This document shows positions 1-64,000 of a stretch of DNA of 64,000 bases, one piece after another. This stretch comes from Sphingobacterium sp. (GTDB lineage: Bacteria; Bacteroidota; Bacteroidia; Sphingobacteriales; Sphingobacteriaceae), in NCBI GenBank assembly GCA_031277685.1, contig JAITLV010000029.1, positions 1 to 64,000 of the forward strand, written 5' to 3'. Position 1 is the stretch's first letter. Each line of letters begins with the position of its first letter. The notes below the pieces were generated by a model. The model was not told the DNA's origin. It did not search any database and was given only the letters and a program-made list of their open reading frames with translations. The position numbers were made by a program, and so were the translations under genes.

Positions 1-22
1 CAACAAAAAGCAAGTTATACGG

Positions 23-1231
23 ATGAAAAAAACACTTTCACTTATTACAACGTTGGGTTTGGGCATTGCGACATTACATGCGCAGGAACAGGCTCCAACA
101 GATTCCATTCCAGCAGAAAGAAATAGCTTATTATCCAGAAGTAGTTTATTGTCAAAGGAACCAGCTAGGGCAAAATCATTTCAATTGGATGTTTTGCTGC
201 GTGCAGGTCTGCAAGCTGATAACAGCGATGGCTCTGGTCAGGCAAAAGCAAATTTGGACGATGCCCGCATCTTGATGAGCGGTGATTATAATGATCAGCT
301 TTCCTATAAAGTACGTTTTCGTCTGAATAGATCATTTGCTCCGACCAGTCAGGACAATGGATCAAGGGCATTGGATATGGCCTATATCAAATACAAGTTT
401 GGAAAGGATCTGAAATGGTCCGTCACAGCAGGTAAGCAGAGTGCTATTGTGGGTAGCTACGAGTTTGAAAATAATCCTATTTACGAGTATAAATTCACGG
501 ATTATGTTGACCGTATCCTGAATTTATTTGTGGTCGGGGGAACTTTGTCCTATGAAGTTAACCCTAATCATTCCTTACATGCACAAGTTTATAATACGAC
601 AAACGATAGTTTTATGGATTTGCATACCAAAAATGGTTTTGCAGTAGGTGATCTGGAGCGATCTGATGTGCCAATGGGTGCTTACTTTACTTGGGTAGGA
701 GCCTTTATGGATAAAAAAATCAATACGAAATGGTCCTATAATATCTCCCAGTTTGCAAAGGGACATACCAATCATTCCATCTCTTTGGCGAACAAGTTTA
801 AAACGCCGAAGCAAATGGTCTATTTAGACCTGCAATATTCTTACTTGGGTGTTGACCATGCCTTGATTGCATCATCGGCAATCAATGACTTTTATGGACG
901 TACGGGGACAGGACGCGTTTTGGCAAAGGATGTCAATTACGCTTCGGCAATTGTACGGTATGATCAGTTTTTAAGTGAAAAATGGGAGGTAGCTCTGAAA
1001 GGTGGTTATGAGACTGCCGGATCGAGAGATGACGATCAAGTTGGCAAAAATTTCCGTCAAAACTGGACCTACTTTGCGACCCTACAACATAAACCTTTTC
1101 ATAATCAGGATTTGCGATTTTACCTTGGTTATGTAGGTAATACAGTAAACTACAAGGGACATATGGATATGGGCAAAAGTCAATATAACCGTGTTGCCTT
1201 TGGAGCATATTTTACAATTCCGGTCTTGTAA
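23..1231 (+). CDS. Outer-membrane porin of the phosphate-selective porin O/P type, at head of urease locus
   Basis: A 402-residue protein with a clear Sec signal peptide (lysines, then a hydrophobic stretch ending LHAQ near residue 21). The rest is an alternating aromatic/polar beta-barrel pattern ending in a short hydrophobic strand (YFTIPVL), as expected of an outer-membrane channel. Motifs such as DARILMSGDYN and AYIKYKFGKDLKWSVTAGKQ fit the OprO/OprP-like porin family. It sits 36 bp before ureA on the same strand, so it is probably co-transcribed with the urease genes. Passage of urea or nickel across the outer membrane is an inference from position only; family members elsewhere carry anions. 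The window begins only 22 bp upstream, so its promoter is not visible. Confidence 0.75.
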   Translation: MKKTLSLITTLGLGIATLHAQEQAPTDSIPAERNSLLSRSSLLSKEPARAKSFQLDVLLRAGLQADNSDGSGQAKANLDDARILMSGDYNDQLSYKVRFRLNRSFAPTSQDNGSRALDMAYIKYKFGKDLKWSVTAGKQSAIVGSYEFENNPIYEYKFTDYVDRILNLFVVGGTLSYEVNPNHSLHAQVYNTTNDSFMDLHTKNGFAVGDLERSDVPMGAYFTWVGAFMDKKINTKWSYNISQFAKGHTNHSISLANKFKTPKQMVYLDLQYSYLGVDHALIASSAINDFYGRTGTGRVLAKDVNYASAIVRYDQFLSEKWEVALKGGYETAGSRDDDQVGKNFRQNWTYFATLQHKPFHNQDLRFYLGYVGNTVNYKGHMDMGKSQYNRVAFGAYFTIPVL

Positions 1232-1267
1232 TAATTCCTTTAACAAAATAACAAATAATTATTTTTT

Positions 1268-1570
1268 ATGCGTTTAACACCAAGAGAAACAGAAAAACTG
1301 CTATTGCATTTGGCAGGAGAACTGGCTGCAAAGCGACTAAAGCGTGGGGTGAAGCTAAATTACCCTGAATGTATTGCCTATATCAGTGCTCAGATTATGG
1401 AGGAAGCAAGAGACGGTAGATCTGTTGCGGACTTAATGTCTTATGGTACGACCTTATTGAAAAGAAGCCAAGTCATGGAAGGTGTCCCTGAGATGATCCA
1501 TGATGTGCAGATTGAGGTTACTTTTCCAGACGGTACCAAGTTGGTAACAGTTCATGATCCTATTCGTTAA
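1268..1570 (+). CDS. ureA: Urease gamma subunit
   Basis: A 100-residue protein with the typical length and sequence of UreA, starting [13 protein letters not shown] and containing the conserved [20 protein letters not shown] block and the C-terminal [16 protein letters not shown] strand. It is the smallest structural subunit of the nickel enzyme that hydrolyses urea to ammonia and carbamate; it packs against UreB and UreC and has no catalytic residues of its own. The gene is separate from ureB, 14 bp upstream of it, not fused as in Helicobacter. It is the first of the enzyme-coding genes in a collinear A-B-C-E-F-G-D locus. Confidence 0.97.
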
Positions 1571-1584
1571 TAAATCTTAATCAT

Positions 1585-1956
1585 ATGATTCCAGGAGAAT
1601 ACATTTTAAAAAAAGAAGAAATCAAAGCTAACGTGGGGCGTAGAACCACTAGCCTTGTTGTAAAAAATGAAGGCGATAGACCGATTCAGGTGGGTTCGCA
1701 CTATCATTTTTTTGAAGCGAACAAATTGCTTTCGTTTGACCGCGAAAAAGCATTTGGTATGCGCTTGAATATTCCTGCAAGTACGGCGGTACGGTTTGAA
1801 CCAGGTGAACAGAAGTCTGTTGTACTGGTTGAATTTGGGGGAAGCAAAGAAATTCACGGTTTCAATGGGTTGACAAATGGTAAGTATACCGATCAGAATG
1901 TCAAAACTAAAGCCGTTGAGAAAATGAAAAAATTAAAATTCAGACAATCTAAATAA
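1585..1956 (+). CDS. ureB: Urease beta subunit
   Basis: A 123-residue UreB. The family signature MIPGEY at the start, the SHYHFFEAN block (residues about 39-47), [15 protein letters not shown] and the GFNGLTNG segment are all present. UreB forms the beta-rich middle domain of the (UreABC)3 complex and helps position the flap of UreC. The C-terminus is lysine-rich ([15 protein letters not shown]), longer and more basic than the minimal family end, but otherwise ordinary. It lies 14 bp after ureA and 6 bp before the ureC ATG, consistent with one polycistronic message. Confidence 0.97.
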
Positions 1957-1962
1957 TATAGA

Positions 1963-3813
1963 ATGGGAGGATGGAATAGACGCGAATGGATTAAGGTCGT
2001 AGGGCTCACCACATTGGGATCTACTGTTGGTCTACATGCGCTTGGTTTAGATAAACTAGGTTTAGATAAATCATCTGTTAAATATATTGATGGGGAGCTT
2101 TATATCCCGAGAGAAAAATATGCTGCTCTTTTTGGCCCGACAACGGGTGATAAGGTACGTTTAGCTGATACGGAGTTGTTTATAGAAATTGAAAAAGATT
2201 TCAATGTATATGGTGAAGAAAATAAATTCGGTGGAGGCAAGACGATCCGTGATGGTATGGGGCAATCTGCCCGTGCCCTGCGTGATGAGGATGTATTAGA
2301 CTTCTGTATAACTAACGTCATCATTATTGACCACTGGGGTATTGTGAAGGGCGATATTGGTATCAAGGATGGTAAAATTGTTGGCATCGGTAAAGCGGGT
2401 AACCCTGACGTGCAGGATGGAGTAACCAAGGGTATGGTCATCGGAGCTTCTACAGAGGTGCATGGCGGTGCTGGCTATATCCTTACTGCTGGCGGTATTG
2501 ATACACACATTCACTTTATATCACCACAGCAGATTGAGACAGCATTATATTCTGGTGTAACCACCTTTATCGGTGGAGGTGCTGGTCCGGCTGATGGTAC
2601 GTTGGCGACAACTGTAACATCAGGTAAATGGTATATCGAACGTATGTTTGAAGCCTTTGAAAATTTGCCGATCAACGTTGGTTTCTTCGGTAAAGGTAAT
2701 GTTTCGACAACTAAGCCGATCGAAGAGCAGATTGAAGCCGGAGCATTGGGTGTGAAGATCCACGAAGACTGGGGAGCTACGCCAGCGACTATTGATGCCG
2801 CGTTAAAAGTTGCGGATAAATATGATGTACAGGTAGCTATACACACAGATACGCTTAATGAGGCTGGTTTCTTAGAAGATACAGTCGCTGCAATTGACGG
2901 TCGTGTTATTCACACTTTCCATACAGAAGGAGCTGGCGGTGGACACGCACCGGATATCATCAAAATTGCGATGTATCCAAACATTCTCCCTGCATCTACC
3001 AACCCGACAAAACCGTTTACGGTGAATACCGCCGAAGAGCATCTTGATATGTTGATGGTCTGCCATCACTTAGATAAAAATGTGAAAGAAGATGTTGCCT
3101 TTGCAGATTCACGTATTCGCCCACAGACGATTGCAGCAGAGGATATTCTTCAAGATATGGGGGTATTCTCCATTATGAGTTCGGACAGTCAGGCGATGGG
3201 ACGTGTGGGTGAGGTTATCTCACGTACATTTCAGACTGCACATAAAATGAAGATACAACGTGGCCCTTTGGCTGAGGATAAGGGTAAAGATAATGACAAC
3301 TTCCGTGTCAAACGTTACGTGTCCAAATTTACAATCAACCCTGCAAAAGCACATGGTGTTGATAAATATATTGGCTCTATTGAGACAGGTAAATATGCCG
3401 ATTTGATCTTATGGAAACCAGAATTGTTTGGCGTGAAGCCAGAGTTGATTATCAAAGCTGGTATGATCTTAGGTGCGAAAATGGGGGATGCGAATGCGTC
3501 TATTCCCACACCACAGCCAATCATCTACAGACCGATGTTCGGAAACTACGGTAAGGCAGTGTCAAAATTGTGTTTCAACTTTGTTTCGAAGATCTCTTTA
3601 GAGAATGGAAATATCCAGAAATTGAATTTATCACGTAAATGTTTGCCAGTAGAAGGCTGTCGTACAGTGATGAAAAAGGATATGGTGCATAATCATGCCA
3701 CACCAAATATTGTGGTCAATCCGGAAACATATGAAGTGACAGTGGACGGTGTTTTAGCTACTTGTGAGCCATTAAAAGAGCTTCCAATGGCACAACGTTA
3801 CTTCCTGTTCTAA
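1963..3813 (+). CDS. ureC: Urease alpha (catalytic) subunit with twin-arginine-like N-terminal extension
   Basis: The catalytic nickel subunit. All expected active-site motifs are visible: DTHIHF (nickel-binding His pair), [10 protein letters not shown] (carbamylated Lys), [12 protein letters not shown] and [15 protein letters not shown], the flap MVCHHLD with its Cys-His, and [12 protein letters not shown] (nickel-binding Asp). The protein is 616 residues against about 567-572 for most bacterial UreC. The surplus of about 45 residues lies before [18 protein letters not shown], where ordinary UreC begins. It reads NRREWIK followed by a hydrophobic, glycine-rich stretch, like a twin-arginine signal or anchor. 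No other ATG exists in frame before the conserved core, so this start is favoured. Downstream, ureE follows after 10 bp. Confidence 0.97.
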
Positions 3814-3823
3814 TTCAATAATC

Positions 3824-4318
3824 ATGATTTTAGCAAGAGACATTAAAGGTAATATTTGGACAGAAGGAAGGGATCAGGATGCTGTGGCACTAGATTTTTT
3901 AGAACTTGAATGGTTTGATACCGAGCGACGTGTCATTCGGGGATTCACTGTTCAGGGACGGGAAATCGGATTTAAAAATCTGAGTGAAGATTCCCTGTTC
4001 GATGGCGATATTCTGTTTGAGACAGCGGAACTTCGTATCGTTGTCCGAATATTACCCTGTCCTTGCCTGGTTGTAAGACCAAAAAATAGAATGGATATGG
4101 CAAGAATATGTTTAGAAATAGGCAATAAGCATATCCCTGTTTTTATCAATGCAGCTCATGAAATCATAGCGGCTTACGAAAATCCGCTGTGGGAACAATT
4201 GCAGCGCGCAGGATTTACACCAACTCAAGAGTCAAGGGTAATCGAACGTACGCACACATTGCGCATACATCAGTATGCCGTAGTGCAAAATAAAATCACA
4301 TTAGCAAAGGAGATATAG
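3824..4318 (+). CDS. ureE: Urease accessory protein UreE (nickel metallochaperone)
   Basis: A 164-residue UreE. It has the N-terminal beta domain and the C-terminal metal-binding domain, with the diagnostic LEIGNKHIPVFI segment whose His corresponds to the conserved interfacial nickel ligand, and the ILPCPCLVV strand before it. UreE delivers nickel to the UreC-UreD-UreF-UreG complex in the cytoplasm. There is no histidine-rich tail, only scattered His near the end (ERTHTLRIHQ), so metal storage capacity should be low. The gene is followed by a 131-bp gap before ureF, the longest break in the locus. Confidence 0.93.
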   Translation: MILARDIKGNIWTEGRDQDAVALDFLELEWFDTERRVIRGFTVQGREIGFKNLSEDSLFDGDILFETAELRIVVRILPCPCLVVRPKNRMDMARICLEIGNKHIPVFINAAHEIIAAYENPLWEQLQRAGFTPTQESRVIERTHTLRIHQYAVVQNKITLAKEI

Positions 4319-4421
4319 TATGAAATATCCATATTGTAGCTATCTAAACCTAATAATCACAAAGTGTGATCGGGCCATTGCTAGCAGGCGTGAGCGAACA
4401 AAATAATTTGGATATTCCATA
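4319..4421. repeat. Inverted repeats in the ureE-ureF gap
   Basis: The gap contains an imperfect inverted repeat, TATGAAATATCCAT at its start and TGGATATTCCATA about 75 bp later. Inside it is a perfect short dyad, ATCACA-AAG-TGTGAT (4356-4370). There is no T-run, so this is not an ordinary terminator. It may be a folded RNA segment that adjusts expression of the downstream accessory genes, or an operator; no regulator can be named. Confidence 0.35.
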
Positions 4422-4449
4422 TGACCATTAAAAAACAAATAATTTACAT

Positions 4450-5136
4450 ATGAATCCATTGTTGACATTGATGCAGATCAATGATTCTGTTTTTCCGATC
4501 GGGGGATTCACACATTCCTATGGATTGGAAACCTATATAACCAAAGGTCTTGTACATGATTCTAAAACGGCCAGGGAATATGCACAAACATTATTGGAAC
4601 ATAGCTTTTATTACAATGATGCGGCCTTTTTTCATAAGACTTGGCAGTTGTGCGAAACAAAGGCAACTAAAAAAAAGGTAGCTGAATTAGATGCTTTGAT
4701 CACGGCCTTTAAAGTTCCGTTTGAAATCAGGGATGCAAGTAAAAAATTGGGAATACGCTTCTTGAAACTGACTGAAAAATTGCAGCCAGTTAAGCGTTGT
4801 TCGGCCTATTTAAAAGCGATAAATACACAAGAACTGCATGGTCACTATGCCATGGCATTTGCCATGTTTGCGCATGCACAAGGAATTAGTTATGCGGATG
4901 CACTGAGTGCTTTTTACTATAACTCTCTCAATGGTATTATGACCAATTGCGCAAAACTGGTTCCTATCAGTCAAATGGATGCGCAACAGATTCTTTTTAA
5001 GTTACAACCATTGATCAATAAATTGGTCGCAGCTCAACCTGGGTTAGATGAAGACTTGGTTGGTAATTGTTGTATAGCACAGGATATTCGTTGTATGCAA
5101 CATGAAAAGCTATACACGCGTATCTATATATCGTAA
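4450..5136 (+). CDS. ureF: Urease accessory protein UreF
   Basis: A 228-residue UreF. The family opening is clear: LMQINDSVFPIGGFTHSYGLET, followed by a largely helical protein with the NSLNGIMTNCAKLVPISQ block near residue 157-175. UreF bridges UreD-bound apo-urease and the GTPase UreG, and gates nickel transfer. It begins at the only ATG matching the family N-terminus. It is preceded by the 131-bp repeat-containing gap and followed by a 114-bp gap before ureG, so expression may be uneven along the locus. Confidence 0.95.
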   Translation: MNPLLTLMQINDSVFPIGGFTHSYGLETYITKGLVHDSKTAREYAQTLLEHSFYYNDAAFFHKTWQLCETKATKKKVAELDALITAFKVPFEIRDASKKLGIRFLKLTEKLQPVKRCSAYLKAINTQELHGHYAMAFAMFAHAQGISYADALSAFYYNSLNGIMTNCAKLVPISQMDAQQILFKLQPLINKLVAAQPGLDEDLVGNCCIAQDIRCMQHEKLYTRIYIS

Positions 5137-5250
5137 GGCTATTCATACTGTTCCTGATAAAATTTATTCTACTGGTCAAAGGAGCTGGGTTTTAAATAGG
5201 TTAAACTTCATCTAAACGATGGAAAAAATAATAAGAAAAAAATTATACGG

Positions 5251-5880
5251 ATGAAAAAGACGTCAAAAAGAAATTATGTGAAAATTGGTGTTGCTGGACC
5301 TGTTGGCTCTGGCAAGACTGCCCTGATAGAGCGATTGACACGTTCGATGTCTGCAGATTACAGTATCTGTGTCGTTACAAATGATATTTATACCCGCGAA
5401 GATGCGATGTATCTGCAGCAAAACTCGGCATTGCCAGCGGAACGTATTATTGGTGTGGAAACGGGTGGATGTCCACATACGGCTATTCGCGAAGATGCAT
5501 CGATGAATATTGAAGCAGTGGAAGAGCTGGCTAACCGTTTTGAGGATGTGGAACTAATTTTTGTGGAAAGTGGAGGTGATAACCTGACAGCAACTTTCAG
5601 CCCAGATCTAGCAGATTTGACAATCTTTGTGCTTGATGTTGCAGAAGGAGAAAAGATGCCGCGTAAAGGAGGTCCAGGAATCACCCGTTCAGATTTGTTG
5701 TTGATCAACAAAATTGACTTGGCGCCATATGTGCACGCTGATTTGGAAGTGATGCGCCAAGATACATTACGCATGCGTGGCGAACGTCCTTTTATTTTTA
5801 CAAACCTGATGACACTAGAAGGTCTGGAAGATGTAAAGAAATGGATTAGAGAATACGCTTTTTTAGAACAAGTAGGCTAA
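5251..5880 (+). CDS. ureG: Urease accessory GTPase UreG
   Basis: A 209-residue SIMIBI-class GTPase. The P-loop [12 protein letters not shown], the metal-relay motif [15 protein letters not shown] with the CPH nickel site, the [13 protein letters not shown] switch, and the NKIDLAPYV base-recognition motif are all in place. UreG hydrolyses GTP to drive nickel insertion into urease together with UreD and UreF. There are short family-typical lysines but no His-rich N-terminus. ureD starts 11 bp downstream. The sequence around the start (TTATACGGATGAAAAA) is identical over 16 bases to that around the porin start. Confidence 0.97.
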
Positions 5881-5891
5881 AACAATAGGAT

Positions 5892-6830
5892 ATGGATAGC
5901 AAGATAGTATTAAATGTGGCCAAAGAGGACGGTAGAAGTAGACTGAAAGAAAGCTACCATAATGCGCCCTATAAGTTAACCCATTATGGAGCAGCTCATC
6001 TAACTGACCATCTGGAAATGATTATCATGAGTGCGTCTCCAGGTATTATGGACACGGATCATCTTGATATTGATGTTCATGTAAAAGAAAATGCGCAATT
6101 AAAGCTGTTCACACAATCTTTTAATAAGTTGCATCCGATGAAAACCGGTGCCAGCCAACATACGGAAGCGCATGTTGCAAAAGGAGGGATATTTCATTAT
6201 ATCCCGCATCCAGTGACACCTTTTAAAGATTCTATATTCAAGGCAACTAATCATATTCATTTAGCGGAAGATTCAGTATTGATGTGGGGTGATATTATCA
6301 GTGTCGGTCGGATTTATATGAAAGAAGCGTTTGAGTTTGATCGTTTGCATACCCAGACGAAGATTTTTAGGTCAGGTAAGTTGGCATTTATTGATAATCA
6401 GTTATTGTGCCCTAAAATGCAGCCAATTCAAAAGATGCTTTTTTTTGAAGGTTACACCCATCAGGCGACTTTTTTATTCTCAGCCCTTTTTGCGCAGGAA
6501 TTAAAGGCTGAATTGGATGAAATATTAACGGTTGACTATAATGATATCTCCTATGGATTTACACAGGCTTCCTCAGATGTTGTTGTGCTGCGAGCGTTGG
6601 GTTCTGATGGTGAGCTGCTGTATGATTTTCTGCAGATGCTGGGTCAGCTGTGCTGGGATTTTACCATGCACAAACTGTCGGAATCCAAAGAGACTGAAGT
6701 TGCCGAAGCCGAACTAAATACAACGCTACCAGTAGCGGCGGAGCCTGTTGTTGAAAAGAAGCCCACAAATAGCGTAAGAAGAAGGAAAATAAGTAAAAAC
6801 AAACAAGAGGAAGAACTGAAGTATGCGTAA
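5892..6830 (+). CDS. ureD: Urease accessory protein UreD (UreH)
   Basis: A 312-residue UreD, the scaffold that binds apo-urease and recruits UreF and UreG. Family landmarks are YKLTHYGAAHLTDHLEMIIMSASPGIMDTDHLDID near the N-terminus, FTQSFNKLHPM, and YIPHPVTPFKDSIFKA. After the conserved domain ends (about residue 262) there is a low-complexity, charged tail of about 45 residues rich in Glu, Ala and Lys, not part of the usual family. Its last codons overlap the start of the following UreE-like gene by 8 bp (ATGCGTAA), implying translational coupling. Confidence 0.92.
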   Translation: MDSKIVLNVAKEDGRSRLKESYHNAPYKLTHYGAAHLTDHLEMIIMSASPGIMDTDHLDIDVHVKENAQLKLFTQSFNKLHPMKTGASQHTEAHVAKGGIFHYIPHPVTPFKDSIFKATNHIHLAEDSVLMWGDIISVGRIYMKEAFEFDRLHTQTKIFRSGKLAFIDNQLLCPKMQPIQKMLFFEGYTHQATFLFSALFAQELKAELDEILTVDYNDISYGFTQASSDVVVLRALGSDGELLYDFLQMLGQLCWDFTMHKLSESKETEVAEAELNTTLPVAAEPVVEKKPTNSVRRRKISKNKQEEELKYA

Positions 6831-7302
6831 ACTGAAAGAGCCTACCGAAATCCTAATTGAGTCCATTCCCAATTTTGAGCACGTTAAATTCAATCGTGAA
6901 TCGGATATCTTGGATCTTTCTTATTTTGAAGTTAATAAACGTGTCATTCATCGTCAAACACGTAATGGAAACACAGTAAAAATACAACGGGACGATAGTA
7001 CTGCCTTACAGTCGGGACAATGTGTCTATCACAGTGCGGATCTGTTTATTCAGGTAAATATTCTACCCTGTCTTTGCGTATTACTTGACAGTCAGGATCT
7101 CTCTGTGGTCGGGGAATTTTGTTTTGATGTAGGCAATCGGCATTTACCTGTTTATCTGAAAGCAGATGGACGCTTTGCGGTTTCCTATGATGGGAGGTTG
7201 TATCAGGCGCTGAAGGAAAAATATAATGGTTCCATTTCCTTGGAAAATGCTGTTTTGGAACCTGATGAACAGATTACTTCTATTCGCAACGCAAAAAAAT
7301 AG
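6823..7302 (+). CDS. Second, divergent UreE-like protein
   Basis: Not an obvious database name, but by eye it is a paralogue of the UreE in the same locus. The strand VNILPCLCVLL matches VRILPCPCLVV, FDVGNRHLPVYL matches LEIGNKHIPVFI including the nickel-ligand His, and LDLSYFEVNKRVIHR matches LELEWFDTERRVIRG. At 159 residues it is the same size. It overlaps ureD by 8 bp, so it is very likely translated with the urease accessory genes. Its two-domain layout seems intact, but the C-terminal segment after the conserved His has no further histidines. It may deliver nickel, form a mixed dimer with UreE, or serve another metal; this is inference. Confidence 0.75.
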   Translation: MRKLKEPTEILIESIPNFEHVKFNRESDILDLSYFEVNKRVIHRQTRNGNTVKIQRDDSTALQSGQCVYHSADLFIQVNILPCLCVLLDSQDLSVVGEFCFDVGNRHLPVYLKADGRFAVSYDGRLYQALKEKYNGSISLENAVLEPDEQITSIRNAKK

Positions 7303-7407
7303 TACATCGGTATTTGGGGCGTTATTTCTCTTTTACAAGATGATCAGGAATCTGTCTTTGTTGGGATCCCGCTTGAAAATGATGAAAAATTGTGCATTTT
7401 TGTTGTT

Positions 7408-8457
7408 ATGATATTTGGTGCGGAATTGCAGATGTGGTATCAGCAGCATAAGCGTGATTTACCATGGCGGGAAACAAAAGATCCCTATAAGATTTGGCTT
7501 TCTGAGATTATCCTGCAACAGACTCGCGTGGAGCAGGGCATGCCTTACTATTTACGGTTTGTAGAGCGATTTGAAACGGTTGTTGACTTTGCTAATGCGC
7601 AGGAGGATGATATTTTACACCTTTGGCAGGGGTTGGGGTATTATTCAAGAGGACGGAATATGCATAAGGCTGCACGTATTGTCCGGGACGAATATAACGG
7701 TATTTTCCCTGTAGATTATAAGACACTTTTAAAACTGCCCGGTATCGGGGAATATACTGCGGCTGCGATATCGTCCTTTGCCAATAACGAGGCTCAGGCT
7801 GTATTGGATGGAAATGTATTTCGTGTCCTGTCGAGATACTATGGAATAGAAACACCGATCAATTCTACAGAAGGAAAGAAAATTTTTTCAACTATTGCCC
7901 AGGAAAACCTGGATCGTGACCATCCGGCATTGTATAATCAAGCCATTATGGACTTTGGTGCGATTCATTGCAAGCCGAAGCAACCTCTATGTATTACATG
8001 TATGTTCAATACATCTTGTTATGCTGCACTACAAGGGGATGTCGATATATTACCGGTTAAACTTAAGGCCAAAGCAAGCAAGGACCGGTATTTTAATTAT
8101 TTTATCATTCAGGATGATGAACAAATTCTGATGTCAAAACGTGGAGATGGGGACGTCTGGCAGAATTTGTACGAGTTTCCGCTAATCGAGTCTGATCAAA
8201 CATTAACTATTCCAGAGATTCTTACAGATCAGCAATTTGTCCAATATTTTGGGGAAAGGGCTGAGGTCAGGATTTTGCAAAAGCAAACAAAACATATTCT
8301 TAGTCATCAGAATATCTACGCGACATTCTTTGAAGTGCGGTTAAAGGGCTGTCTAAATCAAAAAAAATCCAATTGGGATTATGTATTTTTAAAAGATTTA
8401 GATAAATTAGCTAAACACAAGTTGATCTTTACCTTTTTGGAAAGATCCAATTTTTAA
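7408..8457 (+). CDS. mutY: Adenine DNA glycosylase
   Basis: MutY removes adenine mispaired with 8-oxoguanine. The helix-hairpin-helix (LLKLPGIGEYTAAAISSFA) with the catalytic Asp nearby (AVLDGNVFRVLSR) is present. So are the four-cysteine iron-sulfur loop (CKPKQPLCITCMFNTSC) and a C-terminal NUDIX-like domain (about residues 230-345) that recognises 8-oxoG. The ORF track starts at a TTG (7390); the ATG at 7408 gives MIFGAELQMWYQQHKRDLPWR, which fits the family, so it is preferred (349 residues). It is followed by ssb after 19 bp, a DNA-maintenance pair. Confidence 0.95.
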   Translation: MIFGAELQMWYQQHKRDLPWRETKDPYKIWLSEIILQQTRVEQGMPYYLRFVERFETVVDFANAQEDDILHLWQGLGYYSRGRNMHKAARIVRDEYNGIFPVDYKTLLKLPGIGEYTAAAISSFANNEAQAVLDGNVFRVLSRYYGIETPINSTEGKKIFSTIAQENLDRDHPALYNQAIMDFGAIHCKPKQPLCITCMFNTSCYAALQGDVDILPVKLKAKASKDRYFNYFIIQDDEQILMSKRGDGDVWQNLYEFPLIESDQTLTIPEILTDQQFVQYFGERAEVRILQKQTKHILSHQNIYATFFEVRLKGCLNQKKSNWDYVFLKDLDKLAKHKLIFTFLERSNF

Positions 8458-8476
8458 CCATTTATGCTTTTAAATT

Positions 8477-8935
8477 ATGTCAGGAGTTAACAAAGTTATT
8501 TTAGTGGGACACCTTGGAAAAGACCCCGAAATTCGCTATTTAGAAGGTAATGTCTCCGTTGCCAGTTTCCCATTGGCAACTTCAGAAACGTATAATAAGG
8601 ACGGGAAACGGGTGGAACAAACCGAGTGGCACAACATTGTCATGTGGCGTGGTTTGGCGGATGTGGCCGTAAAATATCTTACTAAGGGCAAATTGGTCTA
8701 TATTGAAGGTCGTTTGCGGACACGTACATACGAAGATAAGGAAGGGATCCGACGCTATGCTACTGAGGTGGTTGCCGAGACATTCACACTTTTGGGACGG
8801 AAATCTGATTTTGAACCTGCAGGGGGGGCTAATGCAGGAAATGCTGTGAATAACCAGGCGCAGAAAGCTGAAGATAAAGAAATTGAAGTTGATTTTACTG
8901 AAAATGATCAAGAGGATAATCCACTTCCATTTTAG
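8477..8935 (+). CDS. ssb: Single-stranded DNA-binding protein
   Basis: A 152-residue SSB. The OB-fold (residues 1-110) begins MSGVNKVILVGHLGKDPEIRYLEG, with the WHNIVMWRGLADVAVKYL and GRLRTRTYEDKEGIRRYATEVVAE segments. The linker is short and Asn/Gln/Ala-rich, and the acidic tip ends DNPLPF, the peptide that recruits repair and replication partners. It coats exposed single strands during replication and repair. It lies just after mutY and is followed by a good terminator, so mutY-ssb probably form one transcription unit. Confidence 0.96.
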   Translation: MSGVNKVILVGHLGKDPEIRYLEGNVSVASFPLATSETYNKDGKRVEQTEWHNIVMWRGLADVAVKYLTKGKLVYIEGRLRTRTYEDKEGIRRYATEVVAETFTLLGRKSDFEPAGGANAGNAVNNQAQKAEDKEIEVDFTENDQEDNPLPF

Positions 8936-9000
8936 TCGAATTTGAAAATAATTTTGAATATTGAGGGGATATCATTTTGTACTAAATATAGTTATGAGCA

Positions 9001-9028
9001 AAAGAGCAGATGAGAGTCTGCTCTTTTT
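9001..9028 (+). terminator. Rho-independent terminator after ssb
   Basis: A perfect 8-bp stem AGAGCAGA / TCTGCTCT with a 6-nt loop, followed by five T. It closes the mutY-ssb unit. The rest of the 297-bp gap up to pheS shows no ORF or RNA gene that I can support. Confidence 0.9.
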
Positions 9029-9216
9029 GATTGTTCGCAGATGCCTACTTCCTTTTGATCATGTCCAAAAAATAATTACACTCGCCGGTGTATATTCAAA
9101 GAGTTGATTACAAATAGCTTCCTCCTGTCTGATCCAAGCCATTAAATTTATCTACAAGTGCATTTTCTATAGTGGTTGAGAGATCGCTAAAATTTCTTTT
9201 TAGCGGAAATTTTGGC

Positions 9217-9224
9217 TATGTTTG
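9217..9224 (+). promoter_or_regulatory. Possible -7 promoter box before pheS
   Basis: TATGTTTG matches the Bacteroidota -7 consensus TAnnTTTG and lies 8 bp before the preferred pheS ATG. No clear TTTG -33 element is seen at the usual distance, so the call is tentative. Confidence 0.4.
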
Positions 9225-9232
9225 TCGTAATT

Positions 9233-10273
9233 ATGTTGCAAGATAAAATTACGCAGTATACTGAAGAAATTAGGGCATTTGTGCCGTCTTCTTCAGCCGA
9301 TGTAGAAAATTTCAGATTGAAGTTTTTGGTTTCCAAAGGGATTGTAAAGAATCTTTTTGATGAATTCAAAACAGTTACTCCTGAAGAAAAGCGTACTTTG
9401 GGGAAGGTACTGAATGAATTTAAGCAGTTAGCAGAAAATACATTCAAGGAAGCACAAGAAAAATTCGGTTCTGGTGAGAAACAGAAATCTCAACAAATTG
9501 AGGGTGACTTGACATTGCCCGGCAATGGATTTCAATTGGGCTCTAGGCATCCGATCTCATTGGTACGAAAGGAAATTGTTGAGATCTTTAAAAAATTGGG
9601 TTTCATTGTTTCGGAAGGTCCCGAGATTGAAGATGATTGGCACAATTTCTCAGCGCTGAATTTTCCTCCTGAACACCCGGCGCGTGATATGCAAGATACA
9701 TTCTTTATCAAAAAACAAGAAGGTAACGATATTACATTAAGGACACATACATCTTCTGTTCAGGTTCGGCTTATGGAAGCGGGTAAACCGCCGTTTAGAG
9801 CGATTATGCCAGGACGAGTGTATCGTAATGAAGCCATATCTGCACGAGCGCACTGCTTCTTTCATCAGGTAGAAGGATTATATGTTGACGAAAATGTATC
9901 CTTTGCAGATTTGAAACAGACTTTATATCATTTTGTCCAGGAAATGTATGGTGAAGGTACGAAAGTACGTTTCCGCCCTTCTTATTTTCCGTTTACAGAA
10001 CCTTCTGCTGAAATGGATATTTCTTGTACTATTTGTAAAGGTGCAGGATGTAATCTCTGTAAGTATTCAGGCTGGGTGGAGATCTTAGGATGTGGCATGG
10101 TTGATCCGAATGTCCTTGAAAATTGTGGCATCGACAGTAAAAAGTATTCAGGTTTTGCTTTCGGTATGGGTATCGAACGTATCACAAACCTTAAATATGT
10201 CATTAAGGATCTACGTCTTTTCTCTGAAAATGATACGCGTTTCTTGTCTCAATTTGAGACTGAATTAATATAA
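9233..10273 (+). CDS. pheS: Phenylalanine-tRNA ligase alpha subunit
   Basis: The catalytic alpha subunit that charges tRNA-Phe. It has an N-terminal coiled-coil (about 1-90), then the class II core: HPISLVRKEIVEIFKKLGF, EGPEIEDDWHNFSALNFPPEHPARDMQDTF, motif 2 around FRAIMPGRVYRNEAISARAH, and motif 3 GFAFGMGIERI. A CTICKGAGCNLC cysteine cluster is present. The track starts at a TTG (9212). The ATG at 9233 (MLQDKITQYTEEI) fits the family and lies just after a TAnnTTTG box, so it is preferred (346 residues). pheT is not adjacent, as is common in this phylum. Confidence 0.95.
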   Translation: MLQDKITQYTEEIRAFVPSSSADVENFRLKFLVSKGIVKNLFDEFKTVTPEEKRTLGKVLNEFKQLAENTFKEAQEKFGSGEKQKSQQIEGDLTLPGNGFQLGSRHPISLVRKEIVEIFKKLGFIVSEGPEIEDDWHNFSALNFPPEHPARDMQDTFFIKKQEGNDITLRTHTSSVQVRLMEAGKPPFRAIMPGRVYRNEAISARAHCFFHQVEGLYVDENVSFADLKQTLYHFVQEMYGEGTKVRFRPSYFPFTEPSAEMDISCTICKGAGCNLCKYSGWVEILGCGMVDPNVLENCGIDSKKYSGFAFGMGIERITNLKYVIKDLRLFSENDTRFLSQFETELI

Positions 10274-10288
10274 ATCAATGTTAATAAA

Positions 10289-10374
10289 GACGATTGAAAC
10301 CATCACACTATTGCCATTTTCTACGCCGCTCTTATTGTGCTTAAGAATTGAAAATAGTGTGATGTGTCATCGTC
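10289..10374. repeat. Nested perfect inverted repeats between pheS and the TetR gene
   Basis: Two co-linear pairs of arms surround the same centre: GACGAT / ATCGTC (outer, 6 bp) and CATCACACTATT / AATAGTGTGATG (inner, 12 bp, perfect), with about 40 bp between the inner arms. No T-run follows, so it is not a typical terminator. It ends 13 bp before the TetR-gene ATG. It may be a structured leader or a pair of operator half-sites for the regulator itself. Confidence 0.6.
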
Positions 10375-10387
10375 TTACCTGAAGAAT

Positions 10388-10963
10388 ATGGAACCAGATC
10401 ATATCATTGAATCCATAAAAAGAACAGCGCGGGAACTCTTTCGTCAGAATGGTTATCATAAAACCAGTGTAAACACTTTAGCAAAAAAAGCCAAGATTGC
10501 TAAGGCAACAGTTTATAAATACTTTGATAGTAAGGAAATGATCTTGCATGCTATCTTGATGGATTATCTTCGAGCGAGCTTACAAGAAATTCTGAAAACG
10601 ACTAAATACGAAGATGATATGGCTTCTTTTTTAGCCTCTACCATTCTTCGTGTCAGTAGGCTGACCTATACTGCGTGCAATGAATTGATCGGTTGGGAAT
10701 TCATTCGTGAGTCTGCCAATGCGCAAGAATACTTAAAAACATTGTCTGAAGATTTGGAGTTTCTACTGTTGAGTACATTTATTCAGAACGAGAAAATTAA
10801 CGAGGCAATCAGCGAGGAAAAACTGACATTTCTGATCAAATCAAGTAAAAGCATTGTATTCTCATTTGCTTTTACAGCCGTTTCAGATGCTGACGTGCGT
10901 AAAAATTTTATTTCCTTTCAAAAGGAAATCCTTCCCTATCTTGTTCAAGCAACGATTCTATAA
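10388..10963 (+). CDS. TetR/AcrR-family transcriptional regulator
   Basis: An N-terminal helix-turn-helix (about residues 8-50): ARELFRQNGYHKTSVNTLAKKAKIAKATVYKYFDSKEM is the classical TetR DNA-binding domain. The remaining 140 residues are a helical ligand-binding/dimerisation domain with no recognisable ligand signature. The ORF track begins at a GTG inside the upstream inverted repeat; the ATG at 10388 gives a normal TetR N-terminus (191 residues) and leaves the repeat as leader, so it is preferred. No obvious target gene is adjacent; the upstream dyad suggests autoregulation. It is followed by a short terminator hairpin. Confidence 0.88.
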   Translation: MEPDHIIESIKRTARELFRQNGYHKTSVNTLAKKAKIAKATVYKYFDSKEMILHAILMDYLRASLQEILKTTKYEDDMASFLASTILRVSRLTYTACNELIGWEFIRESANAQEYLKTLSEDLEFLLLSTFIQNEKINEAISEEKLTFLIKSSKSIVFSFAFTAVSDADVRKNFISFQKEILPYLVQATIL

Positions 10964-11002
10964 AAAGTTATACGTCCTATTGTTGATTGCTTTTTCAAGA
11001 TG

Positions 11003-11027
11003 AGCTTATTGAATAAGCTATTTTTTT
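11003..11027 (+). terminator. Terminator after the TetR gene
   Basis: Stem AGCTTA / TAAGCT with a 5-nt loop, then A and seven T. The remaining gap to 11246 holds a weak GGGTG/CACCC hairpin and nothing else recognisable. Confidence 0.65.
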
Positions 11028-11232
11028 GTCTTTAGTTCTCTTTACTCTTTCTGGGTGTTTGCTGCACCCACCCAATTATTCATACAATATACATGAGCGA
11101 CAGTAAATGATATTACTTGAAGAGTTTTTGAATACAGGCGAAATTTGAGTCATGAAAATGACTTATTACAATGTGCTAAAAGTCTTTTTTCTAAGACGAT
11201 GAAAGCCAGTAAAAAATCATTATAAAAAATTG

Positions 11233-11240
11233 TATTTTTG
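11233..11240 (+). promoter_or_regulatory. -7 promoter box before the rRNA methyltransferase gene
   Basis: TATTTTTG is a perfect TAnnTTTG match, 6 bp before the ATG at 11247. The box overlaps the TTG used by the ORF track, which argues for the ATG as true start. No clear -33 element is visible. Confidence 0.5.
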
Positions 11241-11246
11241 CAAACT

Positions 11247-12659
11247 ATGAGTAGAAGAATTCCGCAAGAAAAAAAGTTCTTGAAAGATATCGCAATCATT
11301 GATATTGCTGAAGAAGGTAGAGGTGTAGGGAAAACCGAAGATTTGGTTTTGTTTGTAGAAAAAGCTGTGCCTGGTGATGTTGTAGATGTGGAGTTAATGC
11401 GCAAGAAGAAGAATTTTGCCGAAGCTCGAGTAACGAGTTTGAAAGAAGCTTCTACTTATCGCGTAGATCCCTTTTGTGAGCATTTTGGTGTTTGTGGTGG
11501 CTGTAAATGGCAGCATATGAGCTACGAATCGCAGTTGAAATTCAAACAACAATCTGTTGATAATGCCTTATCCCGTATTGGGAAGGTCGATACTTCTTCA
11601 ATGGAAGATATTTTGGGATCAGCTCAAACAGAATATTATAGAAACAAACTGGAATATACATTTTCCAACAAGAAATGGTTGACCTCTGTTGATGAGGATT
11701 CGTCTCAGTTGGAGATGAATGCACTGGGTTTTCACGTGCCGGGACGTTTTGATAAAATTTTGGATATAGATCACTGTTTTCTTCAGGAAGATCCTTCTAA
11801 CGAGGTACGCAATACCATACGGGATTTTGCGCTCAGTAATGGCATAACCTTTTATGATCTTCGCGAACATACTGGTGTGTTAAGAAATCTGATTATTCGT
11901 ATTTCTTCTACTGGCGAGATGATGGTTATTGTGGTTTTTGCTTATCCAGAAGAGGGACAGGTTGAATTGTTAATGAATTTTATCAACGAAAAGTATCCTC
12001 AGATTGCTTCGCTTCTTTATATCGTGAATCAAAAGCGTAATGATACGATCTTTGATCAGGACATTCATGTATATGCTGGTCGGGATTTTATTTATGAGGA
12101 GATGGAAGGTCTTCGGTATAAAGTCGGGCCGAAATCATTTTATCAGACGAATTCAGCACAAGCTTACGAGCTCTATAAGATTACCCGTGATTTTGCGGAT
12201 CTAAAAGGGGATGAGCGGGTTTACGATTTGTATACAGGAGCTGGCACAATTGCAAACTTTGTTGCTAAGAAGGCAAAAGAAGTTATTGGAGTTGAGTATG
12301 TCCCCAGTGCGATTGAGGACGCAAAGGTCAATTCGTCAATCAACAGTATTAACAATACAAAGTTTTATGCCGGAGATATGAAAGATGTGTTAACCCCCTC
12401 TTTTATTGCCGAACACGGTAAACCGGATGTTGTGATCACTGATCCTCCTCGTGCAGGTATGCATGCGGATGTTGTGGCCCGTTTATTGGAGATGGAATCC
12501 CCTAAGATCGTTTATGTCAGCTGTAATGCGGCAACACAGGCACGGGATTTGGTCTTACTTGCTGATAAATATGATGTTAAACGGATTAAGCCGGTGGATA
12601 TGTTTCCGCATACACAACACGTAGAGAATGTCGTCCTATTGGAACTAAAAAAATCATAA
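11247..12659 (+). CDS. rlmD: 23S rRNA (uracil-5-)-methyltransferase, RlmD/RumA family
   Basis: SAM-dependent m5U methyltransferase. An N-terminal TRAM-like RNA-binding domain (about 1-65) precedes an iron-sulfur cluster site (CEHFGVCGGCKWQHM plus a later Cys in DHCFLQED). The C-terminal Rossmann methyltransferase domain has YDLYTGAGTIANFVAKKAKEVIGVE, the DPPRAGMH motif and the nucleophile in VYVSCNAATQARDL. The position modified (U1939 or U747 in E. coli numbering) cannot be told from sequence alone, so the symbol is provisional. The ATG at 11247 replaces the TTG of the track (470 residues). A small conserved gene follows after 4 bp. Confidence 0.88.
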   Translation: MSRRIPQEKKFLKDIAIIDIAEEGRGVGKTEDLVLFVEKAVPGDVVDVELMRKKKNFAEARVTSLKEASTYRVDPFCEHFGVCGGCKWQHMSYESQLKFKQQSVDNALSRIGKVDTSSMEDILGSAQTEYYRNKLEYTFSNKKWLTSVDEDSSQLEMNALGFHVPGRFDKILDIDHCFLQEDPSNEVRNTIRDFALSNGITFYDLREHTGVLRNLIIRISSTGEMMVIVVFAYPEEGQVELLMNFINEKYPQIASLLYIVNQKRNDTIFDQDIHVYAGRDFIYEEMEGLRYKVGPKSFYQTNSAQAYELYKITRDFADLKGDERVYDLYTGAGTIANFVAKKAKEVIGVEYVPSAIEDAKVNSSINSINNTKFYAGDMKDVLTPSFIAEHGKPDVVITDPPRAGMHADVVARLLEMESPKIVYVSCNAATQARDLVLLADKYDVKRIKPVDMFPHTQHVENVVLLELKKS

Positions 12660-12663
12660 TAGT

Positions 12664-13062
12664 ATGGAAGTCGAGGATTTATTTTCAGGTGGCGCAAGAG
12701 AAGATGCATCACAATCTACAGGACAGAGTCCATTGAAAAGCTTACAGATTGATCTTGATTTTTATAGTGAATCATTACGTGAGGTTGCCATGGAGATTAT
12801 CGAGGAAGGCTATTCCTCTTACCCGATTTTTGTGGCTCATCAGCATGAAGTTTCTGTTGGGGAGGTGATTTTGGACCGAAAAGAATTGGAGACTAATTGG
12901 ACAATTAATGCTTCTACTTTGGAAGAATTTGTAGAAATGGATATTATTCAGGAAGACCGTAAAGCTACATTTATTCAGAATTATAAACCTGCGAAGGATT
13001 ATATGTGCTTGTTTGTTGTGGTTGCTGAAGGTGCCAATTTTGTGTTCTATCCCTATAAATAG
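12664..13062 (+). CDS. Conserved hypothetical protein linked to the rRNA methyltransferase
   Basis: A 132-residue acidic protein that I do not recognise by name. It has no signal peptide or membrane segment. It begins MEVEDLFSGG and contains a compact alpha/beta pattern, SLREVAMEIIEEGYSSYPIFVAHQ, then VGEVILDRKELETNWTINASTLEEFV, ending VFYPYK. The absence of frame disruptions, normal codon use, and the 4-bp spacing from the methyltransferase gene all point to a real, co-expressed gene. No catalytic motif is visible, so no function is assigned. Confidence 0.8.
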   Translation: MEVEDLFSGGAREDASQSTGQSPLKSLQIDLDFYSESLREVAMEIIEEGYSSYPIFVAHQHEVSVGEVILDRKELETNWTINASTLEEFVEMDIIQEDRKATFIQNYKPAKDYMCLFVVVAEGANFVFYPYK

Positions 13063-13286
13063 AACCGGAATATTTAAACTTTTTTAACAATACAATTGTC
13101 AAACTATTACTATTTTTAGCAAAATAGACTAAACGTGTGGCGGGTTCAAAAAATAAAACGAGCAATGAACTGAATGCCAGTCTTTAGATTGAAGGATCTA
13201 ATATTAGTTTATTGCTTTCATGAGCGCTAATGGCGATATAAAAGATAAAGCCTTAAAATTTAGCGTCATAATAACGATATATTCCA

Positions 13287-14048
13287 ATGAGAAGAATACA
13301 CATACATATAGGAGGGCTATTAGGCGTATTGATGTTGTTGTTGACGACATTTGGTGCAAAGGCACAACATATACAGCAGGTGTCAGGTATGGTGATGCAG
13401 AAAGGGACTGCCAATAGAATTGGTGATGTTGTGGTCCTGAATCTGCGGACGAGCAGATCGGCGTTGACAAACTCGTTCGGTGTCTTTACAATTGATGCGT
13501 CAGTGGGAGATTCCCTTTCTTTTACTAAAGTTGGATTTTCGCCGGTAAAGACTGTTTTGACAAACCTGAACGAATTCTATATTGAAATGCAGGAAGGAAT
13601 TAAGCTTGAAACGGTTCTCGTAGAACGCAAATCGAAAGAAGCTGAACTGAATGAGGCCATGGGCAATTACTCAAAAAAAGGGGTTTATAATGGGGGAAAA
13701 AATAAATTTGGAACCTATTTAGGTAGTCCTGCCACGGCACTTTATAATCTTTTTGGGAGAGAAGCGAAAAATGCGAAACGTTTTGGACGTTTTATGGACC
13801 GGGAAAAAGAAGAACTGCAGGTAGATCGTATTTTTTCTAGAGCGGCTGTTCAGAAATTAACGAAACTGGATAGCGTTGATCTCGACGCTTTCATGATACG
13901 CTATCGTCCTTCATTTGATTTAGCAGAACATTGGGGTCAATATGATTTGATGAATTATGTTCAGCAATCTTTGGAAGATTTTGAAGCGAAGGGGCGTCCA
14001 AAAGGCTCACTATTGCCTGATATTGAGGTTAAGACACAAGAGAAGTAA
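13287..14048 (+). CDS. Exported protein with carboxypeptidase-like regulatory domain
   Basis: A signal peptide (hydrophobic core GGLLGVLMLLLTTFGAKAQ, cleavage likely after residue 26) is followed by a carboxypeptidase-D-regulatory-like beta-sandwich (about 30-110: VSGMVMQKGTANRIGDVVVLNL, NSFGVFTIDASVGDSLSFTKVGF). This fold is common on Bacteroidota surface and periplasmic proteins. The C-terminal half (about 115-253) is basic and helical with no domain I recognise. It does not continue into a TonB receptor, so it is a stand-alone periplasmic or envelope protein. Monocistronic to judge by the 200-bp gaps on both sides. Confidence 0.75.
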   Translation: MRRIHIHIGGLLGVLMLLLTTFGAKAQHIQQVSGMVMQKGTANRIGDVVVLNLRTSRSALTNSFGVFTIDASVGDSLSFTKVGFSPVKTVLTNLNEFYIEMQEGIKLETVLVERKSKEAELNEAMGNYSKKGVYNGGKNKFGTYLGSPATALYNLFGREAKNAKRFGRFMDREKEELQVDRIFSRAAVQKLTKLDSVDLDAFMIRYRPSFDLAEHWGQYDLMNYVQQSLEDFEAKGRPKGSLLPDIEVKTQEK

Positions 14049-14246
14049 AACATTTTCCATTGAATACTGTTAGTTTATGAGCAATACCCTTCGGAATATT
14101 TGTAGCGTATTGTCTTCATTTATGAACGTTGTAATGCCTTTCTCTTGCGTATCGTAACAAAAAAGTTGAAAAAGGTTGCTTTTGGCACTTTGTTTGATTT
14201 TAACATGAACAGTATTTAGTTTGAATATTAAAAGTCTTAGATAGAT

Positions 14247-14936
14247 ATGAAAATGAATAGAAAATTGGCTGTTTTAGGTTTGACTGTTGCAACCTCAGCT
14301 ATGTTATTTGGAAGTTGTTCTACAATCCAAAATACAAATAATACGACTAAAGGTGGTGTAATCGGTGGTGTTGCAGGTGGTGCTTTGGGCGCTTTAATTG
14401 GTGGAAAAGCTGGTAACACAGCTATCGGTACATTGGCGGGTGCAGCTATTGGTGGTGCAGCAGGTGTATTGATTGGTAAGAAGATGGATAAACAAGCTGC
14501 TGAGATCTCTAAAACCGTAGAAGGTGCTGAGGTGACTCAATCTGCTGAAGGTATTGTTGTTAAATTTGATTCAGGTATTTTATTCGATTTCAACAAATCT
14601 GATTTGAAGGCCTCTGCGAAAGATAATATCGCCAATCTGGTTGCAACATTAAATAAGGAACAAGGAACTGAGATTTTGGTTATTGGACATACGGATAATG
14701 TAGGTACTTTAGCAGCAAATGACAAAGTTTCTTTGGACCGTGCGAATTCGGTACGTGCATTTGCGGTATCGAAAGGATTAGCTTCTTCCCGTATTAAAAC
14801 TGAAGGAAGAAATTTCTCTGAACCAATTGCAAGTAATGATACAGAAGCTGGACGTGCTCAAAACCGCCGTGTAGAAATCGTCATTGTTGCCGGTGATCAA
14901 ATGAAGAAAGACGCAAAACAACAAGCTGGTCAATAA
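14247..14936 (+). CDS. OmpA-family lipoprotein with glycine-zipper segment
   Basis: A lipoprotein signal (LFGSCS lipobox, Cys near residue 26) is followed by a glycine-zipper hydrophobic segment (GGVIGGVAGGALGALIGGKAG...GAAIGGAAGVLIGKK, about 37-80). A C-terminal OmpA-like peptidoglycan-binding domain follows (about 110-215), with the diagnostic VIGHTDNVGTLAANDKVSLDRANSVRAF and the GRAQNRRVEI end. It is similar in layout to E. coli YiaD. It probably anchors the outer membrane to the cell wall. A strong terminator follows. Confidence 0.9.
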   Translation: MKMNRKLAVLGLTVATSAMLFGSCSTIQNTNNTTKGGVIGGVAGGALGALIGGKAGNTAIGTLAGAAIGGAAGVLIGKKMDKQAAEISKTVEGAEVTQSAEGIVVKFDSGILFDFNKSDLKASAKDNIANLVATLNKEQGTEILVIGHTDNVGTLAANDKVSLDRANSVRAFAVSKGLASSRIKTEGRNFSEPIASNDTEAGRAQNRRVEIVIVAGDQMKKDAKQQAGQ

Positions 14937-15018
14937 TTAGGGCAGTGCGTTTCCATTGGATCGTATAAGGTGAAACACTAACCTTATGCATTGCTGGTGG
15001 AGCTTTAGAAATAACAGA

Positions 15019-15046
15019 AGGTACGGAGTTTTCCGTACCTTTTTTT
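15019..15046 (+). terminator. Rho-independent terminator after the OmpA-like gene
   Basis: Perfect stem GGTACGGA / TCCGTACC with a GTTT loop and a run of seven T. Confidence 0.92.
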
Positions 15047-15161
15047 GTGGAATCGTTGCGGTCAGAAAGTGTTGACAAGACAAATTATTTACGGATGAAA
15101 TTTGACAAAGTATAAACCATATTTCTGGCTGACAAACTGTCATTATATGAATTTTAATTTC

Positions 15162-15169
15162 TAACTTTG
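15162..15169 (+). promoter_or_regulatory. -7 promoter box before miaB
   Basis: TAACTTTG is a perfect TAnnTTTG match, 20 bp before the miaB ATG. The -33 element is not obvious. Confidence 0.45.
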
Positions 15170-15189
15170 TAGTCTTTGAAAATTGAGCT

Positions 15190-16626
15190 ATGCTAGATTT
15201 AACACATACAACTAAGGAGCACGACGAATCTCGTCAGGGAGAGGCATTGTTATTGGAGCAGGATCCAAAGATCAGTAATGGACGTAAACTGTATATTGAA
15301 AGCTACGGTTGTCAAATGAACTTTTCGGATAGTGAGATCGTTGCTTCTATTTTGTTGGATAAAGGTTTTGAGACCACCAAGAATTATCAGGAGGCTGATG
15401 TTGTTTTTATTAATACCTGTTCAATCCGTGAAAATGCTGAACAACGTGTTCGTAACCGACTGAAAGAATTTGAGGCGGCGAAGACGCGGAATCCCGGCAT
15501 GATTGTCGGCGTATTGGGCTGTATGGCTGAGCGTTTAAAATCGAAGTTTCTTGAAGAAGAAAAGTTGGTAGATGTTGTGGTTGGACCGGATGCGTATCGT
15601 GATCTTCCTAACTTGATTGATCGAGTAGATGATGGTGCAAAAGCCGTTAATGTGCTCCTGTCACGAGAGGAAACGTATGCTGACATTAATCCAGTTCGAT
15701 TAAATTCAAATGGTGTTACTGCCTTTATTTCAATCATGCGTGGTTGTGATAACATGTGCTCATTCTGCGTGGTTCCTTTTACCCGAGGACGTGAACGTAG
15801 CCGCGATCCACATTCTATTGTAAAAGAAGCACAGGATCTATTCAATGCCGGATATAAAGAGGTGACATTGTTAGGGCAAAATGTGGACTCTTATAAACAT
15901 ACTGCGCCGGTTGCAGAGGGAGAGGCTCCTGCTGAGACAGTAACCTTTGCCAAATTATTGACCATGGTCGCAGAAGTGAGTCCGCTATTACGAGTTCGTT
16001 TCTCGACTTCACATCCAAAAGATATTACAGATGAGGTTCTGTATGCTATCGCATCACATGAGAACATTTGTAATTATATCCATTTACCTGTACAGTCCGG
16101 TAACTCCCGCGTATTGGAACTGATGAACCGTACTTATGATCGTGAGTGGTATATGGAGCGTGTGGACTCAATCCGCAAAATTATTCCAGACTGTGCAATC
16201 TCTACTGATGTAATTACAGGATTCTGTACAGAAACTGAAGCAGAGCATCAAGAAACATTATCCATGATGGATTATGTAAAATATGATTTTGCCTATATGT
16301 TTGCTTATTCGGAAAGACCGGGTACATTAGCCGCGAAGCGATATGAAGATGATATCCCAGAGGATGTTAAAAAACGTCGTTTGACGGAGGTAATCAATAA
16401 GCAACGTGACCACAGTTTATATCGTTACCAACATTTTGTTGGAAAAGTATGTAAAGTGCTTATCGAAGGATTTTCAAAAAGATCGGAGTTTGATTTCTGT
16501 GGCCGTAATGATCAGAATGCCTTGGTTGTATTCCCTATAGATCCTCGTTATAAGCAAGGAGACTATGTCAATGTCGTTGTGGAATCATGTACATCAGCAA
16601 CCTTATTGGGTAAGATTGTTGATTAA
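15190..16626 (+). CDS. miaB: tRNA-2-methylthio-N6-dimethylallyladenosine synthase
   Basis: A radical-SAM methylthiotransferase that modifies A37 of tRNAs reading UNN codons. The N-terminal UPF0004 domain carries three cluster cysteines ([35 protein letters not shown]). The radical-SAM core has [23 protein letters not shown] with CxxxCxxC, and a C-terminal TRAM domain lies at about 405-475. At 478 residues it has a short acidic N-terminal extension of about 30 residues before the domain. It is followed by the sigma-54 activator gene after 37 bp, an arrangement common in this phylum. Confidence 0.96.
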
Positions 16627-16663
16627 GAAAACTTAATATAAATTTATTTCCAACTGGAAATTT

Positions 16664-17941
16664 ATGGATAATCAAGATATAAAAAATAGGTTTGGAATCA
16701 TCGGTAACTCACCGTTGTTAAATCGGGCGATTGATATTGCCAGACAGGTGGCTCCTACTGATATTTCTGTATTAATACAAGGTGAGAGTGGTAGTGGTAA
16801 AGAGGTTTTTTCACATATTATCCATCAATTGAGTTCCCGTAAGCATGGACCGTTTATCGCTGTCAACTGTGGAGCAATTCCAGAGGGTACCATAGATTCC
16901 GAATTATTTGGCCATGAGAAAGGTTCATTTACTGGTGCTCATGAGGCACGTAAAGGATATTTTGAAGTAGTCGATGGTGGAACAATTTTCTTAGATGAGG
17001 TCGGTGAGTTACCTTTAGGCACACAAGCCAGATTATTGCGCGTTTTGGAATCTGGAGAATATATTCGGGTGGGGTCATCGAAGGTTCAAAAAACCAATGT
17101 GCGTGTCGTGGCTGCGACAAACGTCAATATGTTTGAAGCGGTTCAAAAAGGGAAATTTCGGGAAGACCTGTATTATCGCCTGAATACTGTTCCTTTACGA
17201 GTTCCTTCACTGCGGGAGCGCCCAGAAGATATCAATTTGTTGTTTCGCAAGTTTATTGTAGATTTTTCTGAAAAATATCGTTCTCCTGGGGTACAGCTGA
17301 CTGAAGACGCACAAAATATGTTGCGAAACTATAATTGGCCAGGAAATGTACGCCAATTGAAAAATGTGGCCGAGCAAATTGCTGTTTTGGAGAAGGAACG
17401 CATCGTTGATGCCCATACGCTGCAAAATTATTTACCAAACGAATCACGCACCAGTTTACCGGCCATCGTTTCATCGAACAATAGTGCAAAGGAGGACTTC
17501 TCTGAAAGAGATTTACTGTATAAGGTTCTGTTCGATATGAAAAAGGATATGGTCGATCTGAAGAAACTTGTCGTAGAGCTGATCCAGAAAGGAGTTGATT
17601 CTTCTACTTTCGATCAAAATTCTCCCTATATTAATCAACTATATCAGGAGATTGAACCGCAAATTAAATCCGATACGGAGGGGTATGGTATTGCGCCGAC
17701 CTTGACTATTCATTCGCCAAACAATAATGGTGCAAATGTCTTGAAGAATCCTGTTACACAGGATGACTACCTACAGGATGCACAAGAGGTAGAGGAATCT
17801 TTATCTTTGGTTGATAAAGAGTCCGATCTGATTAAAAAAGCGTTGAAAAAGCATCGCGGCAAGCGCAAGGCCGCAGCGCAAGAATTGGGAATTTCCGAAA
17901 GAACTTTGTATCGGAAAATTAAAGACTTAAATTTAGACTAA
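16664..17941 (+). CDS. Sigma-54-interacting transcriptional activator without receiver domain
   Basis: The AAA+ activator domain occupies residues about 8-245: Walker A GESGSGKE, the sigma-54 loop motif as GSFTGA (Ser where GAFTGA is typical), Walker B GGTIFLDEVGEL, and the arginine-finger helix. A linker of about 100 variable residues follows, then a C-terminal Fis-type helix-turn-helix (AAAQELGISERTLYRKIKDLNLD). There is no N-terminal receiver or sensory domain, so activity may be controlled by partner proteins or expression level. It lies between miaB and lptE; the immediate neighbours suggest a link with envelope biogenesis, but targets cannot be read from the sequence. Confidence 0.92.
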   Translation: MDNQDIKNRFGIIGNSPLLNRAIDIARQVAPTDISVLIQGESGSGKEVFSHIIHQLSSRKHGPFIAVNCGAIPEGTIDSELFGHEKGSFTGAHEARKGYFEVVDGGTIFLDEVGELPLGTQARLLRVLESGEYIRVGSSKVQKTNVRVVAATNVNMFEAVQKGKFREDLYYRLNTVPLRVPSLRERPEDINLLFRKFIVDFSEKYRSPGVQLTEDAQNMLRNYNWPGNVRQLKNVAEQIAVLEKERIVDAHTLQNYLPNESRTSLPAIVSSNNSAKEDFSERDLLYKVLFDMKKDMVDLKKLVVELIQKGVDSSTFDQNSPYINQLYQEIEPQIKSDTEGYGIAPTLTIHSPNNNGANVLKNPVTQDDYLQDAQEVEESLSLVDKESDLIKKALKKHRGKRKAAAQELGISERTLYRKIKDLNLD

Positions 17942-17951
17942 GTTTTCGCAC

Positions 17952-18467
17952 ATGTTGTCAAAAAGAATTTTATATAGCTTTTTCACGATTGCATTTCTAT
18001 TCATTATGAATAGTTGTGGCGTGAAATATGGATTTACTGGAGGATCTATTCCAGAAGGGATGAAGACCGTCAATATTCAGTATTTTGAAAATATCGCTCC
18101 TTTGGTTTATCCTACTTTAAGCCAGAATTTTACAGAAGCATTAAAAGAGCGTATTCGGAACCAATCAAGATTAAGCCAGGTCAACCAAGATGGTGATGCT
18201 ACTTTCGAAGGATTTATTACAGATTATACGATTAGTCCCGCTGCTGTTGAGGCTGGAACGGATCGGGCTGCGATGAATAGAATGACGATTACGATCAAAG
18301 TTTCTTACCATAATAAGATTAACCCTAAAGACGACTTCGAACAGCCTTTTACACGTTTCAAGGAGTTTGCTGGAAATCTTCAAAGTGCACAGGAAGAAAC
18401 CCTGGGTAAGGAAATTATCCAGATGTTGACAGAGGATATTTATAATAAGGCATTTGCAAACTGGTAA
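17952..18467 (+). CDS. lptE: LptE-family outer-membrane lipoprotein
   Basis: A 171-residue lipoprotein (lipobox around MNSCGVKYGF, Cys near residue 22) with the layout of Bacteroidota LptE: a short alpha/beta domain with FTGGSIPEGMKTVNIQYFENIAPLVYPTLSQNFTEALKERI. LptE plugs the LptD barrel that inserts lipopolysaccharide in the outer leaflet. The gene begins 10 bp after the sigma-54 activator and 12 bp before a TPR gene, so the three are probably one operon. The symbol rests on family layout and context, as LptE is poorly conserved in sequence. Confidence 0.82.
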   Translation: MLSKRILYSFFTIAFLFIMNSCGVKYGFTGGSIPEGMKTVNIQYFENIAPLVYPTLSQNFTEALKERIRNQSRLSQVNQDGDATFEGFITDYTISPAAVEAGTDRAAMNRMTITIKVSYHNKINPKDDFEQPFTRFKEFAGNLQSAQEETLGKEIIQMLTEDIYNKAFANW

Positions 18468-18479
18468 TCCCGTTCCAAA

Positions 18480-19547
18480 ATGAATATTACTATGCCATTA
18501 TCGAATAACGAGCTTTTTTCTCGCGTTATCAATCATCCAGAATCTGTCGAAGAAGATCTGATTTTAGCTTTGATTGAAAAATATCCGTATGCGCAAAGTT
18601 TACGATTTATATACGAACGTAAAGTCTTTGGTGAAAGCAAGCCTGTTCAGAATTTGTCATCTACACTACTTTATGCGTCTTCCCCAAACTGGCTATACGA
18701 ATTTATGCATAGCAAGCCGATAGTGGTGATGACTGAGATTCAATTGGAGGATATATTTATTCTTGATGAGGACGTTGAGGGCCGTGTGTCGGAAGAGAGT
18801 GAAGAGATGATGACGGAAGCTGCGTCATCAGAGGTTGAGCAAGCTGAGAAGACGGATGAATTAGACCGTTTGATTCAGGCGGGGGTAGCGCAGGATTACT
18901 TTCGCTCGAACGAAGTGCCAAACCAGGCTACCATTGTTGAAGAATCCGAAATTGCTGAACCGATTTCTGCTGAAACCGTTATGCAACCAATGGAGGATGC
19001 ACAAGAGCGTGTTACGGTCTATGATGATGATACAATGCCTTATAGCTTCCTATGGTGGTTACATAAAACGAGACTTGAGTATGCTGAAACCTACCAGCCT
19101 TATGTAAAGTCACCGTTGGGGCCAATGACACCATCGAATGATGATCTCGCAAAGATTCATGAAAAATTGGATAGTCAACTATTGGATCAACAGATTCGGG
19201 AGAATATTTTCCACTTGCAATCGCCAGAAGCAAAACTTAGCGATGAGGTGAAAACGACAATTGCATTCCAGATTCCACGCAAAACGGATGAGGTGATTGA
19301 GAAATTTATCCGGGAGGAACCTATGATCCAGCCTTTGCAGGCCGAAAAATTGGATTTGGAGAATAAAGCTAGAAGAAGCTCAGAGGATCAACATTCACTA
19401 GTGACAGAAACTCTTGCAAAAATATATACTGAACAAGGTTTATATCCTAAAGCAATAGAGGTTTACAAAAAATTAGTTTTGAAATATCCAGAAAAAAATG
19501 CTTACTTTGCGGCACGCATAACAGAATTAGAAAAGAAATTAAATTAA
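18480..19547 (+). CDS. Cytoplasmic protein with C-terminal TPR motif
   Basis: A 355-residue acidic protein without signal peptide. The N-terminal about 80 residues are helical (LFSRVINHPESVEEDLILALIEKYPYAQSLRFIYERK). A long, Glu-rich, low-complexity middle follows, and the end carries one or two tetratricopeptide-like helices (TETLAKIYTEQGLYPKAIEVYKKLVLKYPEKNAYFAARI). It is probably a scaffolding protein. It sits between lptE and secG, spaced by 12 bp on each side. Function unknown; an envelope-related role is inferred from context only. Confidence 0.75.
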   Translation: MNITMPLSNNELFSRVINHPESVEEDLILALIEKYPYAQSLRFIYERKVFGESKPVQNLSSTLLYASSPNWLYEFMHSKPIVVMTEIQLEDIFILDEDVEGRVSEESEEMMTEAASSEVEQAEKTDELDRLIQAGVAQDYFRSNEVPNQATIVEESEIAEPISAETVMQPMEDAQERVTVYDDDTMPYSFLWWLHKTRLEYAETYQPYVKSPLGPMTPSNDDLAKIHEKLDSQLLDQQIRENIFHLQSPEAKLSDEVKTTIAFQIPRKTDEVIEKFIREEPMIQPLQAEKLDLENKARRSSEDQHSLVTETLAKIYTEQGLYPKAIEVYKKLVLKYPEKNAYFAARITELEKKLN

Positions 19548-19559
19548 TTATATAAAGAG

Positions 19560-19976
19560 ATGCAAGGATTATTAATTGGTCTTATCATATTAGCTAGTAT
19601 TATTTTAGCGTTTTTGGTTTTAATCCAAAATCCAAAAGGCGGTGGTTTGTCATCTGGTTTTTCTGGTGGAACAAACTTAATGGGTGTAAAACGTACAGGA
19701 GACTTTTTGGAAAAAGGTACATGGATCATGGTTATCGCTATTATGATCTTCAGTTTGGGTGTCAACATCATGGGGACATCTCCAAGTACATCTAAAGGTG
19801 GGCTAGGTGGTCAAATTGAAGCACCAGCACAGCAAGGACCATTGAACTTAGGAACACCAGCACAGCAACCTGCAGGTACTCCAGCAGGACAGGGGCAGGC
19901 AGCACCAGCACAATCGGAGCAAAAAGCGCCAGCTGAAACACCAGCTACTAAGCCAGCTGAGGAAGCTAAAAAATAG
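19560..19976 (+). CDS. secG: Preprotein translocase subunit SecG
   Basis: A small inner-membrane protein. Two hydrophobic segments (LLIGLIILASIILAFLVLIQ and WIMVIAIMIFSLGVNIMG) flank the conserved cytoplasmic loop QNPKGGGLSSGFSGG. It supports SecYEG-mediated protein export. The C-terminus is extended by about 60 residues rich in Ala, Pro and Gln, much longer than in E. coli but common in this phylum. It is the last gene of the miaB/lptE run, followed by a strong terminator. Confidence 0.94.
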   Translation: MQGLLIGLIILASIILAFLVLIQNPKGGGLSSGFSGGTNLMGVKRTGDFLEKGTWIMVIAIMIFSLGVNIMGTSPSTSKGGLGGQIEAPAQQGPLNLGTPAQQPAGTPAGQGQAAPAQSEQKAPAETPATKPAEEAKK

Positions 19977-19996
19977 ACGTTAACAACGAAATTCAT

Positions 19997-20030
19997 AGGC
20001 CTCATCTATAGCATAGATGAGGCCTTTTTT
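19997..20030 (+). terminator. Rho-independent terminator after secG
   Basis: Perfect 12-bp stem AGGCCTCATCTA / TAGATGAGGCCT with a 5-nt loop and a T-run. The following gap to groES (about 245 bp) holds a possible promoter (TTG, 19 bp, TACAATTG) but no CIRCE-type heat-shock operator that I can see. Confidence 0.95.
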
Positions 20031-20274
20031 GTTATATCCAGTTTGTCAGTCTCTCTGGAAAGGGATAGGTAGCGATGGCAAACAAGGCTTTGTAAGCTGT
20101 CAGACAAACAGTGACAGTGTGACAGCAAAATCTGTCTTTATCTTATAAATGTTAAGTTTTCGGTGAAAAATTGTCTTATACATCCTCTTATTTACAATTG
20201 GCATAAAAGATGATGTGTCTATAACGATTATAACATAAAAATAAATTCAATAACAGATAAAAAGTAAATTAATT

Positions 20275-20550
20275 ATGGCATTAAGTATCAAACCTATCGG
20301 AGATAGAGTAGTAGTGGAAGCTGCTCCAGCAGAAGAAAAAACAGCTTCAGGGTTATATATTCCCGATACAGCAAAAGAAAAACCATCTCAAGGTACAGTC
20401 GTTGCTGTAGGTACTGGTAAAGTTGACGAGCCGTTGACTGTAAAAGTAGGTGATAAAGTATTATATGGTAAATATGCAGGTACTGAAATTACTTACGAAG
20501 GAAAAGAGTACTTAATTATGCGTGAGTCTGATATTTACGCTGTTATCTAG
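20275..20550 (+). CDS. groES: Co-chaperonin GroES
   Basis: A 91-residue GroES, the seven-membered lid of the GroEL folding chamber. It begins [31 protein letters not shown], with the mobile loop around TASGLYIP, and ends [14 protein letters not shown]. Normal length and no odd features. groEL follows 116 bp later. The gap contains a hairpin and a repeat motif, which may set the different amounts of the two proteins. No CIRCE operator is visible upstream, so heat control probably works another way. Confidence 0.98.
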
Positions 20551-20613
20551 GAGATTAAAAGTCGAACATTAGAAAGTTAAAATTTAAAAAATTGAGGCAG
20601 TAAGTATGCTGCG

Positions 20614-20662
20614 GACTTGTAACAGTCAAGTCTCGCTACTTCTATCTCAATCTCAATACTAA
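20614..20662 (+). promoter_or_regulatory. Hairpin and CTCAATACTAA motif in groES-groEL spacer
   Basis: The spacer has a perfect 6-bp hairpin GACTTG / CAAGTC (20614-20632). A motif CTATCTCAATCTCAATACTAA (20642-20662) then ends 4 bp before the groEL ATG. A very similar motif precedes trpC on the other strand (see 43347-43482). It may be a processing site or translational enhancer; this is inference. Confidence 0.4.
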
Positions 20663-20666
20663 AGAA

Positions 20667-22304
<1,638 letters not shown>

Positions 22305-22334
22305 GATCATCCAAACTATCTAATACTATAAAAA

Positions 22335-22368
22335 AGCTCATCTGGATTTCCAGATGAGCTCTTTTTTT
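22335..22368. terminator. Bidirectional terminator between groEL and the lipoprotein gene
   Basis: Perfect 11-bp stem AGCTCATCTGG / CCAGATGAGCT with an ATTT loop; T-run on the plus side and A-run before it (T-run on the minus side). It slightly overlaps the 3' end of the convergent gene. Confidence 0.92.
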
Positions 22369-22711
22369 AATGTTTATGTTGATAGCGCCGATGATACTCA
22401 TCATAATCGCTTGGCGAATAATTTTCTTTTGGCCCCCACTCTTGTAGCTCATTATTAAAAAAATGCAACCAGTTTTTTCTCACATGTGTGGAATCTCCCG
22501 CGATAGTATATTCATAAATTTCTAAAATTCCATCGTTGTATTTCTTTGATGCAACGACAAGGTCTGGTTTTCCTATCTTTTGAATTACCTCCTGTTGGTT
22601 CATACCTACCTTAATGTTGGTGAAATCCCGCAGCTTCATTAACCCGCAACCCGCGAAAAGCGTAATGAATGCCAATACAATAAATGTACTGAAATACTTG
22701 TTTTTTAACAT
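22367..22711 (-). CDS. Small BamE/SmpA-like lipoprotein
   Basis: A 114-residue lipoprotein: signal and lipobox (IVLAFITLFAGCGL), then a compact domain with DFTNIKVGMNQQEVIQKIGKPDLV. That segment has the pattern of the BamE/SmpA-OmlA fold (GMxxxEVxxxxGxP). The end is basic and His-rich (DEYHRRYQHKH). The track starts at a TTG (22741); the ATG at 22711 gives a normal lipoprotein signal and is preferred. It could be an outer-membrane assembly accessory or an unrelated member of this small fold; context gives no hint. Confidence 0.7.
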   Translation of the reverse strand: MLKNKYFSTFIVLAFITLFAGCGLMKLRDFTNIKVGMNQQEVIQKIGKPDLVVASKKYNDGILEIYEYTIAGDSTHVRKNWLHFFNNELQEWGPKENYSPSDYDEYHRRYQHKH

Positions 22712-22918
22712 AGAGTTTTGATATTTATTTTTTTTGACCAAATATATCTTTAAAAGTTTACATTTTTACTGACAAGGATCGATTGTGATTAAATATTTCT
22801 TACCGAAAGGATCCGTGTTCTTTTAAAATCCGGTCATTAGTACTTGAACATCAGGTTTATATAATATTGAAAAGGACGAATTTAAACTCATTTAAAAAAA
22901 TAAACTTTTTTCGAAAAA

Positions 22919-24622
22919 TTAATAACCCTTTGCTGTATCATCTCCACGTGGATCTGCACCGGTCTGCAATTTGCCATTTGGAAGAATAAGGATGCTTTCG
23001 ACGCGTCCAATTGTTCCTCTAGGATTTATCAGATAACCATCTTTTGTTAATTTGTCTCTGAGTGTTGTATCAATGGCATCTTTTTCAACATCAATACGGT
23101 CAGGTAACCACTGATGATGGAATCTCGGGGCACTCACTGCGGATTGCGCATTTTGACCAAAATCGATAACATTGAGAATGGTCTGGAAAACAGAGGTAAT
23201 GATCGTTGATCCACCGGGAGTTCCCACAACCATAAATAACTTGCCGTCTTTTTCAAGGATGGTCGGTGTCATGGAACTCAGCATTCTCTTTCCCGGTTGG
23301 ATTTCATTTGCCTTTTCGCCTGTCAATCCATACATATTAGGTACGCCGGTTTTTATGGAGAAATCATCCATTTCATTGTTTAATAGAAAGCCAGCGCCAT
23401 TGACGATGACACCCGAACCATAAGAGTCATTGAGTGTTGTGGTGATGGACACAGCATTTCCCTGCTCATCAACAATATTGAAATGTGTTGTTTGCTCGCT
23501 TTCATAGCCAGGAACGACATCTGCATTAACGTTTTTGCTCAATGTTGCTCGGTGAAAGTTAAATGGATCCAGTTTAGCAGCATTTGTGGTAGAATCTATC
23601 AGCTGCTGAACAGGTACATTGATAAAATCAGGATCCCCTAAGTATTTTGCCCGATTGGCATATACATGACGTTCCGCTTCGACGATGACACGTATTGTGG
23701 AGTCCGTCTGAAATCCCCAGCGTTGAAGTGGAAATTGTTCGACAGATTTCAATAGCGCGAGCAGCGAGGTTCCGCCACTCGATGGTGGGGGCATTGAGAC
23801 TACTTTGTGTCCCCTATAGTTTGAAGCAATCGGCGGGCGCCAGAGCGCTTTATAGTTTGTGAGATCCTCCTGGCTGATTATCCCTTTGCCTTTATTCATT
23901 TCAGCAACGAGTAGATCAGCGGTTCTTCCTTTATAGAAACCGTCGCGGCCTTCATTGGCTATTCTTTCGATGGTATTGGCAAGATCTTCCTGCACAAATA
24001 GATCACCTGTTTTCCATGCTGTAGTTCTAATAATTGCAGCACCATTTGGATTCAACTTGGTAAACCTTTCTTTATGACTTTCAAACTCTTTTGCTTGCCT
24101 TTCACTGATCTTAAAACCTGTTCTTGCAAGTTCGATTGCAGGGAGGAGTAATTCTTTCCACGCTAACTTTCCATATTTCTGATGAGCTTCCCACATCCCG
24201 GCAACAGAGCCAGGAATGCCTGATGCTAACCGACTGTATAGGCTCAAATCCGGGATAACATTTTTTTGTGCATCCAGATACATATCTCTGTGTGCCTGTT
24301 TAGGAGCAGTTTCCCGAAAGTCTAATGCATCATATTGACCTTGGCTATTGCGATAGAGCATAAATCCACCACCACCAATATTCCCTGCATTTGGATAGAC
24401 AACAGCAAGTGCAAATTGTACGGCGACAGCAGCGTCAATAGCATTTCCCCCTTTTTTTAACACTGTAATGCCTACAGCAGAAGCTAAAGGATGTGCAGTT
24501 ACCACAGCCGCTTTGTTGAATGTTGCAGGCTTGGTCTTATAGATGCCAGATTGCCTGTGGGTGCTGGAACAAGAGGTGAACAGCAAACCTGCTACTAGCG
24601 AATAAATAAATAGCTTATTCAT
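22919..24622 (-). CDS. ggt: Gamma-glutamyltransferase (exported, lipoprotein-type signal)
   Basis: A 567-residue Ntn-hydrolase that cleaves gamma-glutamyl bonds of glutathione and related compounds. The signal contains a lipobox-like LLFTSCSS. The large subunit region (about 30-375) precedes the self-processing site EQTTHFNIVDEQGNAVSIT, whose Thr becomes the new N-terminus and nucleophile. The small subunit has SYGSGVIVNGAGFLLNNEMDDF and VGTPGGSTIITSV. It ends GADPRGDDTAKGY as in the family. It should act in the periplasm. It stands alone, about 60 bp upstream of a MazG-like gene on the same strand. Confidence 0.95.
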   Translation of the reverse strand: MNKLFIYSLVAGLLFTSCSSTHRQSGIYKTKPATFNKAAVVTAHPLASAVGITVLKKGGNAIDAAVAVQFALAVVYPNAGNIGGGGFMLYRNSQGQYDALDFRETAPKQAHRDMYLDAQKNVIPDLSLYSRLASGIPGSVAGMWEAHQKYGKLAWKELLLPAIELARTGFKISERQAKEFESHKERFTKLNPNGAAIIRTTAWKTGDLFVQEDLANTIERIANEGRDGFYKGRTADLLVAEMNKGKGIISQEDLTNYKALWRPPIASNYRGHKVVSMPPPSSGGTSLLALLKSVEQFPLQRWGFQTDSTIRVIVEAERHVYANRAKYLGDPDFINVPVQQLIDSTTNAAKLDPFNFHRATLSKNVNADVVPGYESEQTTHFNIVDEQGNAVSITTTLNDSYGSGVIVNGAGFLLNNEMDDFSIKTGVPNMYGLTGEKANEIQPGKRMLSSMTPTILEKDGKLFMVVGTPGGSTIITSVFQTILNVIDFGQNAQSAVSAPRFHHQWLPDRIDVEKDAIDTTLRDKLTKDGYLINPRGTIGRVESILILPNGKLQTGADPRGDDTAKGY

Positions 24623-24682
24623 GATATCAGCTCTAAAATTGTGAGTAAGATTAAACCTTTATGCCAATAAACCGAAAAGGGT

Positions 24683-25009
24683 TTATTTTAATTTTTCGTT
24701 GTTTTTATGACGGTCTGCGTCTCGAATTGATTTCTTTTGTAGGTTCTTTTCCAATGCTTCCGTGAGGTCTATGCCAGTCTGATTTGCAAGACACATTAAC
24801 ACAAATAACACATCGGCCATTTCATCTGCCAAATCAACTTCTTTATCTGATTTTTTGAACGATTGTTCGCCATATTGTCTGGCCATGATCCGGGCGACTT
24901 CACCAACCTCTTCCATGAGTATTGCCGTATTCGTCAGCTCATTAAAATAGCGTATCCCTGTTGTATTGATCCATTTATCAATTACTTGCTGTGCTTCTTT
25001 TATTGTCAT
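24683..25009 (-). CDS. MazG-like nucleotide pyrophosphohydrolase
   Basis: A 108-residue all-alpha NTP-PPase domain. The metal-binding helices are visible: AILMEEVGEVARIMAR (EExxE pattern) and DLADEMADVLFVLMCLANQTG (ExxD pattern). These small MazG-family enzymes hydrolyse nucleoside triphosphates to monophosphates and are thought to clean the pool. It lies 17 bp downstream of dtd in the same direction, a common pair in Bacteroidota. Substrate unknown. Confidence 0.85.
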   Translation of the reverse strand: MTIKEAQQVIDKWINTTGIRYFNELTNTAILMEEVGEVARIMARQYGEQSFKKSDKEVDLADEMADVLFVLMCLANQTGIDLTEALEKNLQKKSIRDADRHKNNEKLK

Positions 25010-25026
25010 TTTTTAGATTACCTAGT

Positions 25027-25485
25027 TTAAAAATTGTCTTTATCTTTTGTATCCATTATGATGGTAACAGGCCCGTCATTCAACAGGTCTATTTTCATGT
25101 CGGCTCCAAATATTCCAAGCTGAACATCTTTGCTGATCAGGTGGGAGAGGAGTTTTGCCATTTCCTCATAGAGCGGTTTGGCGGTATTAGGTTTGGCGGC
25201 TCGAATAAATGAAGGTCTATTCCCCTTTTTTGTCTGAGCGAACAATGTAAATTGTGAAATAAGTAAAATATTTCCTTTGATATCCAGTATGGATTTATTC
25301 ATTAATCCCTGCTCATCTTCAAAAATTCGTAGGTTAACAAATTTCTGGCCCAACCATGTCAGGTCTTCAATTGTATCAGCCTCTTCTATTCCTAATAATA
25401 TTACAAGGCCCTTTTGAATCTCCCCCGTGATTTGTCCGTCTACTGTACAGGATGCATATTTTACCCGTTGTATTACTGCGCGCAT
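25027..25485 (-). CDS. dtd: D-aminoacyl-tRNA deacylase
   Basis: DTD hydrolyses D-amino acids from tRNA. The family start is MRAVIQRVKYASC. The catalytic pocket motifs are LLISQFTLFAQTKKGNRPSF and the cis-Gly-Pro motif LLNDGPVTIIMDT. The ORF track extends 18 residues upstream. The ATG at 25485 gives the exact family N-terminus, and a TAACTTTG box (minus strand, 25503-25510) lies just upstream, so that start is used (152 residues). Confidence 0.95.
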   Translation of the reverse strand: MRAVIQRVKYASCTVDGQITGEIQKGLVILLGIEEADTIEDLTWLGQKFVNLRIFEDEQGLMNKSILDIKGNILLISQFTLFAQTKKGNRPSFIRAAKPNTAKPLYEEMAKLLSHLISKDVQLGIFGADMKIDLLNDGPVTIIMDTKDKDNF

Positions 25486-25562
25486 ATTGAAAAGTATAAA
25501 ACCAAAGTTAAAAATTCCAATCGTCAAACACGATCCCATTGGGGATTTATCCGTACTAAAAT

Positions 25563-25596
25563 AAAAAACCTCCCCGTCTTATGTAGACAGGGAGGC
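25563..25596 (-). terminator. Terminator of the thiamine-type TonB receptor gene
   Basis: On the minus strand, CCTCCCTGTCT / AGACGGGGAGG (one G-U pair) with a 5-nt loop and a T-rich tail. On the plus strand the same position is a mismatch, so the hairpin favours minus-strand transcription. Confidence 0.85.
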
Positions 25597-25621
25597 TTGT
25601 ATGTATGAGGGATTTGAGCTG

Positions 25622-28078
25622 TTAAAACTTAACGTTTAACCCCAACATAAAATTGGTAGGTGCCTGTGGGAAATAGAAATTATAATATTTTCTGGTATCG
25701 CCATCTATTCCACCGAAGGTGTAGCCATTGGTTTCATACTTTTCGTTGAGGATGTTGTTGACTTGTAAAGTAGCACTAATGTTTTGGATTCCTAAAGCCG
25801 CAAAACTATAGTTTGCGAACAAATTGTTGACAAAATAAGAAGAAATGCTTCTTTCTTTTGCGGATGAGTTATCAAGATATTGTCGTCCTACATACTTTGA
25901 TAGCAATGAAAATGTGAGCTGCTCAATTGGACTATAGGAGAAATTACTTGAGAGAATAGTGCCTGGGGAAAGTGCGATGTCTGTCTTCGCATAGAAAATT
26001 TTGGTGTCGGGGTTGACACCGTTTACATCTTTCACAATTTCCTCAAAATTCTTAATCCTGTTTTGGCTGAAGCTGGCTGTCGCCTTCCAGTTCAATTGTT
26101 TGTTGATTTTCCAGGTACCGTCAAATTCCAGTCCGATTCTATAACTGTTTTTTACATTTTGTCGGATAGGAGAACCGGTGTCACTGATCTCACCGGTTGG
26201 GATTAATTGGTCTTTATAAAACATTCCATATCCATTCAGCCCGATATTGAATTTATCATTGTTGAATCTATACCCAAGTTCGATATCCTGCATTTTTTCA
26301 GGGATTGGGTCTGGCAATTTGCTGTTTTTCTCAATAAAATCTTTCCGTACAGGTTCTTTTTGTGCAAAGGCATAGGACGCATAAATATTTGCATAGTCAT
26401 TTAGCAGGTATGTTGCCCCGGCTTTGGGATTCAAAAAATTGAATTTCGGATGGTAATTATAGTGTTTGACCTTATCATCGTCTCCATACATGTGGTAGTC
26501 TACATTCCGATATTGCACGTCGGCCATTAGGATCCATTTGTCTAATTTGTAATCTACCTTTAAAAAATTGCTGAAGTCATTCTTCTGCGATTTGCCAAAA
26601 TAATATCTGTCATCTAGAAAGCCGTTGGAAGCATATTCAGCCCAGATTACTTCACCATAATGTTTTCCTCTATATTGATTATATGCACCGCCCCATATAA
26701 CTTCGAGTTGGTCATTCGGTTTGTAATTTAAGGAATAGGTCATTCCATAAAAGTAATTATCAAGCCATCTTCTTCTGACGAGGTCTGTCGTTTCACGCTT
26801 CTCATTGCCCATCACAACCTCCTTTAAGCCATAGTGTTTCAATGAATCTCCCTGTCTAAACTCTTCATAGTAACCGTAACCTCTTGTGTAGTGTAGGGCA
26901 GTATTCAGTGTGAGTTTATCATTGAGGATATTGGTGTAGTGAATCTGGTGATGTTTTTGCGTATAGTTGTCCGTCTGGTTTTTGTAAGTATATACATTAT
27001 AGTTCCGTCCGGCATTCATAAAACGATCTTTTTCTGTGCCTGAGATATAGAGTCCATAATCTGCATAGTCATCCATACGGGATCTGTCTCCGGTGATTAA
27101 TGGTTCCGGTACGCCATTCCAGGCTTGATAAGTTTTTTCTTTTCCCCAGAATACGATTCCTTTTAGGGTATGTTTTTTACCATAGTAACCTCCGTCAATA
27201 TAGAAGGATTGTAGGTCTGAGGCAGCTCTTTCAATGTAGCCGTTACTACTAATTCTAGATAATCTGGCATTGAAAGCAAATTTATCATTGATCAAACCTG
27301 TTCCGAGTTTCACGGTATTTTTCCAGCTGTTATAAGACCCAAAGGAATTGTTAAGTTCTGCATAAGGTTGTTCAGTCAACGTATTAGACTGAATATTCAA
27401 GGAAGCCCCGAAGGATCCTGCACCATTTGTCGATGTTCCGATCCCACGTTGTACCTGGATGCTTTCGGTGGATGATGCGAAATCAGGAAGATTGACAAAG
27501 AAGGATCCCATACTTTCAGCATCATTTAAAGGAATACCATTGAGGGTTACATTGATCCGCTGGTTGTCTGAACCCCGAATAGTCATATTCGTATATCCTA
27601 TACCCGCTCCTGCATCGGAGTTTACTTGAACAGAAGGTGTCTGATTCAAGAGATAAGGGATATCTTGTCCTAAATTATTTCGAGAAATTTCTTCTTTTGA
27701 GATATTCTTGAATGTCGTTGGCGCATTCTTCTTAGCCCGGGTAGATACAACGAGTACCTCTTCTGTACGAATTGTTTTTGGCTCAAGCTGAACAGTCAAT
27801 TCCATATCATGGACAATATTTAGATTTTGTGCTGCGGTCTGATATCCAACAAATGAAACTTGAACGGCATGCTTTCCATTTTGGATATTATATAGTTTTA
27901 TCCAGCCATCTTTGTCCGATTTGGTTGTAAAAGAAACCTTTCCGTCTATGGATACGGAGGCGTTTTGTAAGGGCCTTTGTGTGTTACGGTCTACCGTTTT
28001 AATAGTCAAATTGTGCTGGGCAACTGCAATTTGGCTAAAAGCAGTAGCTAAAGCGCTACAAATCAAAAATTTGATCAT
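25622..28078 (-). CDS. TonB-dependent receptor, probable thiamine transporter
   Basis: An 818-residue outer-membrane receptor. It has a signal peptide (LICSALATAFSQIAVAQ) and a carboxypeptidase-like N-terminal domain (about 25-105). The plug (about 115-230) has RGSDNQRINVTLNGIPLNDAES and VQRGIGTSTNGAGSFGASLNI. A 22-strand barrel follows, ending in the aromatic FMLGLNVKF. It imports large or scarce nutrients using TonB energy. The TPP riboswitch directly upstream on the same strand ties it to thiamine or a thiamine precursor; the substrate itself is inferred from that. The gene is monocistronic, closed by its own terminator. Confidence 0.92.
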   Translation of the reverse strand: MIKFLICSALATAFSQIAVAQHNLTIKTVDRNTQRPLQNASVSIDGKVSFTTKSDKDGWIKLYNIQNGKHAVQVSFVGYQTAAQNLNIVHDMELTVQLEPKTIRTEEVLVVSTRAKKNAPTTFKNISKEEISRNNLGQDIPYLLNQTPSVQVNSDAGAGIGYTNMTIRGSDNQRINVTLNGIPLNDAESMGSFFVNLPDFASSTESIQVQRGIGTSTNGAGSFGASLNIQSNTLTEQPYAELNNSFGSYNSWKNTVKLGTGLINDKFAFNARLSRISSNGYIERAASDLQSFYIDGGYYGKKHTLKGIVFWGKEKTYQAWNGVPEPLITGDRSRMDDYADYGLYISGTEKDRFMNAGRNYNVYTYKNQTDNYTQKHHQIHYTNILNDKLTLNTALHYTRGYGYYEEFRQGDSLKHYGLKEVVMGNEKRETTDLVRRRWLDNYFYGMTYSLNYKPNDQLEVIWGGAYNQYRGKHYGEVIWAEYASNGFLDDRYYFGKSQKNDFSNFLKVDYKLDKWILMADVQYRNVDYHMYGDDDKVKHYNYHPKFNFLNPKAGATYLLNDYANIYASYAFAQKEPVRKDFIEKNSKLPDPIPEKMQDIELGYRFNNDKFNIGLNGYGMFYKDQLIPTGEISDTGSPIRQNVKNSYRIGLEFDGTWKINKQLNWKATASFSQNRIKNFEEIVKDVNGVNPDTKIFYAKTDIALSPGTILSSNFSYSPIEQLTFSLLSKYVGRQYLDNSSAKERSISSYFVNNLFANYSFAALGIQNISATLQVNNILNEKYETNGYTFGGIDGDTRKYYNFYFPQAPTNFMLGLNVKF

Positions 28079-28146
28079 GTCGATGTATTTTGTTTAAGTT
28101 AAACAAATCATAGAAAGGGGTCACTATGATCGTTCTATTTAACTAA

Positions 28147-28256
28147 CCTCTCCCTCCGCCAGCATTACCTGGATCAGGTGTACAGAATTTAATCTGTTGG
28201 GTATAATCTCAGCCTTTATTTGTGTTTCTGACAAAACAAGGCACCCCTATTCGATG
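28147..28256 (-). ncRNA. TPP riboswitch (thi element)
   Basis: On the minus strand the conserved blocks of the thiamine-pyrophosphate aptamer occur in order: GGGGTGCC, GGCTGAGATTATACCC, then CCTGATCCAGGTAATGCTGG and GCGGAGGGA. It lies about 70 bp before the TonB receptor start and should switch that gene off when TPP is abundant. The exact P1 closing stem was not resolved, so edges are approximate. The rest of the 411-bp gap (to 28489) shows no gene; it must hold promoters for both diverging genes. Confidence 0.95.
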
Positions 28257-28489
28257 GTGCGAATATATAAATTAAAATTGGATTGGTATATAGTGATGTG
28301 TTTTTTGACAAAAGGTAAGTCTAGTTAAAAATATGTTAAAATTTCCTTTTGGTTTAAAGTTTTACGTTTAGGCTTGTTTTTGGTATTTATTGTTCTTTTT
28401 AGGTACCTTGGCATAGATTTTTCTACTGTTAGTATGTATTCATATCGGTCAAAAATTTTTAGTTATTAAATTGAGAGTGAGGAGATAAA

Positions 28490-29665
28490 ATGTTAAAATA
28501 TTTAAGCGCAAATTATATTCTACCAATCACTTCAATGCCAATCAAAGATGGTATTGTAGCGGTAGATGAGGAGGGGGTAATTCAAGGTATCTATGACCCG
28601 GCTTCGTTTACTCTGGCTGATAAAGTCAAAGTTGAAAGACATGAGGGGGTAATTATTCCAGGTTTTATTAATGCTCATTGTCATCTTGAATTGTCGCATA
28701 TGAAAGGGGCGGTGCCTAAAGGTACTGGGCTGCCGAGCTTCTTGAGTCAGGTGATGACCTCACGCAGTGCATCCATGAAAAAAATCGATGATGCAATGGC
28801 AAAAGCGGATAAAGAGATGTACGAAAATGGTATTGTAGCGGTGGGAGACCATGCCAACACAGATAACTCTTCTCAATTAAAAGAAGATTCAAAGATACTA
28901 TATCATACGTTTGTGGAGGTGATTGGAATTGAACCTGAGGAAGCGGATTTTAAATTGAAAGAAGCGAAATCATTGACACAAGAATTCCGAAACGGCCATG
29001 TTTCTATTACACCACATGCACCATATTCTTGTTCAAAGGCTCTTTTCAAAAAATTTAAAAAACTAGTACCTGAAACTAATATCATTAGTATTCATAATCA
29101 GGAGAGTGAAGAAGAGAATAAACTATTTAGATACAAGTTAGGGGAGTTTATAGATTTCTATAAGAGTATCGGGAAAAATGCGGATTCTATTAAAGCACAG
29201 GCCCGGAATTCAATACAGTCTTACTTACCTTATCTACCTTATCCAAATAAGTTGCTGTTGGTGCATAATACATATACTTCATTGAAAGATTTGGATTTTG
29301 TGGAGCGTATGGATCGGGATGTTGTTTGGTGCTTGTGCCCAAAGGCAAACTTATATATCGAAGGAGCCTTGCCTAAGGTTCAGAATTTCATAAATGCTGG
29401 ACAGCCTCTGGTTATAGGAACTGATAGCTTGGCGTCAAATGATACACTTTCGGTATTAGAGGAATTGAAAGCATTGCATGAGCATTTCGAAGATTTAGAT
29501 TTCTTGCAAACAATTCAATGGGCTACAATCAATGGAGCTATTGCATTGAATATCCAAGATGAATACGGATCCTTGGAAATTGGTAAAAAACCGGGAATTG
29601 TCCTACTTACAGGTATGGAACATATGCGTTTGAGCAATAATGTTAAGGTTAAACGCCTGGCATAG
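28490..29665 (+). CDS. Metal-dependent amidohydrolase (TrzA/MtaD-like deaminase family)
   Basis: A 391-residue amidohydrolase. Metal ligands are visible: GFINAHCHLELSHMKGA (HxH), ITPHAPYSCS, ISIHNQESEEE, and the Asp in IGTDSLASND. An N- and C-terminal beta-sandwich flanks the TIM barrel (LEIGKKPGIVLL near the end). Members deaminate S-adenosylhomocysteine, 5-methylthioadenosine, aminofutalosine, guanine or related rings; which substrate applies is not clear. It precedes the acylphosphatase gene by 36 bp, but a promoter box in between suggests separate expression. Confidence 0.85.
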   Translation: MLKYLSANYILPITSMPIKDGIVAVDEEGVIQGIYDPASFTLADKVKVERHEGVIIPGFINAHCHLELSHMKGAVPKGTGLPSFLSQVMTSRSASMKKIDDAMAKADKEMYENGIVAVGDHANTDNSSQLKEDSKILYHTFVEVIGIEPEEADFKLKEAKSLTQEFRNGHVSITPHAPYSCSKALFKKFKKLVPETNIISIHNQESEEENKLFRYKLGEFIDFYKSIGKNADSIKAQARNSIQSYLPYLPYPNKLLLVHNTYTSLKDLDFVERMDRDVVWCLCPKANLYIEGALPKVQNFINAGQPLVIGTDSLASNDTLSVLEELKALHEHFEDLDFLQTIQWATINGAIALNIQDEYGSLEIGKKPGIVLLTGMEHMRLSNNVKVKRLA

Positions 29666-29689
29666 TATTTAATTCCACAAAAACTTCTG

Positions 29690-29697
29690 TACTTTTG
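29690..29697 (+). promoter_or_regulatory. -7 promoter box before acylphosphatase
   Basis: TACTTTTG, a perfect TAnnTTTG match, only 4 bp before the ATG, so the message may be almost leaderless. No good -33 box is seen. Confidence 0.45.
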
Positions 29698-29701
29698 CCT
29701 T

Positions 29702-29983
29702 ATGAAACATTTGAATATTTCAATAAGGGGTAAAGTACAAGGAGTCTTTTTTCGATTGACGGCTAAAGCTGTTGCCGACCAGGTTGGCGTGAAAGGATTT
29801 GTTGTCAATCAAAAGGATGGATCTGTTTACATCGAGGCTGAGGGGGATGATTTTGCGCTAGATTCATTGTTGGACTTCTGCCAGGAAGGCCCAGAAGATG
29901 CAAATGTTGAAGCTGTTGAAGCTCAGGAAGGCGACTTGAAAGGCTTTTCCAATTTTGAAGTGATTAAAAGAATCCAATCCTAA
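29702..29983 (+). CDS. acyP: Acylphosphatase
   Basis: A 93-residue acylphosphatase that hydrolyses carboxyl-phosphate bonds such as those of acetyl phosphate or 1,3-bisphosphoglycerate. The phosphate-binding loop GKVQGVFFRLTAKAVA with its catalytic Arg is intact. The second motif reads GFVVNQKDGSVYIEAEG with the catalytic Asn. Standard length. It is followed 5 bp later by the flippase gene. Confidence 0.95.
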   Translation: MKHLNISIRGKVQGVFFRLTAKAVADQVGVKGFVVNQKDGSVYIEAEGDDFALDSLLDFCQEGPEDANVEAVEAQEGDLKGFSNFEVIKRIQS

Positions 29984-29988
29984 TTCTA

Positions 29989-31491
29989 GTGTCTACAATA
30001 AAGAAATTTCTCAGCGATACCGTTATTTATGGTGTGACTACTATCGTTTCAAGAATGATAGGATTCCTGATGACACCGCTTTATCTTCGTAAATTCAAGG
30101 ATGCAGCGATCTATGGAGTTTATTCTAATTTTTATGCGTGGATGTCCATGCTGAATGCTATTCTAGCATTTGGAATGGAGACGACCTATTTCCGGTATTT
30201 ACAGAAAGTTGAACCCCAGGATAAAAATAAAGTTTACAATAATAGTTTCTTTATTACCTTAATTACCTCCGGATTATTATTGTTGTCTGTATTTGTTTTT
30301 ACAAGACCTATTGCTTCGTGGTTTGCGGATGGGGGGGATGTGTCTCTTTATGAGAAATATATCAAATACTTTGCATTTATTCTTGTTGCAGATGCACTGG
30401 CTGTCGTGCCATTTACAAAATTGCGTGCCGAAGGGAGACCTTATAAGTATAGTGCATTGAAATTTGTCAATATCGGTATTACCGTGATTTCAAATTTGTT
30501 CTTTATTTTGTTTTTACCTGATTGGGTACATAAGTACAGCTTTTGGGCGGATTTCGCCGGAACATGGTTCAAAGAAGGTTGGATTGGTTATGTCTTTATT
30601 TCCAATCTTTTTGCAAGTATTGTTACATTAATTCTATTACTGCCTGAATTGTTAACTTTCCGATTCAGCCTAGATAAAAGATTAATGAATGAAATGTTAA
30701 AGTATAGCTTCCCAATTTTAGTCGCTAATATTTCATTTATTATTAATGAGAATCTAGACAAAATGTTCTTTCTGAAATTGGTGCCCGGGGAGGCGGGGAA
30801 AGACGATTTAGGTATATATGGTGCAGTTGCTAAATTGGCTGTATTTCTAAGTTTATTTGTTACAGCTTTTAGACTAGGGGCAGAACCTTTCTTCTTTTCA
30901 TATTCAAAAAACCAGAATGCATCGAAAACCTACGCACTAATCATGGAGTATTTTGTTATCCTTATGGTGATCGCAATGGTCGGATTGACAGTTAATCTGG
31001 ATTGGCTGAAATATTTTATTAAGGGTAATGAAAAAGAGATCGCGACATACTGGACGGGGCTTAAAATTGTCCCAATTCTTTTATTCAATTATGTGCTACT
31101 AGGCATATATATGAATTTATCTATTTGGTATAAGTTGACAGATCATACACGTTACGCTATTTATATTTCGGGCATAGGAGCGCTAATTACAATTATGCTA
31201 AATGTGTGGCTTATCCCAACTTATTCCTATGTTGGGGCTGTTTTATCAACGACAGTAGTATATCTGGTCATGATCGGTTTTTCACTCTATTGGGGACAAA
31301 AATATTATCCTATCCCGTATAAAATATTGAAAATTGGGGCCTATTTAGGTGTTGGGTTGCTAATCTCCTGGCTCAGTTTTCAAGTTTTCCATAGTAATAT
31401 TTGGATAGGTAATGCTATGCTGATATTTATGCTATTGGCGATATGTTTACTTGAGAAAAATGGAGTTATGCGATTGCTTCGGAGAAAATAG
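29989..31491 (+). CDS. Oligosaccharide flippase / polysaccharide biosynthesis membrane protein
   Basis: A 500-residue integral membrane protein with 12-14 hydrophobic helices, of the MOP superfamily (polysaccharide-export/Wzx-like). It begins at a GTG with the typical Bacteroidota opening STIKKFLSDTVIYGVTTIVSRMIGFLMTPLYLRKF. Such proteins flip lipid-linked sugars across the inner membrane. There are no glycan-synthesis genes next to it, so its substrate is unknown. It runs to a terminator shared with the convergent dus gene. Confidence 0.85.
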   Translation: MSTIKKFLSDTVIYGVTTIVSRMIGFLMTPLYLRKFKDAAIYGVYSNFYAWMSMLNAILAFGMETTYFRYLQKVEPQDKNKVYNNSFFITLITSGLLLLSVFVFTRPIASWFADGGDVSLYEKYIKYFAFILVADALAVVPFTKLRAEGRPYKYSALKFVNIGITVISNLFFILFLPDWVHKYSFWADFAGTWFKEGWIGYVFISNLFASIVTLILLLPELLTFRFSLDKRLMNEMLKYSFPILVANISFIINENLDKMFFLKLVPGEAGKDDLGIYGAVAKLAVFLSLFVTAFRLGAEPFFFSYSKNQNASKTYALIMEYFVILMVIAMVGLTVNLDWLKYFIKGNEKEIATYWTGLKIVPILLFNYVLLGIYMNLSIWYKLTDHTRYAIYISGIGALITIMLNVWLIPTYSYVGAVLSTTVVYLVMIGFSLYWGQKYYPIPYKILKIGAYLGVGLLISWLSFQVFHSNIWIGNAMLIFMLLAICLLEKNGVMRLLRRK

Positions 31492-31510
31492 CAAGCCTTG
31501 TTCAGAAAAC

Positions 31511-31547
31511 AAAAAAGGTGGCAACTAAGTAAGTCGCCACCTTTTTT
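31511..31547. terminator. Bidirectional terminator between flippase and dus genes
   Basis: Stem AAAAAAGGTGGC / GCCACCTTTTTT around a 12-nt loop; T-run on both strands. Confidence 0.92.
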
Positions 31548-31559
31548 GTTTGAAGGAAT

Positions 31560-32555
31560 TTAGAATACCTCAGTTTCGAAAGTATGCTCAATATCGTGGA
31601 GAACGTCCAGAATTTCATCTTGCGTTTGTAAACTGACCAATTTCATTCTGGATTCTTTAAAATTCGGAATTCCTTTGAAATAATTTGCGTAATGTCTACG
31701 CATTTCAAAAATCCCCAGTTTATCGCCTTTCCATTCAATGGATTTGTTTAAATGTGTTTTGCAGACTTCCACACGTTCAGCAATTGTAGGGCCCTCCAGG
31801 CGTTCACCAGTATGAAAGAAATGCTTAATTTCTCTAAAGATCCAGGGATAGCCAATCGCAGCGCGACCGATCATAATTCCATCAACCTCATATTCTTGAC
31901 GCCAGGCAGCCGCTTTTTCTACCGAATCCACATCGCCATTACCGAAAATTGGGATCTGAATACGTGGATTGCGTTTGATATCGCGGATCATAGACCAATC
32001 AGCCTGGCCCTTGTATAATTGCGCACGGGTGCGCCCATGTATTGCCAATGCTTTAATCCCGACATCCTGTAGTCGTTCGGCAACCTCGTATACATTTTTT
32101 GTGTTGTCATCCCAGCCAAGACGCGTTTTTACAGTCACGGGTAGATGGGTTGCTTCGACTACGGCTTTGGTCATTGAAACCATTTTATCAATGTCCTGTA
32201 GTAAGGACGAGCCAGCCCCCTTACAGACAACTTTCTTAACAGGACAACCGTAATTGATGTCGATTAAATTTGGATTTGCTTTTGTACAGATCTCAGCGGA
32301 TTGACGCATACTTTCAATATCGCCCCCAAATATCTGAATGCCAATAGGCCGTTCATATTCAAAAATATCGAGTTTTTGAACTGATTTGGCGGCATCACGA
32401 ATCAGTCCTTCTGAGGAAATGAATTCCGTATACATTAAATCTACACCATTTTGTTTGCAAACATACCGAAATGGGGGGTCGCTGACATCCTCCATCGGAG
32501 CAAGTAACAAAGGGAATTCTCCCAAATCAATATTTTCACCAATCTTGACCGACAT
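31560..32555 (-). CDS. dusB: tRNA-dihydrouridine synthase, DusB type
   Basis: A flavoprotein that reduces uridine to dihydrouridine in tRNA. The barrel starts LLLAPMEDVSDPPFR. The catalytic Cys is in DINYGCPVKKVVCKGAGSSLL, and the FMN-binding motifs LAIHGRTRAQLYKGQADW and IPIFGNGDVDSVEKA follow. The track begins at a TTG; the ATG at 32555 (MSVKIGENIDLG) lies close after a TACCTTTG promoter box and is preferred (331 residues). The DusB assignment over DusA/C is by general similarity. Confidence 0.93.
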   Translation of the reverse strand: MSVKIGENIDLGEFPLLLAPMEDVSDPPFRYVCKQNGVDLMYTEFISSEGLIRDAAKSVQKLDIFEYERPIGIQIFGGDIESMRQSAEICTKANPNLIDINYGCPVKKVVCKGAGSSLLQDIDKMVSMTKAVVEATHLPVTVKTRLGWDDNTKNVYEVAERLQDVGIKALAIHGRTRAQLYKGQADWSMIRDIKRNPRIQIPIFGNGDVDSVEKAAAWRQEYEVDGIMIGRAAIGYPWIFREIKHFFHTGERLEGPTIAERVEVCKTHLNKSIEWKGDKLGIFEMRRHYANYFKGIPNFKESRMKLVSLQTQDEILDVLHDIEHTFETEVF

Positions 32556-32572
32556 CTTCAATTATTTTTTTA

Positions 32573-32580
32573 CAAAGGTA
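32573..32580 (-). promoter_or_regulatory. -7 promoter box before dus
   Basis: Minus-strand TACCTTTG, a perfect TAnnTTTG match, 17 bp upstream of the dus ATG. Confidence 0.5.
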
Positions 32581-32622
32581 CAAAATTTGGCATTAGTATA
32601 AAGTTAGCTAACTGTCATGAGT

Positions 32623-35064
32623 TTAGAGACGACTTTTTATATCTTCAGAACCCGTGGAGCGTTGTGTTGTTGGGTTTGGTGAGCCACCGAAACGATAACT
32701 GAAAGATAAGATAGCGGTTCTACTGTCAGGGTTAGATCTGCCGATCAGCTTTATGGTTGGAGAAATAGTTTCGTATCGTCGATTGTTGGTTCTGAAAATA
32801 TCGTTCACAACTAATTTCAGCGTTGCTTTTTTATGGAGAAAGTTTTTCTGGATACCTGAATAGATCTGTCCATAACTTTTGATTTGGCTGATACCTATTG
32901 TTAGGCCAGATACATAATTACCACCAATTTCTAAAGACCAATCCTTAGGCAGTTTGAATGAATTCTGGCTGTTTAGGCTTAATGTGTTGCCCTTGCGGAA
33001 TGCCAATTCATCGTCTTGAGGTATTTCATATTCATTCCGATAGTAGTTTAAAAAATGGGTTGCAGACCACCAACTGGTCAATTGTGTCGGCGCAATAAAG
33101 GAGATACCATAATTTTTAAATGAGCCAATATTTTCGGGTCTTTCAAAAGTAATATAAGGATTCAGCGGGTCTCTTCCTAATATATCATTGACGACATTTG
33201 ATCGCTGGGCATAATTTAGCGTTAAGACATATTTGCTTGCGTAAGTATAGCCCAGTTCGAATGTGTGCTCGTATGCGGGATTTAATTTCGAATTTCCTTC
33301 TGCGTAGGAAAATGGATCTGTATATACCCGAAAAGGATTTAAATCCCAAAACGAGGGTCGTTGTACGCGATAGCTGTAGCTGGTCTGTACTTTATGATTG
33401 TCATTGGCTGTATAAGTGAAAAACGCTGCTGGGAATAGTTTGAAATAGGATCTTTCAAATTGTTCGTTCAATGTAATTTGATGACTACGTGTACGGGTGT
33501 GTTCACCACGAACGCCTATTTGCGTTGAAAACTTATGCCAGCTTTTTGATAGATTTAGATAACCAGCATGAATGGTCTCTTTGTATATAAAGTGATTACT
33601 TGTACCCAGATCGGGGACATATTGATCGTTTAGTAATGTATCATAATGCAGATCGTTTTCGGTACGTACATAACTGCTCTTCCAACCCGCCTCCAGTTTA
33701 AAGTCCTTTGGTAGTGGGAGGGTATAATCTAACTTGGCAACATATACCTTATTGTCCGAAGGGATATCACCTATTCTTGAGGAGCTTGTGGGCGGTGTTG
33801 AAGCTTCCACATTGTTATATGCCGTATTAAGCCGCTGATCCATTTTTGAGTAATGGTCAACTAGGTCAAGATCTATTTTTAATTCGTGGCCGTTGTCATT
33901 TAGCTTTAAGTTATAATTTACATTATAAAGCATATCCCGCCAACGCTCTTTTCCTTCTGTTATGGTCGTGGATGACCATACTAAATTATCGGTATTAAAG
34001 TTTCGGAAATTATTAGTGGTGGGTTCGTACTTTGGATATTTTCCAAAACCGCCATTAATCAAGAAGCCTATCGTCTGTTTGGGATTTATTGTGAAGTCCA
34101 TGCCTACTCTAAAATTGTTAGATCGGAGCCTGGGTTTTATGGTGTTTTCCTGTTGTGAATACGATTCGGGATCAGCTCCCTGATTGGTATAAAAATAGCG
34201 AGTCAGTGAGTTGTAATATTCCAGATTCTGGAAATACTGATTGTATATTCCAAATATATTGATTTTTTCAGTGCGATAATTGAGGTTTAGATTTCCACCA
34301 AGATGTGTTCCTCTACCAGCACCTGCATTAGCGGATAGGGAACCATTAAATCCCTGTTTGATCCCTTTTTTTAATACGATATTAATGATCCCCGCGGAGC
34401 CTGCGGCATCCTGTTTTGCATTTGGGTTGGACATGACTTCAATTTTATTGATATCCAATGAGGAGGTGCTCCGCAAGAGATTGGCCAATTGATCTGTTGA
34501 TAGGTATGTCATTTTTCCATTGATCATGACGGTAGTCCCAGATTTTCCTTTTATGCTTAACGAGCCACTTTCGTCGACAGCTACACCAGGGATCTTGCTT
34601 AGCAACTCGAGCCCATTATTGCCATCTGCAAGCATGGAGTTTTCAATATTGAAGACCAGTTTGTCCTGTTGCTGTTCGATAAATTGTTTTTTTCTTTCAA
34701 CGACGACTTCAGCGAGATAAGCATTGTTTTGCAATAATAGGATCTTCCCAAGATCATACTCGTCAAAATGTTCGTCCAACCTGAAATGAGGACTAAAGGT
34801 ATCCTGATGGGTAAGGCTTTTGACTTTAATAAAATAGCTGCCCGCTTTTGTATTGGTAAACCTGAAATTTCCGGTACTATCTGAGCGTACCATACTTATC
34901 AGTGTACCATCTTTGACCTGATAAAGCGAAATACTTACATAAGGAATGGCCTGTTTATCTTCGCCCACAGTCTGTCCCTTGATGTGATTTGCTTTTTGGG
35001 CCTGGCTTGTAAATAGGGTACAGATCCAGAGGAGACTTAATAGATAACGGAGGATATAAGGCAT
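32623..35064 (-). CDS. Outer-membrane beta-barrel family protein (TonB-receptor-like)
   Basis: An 813-residue outer-membrane protein: signal peptide (LLSLLWICTLFTSQAQ), carboxypeptidase-like domain (about 27-110), and a plug-like region (LELLSKIPGVAVDESGSLSIKGKSGTTVMINGKMTYLS). A large barrel of the Bacteroidota family related to TonB receptors follows. It is the last gene of the iron-uptake-type operon, only 10 bp after the PepSY gene. It may be a second receptor or a companion channel. The C-terminus carries a polar tail (TTQRSTGSEDIKSRL) after the last strand, unusual for a barrel that normally ends in an aromatic residue. Confidence 0.85.
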   Translation of the reverse strand: MPYILRYLLSLLWICTLFTSQAQKANHIKGQTVGEDKQAIPYVSISLYQVKDGTLISMVRSDSTGNFRFTNTKAGSYFIKVKSLTHQDTFSPHFRLDEHFDEYDLGKILLLQNNAYLAEVVVERKKQFIEQQQDKLVFNIENSMLADGNNGLELLSKIPGVAVDESGSLSIKGKSGTTVMINGKMTYLSTDQLANLLRSTSSLDINKIEVMSNPNAKQDAAGSAGIINIVLKKGIKQGFNGSLSANAGAGRGTHLGGNLNLNYRTEKINIFGIYNQYFQNLEYYNSLTRYFYTNQGADPESYSQQENTIKPRLRSNNFRVGMDFTINPKQTIGFLINGGFGKYPKYEPTTNNFRNFNTDNLVWSSTTITEGKERWRDMLYNVNYNLKLNDNGHELKIDLDLVDHYSKMDQRLNTAYNNVEASTPPTSSSRIGDIPSDNKVYVAKLDYTLPLPKDFKLEAGWKSSYVRTENDLHYDTLLNDQYVPDLGTSNHFIYKETIHAGYLNLSKSWHKFSTQIGVRGEHTRTRSHQITLNEQFERSYFKLFPAAFFTYTANDNHKVQTSYSYRVQRPSFWDLNPFRVYTDPFSYAEGNSKLNPAYEHTFELGYTYASKYVLTLNYAQRSNVVNDILGRDPLNPYITFERPENIGSFKNYGISFIAPTQLTSWWSATHFLNYYRNEYEIPQDDELAFRKGNTLSLNSQNSFKLPKDWSLEIGGNYVSGLTIGISQIKSYGQIYSGIQKNFLHKKATLKLVVNDIFRTNNRRYETISPTIKLIGRSNPDSRTAILSFSYRFGGSPNPTTQRSTGSEDIKSRL

Positions 35065-35074
35065 GATGATATAA

Positions 35075-36208
35075 TTAAATTGTTGCTAATTGTGGACGTC
35101 TTGATTTTTTGGTTGACTTTTTTTTCTTTCCCCACCAGATGTAGAATCCTGTTATCGGCAAAGTCGCACAGATCAGCGATGCAATGAAGTAAATTATTTT
35201 GGTGGTCATTCCACCGATAAAACCGGTATGCAGGGCGTAATTGGAACGCATCAGCCATTCCGTAGTGTTGGCCTCATCTATTGGGCCTTGTTTGCGGCCG
35301 GTCAATTCTAGTGTGTAGCGGTCAAAATTTAGATCTCTCCAGCTTCCATTGGCCATGTCCGTACAGGCATAGACAGTTTTATCTTCCTTTTCAGGATAGT
35401 GTACAATCACAGCCTCTTTGTTGAATTTTGCATACTCATGACGGACTTTGTGCCAGATTTGATCAGCAACGACCAAAGCATCATTGAGTGGTTGCTCGGG
35501 CAGATCAGGTTTATTGGCCTTTTCTGTCTTTGGTTTGCTGGGATAGCCGCCCGTCATCCAAACGACCGAACTTCGGATCCAGGGAAAACTCATGATGAGT
35601 CCAGTCAAACACATCACCAATGCAATTGTGAGCCCATAGAAACCGAGCACGTTATGTAGGTCGTAATTGACTCTCTTAAATTTGGCTTTCCATTTAATCG
35701 TAAAACTTTGTTCTCTTGACCTGCGATTCCATTTTTTTGGCCACCATAGCACCATACCTGTGATCAACAGTATGAAGAAAATAAATGTACTCCAGCCAAC
35801 CACTTGCCGGCCTATCTTCACAGGCATCCAAAGGTGACGATGTCCCTCATCCATGAAATGGAAAAAATCCTCATGATTGACAATGGCCAGGACTTCGGCT
35901 GTGTATGGGTTGACATAGACTAAACTATCAGAATGATCTAAATTTACTTTGACTGATTTATCCAGACCATAATACCAGGAGCTCGCTATTTCCTGATCGG
36001 GGAGTACCGATTTGACAGACTTATAGATTGCGGAGGGAGGAAGCTGTTCTTCCGATTTTTGAGCTGTGACCTGAATATAGTTTGTGGTTAATTCTTTGAT
36101 GTCATGTTCAAAGACAAGTACACAACCTGTAATTCCCAGGATGATAACAGGAATACCAGTGGCGAGCCCCAACCAGAGATGTAGCCAGGCATTGATTTTA
36201 CTAAGCAT
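35075..36208 (-). CDS. PepSY-associated transmembrane protein
   Basis: A 377-residue inner-membrane protein with about four hydrophobic helices (AWLHLWLGLATGIPVIILGITGCVLVFEH at the start) and PepSY-type periplasmic segments. These proteins occur next to siderophore receptors and are thought to assist iron release by reduction in the periplasm. The track begins at a TTG; the ATG at 36208 (MLSKINAWLHLWLGL) fits the family. It is in a tight operon between a DUF4374 lipoprotein and the barrel protein. Confidence 0.9.
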   Translation of the reverse strand: MLSKINAWLHLWLGLATGIPVIILGITGCVLVFEHDIKELTTNYIQVTAQKSEEQLPPSAIYKSVKSVLPDQEIASSWYYGLDKSVKVNLDHSDSLVYVNPYTAEVLAIVNHEDFFHFMDEGHRHLWMPVKIGRQVVGWSTFIFFILLITGMVLWWPKKWNRRSREQSFTIKWKAKFKRVNYDLHNVLGFYGLTIALVMCLTGLIMSFPWIRSSVVWMTGGYPSKPKTEKANKPDLPEQPLNDALVVADQIWHKVRHEYAKFNKEAVIVHYPEKEDKTVYACTDMANGSWRDLNFDRYTLELTGRKQGPIDEANTTEWLMRSNYALHTGFIGGMTTKIIYFIASLICATLPITGFYIWWGKKKKSTKKSRRPQLATI

Positions 36209-36276
36209 AATAAGCAAGGGTTATTTTGTAATCCGATCTGCTCAGGTAGTCTGGCAGATCGGATCATGATGGATTA

Positions 36277-37533
36277 TTAGTAATTGATTTTGCTCATTGA
36301 CGATACTTGGGATATCCCAGTAAATTTCAAACCTCTTTTTGCTGTTGCATTATTGATATCAATGACGTAGGTATAATATTGTTTGTCATCTTTATCTTGA
36401 CAAGTATAGTAAGCTTTCGAGCTACCTTTGTCAACATATACGACGTCTTTATAACCTTGTTGTTCATGTGAAGGAATCTCTAGGATTTCTGTCATTTTTT
36501 TGGTTTGGATATCTACAATATATAATTTGACAAGACCGCCACCTACACCTTCGGACTGTTCACCTTTGTTGTAGATCGTCATTAAAAATTTATTGTCTTT
36601 GAGATAACTACCTCTTGCTATTTTACCCTTTCCAAGAGATTCGATATCGAAATAATAATCTTTATCAAATTCATCTGTTCCTTTTTTGATCCTTAGGAAT
36701 CCAGATTTGTTTTTTGTAGCCAATGATGCTTCATTTGCCGAGAACCATACATATGCATCACCTTTATCGTCTACTGCTAAACCTTGTTGAGCAAACCAGT
36801 TTCCGATATGGGAACCTCTTCCATCACGGATTGTTTTTTCAAATTTAAGTTCAGGATAAGAGAAGATACCAATATAGGTCGTATCTGTAGTCGTAAAATC
36901 TCCACCCCAGTTATTTGAACCATCTCCAGATTGGAAAGGAATATAGACCTTATTACCTACTTGGAATACACCTGTCCAGATTGCCATGCGTTTGCCACCC
37001 AATACTTTGGAAAGATCGACCGTGTTTTTGTTGGCGATGGAGAAATTTTGAGCATCATAGTTTCTTAGCGTCGCGACAGGATTTACCATGCTTCGGTTGG
37101 TTGTCCCTAAAATCACATTTTTATCACCGAAATTACCATATATACCTGCGGTTTCGGCGTTTACCTGATCATCTTTAAGTCTTTGCAGATCGCCTTTGGC
37201 ATCAATAGCATAAGGAGTTATCGGGCCTTGGCCACCGTATGTCAGACCAAAAACATGGTTGTTTTGATTGATAAAAGAAAATTCTGTTGCTGGCATACCG
37301 TTACCTACAATGCTTAAATTACCTTGGCTAACATCATCCGTAGTAACAATATAAGTGCCCGATGAACCTGACTCCGAGCTCCCTTGACCAGTTACGATAA
37401 AGACAAATTTTTCCTTCTTTTTCGCGTTTCCTGAATCTTCTCCACCTTCAACAGGCTTGTCCTTTGAACAAGCGGTAATTGTTAATACGCCACAGGCTAC
37501 GGTGAGCATTCTTAAGTAATTTGACTTTTTCAT
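36277..37533 (-). CDS. DUF4374 family lipoprotein
   Basis: A 418-residue lipoprotein (lipobox LTITACSK, Cys near residue 22) with a predicted beta-propeller built of repeated blades of about 45-50 residues. This family is found almost only in Bacteroidota, beside TonB receptors and PepSY proteins. It is probably exposed at the periplasm or surface and may help capture the iron chelate; its biochemical role is not established. A related lipoprotein lies on the other side of the receptor (40062-41264). Confidence 0.85.
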   Translation of the reverse strand: MKKSNYLRMLTVACGVLTITACSKDKPVEGGEDSGNAKKKEKFVFIVTGQGSSESGSSGTYIVTTDDVSQGNLSIVGNGMPATEFSFINQNNHVFGLTYGGQGPITPYAIDAKGDLQRLKDDQVNAETAGIYGNFGDKNVILGTTNRSMVNPVATLRNYDAQNFSIANKNTVDLSKVLGGKRMAIWTGVFQVGNKVYIPFQSGDGSNNWGGDFTTTDTTYIGIFSYPELKFEKTIRDGRGSHIGNWFAQQGLAVDDKGDAYVWFSANEASLATKNKSGFLRIKKGTDEFDKDYYFDIESLGKGKIARGSYLKDNKFLMTIYNKGEQSEGVGGGLVKLYIVDIQTKKMTEILEIPSHEQQGYKDVVYVDKGSSKAYYTCQDKDDKQYYTYVIDINNATAKRGLKFTGISQVSSMSKINY

Positions 37534-37558
37534 TTTGAGTTATTTAATAAATTGTGTG

Positions 37559-39949
37559 TTATTTTTTGCGTATAAAGTATCTGAATTTGACATTGAAAGA
37601 CCGACTAGGTTTCTGCAATTCAAAATTGTCGTATCGTGTTGCGTCGGTTAGGTTATTACATTCCAGCGCAACATTGTATTTCCCCGAAGCCATCGCATAG
37701 ACAATGTTGACATCATGGGATAGTTGTTTGGGAATAATGAAACGCTGTGCTGGTGTGCCCAAACTTGGAAAATCCAAAAAGAAAGCATGGATATATTGGA
37801 GATTGTAACCGATCGTCAATGTATTATGTTTACCTCCGAAGTGGTGCAAATAATAGGCAGCATCTGCATTGCCATATAAATATGGGATATTGGGCATGCG
37901 ATCCTTGTAAACACTGCTTTCTACGAGTTGACCGGGCTCATATTTCGTGTTATTGATTATATTTTGGTAGGTTAGATTACCACCGATTGAAAACTGATTT
38001 TTATAGAAATATTTTAGATTAAGATCTACTCCATTATTGAGGACACTTCTTAAATTGAGGTATTTACTCTCTCTTTTGTTGTTTGAGCTTAATGGGCTGA
38101 TGTAGAGTCTTATAAAATCAGTTGCATTTCTATAGGTATAGTTCGCATCTATAATGATATGGTTATTCTCATTCCATTTTTTTGTGTAGGAGAGACCGAC
38201 ATTGATGTTATGGCTATTCTCTGGTTTGAGTGTTGGATTTGCGCTCAGGTCCTGTGCATCGCCAAATAATTCGTTGTTTTCAGGTAATCTGGAAGCTTTC
38301 TCATAGGAAGCTTTCAATTGTAGGGTTGGATTGACAAAGTAGGAAGCCGCAAAGCCATAGCCTAATTTATTGACCGTCGTTTCTACATTTTTGTAGATTT
38401 CATTTTTCTTGACTTCTTCAAAGTACTTACCTTTTTGGTTGTAATTTTTTACAAATACATTTAAATCCCATTGATCAGCTATGTTGGTACGATAACCTAG
38501 TGCAGTAATATTTTTTGTCGTTTTCCGTGGCAACTTGTTGATTTCGAGATCTGGGTAATATTTATCTTTTCCTTTGCGGTCAAATGTTGTCAATAGGTGA
38601 TTGACCATAAAATGATGTTTTTCATTGATCGCATAGGAGAGGTTGGCAATGAAGTTGCCATTGTTATTGTTGAAACGATAATCGCGTAGTTCGTTTTCAC
38701 CTCCGGGAGCATTAGGGTTATTTTTATCTTTGGGTTCACTTTCTCCGGACCAGGTAAATCTTCTATTCACCGTATCCAGACTGCGTTCTTTACCGAGGTT
38801 GTATCGGCCAAATATGTTGACATCTAGTCCCTTTACAAATAGATCTTTTTTGATGTATTTTACACTGGGTTGGATGATATTTCCTAGGGCTTCCCTGTCT
38901 CCGTAAACATCGTCCATGTGGTTTCCGGTCTGGATTTCTTTTTTGTTTTCACCCAGTGTTATTCCAAAAAGGAGCTGATCTGCATATTTCTTGTTGGAGA
39001 CTCCGATATTATAAACCATAGTTTCATTTCGGTAGGTGTCGTGAAAACGCCTTCTTCTTCCTTTGGTATATTTTCCGGTTTCAAAATCAGCCGTCCGCAC
39101 ATTCACCCAGTAATTGTTGTCCGAATAGTTTTGGAAGGCCGACAAGGTCATTGTTAATCCGTTATTTGAGATGTATCCTGCATTTACCGCAGTCTTATGT
39201 GTGTTGAAGGAACCATAAGAATAAGAAGCATCAAGGTACTTACCAGGTTCATTTTTGGTAACAATATTCACGGCACCACCTAAAGCATCGCCACCCAGCC
39301 ATACCGGAACAACGCCTTTGTACACTTCCACACGTTCGGCAAAATTGATCGGGATATTATTCAATTGAAATGATGAACCAAAATTGTCCATCGGAATACC
39401 ATCCAGAAATAATTTCACCTGATTGCCGGAAAATCCATTAATACTAAAAGACATATTTGATCCGACACCGCCGGACTCTCTCAAGCGTACGCCTGAGACT
39501 CTATTAAGTGCCTGGCCGATATCTAAAGTTGTATTGTACAGTTTTTTTGCATCTATTGCAGAGACGTTGTAGGGTTGTCGTGTTACTTCACTTGTAGTGG
39601 ATCTACCTATCACTTCAACTTCCGCCATGATTTTTTGATCTGGGGTCATTTGTATTTCGGATAGATCAATGATATTTTTAATACATGCCAGGGATCTATT
39701 TATTGTCTGATATCCCACTGCCGAAATTGTGACCTGATGATTGCCGAAAGAAATTCCAGTTATTTTGAAAAACCCATTTTTATCTGCTTTGGCCCCTTTA
39801 TTTGTGCCATTTAAGACAATTGTAGCGCCATGAATAGGTTGGTTCGAGGTATTGGTAATACTACCTTTGACTTCGGCTAGTTGTTGGGAATGTGAAGGAA
39901 ATGATATGATTAGGAAGAAAAATAACCATACTACTTTAAATTTTGACAT
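37559..39949 (-). CDS. TonB-dependent receptor, siderophore/iron type
   Basis: A 796-residue receptor: signal peptide (VVWLFFFLIISFPSHSQ), carboxypeptidase-like domain (about 24-105), and a plug with VSGVRLRESGGVGSNMSFSINGFSGNQVKLFLDGIPMDNFG and VVPVWLGGDALGGAVNIVTKNE. A barrel follows, ending FNVKFRYFIRKK, with a few basic residues beyond the last aromatic. The surrounding ECF sigma/FecR-like pair, DUF4374 lipoproteins and PepSY protein point to an iron chelate or haem as substrate. This is inference from context; no ligand signature is visible. A 111-bp gap separates it from the upstream lipoprotein gene. Confidence 0.9.
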   Translation of the reverse strand: MSKFKVVWLFFFLIISFPSHSQQLAEVKGSITNTSNQPIHGATIVLNGTNKGAKADKNGFFKITGISFGNHQVTISAVGYQTINRSLACIKNIIDLSEIQMTPDQKIMAEVEVIGRSTTSEVTRQPYNVSAIDAKKLYNTTLDIGQALNRVSGVRLRESGGVGSNMSFSINGFSGNQVKLFLDGIPMDNFGSSFQLNNIPINFAERVEVYKGVVPVWLGGDALGGAVNIVTKNEPGKYLDASYSYGSFNTHKTAVNAGYISNNGLTMTLSAFQNYSDNNYWVNVRTADFETGKYTKGRRRRFHDTYRNETMVYNIGVSNKKYADQLLFGITLGENKKEIQTGNHMDDVYGDREALGNIIQPSVKYIKKDLFVKGLDVNIFGRYNLGKERSLDTVNRRFTWSGESEPKDKNNPNAPGGENELRDYRFNNNNGNFIANLSYAINEKHHFMVNHLLTTFDRKGKDKYYPDLEINKLPRKTTKNITALGYRTNIADQWDLNVFVKNYNQKGKYFEEVKKNEIYKNVETTVNKLGYGFAASYFVNPTLQLKASYEKASRLPENNELFGDAQDLSANPTLKPENSHNINVGLSYTKKWNENNHIIIDANYTYRNATDFIRLYISPLSSNNKRESKYLNLRSVLNNGVDLNLKYFYKNQFSIGGNLTYQNIINNTKYEPGQLVESSVYKDRMPNIPYLYGNADAAYYLHHFGGKHNTLTIGYNLQYIHAFFLDFPSLGTPAQRFIIPKQLSHDVNIVYAMASGKYNVALECNNLTDATRYDNFELQKPSRSFNVKFRYFIRKK

Positions 39950-40061
39950 TATTTATTTAGATTAATTACACATAGAAAAGTAGCGTAACTCTAAATTTAC
40001 CGAAGGTCAAAAAAGTAAATAAAATTATTAATTTATAATAGGTTGATTATCAATTGTGAAA

Positions 40062-41264
40062 TTAATTCAATTGGTCGATTCTGACAATAAAATCTGTCGC
40101 TTGATCCAAGGTAAGACCAACGGATATAGCACCTGATTTGATGTCATAAACCCATACTTGATGCTGATCATCTGCATCATCTATTGTAATATAGGCTTTG
40201 CCGTTTTGAATGAGGACAGATTCTTTGCGCGTTCCTTTGTCGAAAGGTAGGCTTAATTTTCTTGTATTTTGGCTGATGAGATCGACAAGATAGTACTCAA
40301 ATTGATAGGTAGAATGATGATCGCTAAAGTCTGTATAGCGGTCTCTACGCTCGCTGCGGACGATAGCTTTGTTGTTTCCCAAATACCACATGCCATAGGC
40401 ATGATTATGGGTTTTAGTCGTTAAATTGAGGAAATAGCTGGGATTGACTTTGGTGGAATTGCTGTCAATTTTGAAAATTGCGGTAGGTTTTGAAGGGCTG
40501 TTACCTAAAGCTATTCCGGGGCAGGACATAAAATAGAAATTCCCATTTTCGTCATGAAAACTGTACGATTGGACGGTGTTGACCCCACCAGGATAAGTGG
40601 AACGTGTATCTTTTTGTATAGTTTTTAATTGAAGGGTAGCCTTATCCAATGTGGCGACATACATCGTATCTATCGTTGTAAAATCGGTCTCGTTAATGAC
40701 TTTATTAAAGGTGTAGCCAATCAGTAAATGATCCTGATGTATGGTACCAAATCCTACGGAAAGGATATTAAACTCAGTAGAGTTCAAAGGGAGGTGAACT
40801 TCTTGCTGTTGGTTGATGATAAAATCATTGACATTAATTTTATAGATCCATAACCGACGGTTTGTTTTGTTGTCTGAAGTAAATAGGAGTAAGGTAGTTT
40901 GATCAATCCAGTTTATATTTTCAATATGTTGATCTGGCAGGTCCAGCTGTGCAATTTCTTTTAACCCTTTTGATTCGAGTATGTATTTTCTGAATTTTCC
41001 AGCCCTTAAAAAATAATAGTGTTTGTCTTTGACGATGATGCTCCTGTCGAATTGTTGTGTTGGAATAGCTATACCATTTTTTGAGATCGTTAAATGCCCA
41101 CTATCGACTGTATTTGAGGTGATGATACTATTCCCGAGATCTTTATTCATCGTATACAGGCTGTACTTACCGTCTGTATTCCGTTCGCCATTATCCGTTC
41201 TACAGCCTATCACAAAGTTGAGTAATAGTATTGATAGGAATAGTGAAAAGCGGTTGGATAGCAT
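40062..41264 (-). CDS. Second DUF4374-like lipoprotein
   Basis: A 400-residue lipoprotein (lipobox LLLNFVIGCRT) that I align by eye with the DUF4374 protein downstream of the receptor. The block TDFTTIDTMYVATLDKATLQLKTIQKDTRS parallels TTTDTTYIGIFSYPELKFEKTIRDGRGS, and both are followed by similar blade repeats. It is more divergent than the other copy. It lies 30 bp after the FecR-like gene, so it is regulated with the sigma factor. Function is presumably in recognition of the same substrate. Confidence 0.7.
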   Translation of the reverse strand: MLSNRFSLFLSILLLNFVIGCRTDNGERNTDGKYSLYTMNKDLGNSIITSNTVDSGHLTISKNGIAIPTQQFDRSIIVKDKHYYFLRAGKFRKYILESKGLKEIAQLDLPDQHIENINWIDQTTLLLFTSDNKTNRRLWIYKINVNDFIINQQQEVHLPLNSTEFNILSVGFGTIHQDHLLIGYTFNKVINETDFTTIDTMYVATLDKATLQLKTIQKDTRSTYPGGVNTVQSYSFHDENGNFYFMSCPGIALGNSPSKPTAIFKIDSNSTKVNPSYFLNLTTKTHNHAYGMWYLGNNKAIVRSERRDRYTDFSDHHSTYQFEYYLVDLISQNTRKLSLPFDKGTRKESVLIQNGKAYITIDDADDQHQVWVYDIKSGAISVGLTLDQATDFIVRIDQLN

Positions 41265-41293
41265 GGAGATTAGGGCTTTGAAGTTCTTCTTAT

Positions 41294-41932
41294 TTAGATG
41301 ATATTAAATTGTACTTTCAGTTCGTGCTGGATCGTGGGAGCCAAAAATGTAAGTTCAGACTTGGATATGATGACCTGCTTGCCATTCTTTTGCGGTTTTA
41401 ATACAAAATATGTTTCTCCAAGTTTGAGTTCCTTCTTTTTATTTGTTCCGGAGAAACTAAAGGCAAAGTTTTTTTTGGGGGTGAACATCATGTTGCCTGA
41501 GCTTTTGAATACTCCTGTATCGGTATTGATTTCGGCGCTAGCATTCTTTCCCAGGATGATATCGTAGTTATTCTTGTTGATATATTTCAATTCCGCGCTT
41601 GTTCTATTATCAAAGACGGCAGCGTCTTTTTCTGCGTCCCTGCTAAATTTATAGAAGCCAAAACTTAGTAAGAATATAATTGTGGCGGCTATTCCAATAT
41701 ACTTGAAGTTGTATCTTTTTTGAGAAATGCTGGCTGGGATTTCGGATTGATCGATATGGGCACTCAGTTCAGCCCAGATATCCGTTTCTAGTTTTATTTT
41801 TTTATCTACGGAAATAGACAGCGGGTCTGACTCAAGCGTATCATCCAATAACCATTCTTCCACATGAAGTTTTTCTGTGGGAGAACATTGGCCCAAATGA
41901 TATTTCTCTATGAGTTTATGGTCTATTTTCAT
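41294..41932 (-). CDS. Short FecR-like anti-sigma/transducer protein
   Basis: A 212-residue protein. The cytoplasmic N-terminus (about 1-75: HKLIEKYHLGQCSPTEKLHVEEWLLDD) matches the anti-sigma region of FecR family proteins. One transmembrane helix follows (YIGIAATIIFLLSFGFYKF), then a short periplasmic part of about 120 residues. That part lacks much of the usual FecR beta domain and its C-terminal secretin/TonB-short-like domain; typical relatives are 300-400 residues. The start is the ATG at 41932. It follows the sigma factor gene by 49 bp. It may not sense the receptor in the normal way. Confidence 0.75.
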   Translation of the reverse strand: MKIDHKLIEKYHLGQCSPTEKLHVEEWLLDDTLESDPLSISVDKKIKLETDIWAELSAHIDQSEIPASISQKRYNFKYIGIAATIIFLLSFGFYKFSRDAEKDAAVFDNRTSAELKYINKNNYDIILGKNASAEINTDTGVFKSSGNMMFTPKKNFAFSFSGTNKKKELKLGETYFVLKPQKNGKQVIISKSELTFLAPTIQHELKVQFNII

Positions 41933-41981
41933 ATGATTTACTTCCTGACAAAAATACAAGATTTCTTCTTGATCATTAAAT

Positions 41982-42497
41982 TTAGGATATATATTCGGTA
42001 AGTTCTGTTTTTAATGTTTTTAATGCTCTCGAAATATGATATTCCACCGCTCTCTCAGAAATATAGAGTTTATGGGCTATTTCTTTGTTGGTGAGCCCCT
42101 GCTCTCTACTCATCCGGAAGACATTTTTACATTGCTTAGGCAGACTATCTACCAGATTTGATATCTTCTTCGCAAGTTCGTCGGCAATTAAGGAATTATC
42201 TATATAATGCTCTTCTCTTGTATTTGAAATATTGTCCAGGTGCTGTTGCCGTGATACTTTATTGCGGATGTATTCAAAAGTTTTGAGCTTTACGGATCTG
42301 ATCAGATAACGTTCTACCTCTACAAGACGAAGTTCCTCCCGTCGCTCCCAAAGCGACTTAAATACATCTTGTACAATTTCTTTGGAATGTTCTTCATCCT
42401 TGATACTGCTCAGGCAAAAAGCAAACATACCTTCCCAATGGCGAAGATATATTTGCTCAAAACCTGCTTTATCTATAATAAAAAACTCCTTTTCCAA
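41982..42497 (-). CDS. ECF RNA polymerase sigma factor
   Basis: A 171-residue extracytoplasmic-function sigma factor. Region 2 (about 10-75) has FEQIYLRHWEGMFAFCLSSIKDEEHSKEIVQDVFKSLWERRE. Region 4 (about 110-165) has LPKQCKNVFRMSREQGLTNKEIAHKLYISERAVEYHISRALKTLK, the usual -35-binding helix-turn-helix. It probably directs transcription of the receptor operon when released by the FecR-like partner. It is the first gene of the operon and has a TATCTTTG promoter box upstream, so basal expression likely depends on the primary sigma factor. Confidence 0.93.
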   Translation of the reverse strand: MEKEFFIIDKAGFEQIYLRHWEGMFAFCLSSIKDEEHSKEIVQDVFKSLWERREELRLVEVERYLIRSVKLKTFEYIRNKVSRQQHLDNISNTREEHYIDNSLIADELAKKISNLVDSLPKQCKNVFRMSREQGLTNKEIAHKLYISERAVEYHISRALKTLKTELTEYIS

Positions 42498-42523
42498 AAT
42501 AATCAGTTCCTATTTGTACTGGG

Positions 42524-42531
42524 CAAAGATA
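42524..42531 (-). promoter_or_regulatory. -7 promoter box of the sigma-factor operon
   Basis: Minus-strand TATCTTTG, perfect TAnnTTTG match, 26 bp before the sigma-factor ATG. No Fur box could be identified confidently. Confidence 0.5.
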
Positions 42532-42560
42532 GTCTTATTTAGATTCGTTTTAAATAAAAT

Positions 42561-43343
42561 TTATAATTCTTTTACGAATTCTTTGATTGCTTTGCCCGGA
42601 TCTGATGTTTTCATAAAGTTTTCACCGATTAAAAAGCTTTGGAAACCAGCTTTTTTCAATGCTTTAATGGTGTGAGGATTAGAGATACCACTTTCTGAAA
42701 CTTTAATGTATTCGGATGGAATTTTATCCAAAAGTTCATACGAATGATTTAGGTCTACAGAGAAATCTTTTAGGTTTCTATTATTGACACCTATGGCATC
42801 AATCTCGTCAAAAAGATTATCCAAAAGCTCGGCCTCATTATGCACTTCAAGCAATACATTGAGTCCGATCTGACGTGCATATGCTGCAAATTCCTGTACT
42901 TCTTCCTTTTTGAGGCAAGCAGCGATTAAAAGGATGACATCGGCACCATAGGCTTTGGCCTCGGCGATCTGATATTTATCCACAATAAATTCTTTGCGCA
43001 ATATGGGGATATTAATTGCTTCTCTTGCTTTGGAAAGATCTTCAAGACTGCCTTTGAAAAATTCTCCGTCCGTAAGAACAGATACAGCTGAGGCACCTGC
43101 TTCTTCATAGGCCTTGACGACATCTTCAACTTTAGCCGTACTGTTGATATCTCCTTTTGAAGGTGACGCTCGTTTATATTCAGCAATGATCCCTGTCTTT
43201 TCAGGATCTAATATAGATTCCCGAAGTGAAAGGCAGGTTACACCGAAATAAGGGTAGTTCAACAGTTCTTCGAATGGAACTTGGCTCTTCGCCTTTTCTA
43301 CTTCCAGTCTTTTGCGTTCAATGATTTTATCGAGTATAGTCAT
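42561..43343 (-). CDS. trpC: Indole-3-glycerol phosphate synthase
   Basis: The fourth step of tryptophan synthesis, closing the indole ring. A 260-residue TIM barrel: N-terminal IIERKRLEVEKAKSQ, catalytic GIIAEYKRASPSKGDIN, the VLTDGEFFKGSLEDL and PILRKEFIVDKYQIAEAKAYGAD strands, EVHNEAE, IGVNNRNLKDFSVDL, and SESGI. Normal length and not fused to trpF. The upstream 268-bp gap, where trpD might be expected, contains only repeats. trpF, trpB and trpA are also not downstream; the next gene is the ECF sigma factor. Confidence 0.96.
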   Translation of the reverse strand: MTILDKIIERKRLEVEKAKSQVPFEELLNYPYFGVTCLSLRESILDPEKTGIIAEYKRASPSKGDINSTAKVEDVVKAYEEAGASAVSVLTDGEFFKGSLEDLSKAREAINIPILRKEFIVDKYQIAEAKAYGADVILLIAACLKKEEVQEFAAYARQIGLNVLLEVHNEAELLDNLFDEIDAIGVNNRNLKDFSVDLNHSYELLDKIPSEYIKVSESGISNPHTIKALKKAGFQSFLIGENFMKTSDPGKAIKEFVKEL

Positions 43344-43346
43344 TTG

Positions 43347-43482
43347 TAGTATTAAGATATTAGTATTGAGTATTGAGATTTTAGTACTTTAAGCCTTCGG
43401 CAGACACATTTTCTCTATTTTAATTTTTTAGTATTGCAGTTTAAGTATTGAGACTTTGGTACTTCAAGCCTCGGGCGGACGC
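43347..43482 (-). repeat. Direct repeats and CTCAATACTAA motifs upstream of trpC
   Basis: Two imperfect 38-bp direct repeats (43370-43407 and 43445-43482, 31 of 38 identical) contain GTATTGAGA...TAAGCC-type blocks. Read in the direction of transcription, the segment next to trpC is TCTCAATACTCAATACTAATATCTTAATACTAC. This resembles the segment just before the groEL ATG. The gap from 43483 to 43611 holds no ORF. Confidence 0.6.
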
Positions 43483-43611
43483 GAGGTCTCTATTACGCTT
43501 ACATGCTTTTCATTGCTGTTCTCCTGATATATAAGTGATCATATTACACGGCTTAATGAGGCATAAGCTTGTATAAGTAAGGTCTAAATACTCCTATCTC
43601 AATACGCTATA

Positions 43612-44184
43612 CTAAAATAACCAGTTTTCAATTAATTTTTTTCCATTTGTTGTCAGTACCGATTCGGGATGGAACTGCATTCCTCTGACATCATATTCGG
43701 TATGCGTCAGCGCCATAATGATGCCGTTCTCGTCTACCGCCGTCACTTTGAGCGTTTCCGGTAATGTATCTCTATTTACAGCCCATGAATGGTAGCGGCC
43801 TATTCTGGAATCTTTCGGAAAATCCTGGAATAATTTTTCCGATTCATCGGTAACAATAATATTTGTAGCAACACCATGCAAAGGCTTTTCCATGTTAAAT
43901 AATGTACCTCCAAATACTTCAGCGATTGCCTGCTGGCCTAGGCAGATGCCCAATATACTCTTGTGTGGAGCATAGGTTCGGATCACCTCGAGCAATAAAC
44001 CTGCTTCTTCCGGAATTCCGGGACCTGGCGAAAGAAGTATTTTATCGAAAGCTTCCAGTTCCTCCAGTTTGAATTTATCATTTCTCAACACCACATAGTC
44101 CTGTCCCAATTCCTGTAACAAATGAACCAAATTATAGGTGAAAGAATCGTAATTGTCGATGACAACGATTTTATTGCTGCTCAT
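43612..44184 (-). CDS. trpG: Anthranilate synthase component II (glutamine amidotransferase)
   Basis: A 190-residue class I glutamine amidotransferase that supplies ammonia to TrpE. Catalytic triad: Cys in LGICLGQQAIAEVFGG, and His-Glu in GMQFHPESVLTTNG. It also has VVIDNYDSFTYNLVHLLQE and LLSPGPGIPEEAG. The same family includes PabA; its place behind trpE supports TrpG. The start overlaps the end of the chorismate-mutase-like ORF by 14 bp, so translation is coupled. Confidence 0.94.
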   Translation of the reverse strand: MSSNKIVVIDNYDSFTYNLVHLLQELGQDYVVLRNDKFKLEELEAFDKILLSPGPGIPEEAGLLLEVIRTYAPHKSILGICLGQQAIAEVFGGTLFNMEKPLHGVATNIIVTDESEKLFQDFPKDSRIGRYHSWAVNRDTLPETLKVTAVDENGIIMALTHTEYDVRGMQFHPESVLTTNGKKLIENWLF

Positions 44185-44464
44185 AACCTCTTGTTGTATA
44201 GTCCTGATTAAAGTAATTATCTATTTCTTGAAATATCGCTTGGACAAACTCTACTGGCAGGTCGAATTTCTGTGCCAGTGTTGCCTGATTGCTGCTGATA
44301 TTCTTAATAATATGCTGTTCGGTACTGGTATTGTCGTCCAATACTTTTGCCTTATTAAGATATGTTTTCCGCAAAGCTAGCAATTCCACAATGCGGTTGT
44401 CGATGGTGTCGATCGAAACATTGATATGTTGGGTATTGACACAGTATTCTAATGGTCTGATCAT
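44171..44464 (-). CDS. Chorismate-mutase type II-like small protein in the trp operon
   Basis: A 97-residue all-helical protein with the AroQ/PchB pattern: SIDTIDNRIVELLALRKTYLNKAKVL (long helix with the conserved Arg and Lys) and LPVEFVQAIFQEIDNYFNQDY at the end. The second E. coli active-site segment (DRERDLL) reads TSTEQHII, so at least one catalytic Arg seems replaced. It overlaps trpE (ATGA, 4 bp) and trpG (14 bp), so it is made together with anthranilate synthase. It may divert or sense chorismate, be an isochorismate-lyase-like enzyme, or be a regulatory subunit. Confidence 0.7.
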   Translation of the reverse strand: MIRPLEYCVNTQHINVSIDTIDNRIVELLALRKTYLNKAKVLDDNTSTEQHIIKNISSNQATLAQKFDLPVEFVQAIFQEIDNYFNQDYTTRGYEQQ

Positions 44465-45864
44465 AATGTTTCTGCTAACTGTAATGCTTTTCGCAAAGCG
44501 GCTATTTTATTGTTGACCTCCTGAAGTTCCATTTCAGGATCAGAGTCCAGTACAATTCCACCACCAGCTTGATAGTGGAGCGTATTCTGTTTGCTCAGGA
44601 ATGAGCGAATCATAATCGCATGATTAAAATCACCATTAAAGCCCATAAAACCAATTGCTCCTGAATAGAAAGAACGTTGTAATCCTTCATATCTGTCGAT
44701 GAGTGTCAGTGCCATATGCTTTGGTGCTCCCGATAGTGTGCCTGCGGGGTAGGTATCTCCCACAATGTCAAATGGATTGATATTGTCCTTTAGGACGCCG
44801 GTCACTTTGGAAACCAGGTGGATGATATGCGAGTAGTATTGTGGTTCCATATAAGATTCCACTTTAACCTGTGTACAGTGTCTGCTCAGATCATTACGGG
44901 CAAGATCTACCAGCATCACATGCTCGGAGGTTTCTTTTGGATCCTGTTTTAGCCTAGAGGCAATCTTTTGGTCTTCCTCCATGTTTCCGGTTCTTTTGAA
45001 CGTTCCAGCGATCGGGAAGATCGTTGCTTGCTTGCCGTGGATCCGTAATTGCGCTTCAGGTGACGATCCGAATAATTTAAAGTCACCATAATCGAAATAG
45101 AACAAGTAAGGGGAGGGGTTAATGGAGCGTAATGCGCGGTAGACATTAAATTCATCACCTGAAAATGGTGTTCGGAAGCCTCGGGATGGAACGATTTGAA
45201 AGACATCACCACGTTGGATATGTTCCTTCATCTTTTTGACCAATTGGCGATGTTCTTCATCGGTACGGTTGGAACTTTCCTCTCCGGCTAACTTGAACGT
45301 ATATTCTGGGAAGTTTTTGTTCTGAATCAGGAATTGCATGCGTTCCAGTTCTGATTCTTCATCTTCCAGAAGATGTTCGAAGATATAAAGCTGATTACGG
45401 AAATGGTCGATGGCGATAACATATTTGTAGATATGGTACTGCATAAATGGTATTTTCCGTGCCGGATCGACGGGTGTTGTCAACTTAATATCCTCAAAAT
45501 GTTCGATGCAGTCAAACGTAAAATAGCCGAATAAACCATTGGTGATCAGGTTCAGTTCGGAGATAGTCGAATCTTCAAAAGAATTTCTGAAATCGGAAAC
45601 CTCCTGACGTAATTCGATTTCTTGTGCATTTTTGACAATCCGTTCTTTGCCGGGATAGGTTAAGGTCAATTCCCGCTCATCCAGTTGGATCCCAGCGATG
45701 GGCTGGCAACAGATGTAGCTGATATTGTTGTCACGGCTATGGTAGTCGGAGCTTTCCAATAGGAGTGAATTCGGAAAGATATCCCGTAATCGAAGATAAA
45801 TACTCACCGGTGTTGTTGTGTCGGCGAGCAACTTTCTGCTGTGTGTTTTGAATTTATACTTCAT
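44461..45864 (-). CDS. trpE: Anthranilate synthase component I
   Basis: A 467-residue chorismate-utilising enzyme. The N-terminal regulatory domain carries the LLESSDY motif near residue 36-42, the tryptophan feedback site that distinguishes TrpE from PabB. The catalytic domain has GDVFQIVPSRGF, SPSPYLFYFDYGDFKLFGSSPE-like strands, PIAGTFKRTGN, EHVMLVDLARNDLSRHC and TYPAGTLSGAPKHMAL. It converts chorismate and glutamine (with TrpG) to anthranilate. Upstream lies a leader-peptide attenuator that should make expression depend on tryptophan supply. Confidence 0.96.
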   Translation of the reverse strand: MKYKFKTHSRKLLADTTTPVSIYLRLRDIFPNSLLLESSDYHSRDNNISYICCQPIAGIQLDERELTLTYPGKERIVKNAQEIELRQEVSDFRNSFEDSTISELNLITNGLFGYFTFDCIEHFEDIKLTTPVDPARKIPFMQYHIYKYVIAIDHFRNQLYIFEHLLEDEESELERMQFLIQNKNFPEYTFKLAGEESSNRTDEEHRQLVKKMKEHIQRGDVFQIVPSRGFRTPFSGDEFNVYRALRSINPSPYLFYFDYGDFKLFGSSPEAQLRIHGKQATIFPIAGTFKRTGNMEEDQKIASRLKQDPKETSEHVMLVDLARNDLSRHCTQVKVESYMEPQYYSHIIHLVSKVTGVLKDNINPFDIVGDTYPAGTLSGAPKHMALTLIDRYEGLQRSFYSGAIGFMGFNGDFNHAIMIRSFLSKQNTLHYQAGGGIVLDSDPEMELQEVNNKIAALRKALQLAETL

Positions 45865-45901
45865 TTTATTCTTTTTCTTCGCTGTGATAAATTTTATACA
45901 T

Positions 45902-45933
45902 AAAAAAACCCGATACTGGTTAGCATCGGGTTT
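45902..45933 (-). terminator. Attenuator terminator of the trp operon (with upstream antiterminator strand)
   Basis: On the minus strand AAACCCGAT / ATCGGGTTT form a 9-bp stem followed by a run of seven T, about 40 bp before trpE. The upstream segment AGCATCGGG (plus coordinates 45992-46000), inside the leader peptide ORF, is perfectly complementary over 9 bases to CCCGATGCT, the 5' arm of the terminator. It can therefore form the competing antiterminator. Confidence 0.88.
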
Positions 45934-45970
45934 GGAATTTCCATAAATGGTTTTGGTTGATTATGAAATA

Positions 45971-46048
45971 TTATGACAATACCAATTGATTCCCGATGCT
46001 TATTGCTCCAGGCCACCACCAATTTGTATTTGTATATCTTCGTGTCAT
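45971..46048 (-). CDS. trpL: trp operon leader peptide
   Basis: A 25-codon ORF, too short for the ORF track, starting ATG at 46048 and ending TAA at 45971. It encodes three consecutive tryptophans (NWWWPG, codons TGG TGG TGG at 46013-46021). It starts about 8 bp after a strong -7 promoter box and is followed by the antiterminator and terminator segments before trpE. A ribosome stalled at the Trp codons when charged tRNA-Trp is scarce would favour the antiterminator. The ORF-track entry 45894..46106 is an overlapping frame and not the real leader. Function is inferred by analogy with enterobacterial trpL; the sequence itself is unrelated. Confidence 0.88.
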   Translation of the reverse strand: MTRRYTNTNWWWPGAISIGNQLVLS

Positions 46049-46055
46049 TATTACA

Positions 46056-46085
46056 CAAATTTATAAAAAAAAATAAATAAGCAAA
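46056..46085 (-). promoter_or_regulatory. trp operon promoter
   Basis: Minus strand: TTTG (46082-46085), an 18-bp spacer, then TAAATTTG (46056-46063). This is a near-perfect Bacteroidota -33/-7 promoter. The expected transcription start lies within a few bases of the trpL ATG, so the leader message would be almost leaderless. Confidence 0.8.
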
Positions 46086-46122
46086 GTTTTTGTGATAAAA
46101 AAACAAAAATTACCCTTATTTC

Positions 46123-46800
46123 TTAATCATTTAATAAATCAGGACGTCTTTCTTGTGTTCTTTTTAGCTGTTGTTCGTGCTTCCAGGTGGCGATATTCGC
46201 TTCATGTCCACTGAGTAGAATATCGGGTACTTTGTGCCCTTTCCAGTCAGCGGGGCGTGTATAGATCGGCGCATCAAGCAATCCATCCTGAAAAGAATCT
46301 GAGAGCGCGGAGGTTTCGTCTGATAAAACTCCGGGGATTAACCGGATGATTGCGTCTGTAACAATTGCCGCCGGAAGTTCGCCGCCAGAAAGTACATAAT
46401 CACCTACCGAGATTTCCTTTGTCACATATATATCGCGGATGCGTTGGTCTATTCCCTTGTAGTGGCCACAGAGAATCATCATGTTACCTTTTGTCGAGAG
46501 CCCGTTTGCAATATCCTGATTGAATGTTTCACCGTCTGGGGTCATATAGATGATTTCATCGTATGTCCGTTCGGCTTGCAATTGTTCAATGCATTTGGCG
46601 AAGGGTTCGATCTGTAGTACCATACCTGAACCACCACCATAAGGGTAATCATCGACGCTTTTGTGCTTATTCGTTGAATAATCTCTTAAATTGTGCACAT
46701 AAATCTCGGCGAGGCCTTTATTCTTTGCACGTTGCAAGATGGAGTGTGCAAATGGACTTTCCAAAAGGTCTGGTAAGACCGTAATAATATCAAAACGCAT
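46123..46800 (-). CDS. trmD: tRNA (guanine-N1)-methyltransferase
   Basis: TrmD methylates G37 of tRNAs and prevents +1 frameshifts. A SPOUT trefoil-knot fold: starts [26 protein letters not shown], with [58 protein letters not shown], and SHPIYTRP-like [13 protein letters not shown]. The track begins at 46815. The ATG at 46800 gives the exact family start and lies 4 bp after a TATCTTTG box, so it is preferred (225 residues). It is transcribed away from the ABC-F gene. Confidence 0.96.
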
Positions 46801-46804
46801 GGCG

Positions 46805-46812
46805 CAAAGATA
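46805..46812 (-). promoter_or_regulatory. -7 promoter box of trmD
   Basis: Minus-strand TATCTTTG, 4 bp before the trmD ATG. It lies inside the 5' end of the ORF drawn in the track, which supports the shorter start. Confidence 0.55.
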
Positions 46813-46853
46813 CACAAAAATGCACCATTGTCTATTTATAAGATTGATTCGCT

Positions 46854-46861
46854 TATCTTTG
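46854..46861 (+). promoter_or_regulatory. -7 promoter box of the ABC-F gene
   Basis: TATCTTTG, with a TTG 23 bp upstream as possible -33. It sits inside the first codons of the ORF-track gene, so translation must start downstream of it. Confidence 0.5.
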
Positions 46862-46884
46862 TGCCAAAATTAAGTGTACATACA

Positions 46885-48516
46885 GTGATTGACGTAAATA
46901 ATATTTCTGTTTCCTTTGGGGGAACAACTCTTTTTTCAGATGTGTCTTTCTCCATCAATGAGAATGATAAGATTGCATTGATGGGTAAGAACGGTGCTGG
47001 TAAATCTACCCTGTTGAAAATTATCGCCGGAGTAGGAAAGCCTACGACTGGGAATGTTGCTGGGCCAAAAGATGCTATTATTGCTTATCTACCGCAGCAT
47101 TTGCTAACAGAGGATAATGTGACTGTCTTTGAGGAGACGTCTAAGGCTTTCGAGGAGGTATATGGTATGCGTGATGAGCTGGAGAAGCTGAATGAGCAGT
47201 TGAATATCCGTACTGACTATGAGTCTGACGATTATATGCAATTGATCGAACAGGTATCTGAATTAAGCGAAAAGTTCTATTCGATTGAGGAAGTCAATTA
47301 TGATGCGGAGGTTGAAAAGGTCTTGAAGGGACTCGGTTTTGAGCGTTCGGATTTTACAAGGCAGACGTCTGAGTTTTCCGGTGGCTGGCGGATGCGTATC
47401 GAATTGGCTAAAATATTATTGAAAAAACCTGATTTGATTTTATTGGATGAGCCTACGAACCATATGGATATCGAAAGTATTCAATGGCTGGAGGATTTCT
47501 TGGTCAATTCAGCGAAAGCAGTTATCGTTATCTCCCACGATAGGGCATTTGTCGACAACATTACCAATCGTACGATTGAGGTGACAATGGGGCGCATTTA
47601 TGATTATCGTGCTAAGTATAGCCATTACTTAGAATTACGCCAGGAACGTCGCCAGCATCAGCTAAAAGCGTATGAAGAACAACAACGTTTTATTGCGGAC
47701 AATCAGGAGTTTATTGATCGTTTTAGAGGTACTTATTCTAAAACACTACAGGTGCAGTCGCGGGTAAAGATGTTGGAGAAATTGGAAATTATTGAGATTG
47801 ATGAGGTAGATACATCGGCTCTGCGTCTTAAATTCCCCCCTTCCCCTCGCTCGGGTCAGTATCCTGTCATTGTTGAAGACCTGACGAAAGTTTATGATGA
47901 ACATGTGGTATTCCAAAAAGCAAGCATGGTCATCGAACGTGGCGAAAAAGTTGCTTTTGTAGGGAAGAACGGTGAAGGTAAATCGACCATGATCAAAGCG
48001 ATCATGGGTGAGATTGATTTCGAGGGTACACTGAAAGTAGGGCACAATGCGAAAATTGGTTATTTTGCTCAAAACCAGGCGGCATTGCTTGATGGTGAAA
48101 TGACCGTTTTTGATACCATTGATCAAATCGCGGTCGGTGATGTGCGTGTTAAAATGAAAGACCTTTTGGGTGCTTTTATGTTTAGTGGTGACGATACGAC
48201 AAAAAAGGTCAAGGTATTGTCCGGAGGGGAAAGAACACGTCTGGCAATGATAAAATTATTATTGGAGCCGGTGAATGTGCTGATCCTCGATGAGCCGACA
48301 AACCATTTGGATATGAAAACCAAGGATATTATCAAAGATGCTTTAAAAGATTTCGATGGTACATTGATTCTTGTTTCGCACGATCGTGACTTTTTGGATG
48401 GTCTGGCAGAAAAAGTCTTTGAATTTGGGAACAAACGTGTACGTGAGCACTTCGAGGATATCAAAGGTTTCCTAGAATATAAGAAGATGAGTAGCTTGAA
48501 GGATATTGAACGATAG
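46885..48516 (+). CDS. ABC-F family ATPase (ribosome-associated, Uup/EttA type)
   Basis: A soluble protein with two ABC ATPase domains in tandem and no membrane segments. Domain 1: GKNGAGKSTLLK, FSGGWRMRIELAKILLKKP, LILLDEPTNHMD. Domain 2: GKNGEGKSTMIK, LSGGERTRLAMIKLLLEP, LILDEPTNHLD. A charged helical linker (about 230-310) joins them, as in proteins acting in the ribosomal E site. The track starts at 46828, but a -7 promoter box lies at 46854-46861. The first in-frame start after it that gives the family N-terminus (IDVNNISVSFGG) is the GTG at 46885 (543 residues). It could be a translation factor; resistance activity is not implied. Confidence 0.9.
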   Translation: MIDVNNISVSFGGTTLFSDVSFSINENDKIALMGKNGAGKSTLLKIIAGVGKPTTGNVAGPKDAIIAYLPQHLLTEDNVTVFEETSKAFEEVYGMRDELEKLNEQLNIRTDYESDDYMQLIEQVSELSEKFYSIEEVNYDAEVEKVLKGLGFERSDFTRQTSEFSGGWRMRIELAKILLKKPDLILLDEPTNHMDIESIQWLEDFLVNSAKAVIVISHDRAFVDNITNRTIEVTMGRIYDYRAKYSHYLELRQERRQHQLKAYEEQQRFIADNQEFIDRFRGTYSKTLQVQSRVKMLEKLEIIEIDEVDTSALRLKFPPSPRSGQYPVIVEDLTKVYDEHVVFQKASMVIERGEKVAFVGKNGEGKSTMIKAIMGEIDFEGTLKVGHNAKIGYFAQNQAALLDGEMTVFDTIDQIAVGDVRVKMKDLLGAFMFSGDDTTKKVKVLSGGERTRLAMIKLLLEPVNVLILDEPTNHLDMKTKDIIKDALKDFDGTLILVSHDRDFLDGLAEKVFEFGNKRVREHFEDIKGFLEYKKMSSLKDIER

Positions 48517-48638
48517 CATCTAAATCAACAGATGTAAACGTATTCTGCTATTCTATCTTATATAATCATACGCTACAAGTTTTTGTTCAAATCCCGATAT
48601 TTGCCGTACAGAAATCAGAAACTTTATCTTTAAACGAA

Positions 48639-48710
48639 GTCTCCTGAGCTCAGCTGGTGGAGCAACTGACTAGTAACAAGTAGGTCATTGGTTCATCTCG
48701 GTAGGAGGCT
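48639..48710 (+). pseudogene. Degenerate tRNA-Thr-like gene
   Basis: The 72-nt sequence has an intact 7-bp acceptor stem (GTCTCCT / AGGAGGC, one G-U) and a correct D arm (GCTC...GAGC with AGCTGGTGG loop). The anticodon stem has only about 3 of 5 pairs. The T arm has lost the TTCRA loop consensus (TTCATCT) and most of its stem. The anticodon position reads AGT, rare for a bacterial tRNA-Thr. It resembles tRNA-Thr(TGT) with several changes. It is followed by a terminator. Most likely a decayed tRNA copy; sequencing error is an alternative. Confidence 0.65.
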
Positions 48711-48717
48711 CAGCTAT

Positions 48718-48751
48718 AAAAAGCGGCTTTATATAAAAAAGCCGCTTTTTT
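48718..48751 (+). terminator. Terminator after the tRNA-like sequence
   Basis: Perfect 11-bp stem AAAGCGGCTTT / AAAGCCGCTTT with a 7-nt loop and T-run. The rest of the 324-bp gap between the ABC-F and kinase genes shows nothing else. Confidence 0.92.
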
Positions 48752-48840
48752 CGCTTCAATTACTACGCTGGTATTGAACCTTTTGTTGTAAACCAACAGA
48801 TAATCCGTATATTGAACTCTCCTAAACATCAATTTTATTT

Positions 48841-50352
48841 ATGATCATTGGATTAGACATTGGGACATCATCTGCGAAAGCTGTTGCATTTGACTACGAA
48901 GGTAACATCTTGTCACAGTATAGTATACCTTATCCCATATTGAACCCGTCGGAAGGCTGGTATGAGCAAGATCCGGAGATTGTTTATGGCGCATGTATTG
49001 AGTCTATAGCACATGTAATGATTAGCTTAAAGCAATCTAGTGACGAGATTCCGAAACCCGTATGTATTTCAGTGAGCAGTGCGATGCACGGACTGATCGC
49101 TGTTGACTCGGCGGGAAAGCCACTTAGCAATTGCATGATATGGGCAGATCGTAGAAGCGAGGATATTGCGGTTGCCTTACAGGCAAGTGAGGTTGGCATG
49201 CTGTTGTACCAACAGACGGGCACACCAATACATCCTATGTCTTTGCTTTGCAAATTAATGTGGATAAAGTCTAACGATCAAAAATTATTTGCTCAGTCGC
49301 ACAAGTTTATCGGTATCAAAGAATTTCTTTTTTACAGGCTCTTTGGAGTTTATGTGATCGATCATTCCATTGCATCTGCAACAGGGCTTTTCGACATACA
49401 TCGCCTAACATGGTCTGATCAGGCCTTAAGATTGACGGGCATATCGGAAGAGCAACTAGCATCGCCAGTTCCGGTCGATTATGTTTTAAATATGCCTAGC
49501 CAAGAAATAGCGGCTTTGATGCATATTCCTGAAGATACCCCCTTTGTTATAGGTGGTAGCGATGGTTGTTTGGCTAATCTGGGGGTAGGGGCTATAAGTC
49601 CTGGGGTGGCTTCGGTGACTGTCGGTACCAGTGGAGCTATTCGTGTTGCAAGTTCGCAGGCAAATCAAGAAAAAAAACAAAGGCTATTTACCTACCTACT
49701 GAGACCAAATGAATATATAATTGGTGGCGCGGTTAACAATGGCGGTGTATTGCGCAACTGGTTTCGAGATAACTTTTTGCATGAATTTACCCAAATGGAA
49801 ACGGATGGAGATTCTTCTGCCTCGTTAAATGCTTTGGTCGACTCCGTTGTTCCCGGGGCAGAGGGCTTGATATTCTTGCCCTATTTAACTGGTGAACGGG
49901 CGCCACATTGGAATTCCAATGCAAAAGGCGTTTATTTTGGAATACAGTTGCATCATGGCAGGGCGCACTTTGCAAGGGCCATGATGGAAGGGATGTTGTT
50001 TGCAATTTACAATGTAGGGATCGCATTAGAGGAGAACACTGGCCCCATTCATACAATCTTTGCAAGCGGTGGCTTAGCGCGTTCATCGTTGTGGGTACAA
50101 ATGCTTGCAGATATTTTCAATAAACCTGTATTCACCAAAAATACGGTAGAAAGCTCTGCATGGGGAGCAGCATTGATAGGCTTGGAAGCATTGAGTATAC
50201 AGAAGGGGGAGCCTACCGTAAAAAACAAGCAAGCGCAGGGAACACAAGATACCGAACGCTATTACAAACCGAGTGCGGAGAATCACGCCGTATATATTAA
50301 AAACTTCCAGAAATTTGAACACCTGTATCAGATATTGGAAGGTGAGTTTTAA
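48841..50352 (+). CDS. FGGY-family carbohydrate kinase, probable gluconokinase
   Basis: A 503-residue sugar kinase with two actin-like domains. The phosphate-1 loop is IGLDIGTSSAKAVAFDYEGN, with sugar-site motifs SSAMHGLIAVDSAGKPL and NCMIWADRRSED. The ATP-binding half has TVGTSGAIRV, GGAVNNGGVLRNWF, FLPYLTGERAPHWN and FASGGLARSSLWVQMLADIFNKPV. Gluconate is favoured because a GntP permease gene follows 16 bp later; xylulose or a related sugar is possible. No 6-phosphogluconate dehydrogenase or GntR regulator is adjacent. Confidence 0.88.
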   Translation: MIIGLDIGTSSAKAVAFDYEGNILSQYSIPYPILNPSEGWYEQDPEIVYGACIESIAHVMISLKQSSDEIPKPVCISVSSAMHGLIAVDSAGKPLSNCMIWADRRSEDIAVALQASEVGMLLYQQTGTPIHPMSLLCKLMWIKSNDQKLFAQSHKFIGIKEFLFYRLFGVYVIDHSIASATGLFDIHRLTWSDQALRLTGISEEQLASPVPVDYVLNMPSQEIAALMHIPEDTPFVIGGSDGCLANLGVGAISPGVASVTVGTSGAIRVASSQANQEKKQRLFTYLLRPNEYIIGGAVNNGGVLRNWFRDNFLHEFTQMETDGDSSASLNALVDSVVPGAEGLIFLPYLTGERAPHWNSNAKGVYFGIQLHHGRAHFARAMMEGMLFAIYNVGIALEENTGPIHTIFASGGLARSSLWVQMLADIFNKPVFTKNTVESSAWGAALIGLEALSIQKGEPTVKNKQAQGTQDTERYYKPSAENHAVYIKNFQKFEHLYQILEGEF

Positions 50353-50368
50353 CTAGATGTAAATTATT

Positions 50369-51691
50369 ATGCCTCTAATCATCGTTATTTTGGGAGTAGC
50401 TTTACTACTTCTTTTAGTCACTGTCGTCAGGTTAAACACGATCTTTTCATTACTGATAACCTCTGTTGCGGTCGGTTTTGCTATGAATATGAATGCTGTC
50501 GATATCCTTAAATCAATTGAAACCGGAGTGAGTAGTACTATGGGCCAGTTGGCACTTTTGTTGGCTTTCGGGTCTTTACTGGGTAAATTGATGGCGGAGG
50601 GGGGAGCTGCAGAAAAGATTACAATGGAACTAACGGCTGTATTTGGCAGAAAGAACTTACCTTGGGCAATGGTTCTCACGGGTTTTTTAGTTGGAATTCC
50701 TTTATTTTACAATGTCGGTTTTATCGTCTTAGTACCGTTTGTTTTCATGGTATGTGCTTCCAATAAAATGCCCTTACTTTATGTAGCTATTCCACTGCTG
50801 GCAGCGCTGTCCGTGACGCATGGTTATTTGCCACCACATCCGGGTGCTACAGCCATAGCGGTTACTTACAATGCGGATATCGGTTTGACAATGGCTTATG
50901 GCATTGTTGTGGCAATTCCGGCCATCATTATCGGTGGACCACTCTTTGGCAGGATGCTTAAGCGTATTCCGACCAACCCACCGGCCGAGTTTTTTCCTGA
51001 ACACAATCAAGCAGATAGGAAAGAGCTTCCCGGATTTGTAATTAGTATATTTACGGGGCTGTTTCCAATAATTTTAATTGCTTTTGGTTCATTTGCACAC
51101 CTACTATTCCCAGAAGGTTCCTCTTGGCTGACGGCACTACGTTTCTTGGGTGACCCAGTGGTGGCTTTAATGATTGCATCTCTAGTGGCGATGTACACGA
51201 TGGGTATCCGCCAAGGTAAAAGTTTGCGGGAGCAGTCAGAAAGTGTGGAAGAAGCAATTCGTGGGATAATGATGATCCTTTTTATCATTGCAGCATCAGG
51301 CGCCTTCAAGCAAATTTTGGTGGATAGTGGTGTAGCGAACTACATCGCTGACCTAACCGCAGACCTTAGCTTGTCGCCACTTGTGCTTGCATGGCTAATA
51401 GCCGGCATCATTCGCCTAGTTATCGGTTCGGCAAGTGTTGCTGGACTCACGGCAGCGGGCATTATGCTCCCCATTGTGCAAGCAGGAGATGTTACTCCTG
51501 AATTAATGGTGCTAGCAACTGGAGCGGGGAGTCTCATGTTCTCACACGTCAATGATCCAGGGTTTTGGATGTTTAAATCTTATTTTGGAGTGAGCATGAA
51601 GGATACATTTCGTTCATGGACGGTGATGGAAACACTCGTTTCTGTTATTGGATTGATCGGTGTCTTGATTTTACACTGGCTTGGTCATTGA
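50369..51691 (+). CDS. gntP: Gluconate:proton symporter, GntP family
   Basis: A 440-residue membrane protein with about 12-14 hydrophobic helices. GntP-family landmarks are LLLAFGSLLGKLMAEGGAAEKI, GFLVGIPLFYNVGFIVLVPFVF, LSVTHGYLPPHPGATAIAVTYNAD and, near the end, LMFSHVNDPGFWMFKSYFGVSMKDTFRSW. It should bring gluconate or a similar aldonate across the inner membrane for the kinase just upstream. No outer-membrane partner is adjacent. Confidence 0.92.
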   Translation: MPLIIVILGVALLLLLVTVVRLNTIFSLLITSVAVGFAMNMNAVDILKSIETGVSSTMGQLALLLAFGSLLGKLMAEGGAAEKITMELTAVFGRKNLPWAMVLTGFLVGIPLFYNVGFIVLVPFVFMVCASNKMPLLYVAIPLLAALSVTHGYLPPHPGATAIAVTYNADIGLTMAYGIVVAIPAIIIGGPLFGRMLKRIPTNPPAEFFPEHNQADRKELPGFVISIFTGLFPIILIAFGSFAHLLFPEGSSWLTALRFLGDPVVALMIASLVAMYTMGIRQGKSLREQSESVEEAIRGIMMILFIIAASGAFKQILVDSGVANYIADLTADLSLSPLVLAWLIAGIIRLVIGSASVAGLTAAGIMLPIVQAGDVTPELMVLATGAGSLMFSHVNDPGFWMFKSYFGVSMKDTFRSWTVMETLVSVIGLIGVLILHWLGH

Positions 51692-51773
51692 CAGCGAATG
51701 AGAAAGTTTCCTATTGCCATACAGCGTTAGTTATAATGTCGCCTTTGTTGCTTGATAATCGCATCCGAAAGAT

Positions 51774-51860
51774 TTAAAGTTCTTTCGGACTTGGTTTCAC
51801 CCAGTCAATTGCTTCTCCAATAATTTTTAAAGTTGCCGCAAGACCGGCTTCATTAACCAT
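51774..51860 (-). other. Possible small ORF of unknown status
   Basis: A minus-strand frame ending IGEAIDWVKPSPKEL, with an internal ATG giving a 28-residue peptide; the track extends it to 63 residues. There is no family resemblance, no good start signal, and it is flanked by AT-rich DNA. It may be a gene remnant. The 408-bp gap between gntP and the TPM gene otherwise holds only a terminator. Confidence 0.2.
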
Positions 51861-51995
51861 CGTTGTAAAATAAATATGGTTTATTTTGAGGAACATAAAC
51901 AGGAGCGCGTATTGTTGCTGTAGCTCAACGAAACGATTATATGAAGTAATCGCAAAGATATACATGAATAGCTCAAACGAATATTAAATTATACC

Positions 51996-52027
51996 AGCCC
52001 ATAATTGACTGATTATGGGCTTTTTTA
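51996..52027 (+). terminator. Plus-strand terminator before the TPM gene
   Basis: Perfect 10-bp stem AGCCCATAAT / ATTATGGGCT with a 6-nt loop, followed by T. It probably ends the gluconate kinase-permease transcript, though 300 bp downstream of gntP. Confidence 0.85.
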
Positions 52028-52099
52028 TGTTCAAAAGAATTGTTTGCAATTTTTTTCTTAATATCGTGAAAATGAACCAAATTTTGTCGTTCTAAAACT

Positions 52100-53584
52100 A
52101 TGCAGAGATTACGTTATTTTTATGTTTTTTTGTTGATCTGGGTAGGAAGCTGTCTCACCGGATTATCAGCTTTCGGACAATTTACCGCCTATACCGTCGA
52201 CAATTTGCCAAGTCCGAAACTAAAGGGACAGGATTATTTTGTTTCCAATCCTGATGGGATTCTATCTTCCGGTACGGTCGCGGAACTGGATGGCTTATCG
52301 ACACAGATCGAAGCGGCCACCAAGAGTGAATTTGCCATTGTTGTCGTCAATGACTATGTCGGTGACAGCGATTTCGAATTTGCCTTAAAATTGTTCAATA
52401 CTTGGGGCATCGGTAAGAAAGAAAGCAATAATGGGCTATTGCTGTTTATCGCTAAAGACCGACGAGAATACCGTTTTATTACGGGATATGGTATGGAAAG
52501 CACCTTGCCGGATGCCTATCTAAAACGAATAGGCGAGAAGTATCTGGTGCCTAATTTTAGAGACGAAAATTATGATCAAGGTGTCCTCGAGGCTTCACAG
52601 TTTATAAAAACAATACTTACCTCGCCGGATAGCAAAGCTGAGCTGGAACGCTTAATGCCAGAGGCAACGCCGGTCTGGAGTTTTAAGAGTCCTATCTTAC
52701 GAAATTCATTATTGGTATTGGGTTTATTTGCTATTTGCTATATCTGGTTGGGTGAGGTGACCCGGGCGATCAAAGGGCAGCTGACCAAAAAAAGTAAGTA
52801 TTTTCCACCTTTGGTCAGCGGCTGTGGCTGTATGGGAATGTTAATGTTTGCCAGTGTATTTATATGTGCTTTTGCATTGAATAATTTTGAAGTTGTCTAT
52901 CAATGGAAAAATCTGCCCTACTTTATTTTTATATTTGGCAGTATTACACTGGCGATGAAATACAATGCCAGCAGGACACAGATTGTCAATTCCTATCGTG
53001 ATGAAGAGAATATTCAGAAGGCCCTGCGCAAATTTCGTGTTTGGGGACTTATTCCCTTGCTGTTTAGCCCATTGGCGCTATTCGACCTCTTTGGGTTAAA
53101 TAAGCGCATCCGAAAAAATGAACTTCGGTTGGCTCCACCAGATCAGTCTGGGCGTTGGTTACGTATGAATAAGGATGATGCATCTACCCGGGAAAGCGCA
53201 TACTTGGATAAGGGACAGCTTATGGAGGAGAAAATTGGCAGCCGGTCTTATGAGATTTGGGTCGATCAGGCAAGCAATGAAACCAAGTTAGTTCCCTGGG
53301 ATGAAAATGCTGGCTATGTTGATTGTCCCGAGTGCCATTACCGTACGTTTGAAACCGGACTTTCACATACGATCCGATCGGCGACGTATAGTTCGCAAGG
53401 ACTGGAAGAACGTTTTGATAAGTGTAAGAACTGTGGACATCGGGTATCTCATGGTGAGCATGCTACTCCTGTCAGAGTACGTTCATCATCAAGTAGCTCC
53501 GGAGGAGGATCTAGCAGCAGTGGTGGCGGTGGAAGTTTTGGCGGCGGCTCGTCTGGTGGCGGTGGTGCAGGAGGACGATGGTAA
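52100..53584 (+). CDS. TPM-domain membrane protein with glycine/serine-rich tail (YgcG-like)
   Basis: A 494-residue envelope protein: signal peptide (LLIWVGSCLTGLSAFGQ), then a TPM domain (about 45-180: VSNPDGILSSGTVAELDGLSTQIEAATKSEFAIVVV, FNTWGIGKKESNNGLLLFIAKDRREYRFITGYGMES). Three hydrophobic helices follow in the middle. Next is a cysteine pair motif pair (CPECHYRTFE, CKNCGHRV) that looks like a zinc ribbon. The end is a long Gly/Ser tail finishing GGGGAGGRW. TPM proteins have phosphatase-like activity or photosystem-assembly roles elsewhere; the role here is unknown. The zinc-ribbon insertion is unusual compared with short YgcG proteins. Confidence 0.85.
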   Translation: MQRLRYFYVFLLIWVGSCLTGLSAFGQFTAYTVDNLPSPKLKGQDYFVSNPDGILSSGTVAELDGLSTQIEAATKSEFAIVVVNDYVGDSDFEFALKLFNTWGIGKKESNNGLLLFIAKDRREYRFITGYGMESTLPDAYLKRIGEKYLVPNFRDENYDQGVLEASQFIKTILTSPDSKAELERLMPEATPVWSFKSPILRNSLLVLGLFAICYIWLGEVTRAIKGQLTKKSKYFPPLVSGCGCMGMLMFASVFICAFALNNFEVVYQWKNLPYFIFIFGSITLAMKYNASRTQIVNSYRDEENIQKALRKFRVWGLIPLLFSPLALFDLFGLNKRIRKNELRLAPPDQSGRWLRMNKDDASTRESAYLDKGQLMEEKIGSRSYEIWVDQASNETKLVPWDENAGYVDCPECHYRTFETGLSHTIRSATYSSQGLEERFDKCKNCGHRVSHGEHATPVRVRSSSSSSGGGSSSSGGGGSFGGGSSGGGGAGGRW

Positions 53585-53600
53585 TCCTCAATTTAGGGGC

Positions 53601-53666
53601 AAAAAAAAGGTTTCCAAACGGGGAGAATGAAAACCTTAAATAACCAATTATAAACCTAAATTATGA
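53601..53666 (-). ncRNA. Candidate small RNA between the TPM gene and the lipid cluster
   Basis: On the minus strand a strong promoter (next entry) is followed within about 65 bases by a terminator, AAGGTTT / AAACCTT with eight T (53601-53637). No start codon with a useful ORF lies between. The predicted transcript runs towards the 3' end of the TPM gene without entering it. It may be a regulatory RNA, or the remains of a lost gene's leader. Start and end positions are estimates. Confidence 0.45.
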
Positions 53667-53671
53667 TGACA

Positions 53672-53702
53672 CAAATATAGTGTATTTATTACACTATCAA
53701 AA
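53672..53702 (-). promoter_or_regulatory. Minus-strand promoter with embedded palindromic operator
   Basis: Minus strand: TTTTG (53698-53702), an 18-bp spacer, then TATATTTG (53672-53679), the same spacing as the trp promoter. The spacer and the first bases of the -7 box form a perfect 8-5-8 palindrome, ATAGTGTA-N5-TACACTAT (53677-53697). This is a typical position for a repressor. No gene follows on this strand before a terminator. Confidence 0.65.
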
Positions 53703-53747
53703 GTTTTTTTTAAAAAAAATAAAAAAAGTGAGCTACATAGCATATTT

Positions 53748-54353
53748 ATGATTTCTGTTTACAAATTAAAACCAAAGTTTCAGCAGTTATTGATGCCGAT
53801 ACTAACCTTTTTGAATCGGAAGAGGGTAACGGCCAATCAAATTACTATTGGCTCGATCATCTTATCTTTGGTCATTGCTGTATTGTTCTGGTATGCCGAT
53901 CGGGTGACAATTTTCTATCTGGCCTTACCAATCGGCTTACTATTACGGATGGCGCTCAATGCACTGGATGGTATGATGGCGCGTCTTTTTAATCAAATGA
54001 GTAAAAAAGGAGAGGTTTTGAATGAGGTAGGCGATATCGTCTCCGATGTAATGATCTTTTTCCCCTTACTGAAATTTCATCCGGAAAGTCTATATCTGGT
54101 CATTGGCTTTATAGTTTTGAGCATTATCAATGAATTTTGTGGTCTCATCGGAAAGGTGATAGCCAATGATCGCCGTTATGACGGACCAATGGGGAAAAGT
54201 GATCGCGCGCTACTGCTAGGCCTTTATGGTATTTTGAGCGTGTTACATATCCCGATAACAGGAATTTCAGTCTATATTTTTGCTGTTTTATGTTTGTTGT
54301 TGGTGTTGAGTTCATTAACACGACTGAGAAAGGCATTGGTAGTACATGAATGA
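53748..54353 (+). CDS. CDP-alcohol phosphatidyltransferase, YnbA-like, with Asn-substituted motif
   Basis: A 201-residue inner-membrane enzyme with about six helices, of the family that joins a CDP-activated lipid to an alcohol. The catalytic motif DxxDGxxAR-x8-GxxxDxxxD is present as NALDGMMAR...GEVLNEVGD, i.e. the first and third Asp are Asn. The rest (ANDRRYDGPMGKSDRALLLGLYG) resembles the E. coli YnbA group. The start is the ATG after a 163-bp gap. It overlaps the CdsA-like gene by 8 bp. Product unknown; the metal and alcohol sites may be altered, or the enzyme may be specialised. Confidence 0.82.
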   Translation: MISVYKLKPKFQQLLMPILTFLNRKRVTANQITIGSIILSLVIAVLFWYADRVTIFYLALPIGLLLRMALNALDGMMARLFNQMSKKGEVLNEVGDIVSDVMIFFPLLKFHPESLYLVIGFIVLSIINEFCGLIGKVIANDRRYDGPMGKSDRALLLGLYGILSVLHIPITGISVYIFAVLCLLLVLSSLTRLRKALVVHE

Positions 54354-55191
54354 GGCCGCTAATCCAAATGGTAAGTTTGCTGATGTTCCAGTCAGGGTAA
54401 GAAGCTGGGTCTATATTATTCTTGTATTGGCGATCGCATTTGTTCCTGCCAGAACATCGGTATTATTCGTTTGCTGGCTCACCTTTCAGGGCATGTGCGA
54501 GTTCGTGAGGATGTTTGTCCCTAAATTTCGGATGGCGCTACTTTTTGCTCTTGTTGTTGGTCTTGTGGAACTGGGGCTTCTATATTACTGTTCCTATGCC
54601 GCCTATCTATCCTGGGCCAGTTTGTTATGTGTAGGTATTGGACTATTTTTTTTGCTGGGACAAAAGACGGGGATAAAAGCTACTATCGGATTATTTTTTG
54701 GTGCGGGTGCCTGTTTGCTTGCATTTAGTCAGCTGAGTTTTATTCGGGCCGTTGGGCTCGATCACAATGACCTATTGGGATTAAAACTTGTGGCTTATAT
54801 CATTGTTTTAACAGAACTGAATGATGTATTCCAGTATCTAATGGGTAAATTTTTTGGTAAGCGAAAAATTGTTCCGCATATCAGCCCAAATAAAACCGTT
54901 GCTGGATGTGTTGGCGGGATTGCCCTGACCATCATTTTGAGTAATATCTTAGGGTATCTATTGCTGCCGTTTGGCAATTTTGCTATTTTTTCGGTGCTTG
55001 GTCTTATATTTGGTTTTTTAGGATTCTGTGGCGATGTACTATTTTCTTATTTGAAACGGAAGACCGGTGTCAAAGATACAGGTACTTTAATCCCTGGGCA
55101 TGGAGGCTTGCTGGATCGTATAGATAGCCTGCTTTTTAATGCACCTGTTTTCTATGGATTGATTTGCTTGATAGGAATAATGAAGTTGTAA
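54346..55191 (+). CDS. CDP-diacylglycerol synthase paralogue, YnbB-like
   Basis: A 281-residue membrane protein with about eight helices. It carries the complete CdsA signature SYLKRKTGVKDTGTLIPGHGGLLDRID near the end, including the Lys-Asp and His-Gly-Gly-x-x-Asp-Arg residues that bind CTP and metal. It should make a CDP-activated lipid from phosphatidate and CTP, feeding the phosphatidyltransferase upstream, with which it overlaps by 8 bp. It is probably an additional copy beside the housekeeping cdsA; that gene is not in this window. E. coli YnbB is the closest functional precedent that I know. Confidence 0.9.
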   Translation: MNEAANPNGKFADVPVRVRSWVYIILVLAIAFVPARTSVLFVCWLTFQGMCEFVRMFVPKFRMALLFALVVGLVELGLLYYCSYAAYLSWASLLCVGIGLFFLLGQKTGIKATIGLFFGAGACLLAFSQLSFIRAVGLDHNDLLGLKLVAYIIVLTELNDVFQYLMGKFFGKRKIVPHISPNKTVAGCVGGIALTIILSNILGYLLLPFGNFAIFSVLGLIFGFLGFCGDVLFSYLKRKTGVKDTGTLIPGHGGLLDRIDSLLFNAPVFYGLICLIGIMKL

Positions 55192-55225
55192 TGGTGTTAT
55201 GGAGCTGATCAATATCGGCTAATTT

Positions 55226-56305
55226 ATGGAGTGCTATGTCTCGAATCTCATGTCTAATAGCTCAAAAATGAAATATCAACGGGCAGTTTTGTTTTCAGGG
55301 GGAGGTACGCGTTTTGGCCTATATATAGGGATGTATGCCGCCTTGGAAGAAATGGGGCTAAAACCGGATTTGCTGATTGCTACCTGCGGTGGATCACTGG
55401 CTACGGCGATTATTCAGGCTTTTGCAACAGATACTGCCCGTAAATCTTACCTTCAATCCGAGGAGTTTTACCGTTTTTTTTGTGGACATCAGCTGACTGA
55501 ACAACGTCAGCTGGGCAAACTAGGCTGGTACGTGTTAAAGAAGCAATTGGACAAAAGGCGGGCTCCCTATCTGGAAGATGTTTTTCATCGGTATCTGGTC
55601 AATATGGAGCATGATCTGTCCCCCTTCTTACCGACGCTAGATCAACCCTATTCGGCTGAAATTCCGGCGATTCTCATTGGTTCGAGAATGCTCTTTGAAC
55701 CGTCGGCGGTCGGTGGCCGGCGTGGGCGACAAAAGCTGTATCAAAAAGTCATTATGGGCGATGCAGAGGCATTATCTCGGATAGATCCAGTTGCTATTCA
55801 GATTCCAGGTGAAAACTATGGACAAAGTGCTGTTGCGTCCGCCATTGAAGTCAATGCGGAGATAACACTGTTGGACGCTGTTCGTATTTCCATGTCGGAT
55901 ATGTTTTATATTGAACCAATACAGTGGCGGGGGGATTATTATGCAGGAGGAGCCATTGATCTCGTACCGGTAGAACTGGCGCAATCTTTGGCCGATGAAA
56001 TTATCTGCGAGCGAAAACAGCCTTATAAAACCCAGGAGGAGTGTCTGGTAAGAGCTGTGCTGGGCTTTAGCGGCAATCAACGTTTGCAGGATATTGATCA
56101 GCAGTATCAGCATATCCGATGGATCGATACCGCGGATGCGGCACAACAGCTGGAAGGAAGCTATTGTAAAAAAGGGATAGACTGGCGTAGATTTGAAATA
56201 ACATTATCTCTGCCGGCAAGTCTGGATGAATTTGCGGTATCGATGGAAGCCCAATGGAATTACGGTTATCGAAAGACCTTGGAAATGCGTACGGGAGTAG
56301 CATAG
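55226..56305 (+). CDS. Patatin-like protein with altered catalytic residues
   Basis: A 359-residue soluble protein with the patatin fold: oxyanion loop SGGGTRFGLYIG (about 24-35) and a helix after the nucleophile elbow. The normal GTSAG reads ATCGG, so the catalytic Ser is Cys (residue 54). The Asp of DGG near residue 240 is Ala (DYYAGG). Both residues of the Ser-Asp dyad therefore appear lost, unless nearby Asp (237 or 245) substitutes. It may bind lipids without hydrolysing them or use a Cys mechanism. Three in-frame ATGs (55226, 55250, 55268) could be the start; 55268 gives MKYQRAVLFSGGG. It sits between cdsA-like and SDR genes. Confidence 0.72.
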   Translation: MECYVSNLMSNSSKMKYQRAVLFSGGGTRFGLYIGMYAALEEMGLKPDLLIATCGGSLATAIIQAFATDTARKSYLQSEEFYRFFCGHQLTEQRQLGKLGWYVLKKQLDKRRAPYLEDVFHRYLVNMEHDLSPFLPTLDQPYSAEIPAILIGSRMLFEPSAVGGRRGRQKLYQKVIMGDAEALSRIDPVAIQIPGENYGQSAVASAIEVNAEITLLDAVRISMSDMFYIEPIQWRGDYYAGGAIDLVPVELAQSLADEIICERKQPYKTQEECLVRAVLGFSGNQRLQDIDQQYQHIRWIDTADAAQQLEGSYCKKGIDWRRFEITLSLPASLDEFAVSMEAQWNYGYRKTLEMRTGVA

Positions 56306-56507
56306 CATGTACTGGAATATTAGTCGTTTGAAGAGGTCGGGTCAGTTGAGAGATGATACATGATGTACATAAATTATACAGTTCAGCGGCGTTTGGAGAT
56401 ACATATAATATGGAATCTATTGGGTGATTTAATCCGGCAATCCGATGGTTTATTCTTTGGTGTGATGACTCGATCTGAGGGTAACACCATCACTATTTTT
56501 TAGTAAA

Positions 56508-57263
56508 ATGAAGGTATTTATAGCAGGAGGTACAAGTGGAATAGGTCTGGCGTTAGCGACAGGCTATCTCCGGCAGGGGGCTGAAGTCGCTGTTTGCGGT
56601 CGAAATCTTTCAAAGTTGGACGATCAACATGCGTATGCTGCGCTGGCCAAGTTTGAAGCAGATGTATGTGATCGAAATGCGCTGGCTGATGCGGTTGTTG
56701 CATTCTGCGAGGATAATGCACTAGATCTTTTTATTAATTGTACTGGAAGTTATGCTGATGATGTGGCACAGCGCATCAGCTATGAGGAGGCTAATGCGAT
56801 GCTTCGGATCAATATGTTGGGCACGATCAACTGTTTTGAAGTTGCCCAGGAAGCAATGCGCGGGCAATCGGGTGGACAGATCGTCACCATCGCATCCGTA
56901 TCGGGGACGCTGGATTTTCCCCATTCAAGTTTATATAGCAAAACAAAACGGGCCGCTATCCAAGTCGCTGATGCCTATCGCAGGGCATTGATGCCCTATG
57001 GGATTACCGTGACAGTGGTTGCGCCCGGATATGTGGATACGCTCAAATTACGCGAACTTAATCAGCAGGATCTCTCAAAAAAACCTTTTTTAATCAGTGT
57101 GGAAGATGCAGCGCAACGAATCTTCAAAGCCATACAGCAAAAAAAAGAAATTGTGATTTTTCCAAAGCGTATGAAATGGTTGATGGGATTTTTGGGATTG
57201 CTCCCACATGTATTATTGCGTAATATTATGTTTAGGAAAGCCAAATGGATGAAAAACGATTAA
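56508..57263 (+). CDS. Short-chain dehydrogenase/reductase
   Basis: A 251-residue classical SDR. NAD(P)-binding GGTSGIGLALA near the N-terminus, NCTG (N-A-G-like), catalytic Ser in TIASVSGTLDFPHSS and the YSKTK (YxxxK) motif are all present, then VAPGYVDT. The C-terminus has a hydrophobic segment (MKWLMGFLGLLPHVLLRNIMF), so the enzyme may sit on the membrane. It could reduce a keto-lipid or oxidise a hydroxy-lipid; sphingolipid 3-keto reductases have a similar shape. It overlaps the next gene by 19 bp. The 202 bp before it show no gene. Confidence 0.85.
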   Translation: MKVFIAGGTSGIGLALATGYLRQGAEVAVCGRNLSKLDDQHAYAALAKFEADVCDRNALADAVVAFCEDNALDLFINCTGSYADDVAQRISYEEANAMLRINMLGTINCFEVAQEAMRGQSGGQIVTIASVSGTLDFPHSSLYSKTKRAAIQVADAYRRALMPYGITVTVVAPGYVDTLKLRELNQQDLSKKPFLISVEDAAQRIFKAIQQKKEIVIFPKRMKWLMGFLGLLPHVLLRNIMFRKAKWMKND

Positions 57264-58696
57264 AGAAGGCTAGCGGACAGCTTGTTATAGTGATCTACTG
57301 CCTGTTGCTTTTTCAGTTTACCTATCCGCTGACAGCGGCCTATGCCGCTAATTTAGCAGTTGTCCCCTCATTGCTGTTTGACTTTGAACGATATATTCCA
57401 TTTGTGCCGTGGATGATCCTGCCTTATATGAGCAGTGGTTTGTTTTTTTGTGTTGTTCCATTTTATTGTCAGTCGAAAGCGCAATGCCTTTGCTATGCAA
57501 AGCGATTCACTTTCATTACGCTTATTGCTGCACTGTGTTTTATTCTTTTTCCGTTGCGCGTTTCTTTTGAAAGACCAGCCGTTGATAATCCCCTATTCAG
57601 TATTTTCTTTTCCTTTTTAAAGAAATATGATTCACCTTTTAATCAGGCTCCTTCTCTACACGTTGCCTATGCTTGCCTATTTTGGGCTGTACTGCGCTGG
57701 AAAATCAGCGGATGGCAAAGAATTGCTGTAGGTATCTGGCTCCTGCTGATGGGCATAGCGACGCTGACAGTATATCAGCACCATATCATAGATGTGCTGA
57801 CAGCCCTGTTACTTGTTCAGATAAGTTTTATACTTTTTCCGAATATTGTTGACACAGAATATAATCAACCGCAGAAATCGGCGCAAGGAAGGCGTTCTGG
57901 TCATGACAGGAGATGTGATGAAGGTCATAGTGAAGGTGTGAACTCAAATATTGACAGTAATCGGTTTGAAAGGCGTATTCTGCCGATAAGAAATCAACAG
58001 CTAGCGAATACGTATTACCTCATCGGGTGGATATTCACGCTACTGGCACTCCTCTGCGAGGGATATGTATTGCCACTGATTCTGTTTGCTTGGGTAGCTT
58101 TAGTCTGCTTTGCCATTGGTTACAATTACCTGCGCGGTAATACGGGTTTTTTGAAGGATCATCGGGGTCGAATACCGCTGATAAAGAAAGTATTTTACGC
58201 GCCTTACCAATTTGCCTATCGGTTGATGTGGCATTTTTTTAGAAAGAAAAATAATCCGCTGCTGATGGAGTTATTACCCCGCTGTTATGTGGGGCCAAGG
58301 TTGAATTCTTCGGAACTTGTAGCCTTGGGATTGGATCACAATCTGGTTGTTTTTGACCTCGCAGCTGAGCTGGAGGATGTACAGCTGTTGGGTACCATGG
58401 AAAAATACTATTCTTTCCCTTTGCTGGATATTGCGGAGATCGATGTGCATGATGCCCATGTGGTCATAGATGCAATGGTAACCGCTTACCGCAACTTGGA
58501 TGAACATGAAAATATGATCATTCATTGTACAATGGGTTATAGTAGGAGCATGATTTTTGCTATTCTGATGACTCAGGAATTATTATCTTTAGATTTAAAT
58601 AAAGCTATCGGTCGGGTGAAGTCGATCAATAGGCATACGGTATTGCGGGATCATACGATCCAGTTGATGAAAATTATCGTCGCGGGCAGATCTTGA
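57245..58696 (+). CDS. PAP2 lipid phosphatase fused to dual-specificity phosphatase, YnbD-like
   Basis: A 483-residue two-part protein. The N-terminal half has about six helices and PAP2 motifs: APSLHVAYACLFW (about residue 135) and VYQHHIIDV (about 175); the first PAP2 motif is weak. A polar linker (about 205-245) and two more helices follow. The C-terminal cytosolic domain is a tyrosine/dual-specificity phosphatase with IIHCTMGYSRSM (Cys-x5-Arg, about 427) and a general-acid loop upstream. It may remove phosphate from a lipid and from a cytosolic partner. E. coli YnbD has the same layout. It overlaps the SDR gene by 19 bp. Confidence 0.85.
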   Translation: MDEKRLKKASGQLVIVIYCLLLFQFTYPLTAAYAANLAVVPSLLFDFERYIPFVPWMILPYMSSGLFFCVVPFYCQSKAQCLCYAKRFTFITLIAALCFILFPLRVSFERPAVDNPLFSIFFSFLKKYDSPFNQAPSLHVAYACLFWAVLRWKISGWQRIAVGIWLLLMGIATLTVYQHHIIDVLTALLLVQISFILFPNIVDTEYNQPQKSAQGRRSGHDRRCDEGHSEGVNSNIDSNRFERRILPIRNQQLANTYYLIGWIFTLLALLCEGYVLPLILFAWVALVCFAIGYNYLRGNTGFLKDHRGRIPLIKKVFYAPYQFAYRLMWHFFRKKNNPLLMELLPRCYVGPRLNSSELVALGLDHNLVVFDLAAELEDVQLLGTMEKYYSFPLLDIAEIDVHDAHVVIDAMVTAYRNLDEHENMIIHCTMGYSRSMIFAILMTQELLSLDLNKAIGRVKSINRHTVLRDHTIQLMKIIVAGRS

Positions 58697-58793
58697 TCAA
58701 GATGGATGGCTCGGTCTTTGTTTTTAACAGCCATAGCTGAATAGATACTAAAATTACATACGCCATTGTATTGATGGAATAAATTATAAAAAG

Positions 58794-60500
58794 ATGAAAT
58801 CAGGTTATTTTAAGAGTTTCGATCAAGGGGAACTGCTATATCGTGTTTGGAATTATCAAAAGGGACAAAAGGCTTTAGTTGTATTACATCGTGGGCATGA
58901 ACATTCAGAACGCCTGCAGGAGATGGCTACCGATCCACAGTTTGCCGATTATTCCATCTTTGCATTTGATCTGCGGGGACATGGGCATACCAAAGTGCCT
59001 GTATCACCGGTTTTCATGGATAATGTGCGCGATCTGGATAGTTTTGTGGCCTATATCCACGCCGAATATGCAGTTGATACGAAGGATGTCTTTGTCATCG
59101 CCAATAGCATCGCCGGGGTCATTGTGAGTGCTTGGGTACATGATTTTGCACCTCCGATTGCCGGTATGGCTTTATTAGCACCAGCGTTTGAGATCAAATT
59201 GTATGTTCCGTTGGCGAATCAGATGATTGCACTGGGAACCAAGTTGAAAAAGGATCTTGTTATCCAAAGCTATGTCAAGGCGAAGGTACTGACCCATGAC
59301 GTGGATCAACAGAAAGCCTATGATGCTGATCCGCTGATTTCCAAAAACATTAATGGGGCATTATTGGTTGACCTATTGAAGGCCGGTGTGCGTATTGTTG
59401 AGGACGCTGCAGCAATCGATATTCCCGTGATTGTATTATCTGCTGAAAAGGACTATGTGGTTAAAAACTCGGTACAAAAGCAATTCTTCGTGTCTATTGC
59501 TTCTAAGCTCAAAACATTTATCACCCTGCGCAATTTCTATCATGGTATCCTGTTTGAATCCAACCGTCAGAAAGTCTATACCTATTTAAAAGACTTTATC
59601 CTGAAAGCTTATGCAAGGCAAAGACCAGAACCTAACCTTGAACCCGATGAGTTTTCGGTAAAGGAATACGAGAAATTGTACCATAAGGTAATGCCTGCTG
59701 CCGAAAAGCTGAATTATGCCTTCCAGAAATGGACATTGGGCAAGATCGGATCATTAAGCCATGGAATGAACTTGGGGCTCCAGTTTGGCTTTGATTCCGG
59801 TATTTCGCTGGATTATGTATACCGCAACGAACCGAAGGGGAGACTTGGTCTTGGTAAAGTGATTGATAAGGGGTATTTGGAAGCAATTGGCTGGAAAGGG
59901 ATCCGTATACGGAAACAACATCTACTACGTTTGCTGGAAGAGAATATTGAACAGGTCAAATCAACTGGAAGGCCTGTCAAAATCCTTGATATTGCTGGCG
60001 GTACCGGCAATTATTTATTTGATATCAAAGAAAAATATCCGGAGGTTGAGATTGTGATCAATGAGTTTTTATTGCCCAATATTGCCGTGGGAGAGAAGAT
60101 TATCAAGAAGAAAGGTTTCCAGGGAATACGTTTCACAAACTATGACTGTTTTGATCCGGCTACTTATGCCAAGCTGGAGTTTACACCTAATATTGTCGTG
60201 ATCTCGGGTATTTTCGAATTGTTTGGCAACAATGAAATGGCTAGCAGGGCAGTACATGGTGCGACTTCAATTTGTGAAGATCATAGCCATCTCGTTTATA
60301 CAGGACAGCCATGGCATCCGCAATTGAAAATGATCGCTTATGTGCTGAATAGTCATCAGAAGAAAGACTGGGTCATGCGCCGACGTTCGCAGAAAGAATT
60401 GGATCGGCTTATGGCCTACAATGGGGTAGAGAAGGAGCAGATGCTGATCGACGATTATGGGATATTTACGGTTTCTTCGGGGGCTGTAAAGGCCGGATAA
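58794..60500 (+). CDS. Alpha/beta-hydrolase fused to class I SAM methyltransferase, YnbC-like
   Basis: A 568-residue two-domain protein. The N-terminal hydrolase (about 1-275) has DLRGHGHT, a nucleophile elbow ANSIAG (Ser 105; GxSxG with both outer glycines as Ala), an Asp in LSAEKDYVV and a His in NFYHGILFES. The C-terminal methyltransferase (about 330-560) has motif I ILDIAGGTGNYLFD near residue 398. E. coli YnbC has the same pairing. It may cleave a lysophospholipid-like acyl chain and methylate the product, or act on two sites of one lipid. It is the last gene of the cluster, 97 bp after the phosphatase gene. No membrane helix is seen. Confidence 0.85.
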   Translation: MKSGYFKSFDQGELLYRVWNYQKGQKALVVLHRGHEHSERLQEMATDPQFADYSIFAFDLRGHGHTKVPVSPVFMDNVRDLDSFVAYIHAEYAVDTKDVFVIANSIAGVIVSAWVHDFAPPIAGMALLAPAFEIKLYVPLANQMIALGTKLKKDLVIQSYVKAKVLTHDVDQQKAYDADPLISKNINGALLVDLLKAGVRIVEDAAAIDIPVIVLSAEKDYVVKNSVQKQFFVSIASKLKTFITLRNFYHGILFESNRQKVYTYLKDFILKAYARQRPEPNLEPDEFSVKEYEKLYHKVMPAAEKLNYAFQKWTLGKIGSLSHGMNLGLQFGFDSGISLDYVYRNEPKGRLGLGKVIDKGYLEAIGWKGIRIRKQHLLRLLEENIEQVKSTGRPVKILDIAGGTGNYLFDIKEKYPEVEIVINEFLLPNIAVGEKIIKKKGFQGIRFTNYDCFDPATYAKLEFTPNIVVISGIFELFGNNEMASRAVHGATSICEDHSHLVYTGQPWHPQLKMIAYVLNSHQKKDWVMRRRSQKELDRLMAYNGVEKEQMLIDDYGIFTVSSGAVKAG

Positions 60501-60595
60501 TCGATCGTATTGCTGAACGACACTTTAGAAAGAATCGCAGCCAAATAAGCTGCTAGTGCTTGTTTGACAAAAGTATAATAAGCAGCGAATCGGAT

Positions 60596-60659
60596 AGGGG
60601 ATCAAATTGCGCCAAATATATAGCTTTCAAGTTATGAATTTGGCGTAATTTGATCCCCT
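60596..60659. repeat. Long near-perfect hairpin
   Basis: Arms AGGGGATCAAATT-G-CGCCAAAT and ATTTGGCG-T-AATTTGATCCCCT pair over 22 positions with a single mismatch. The 20-nt loop can itself pair partly (ATAGCTT / AAGTTAT). No T-run follows on either strand, so it is not a standard terminator. It may be a REP-like or miniature mobile element; a single copy occurs in this window. Confidence 0.7.
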
Positions 60660-60719
60660 GTTTATTCAAAACACCTCATTTTCCACGCTAATTGCTCAGA
60701 AATGCAGATCCAATCCGTT

Positions 60720-61006
60720 TGACAAAAAGACATTTTTGCTTAACAAATTGTCTTTATTTCACGCTCAGCGACATAATGATATAACAAAAAGACGCTCTTG
60801 CTCAACGGATCGTTCTTATTGTACACGTAGTGATGTCATGGTCTAACAAAAATATTTTATTGCACGCAAAAGGACGTAACGGCTTTACAATTGGACTTTA
60901 TTGCACGTTCAGGGATGTAGCAGTATAATAAAAAGACTTTCTTGCTTAACAAATTGTCCTTATCGCTGACATAGCGATATATTGGTGTAACATGTGGGCG
61001 ATATGG
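60720..61006 (+). repeat. Degenerate 62-bp-period tandem repeats
   Basis: Units start at 60720, 60782, 60844, 60926 and (partial) 60988. Spacings are 62, 62, 82 and 62 bp; the third unit has an extra 20 bp. Each begins T(A/G)A(C/T)AAAAAGAC or similar, then CTTGCTTAAC, (T)TGTC(T/C)TTAT and CACG.../GATGT. Most can form a short stem (AAAGACA / TGTCTTT in unit 1). There is no long ORF through the array. The 708-bp gap 60501-61208 holds this array, the long hairpin and AT-rich DNA only. Confidence 0.75.
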
Positions 61007-61093
61007 TTGACAAATAGTTTCAATTGTTCTTGCTGAAGATCTCTTTTATAAAATATTTTATTTGAAAAATTATATAATTGTATAGATTATATT

Positions 61094-61101
61094 TACTTTT
61101 G
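61094..61101 (+). promoter_or_regulatory. Possible -7 promoter box of the accessory genes
   Basis: TACTTTTG matches TAnnTTTG, 107 bp before the HEPN-like gene. No good -33 element at standard spacing; low confidence. Confidence 0.3.
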
Positions 61102-61208
61102 TTTTGAAATATCAAATAATGGTAAGCCTAGTGCTTGATGGTACGGGCCAACCTAATGACGTTTCGAATAAGTGAGAAAATGATAAACCAATATAAATTT
61201 TTAAGATT

Positions 61209-62171
61209 ATGGATAACTATGGACATGTAGAGACTCTTTACCAGGGGACTGTTAATAAAAGCCAAAATCAGACAACCACCACAAATCATATCTATCTCCA
61301 TCCTGGGGAGCGGAGTGGTGAATTTGAACGCTGGATGCGTGAGATAGGCGGATTGCTCCAGATCGATCGGGAGTATTCGGCGTTAAAACCACTTTTAGAT
61401 CTCATTGTAGCAGTTTTGGAACCAGACCGGATTTTTCTGATACCGCACCCCGCTATTGAAAAGTATAATGTCAAAACCTGCATAGAGATTATCTTGATAC
61501 TTGATGGCTGGGAATATGATTTAGATCGGAACGAACCAATCGTAAGGAGTATCCTTGAGTTGGTTTGCTTGAGGCAAAGTACTATTGTGTTTAATCTATT
61601 TGCAAAGACAGAATGGGAGAAAAAACTGGAGAAAGAATATTATTACAATATGGCGCATTGTCGATCTAAATTTCTGGTGTTTTCGGGCAATCCATATCGT
61701 TTGATCGAGTCGGAGGATAGCTCAATAGAAAATTCAAAAGAAACCTTTTCATGTAAATTTAACAAGCAAATAACGAAAACAGAACGGTTTCTGGAAAAAT
61801 GTAAAACATTGTTATCTGATGAAGAAGTCCTTCCAGATCTAGCCTATGCCCTAATATCATCATGTCTAAAACAGATCTATTGCCTAGTCATTAGTACTTT
61901 TTCGTTAGATATCCCAGTTTTAAGTGGATCGTGCAAAGAACTCGAGGAAATGGCTGCCAGAGTGCTGCCACAATTGCGGGGGCAGATCAAGAAAAATATT
62001 GATAATTATCCAACGTTGGATGTACTTGATTTCGAGAATTTTGAGGATGATAAATTGCGCATGAAGAGTCGCATTCCCGATATGGTGGAACTTGAACGTT
62101 TATTTGACATTGCTAAGATAGCTTTCGAGCAGAAGATGGTCGTATTATTTGGTTCTAATGAAATAGTATAA
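61209..62171 (+). CDS. HEPN-like protein with possible nucleotidyltransferase-like N-terminus
   Basis: A 320-residue cytoplasmic protein. The N-terminal part (about 55-160: LLDLIVAVLEPDRIFLIPHP, CIEIILILDGWEYD, CRSKFLVFSG) has the strand-helix rhythm of a degenerate minimal nucleotidyltransferase. The C-terminal part (about 185-315) is helical with an A-x-x-x-x-x-LKQIYCLVIST layout like HEPN proteins of Bacteroidota mobile islands. The catalytic R-x4-6-H of active HEPN RNases is not seen, nor are clear G-S-x-D-x-D residues. It could be part of a toxin-antitoxin or defence unit. Similarity is by general pattern, so the call is tentative. The next gene starts 3 bp after it. Confidence 0.45.
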   Translation: MDNYGHVETLYQGTVNKSQNQTTTTNHIYLHPGERSGEFERWMREIGGLLQIDREYSALKPLLDLIVAVLEPDRIFLIPHPAIEKYNVKTCIEIILILDGWEYDLDRNEPIVRSILELVCLRQSTIVFNLFAKTEWEKKLEKEYYYNMAHCRSKFLVFSGNPYRLIESEDSSIENSKETFSCKFNKQITKTERFLEKCKTLLSDEEVLPDLAYALISSCLKQIYCLVISTFSLDIPVLSGSCKELEEMAARVLPQLRGQIKKNIDNYPTLDVLDFENFEDDKLRMKSRIPDMVELERLFDIAKIAFEQKMVVLFGSNEIV

Positions 62172-62174
62172 ATA

Positions 62175-63401
62175 GTGAGCAAAACAATTATGGAAACGAA
62201 ATATCATATTCAATATCCCGACGATGGGAATCACATCATCGAAAGCCAACAATTAGATTTAATGAGATTCTTTGAGGAAAATAGCTTGTGGGATATGAAA
62301 AAAGATCTCAATAAAATGACAGAGGAAATATTAAGTTATGAGACTACAAGGAATGATTATTCGAAGTTAATAGAGCGACTTAAATTTTTGGTAGACTTTG
62401 GCTGGGAGTTAATCTTTCAAGAGCATAAACATCAGATCCGGTTTGAGCAGAATTCAATTGAATACATCAAAAATCCATTTTATTTAAAAAAATCAGCACA
62501 ATCTGCAGAGTTTAGGCAGCGTAATTCTGGGCTGAGTGGATTATATGGGGATATCACAAATCTGACATTAGAGGAAGCGGCGGATATTTATAGAACTTTA
62601 AATAGCTTCTATAATGAGATATCTGTGCTTAGTTGGCTGAAATTATTGGACGATTGGTTGTGGATTTCCACAGAGAGTGGAGGACTATGGAACTTTACTT
62701 CAAGGGATGAAAATCCAATAAAAACACAGAAATTTCTATTAAAACTTATTGAAAGCCTCTATTTATTTAGCATATCGGATTGGCTTACTCAAGCTATTGA
62801 ATCTCCAACTATACACTTATTTAGTGGGCCTACAGCTTTTAAGGAAATGGATATTAGCAGCTTGGATCAATACAATCCATATTTTTGGTTGGAAATGACT
62901 TTCTTTAATAAAACAGTGGATCATTATTTGGCAAGCTTGAATTATTTATATAATGAAACAAAGGAGGATACAAGTGAAACGCTATCAAATAAAGAAATAT
63001 TTAAATTGGGGAAAGAATTAAGGATACTAATTGAGACAACATGGGTAAATATTCAATGCAAAGCTCTACCTCGTGATTTTACAGCGTTAATTGATGACGA
63101 ATCCATTGGAGAAGAAGAAATTAACCGGCAAATTACTGAAATTCTTAGGGTAATATCTCCCGATCGGCCAATTGAAATACAGGAATTAATTGTCGAGCTG
63201 TTTGATAAAGAATGGAAAGTCCGCACGTATAGACAGCTCATTGATGATTTAGTACAGCATAGGATCTGTGATAGAATAAACAAATTTTGGGGTTATTGCG
63301 AGATAGCGGATATCGAATTATTAATTCGAGTGTGTTACTTAATGCATCTTGAAATCAGAAAACAGAAAATTGAAGGAGAATTGGGATGGCCGCAATTATA
63401 A
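62175..63401 (+). CDS. Uncharacterised protein of accessory region
   Basis: A 408-residue, mostly helical acidic protein without signal peptide, membrane helix or motif that I recognise. It has several aromatic-rich helices (FYNEISVLSWLKLLDDWLWISTESGGLWNF; LDQYNPYFWLEMTFF) and a C-terminal helical segment (RTYRQLIDDLVQHRICDRINKFWGY). It starts at GTG 62175 in the track; the ATG at 62190 (METKYHIQYPDDG) is an alternative and perhaps better. It is 3 bp after the HEPN-like gene, so the two are almost certainly co-translated and may work together. Function unknown. Confidence 0.7.
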   Translation: MSKTIMETKYHIQYPDDGNHIIESQQLDLMRFFEENSLWDMKKDLNKMTEEILSYETTRNDYSKLIERLKFLVDFGWELIFQEHKHQIRFEQNSIEYIKNPFYLKKSAQSAEFRQRNSGLSGLYGDITNLTLEEAADIYRTLNSFYNEISVLSWLKLLDDWLWISTESGGLWNFTSRDENPIKTQKFLLKLIESLYLFSISDWLTQAIESPTIHLFSGPTAFKEMDISSLDQYNPYFWLEMTFFNKTVDHYLASLNYLYNETKEDTSETLSNKEIFKLGKELRILIETTWVNIQCKALPRDFTALIDDESIGEEEINRQITEILRVISPDRPIEIQELIVELFDKEWKVRTYRQLIDDLVQHRICDRINKFWGYCEIADIELLIRVCYLMHLEIRKQKIEGELGWPQL

Positions 63402-63500
63402 GTGTTTTTTTTTCTTACATAAGTACAGGGATCATTGCGACATAGGTAATTGTATGGCCGAAGGTTGAATATAGATTTGCGGTTTCCATTACATAGGGAA

Positions 63501-64000
63501 TTACTTGAATTGATATGCTGTTAATCGTTGCTCCCCAAACTTCCTTAAAATATTTTGTTCGACAGCCCATTTTAGATCCCTGCTTGCAGTGGGAGCGGAA
63601 ATATTCTTAAAATTTTGTAGATAATCTTTTCGATGAAATTTATTTTGACCGATTTTCTCTCTAAACAGACTTATTCTGTCTTCTAAACGAAGGGGTTTAT
63701 TTTGAGATTGTAAAAGTTCTTCCAAAGCAGTCAGAATAATCCCAAGCATGAATTCTATAAATGGTGTAGAGTTACCCTTTTTGTCCGACTCAGATAGCTT
63801 TTCATAATACTCATCTTGTTTTTGTTTGATGAGGCTCTCAATAGGTAAAAACTCAAAAACAGGATATTGTTGTATTAAAATCAGTGTTTGCCATAATCTT
63901 CCCATTCTGCCGTTTCCGTCGATAAACGGATGTATAAATTCAAATTCATAATGGAACACACAACTTTTGATTAGAATTAGATCGGTGTCTTTTTTTAGAT
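63501..64000 (-). CDS. Fic-domain protein (N-terminal part beyond window)
   Basis: The Fic active-site motif IHPFIDGNGRMGRLWQ is complete, with the catalytic His and the phosphate-binding Gly-Asn-Gly-Arg. The C-terminal region (about the last 80 residues: HRKDYLQNFKNISAPTASRDLKWAVEQNILRKFGE) looks like a winged helix, as in Fic proteins that also bind DNA. The track puts a start at 63959, but the frame is open through 64000 with no stop, so the gene runs on past the window and its inhibitory helix cannot be judged. Fic enzymes transfer AMP to proteins. It converges with the accessory pair. Confidence 0.85.
   Translation of the reverse strand, partial: LKKDTDLILIKSCVFHYEFEFIHPFIDGNGRMGRLWQTLILIQQYPVFEFLPIESLIKQKQDEYYEKLSESDKKGNSTPFIEFMLGIILTALEELLQSQNKPLRLEDRISLFREKIGQNKFHRKDYLQNFKNISAPTASRDLKWAVEQNILRKFGEQRLTAYQFK

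Follow-up and report, generated by a model that had tools for sequence, protein, structure and literature searches.

Leader-peptide attenuation of trp operons

In the trp leader of Escherichia coli (trpL; Rfam RF00513), a leader peptide with consecutive Trp codons is coupled to mutually exclusive antiterminator and terminator structures, and region 2 is the direct partner of region 1. Among Bacteroidota, the Bacteroid-trp element (RF01692; Weinberg et al., 2010; PMC2864571) consists of a short open reading frame (ORF) with TGG-TGG-TGG, a long hairpin that brackets these Trp codons and, further downstream, a terminator. In Flavobacterium psychrophilum, leader-peptide attenuation has been proposed to operate ahead of amino-acid operons, including a Bacteroid-trp element before the trp operon; this bacterium belongs to a family other than Sphingobacteriaceae, whose trpE leaders are not covered in the parts of the two reports considered here (PMC9723704, PMC6414381). 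Finally, the trpE attenuator of Sinorhizobium meliloti (rnTrpL/peTrpL; PMC7298713), for which roles in trans have been shown as well, carries its leader ORF at the extreme 5' end of the RNA. All these systems resemble the locus examined here, a leader upstream of trpE in a stretch of 64,000 nucleotides from Sphingobacterium sp. (contig JAITLV010000029.1; hereafter, the window), where transcription of the trpE-trpG-trpC operon is very probably under ribosome-mediated attenuation. The mechanism as such is not new given that Rfam already holds Bacteroid-trp: this is ordinary Trp leader-peptide attenuation. So how does this leader relate to the known ones, and how well does its proposed mode of action hold up across relatives?

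Anatomy of the trpE leader

The leader is preceded by trmD and followed, on the same strand, by three genes of tryptophan synthesis:

44461-45864, minus strand: trpE, anthranilate synthase component I (NCBIfam trpE_most, 413.7 bits, E = 1.1e-123, below the curated cut-off of 517.7)
43612-44184, minus strand: trpG, anthranilate synthase component II (NCBIfam trpG_papA, above the cut-off)
42561-43343, minus strand: trpC, indole-3-glycerol phosphate synthase (NCBIfam NF001377, above the cut-off)

A 97-codon ORF (44171-44464, minus strand) at the trpE-trpG junction overlaps both genes and weakly resembles chorismate mutase and isochorismate lyase, below the curated cut-offs; trpG and trpC are separated by some 270 nt (43344-43611, minus strand) with repeated words similar to AATACTAA and TCAATACT and no evident gene. 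The assembly from which the window derives is probably mixed: it amounts to 8.4 Mb, split over 342 contigs, its contamination is 9%, and the genomes of relatives measure 2.6-6.9 Mb.

The leader itself comprises the following elements:

46056-46085, minus strand: Bacteroidota-type promoter, read from the sequence, with the position of the -7 box after PMC9723704
45971-46048, minus strand: leader ORF of 25 codons, MTRRYTNTNWWWPGAISIGNQLVLS, with homologous ORFs in the collected Sphingobacterium leaders
46020-46030, minus strand: region 1, AATACAAATTG, 5' arm of the anti-antiterminator (partner-swap test with region 1')
46013-46021, minus strand: putative regulatory Trp codons 10-12 (TGG TGG TGG), the position of the first Trp being kept in relatives
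45992-46000, minus strand: region 2, AGCATCGGG, 5' arm of the antiterminator, within the ORF (9/9 complementary to region 3; pairing in relatives)
45978-45988, minus strand: region 1', CAATTGGTATT, 3' arm of the anti-antiterminator, which encloses region 2 (partner-swap test)
45948-45962, minus strand: the 15-mer AATCAACCAAAACCA, with exact copies across Sphingobacterium genomes
45902-45933, minus strand: intrinsic terminator, regions 3 and 4, AAACCCGATGCT-AACC-AGTATCGGGTTT, with a T run (sequence; covariation)

The near-perfect promoter and the 25-codon ORF with three consecutive Trp codons that an earlier note had described are present exactly as claimed: on the minus strand, the -33 element TTTG (46085-46082) and the -7 box TAAATTTG (46063-46056) are separated by an 18-nt spacer, and the leader ORF extends from the ATG at 46048 to the TAA stop at 45971. 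The ATG lies only 7 nt past the -7 box, and a box with an ATG 3-10 nt downstream is kept in nearly all relatives. In F. psychrophilum, the -7 box spans positions -12 to -5, and leaderless mRNAs make up 5.5% (PMC9723704); if the same position applies to the leader described here, transcription is predicted from the promoter spacing to start at about 46051, leaving a 5'UTR of 3 nt. Thus, of the almost leaderless start that had been suggested, the short distance between box and ATG stands and is shared across the family, and the figure of 3 nt is a prediction. About 3.7% of the 5'UTRs of Bacteroides thetaiotaomicron are shorter than 10 nt (PMC7366714), and a near-leaderless trp attenuator has a precedent in S. 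meliloti because the RNA of the trpE attenuator begins with the leader ATG there (PMC7298713); that leader encodes a 14-residue peptide, comes from the Alphaproteobacteria and is unrelated in sequence. In the lowest-energy fold, the start of the leader, AUGACA (46048-46043, minus strand), can pair with UGUCAU at its end (45979-45974), which could mask the start codon; by eye, this pairing is kept in only part of the genus.

Both complementarities proposed in the earlier note are borne out: region 2 (46000-45992) is complementary at 9 of 9 positions to CCCGATGCT, part of the 5' arm of the terminator, and the additional helix that flanks the Trp codons, regions 1 (46030-46020) and 1' (45988-45978), pairs at 10 of 11 positions. 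The terminator hairpin (45933-45906) has 12 pairs, and its T run reaches 45902. Counted from the predicted start, the first 150 nt of the RNA have a folding energy of -37.9 kcal/mol (z = -2.84), which 3 of 200 shuffles equal, and the fold shows both the terminator hairpin and the helix that flanks the Trp codons, the state to be expected, in this model, under plentiful tryptophan. Compared to E. coli trpL, the arrangement differs in that region 2 is part of the ORF, with the 1:1' helix enclosing it, and in that there is no Shine-Dalgarno leader.

From the computed parts of the leader, their conservation and their covariation, we infer translation, stalling, termination and a response to tryptophan along the following lines. 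RNA polymerase would start some 3 nt upstream of the leader AUG, with a ribosome engaging the 25-codon leader at once. With ample charged tRNA-Trp, this ribosome would move past the three Trp codons, region 1 would pair with region 1' and keep region 2 in the inner hairpin, and region 3, with region 2 held in this way, would pair with region 4, so that transcription would stop at 45902. When charged tRNA-Trp is scarce, the ribosome would stall at codons 10-12, its footprint extending over region 1 into the beginning of the inner hairpin; region 2 would then be left free for region 3, the terminator would be blocked, and trpE would be transcribed. The stop codon of the 25-codon leader is located 18 nt past region 2, and therefore a ribosome waiting there would leave region 2 uncovered, a point against this scheme.

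Conservation and covariation among relatives

The genomes matched by a pattern derived from the leader belong mostly to Sphingobacterium (S. multivorum, S. athyrii, S. faecium, S. mizutaii and others), which assigns the window to this genus; Daejeonella and Parapedobacter also occur among the matches. In 67 distinct Sphingobacterium leaders, chosen for the presence of the 15-mer and TGGTGG, the ATG follows TTTG by 6-10 nt in every case, and the first Trp is codon 10 or 11 in 67 of 67, a figure to be read with the selection for TGGTGG in mind. The length of the ORF varies among the distinct leaders of the genus between 15 and 27 codons, and so do the surrounding peptide and the position of the stop codon, which accordingly can precede region 2, follow it closely or lie far downstream of it.

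Given that this set was preselected, a further sample was taken that consisted of 80 trpE upstream regions, collected with disregard of any leader and including 74 from other genera of the family. A leader was called by script in 79 of these, and 65 of the 80 passed a strict test, namely an ATG 3-10 nt after TTTG opening an ORF of 12-40 codons with adjacent Trp codons, compared to 3 of 1600 shuffles. Almost all of the 80 sampled trpE genes have leaders with 2-4 Trp codons; in one sampled genus, W-L-W replaces WWW. The comparison with related genomes that the earlier note had proposed thus recovers both the Trp codons and the complementarity, and, as judged from the sequences, the attenuator arrangement before trpE is conserved across the Sphingobacteriaceae.

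The helices were tested in an alignment of 32 non-redundant leaders, with shuffles that leave the relatedness of the sequences in place. For the antiterminator (2:3), the share of paired cells over the 32 relatives is 95.4%, a level that none of 500 such relatedness-retaining shuffles matches and that falls to 22-43% when the partner is slid; 9 cells are altered on both sides, and at one pair G-C is exchanged for A-U in 8 sequences. In the terminator (3:4), 96.1% of cells are paired, and 6 pairs are changed on both sides, in 21 such cells. One and the same alignment column, 147, exchanges also with its terminator partner, in 9 sequences, and hence region 3 shows covariation with each of the two arms that compete for it. 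The MAFFT alignment is poor around region 1', and for this reason the 1:1' helix was assessed by partner swapping, in which region 1 of each species was paired with region 1' of every other species. Own partners gave a duplex of -8.5 kcal/mol versus -6.2 kcal/mol for swapped ones, that is, were better by 2.3 kcal/mol on average, and 0 of 2000 permutations, relatedness again being retained, did as well. The inner hairpin alone yielded no covariation beyond invariance in the swap test, which counts against the attenuation model.

Folding with a stalled ribosome

In these calculations, which yield equilibrium energies, a mask of simple, fixed extent stood in for the ribosome. Over the 32 non-redundant relatives, the antiterminator forms with a mean probability of 0.99 when a ribosome is stalled at the Trp codons; the value is 0.42 if the ribosome is absent and 0.09 if it sits at the stop codon, and stalling raises the probability over the free state in 32 of 32. 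As long as region 3 has yet to be transcribed, the pairing probability of region 2 is 0.97 in the free RNA versus 0.57 in the stalled state. The folding comparison suggested in the earlier note therefore comes out as anticipated for the relatives, whereas for the window's own leader the two states are told apart only before region 3 is made (region 2 paired at 0.985 free and 0.64 stalled). Once region 3 is present, the antiterminator probability for that leader is 0.99 free, 1.00 stalled and 0.98 at the stop codon, such that the equilibrium model does not separate the three ribosome states for this sequence; the antiterminator wins in all of them, and the switch in this species must therefore rely on the order of folding.

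Weighing the explanations

The locus has the general layout of an attenuator, with a short ORF holding consecutive Trp codons between promoter and trpE and a terminator ahead of the structural gene, and in computation the antiterminator is freed by a stalled ribosome, with the proviso that the equilibrium model does not discriminate the window's own sequence after region 3. Because the helices covary and masking by a stalled ribosome frees the antiterminator in all 32 relatives, attenuation is very likely; the reading of the locus as classical ribosome-mediated attenuation in a Bacteroidota trp operon draws on anatomy, conservation, covariation and folding alike. Could the structured leader instead sense uncharged tRNA, in the manner of a T-box, or bind a protein as in TRAP-like systems, the Trp-rich ORF being incidental? 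The conserved 15-mer outside the ORF and the helices, which is superfluous for plain attenuation, would fit such a sensor. However, an Rfam cmscan of positions 40000-54000 found nothing at the gathering score, T-box and other sensor RNAs included; the first Trp stays at codon 10 or 11 in the Sphingobacterium leaders although the nearby peptide and the stop codon vary; and the 1:1' helix that brackets the Trp codons covaries. We consider a sensor of this kind highly improbable.

A primarily translational role, in which the leader ORF would act via reinitiation or coupling at trpE rather than on transcription termination, appears no less remote. Leader ORFs in many bacteria have indeed been proposed to boost downstream translation by reinitiation (PMC4833913). 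Yet the stop codon of this leader lies about 105 nt from the trpE start, and the covariation across relatives extends to both the terminator with its U run and the competing antiterminator.

Relationship to Bacteroid-trp

The earlier note had called the leader an unrelated sequence, and here we have to conclude otherwise. In the same genome, on another contig, a Bacteroid-trp-type leader with WWW, encoding its own peptide, MIITVLNKAWWWHDE, precedes trpD-trpF-trpB-trpA, and a covariance model built from the trpE leaders finds this trpD leader with 46.1 bits (E about 5e-9), from which it follows that the two are homologous. The trpE leader scores 19.6 bits against RF01692, below the gathering score of 49, with a full-length alignment in the right register; the Rfam threshold is not reached, and the evidence speaks for common ancestry. 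Against RF00513 (Trp_leader), the score is 20.2 bits, mostly via the terminator, where the gathering score is 41, so that there is no sequence relationship to E. coli trpL at threshold. On these model comparisons, the trpE leader is a divergent, homologous sister branch of Bacteroid-trp that the Rfam threshold leaves unrecognised; it is thus not assigned to RF01692, although it would operate in the same manner. RF01692 matches occur in 87 of 94 Sphingobacterium genomes, 12 of them above the cut-off, mostly elsewhere than in the trpE leader. The two leaders differ in that the ATG of the trpD leader is found about 17 nt past a box-like TATTTG, compared to 7 nt past the -7 box in the trpE leader, and in that only the latter has the 15-mer.

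Across the class, the trpE-leader model recovers full-length leaders with WWW or WW before trpE, trpB or trpD in other families, and 5 of 20 such loci that were tested pass RF01692. In Bacteroidia, then, the leader is observed ahead of the first trp gene of the operon, be it trpE, trpB or trpD, in many cases below the Rfam threshold. A further match of the model in the window, at 22330-22463, covers the terminator only and was rejected.

The conserved 15-mer

The 15-mer is found as an exact copy in 81 of 94 Sphingobacterium genomes, about once in each and nearly always directly upstream of trpE, compared to 3 matches of the reversed pattern in all 94. It lies outside the leader ORF and the known helices, and 14 of its bases form the longest run without any change in the alignment, in a set that was itself selected for the 15-mer with at most two substitutions. 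The leaders of Daejeonella, which differ in peptide and region 2, retain its first 14 bases exactly; looser forms occur in other genera, in only part of which they exceed what shuffling predicts, and the 15-mer is missing from two Sphingobacterium species. In the trpE leaders of these two, the GC stem is longer and the U tract weaker.

It is conceivable, if rather unlikely, that the 15-mer provides a second input to the attenuator, either as an RNA arm that switches to pairing with region 1' and thereby stabilises the antiterminator, or as the target of some protein or RNA; such an input is an addition to attenuation and not an exclusive alternative to it. Apart from the contrast between the exact copies and the reversed pattern, this possibility is suggested by the stalled-state fold of the window's RNA, in which region 1' pairs with ACCAA of the 15-mer, and by mean duplex energies with the 15-mer of -5.4 kcal/mol for region 1' and -6.8 kcal/mol for the Trp codons. 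These duplexes, however, are not significantly better than those of shuffles (mean p = 0.29 and 0.18, respectively), the 15-mer varies or is absent in other genera and in two Sphingobacterium species, and the window's genome is devoid of a second full-length copy able to encode an antisense partner.

Several more specific proposals were discarded. A duplex between the 15-mer and the Trp codons, matching at 7 of 9 positions and proposed as UGGU:ACCA by RNAalifold, involves invariant columns, fares weakly in the shuffle test and loses CCA in other genera; pairing against every other segment of the leader gave no convincing partner. The 15-mer as the loop of a conserved hairpin is folded in some species only. 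The idea that it imitates the anticodon loop of tRNA-Trp was dropped for want of support, no tRNA having been found by pattern search and by ARAGORN on 20 of 43 matching places, and the idea that it is the target of a fully complementary RNA acting in trans is at odds with the window's genome, where a single copy is present when both strands are counted.

Implications

Taken at this strength, the findings point to a trp attenuator before trpE throughout the Sphingobacteriaceae that Rfam's curated threshold has missed. The split trp pathway of Sphingobacterium would be served by two homologous attenuators, one for each operon. In functional terms, the ORF with its predicted near-leaderless start and the 15-mer raise testable questions on how attenuation operates in a phylum that lacks Shine-Dalgarno initiation.
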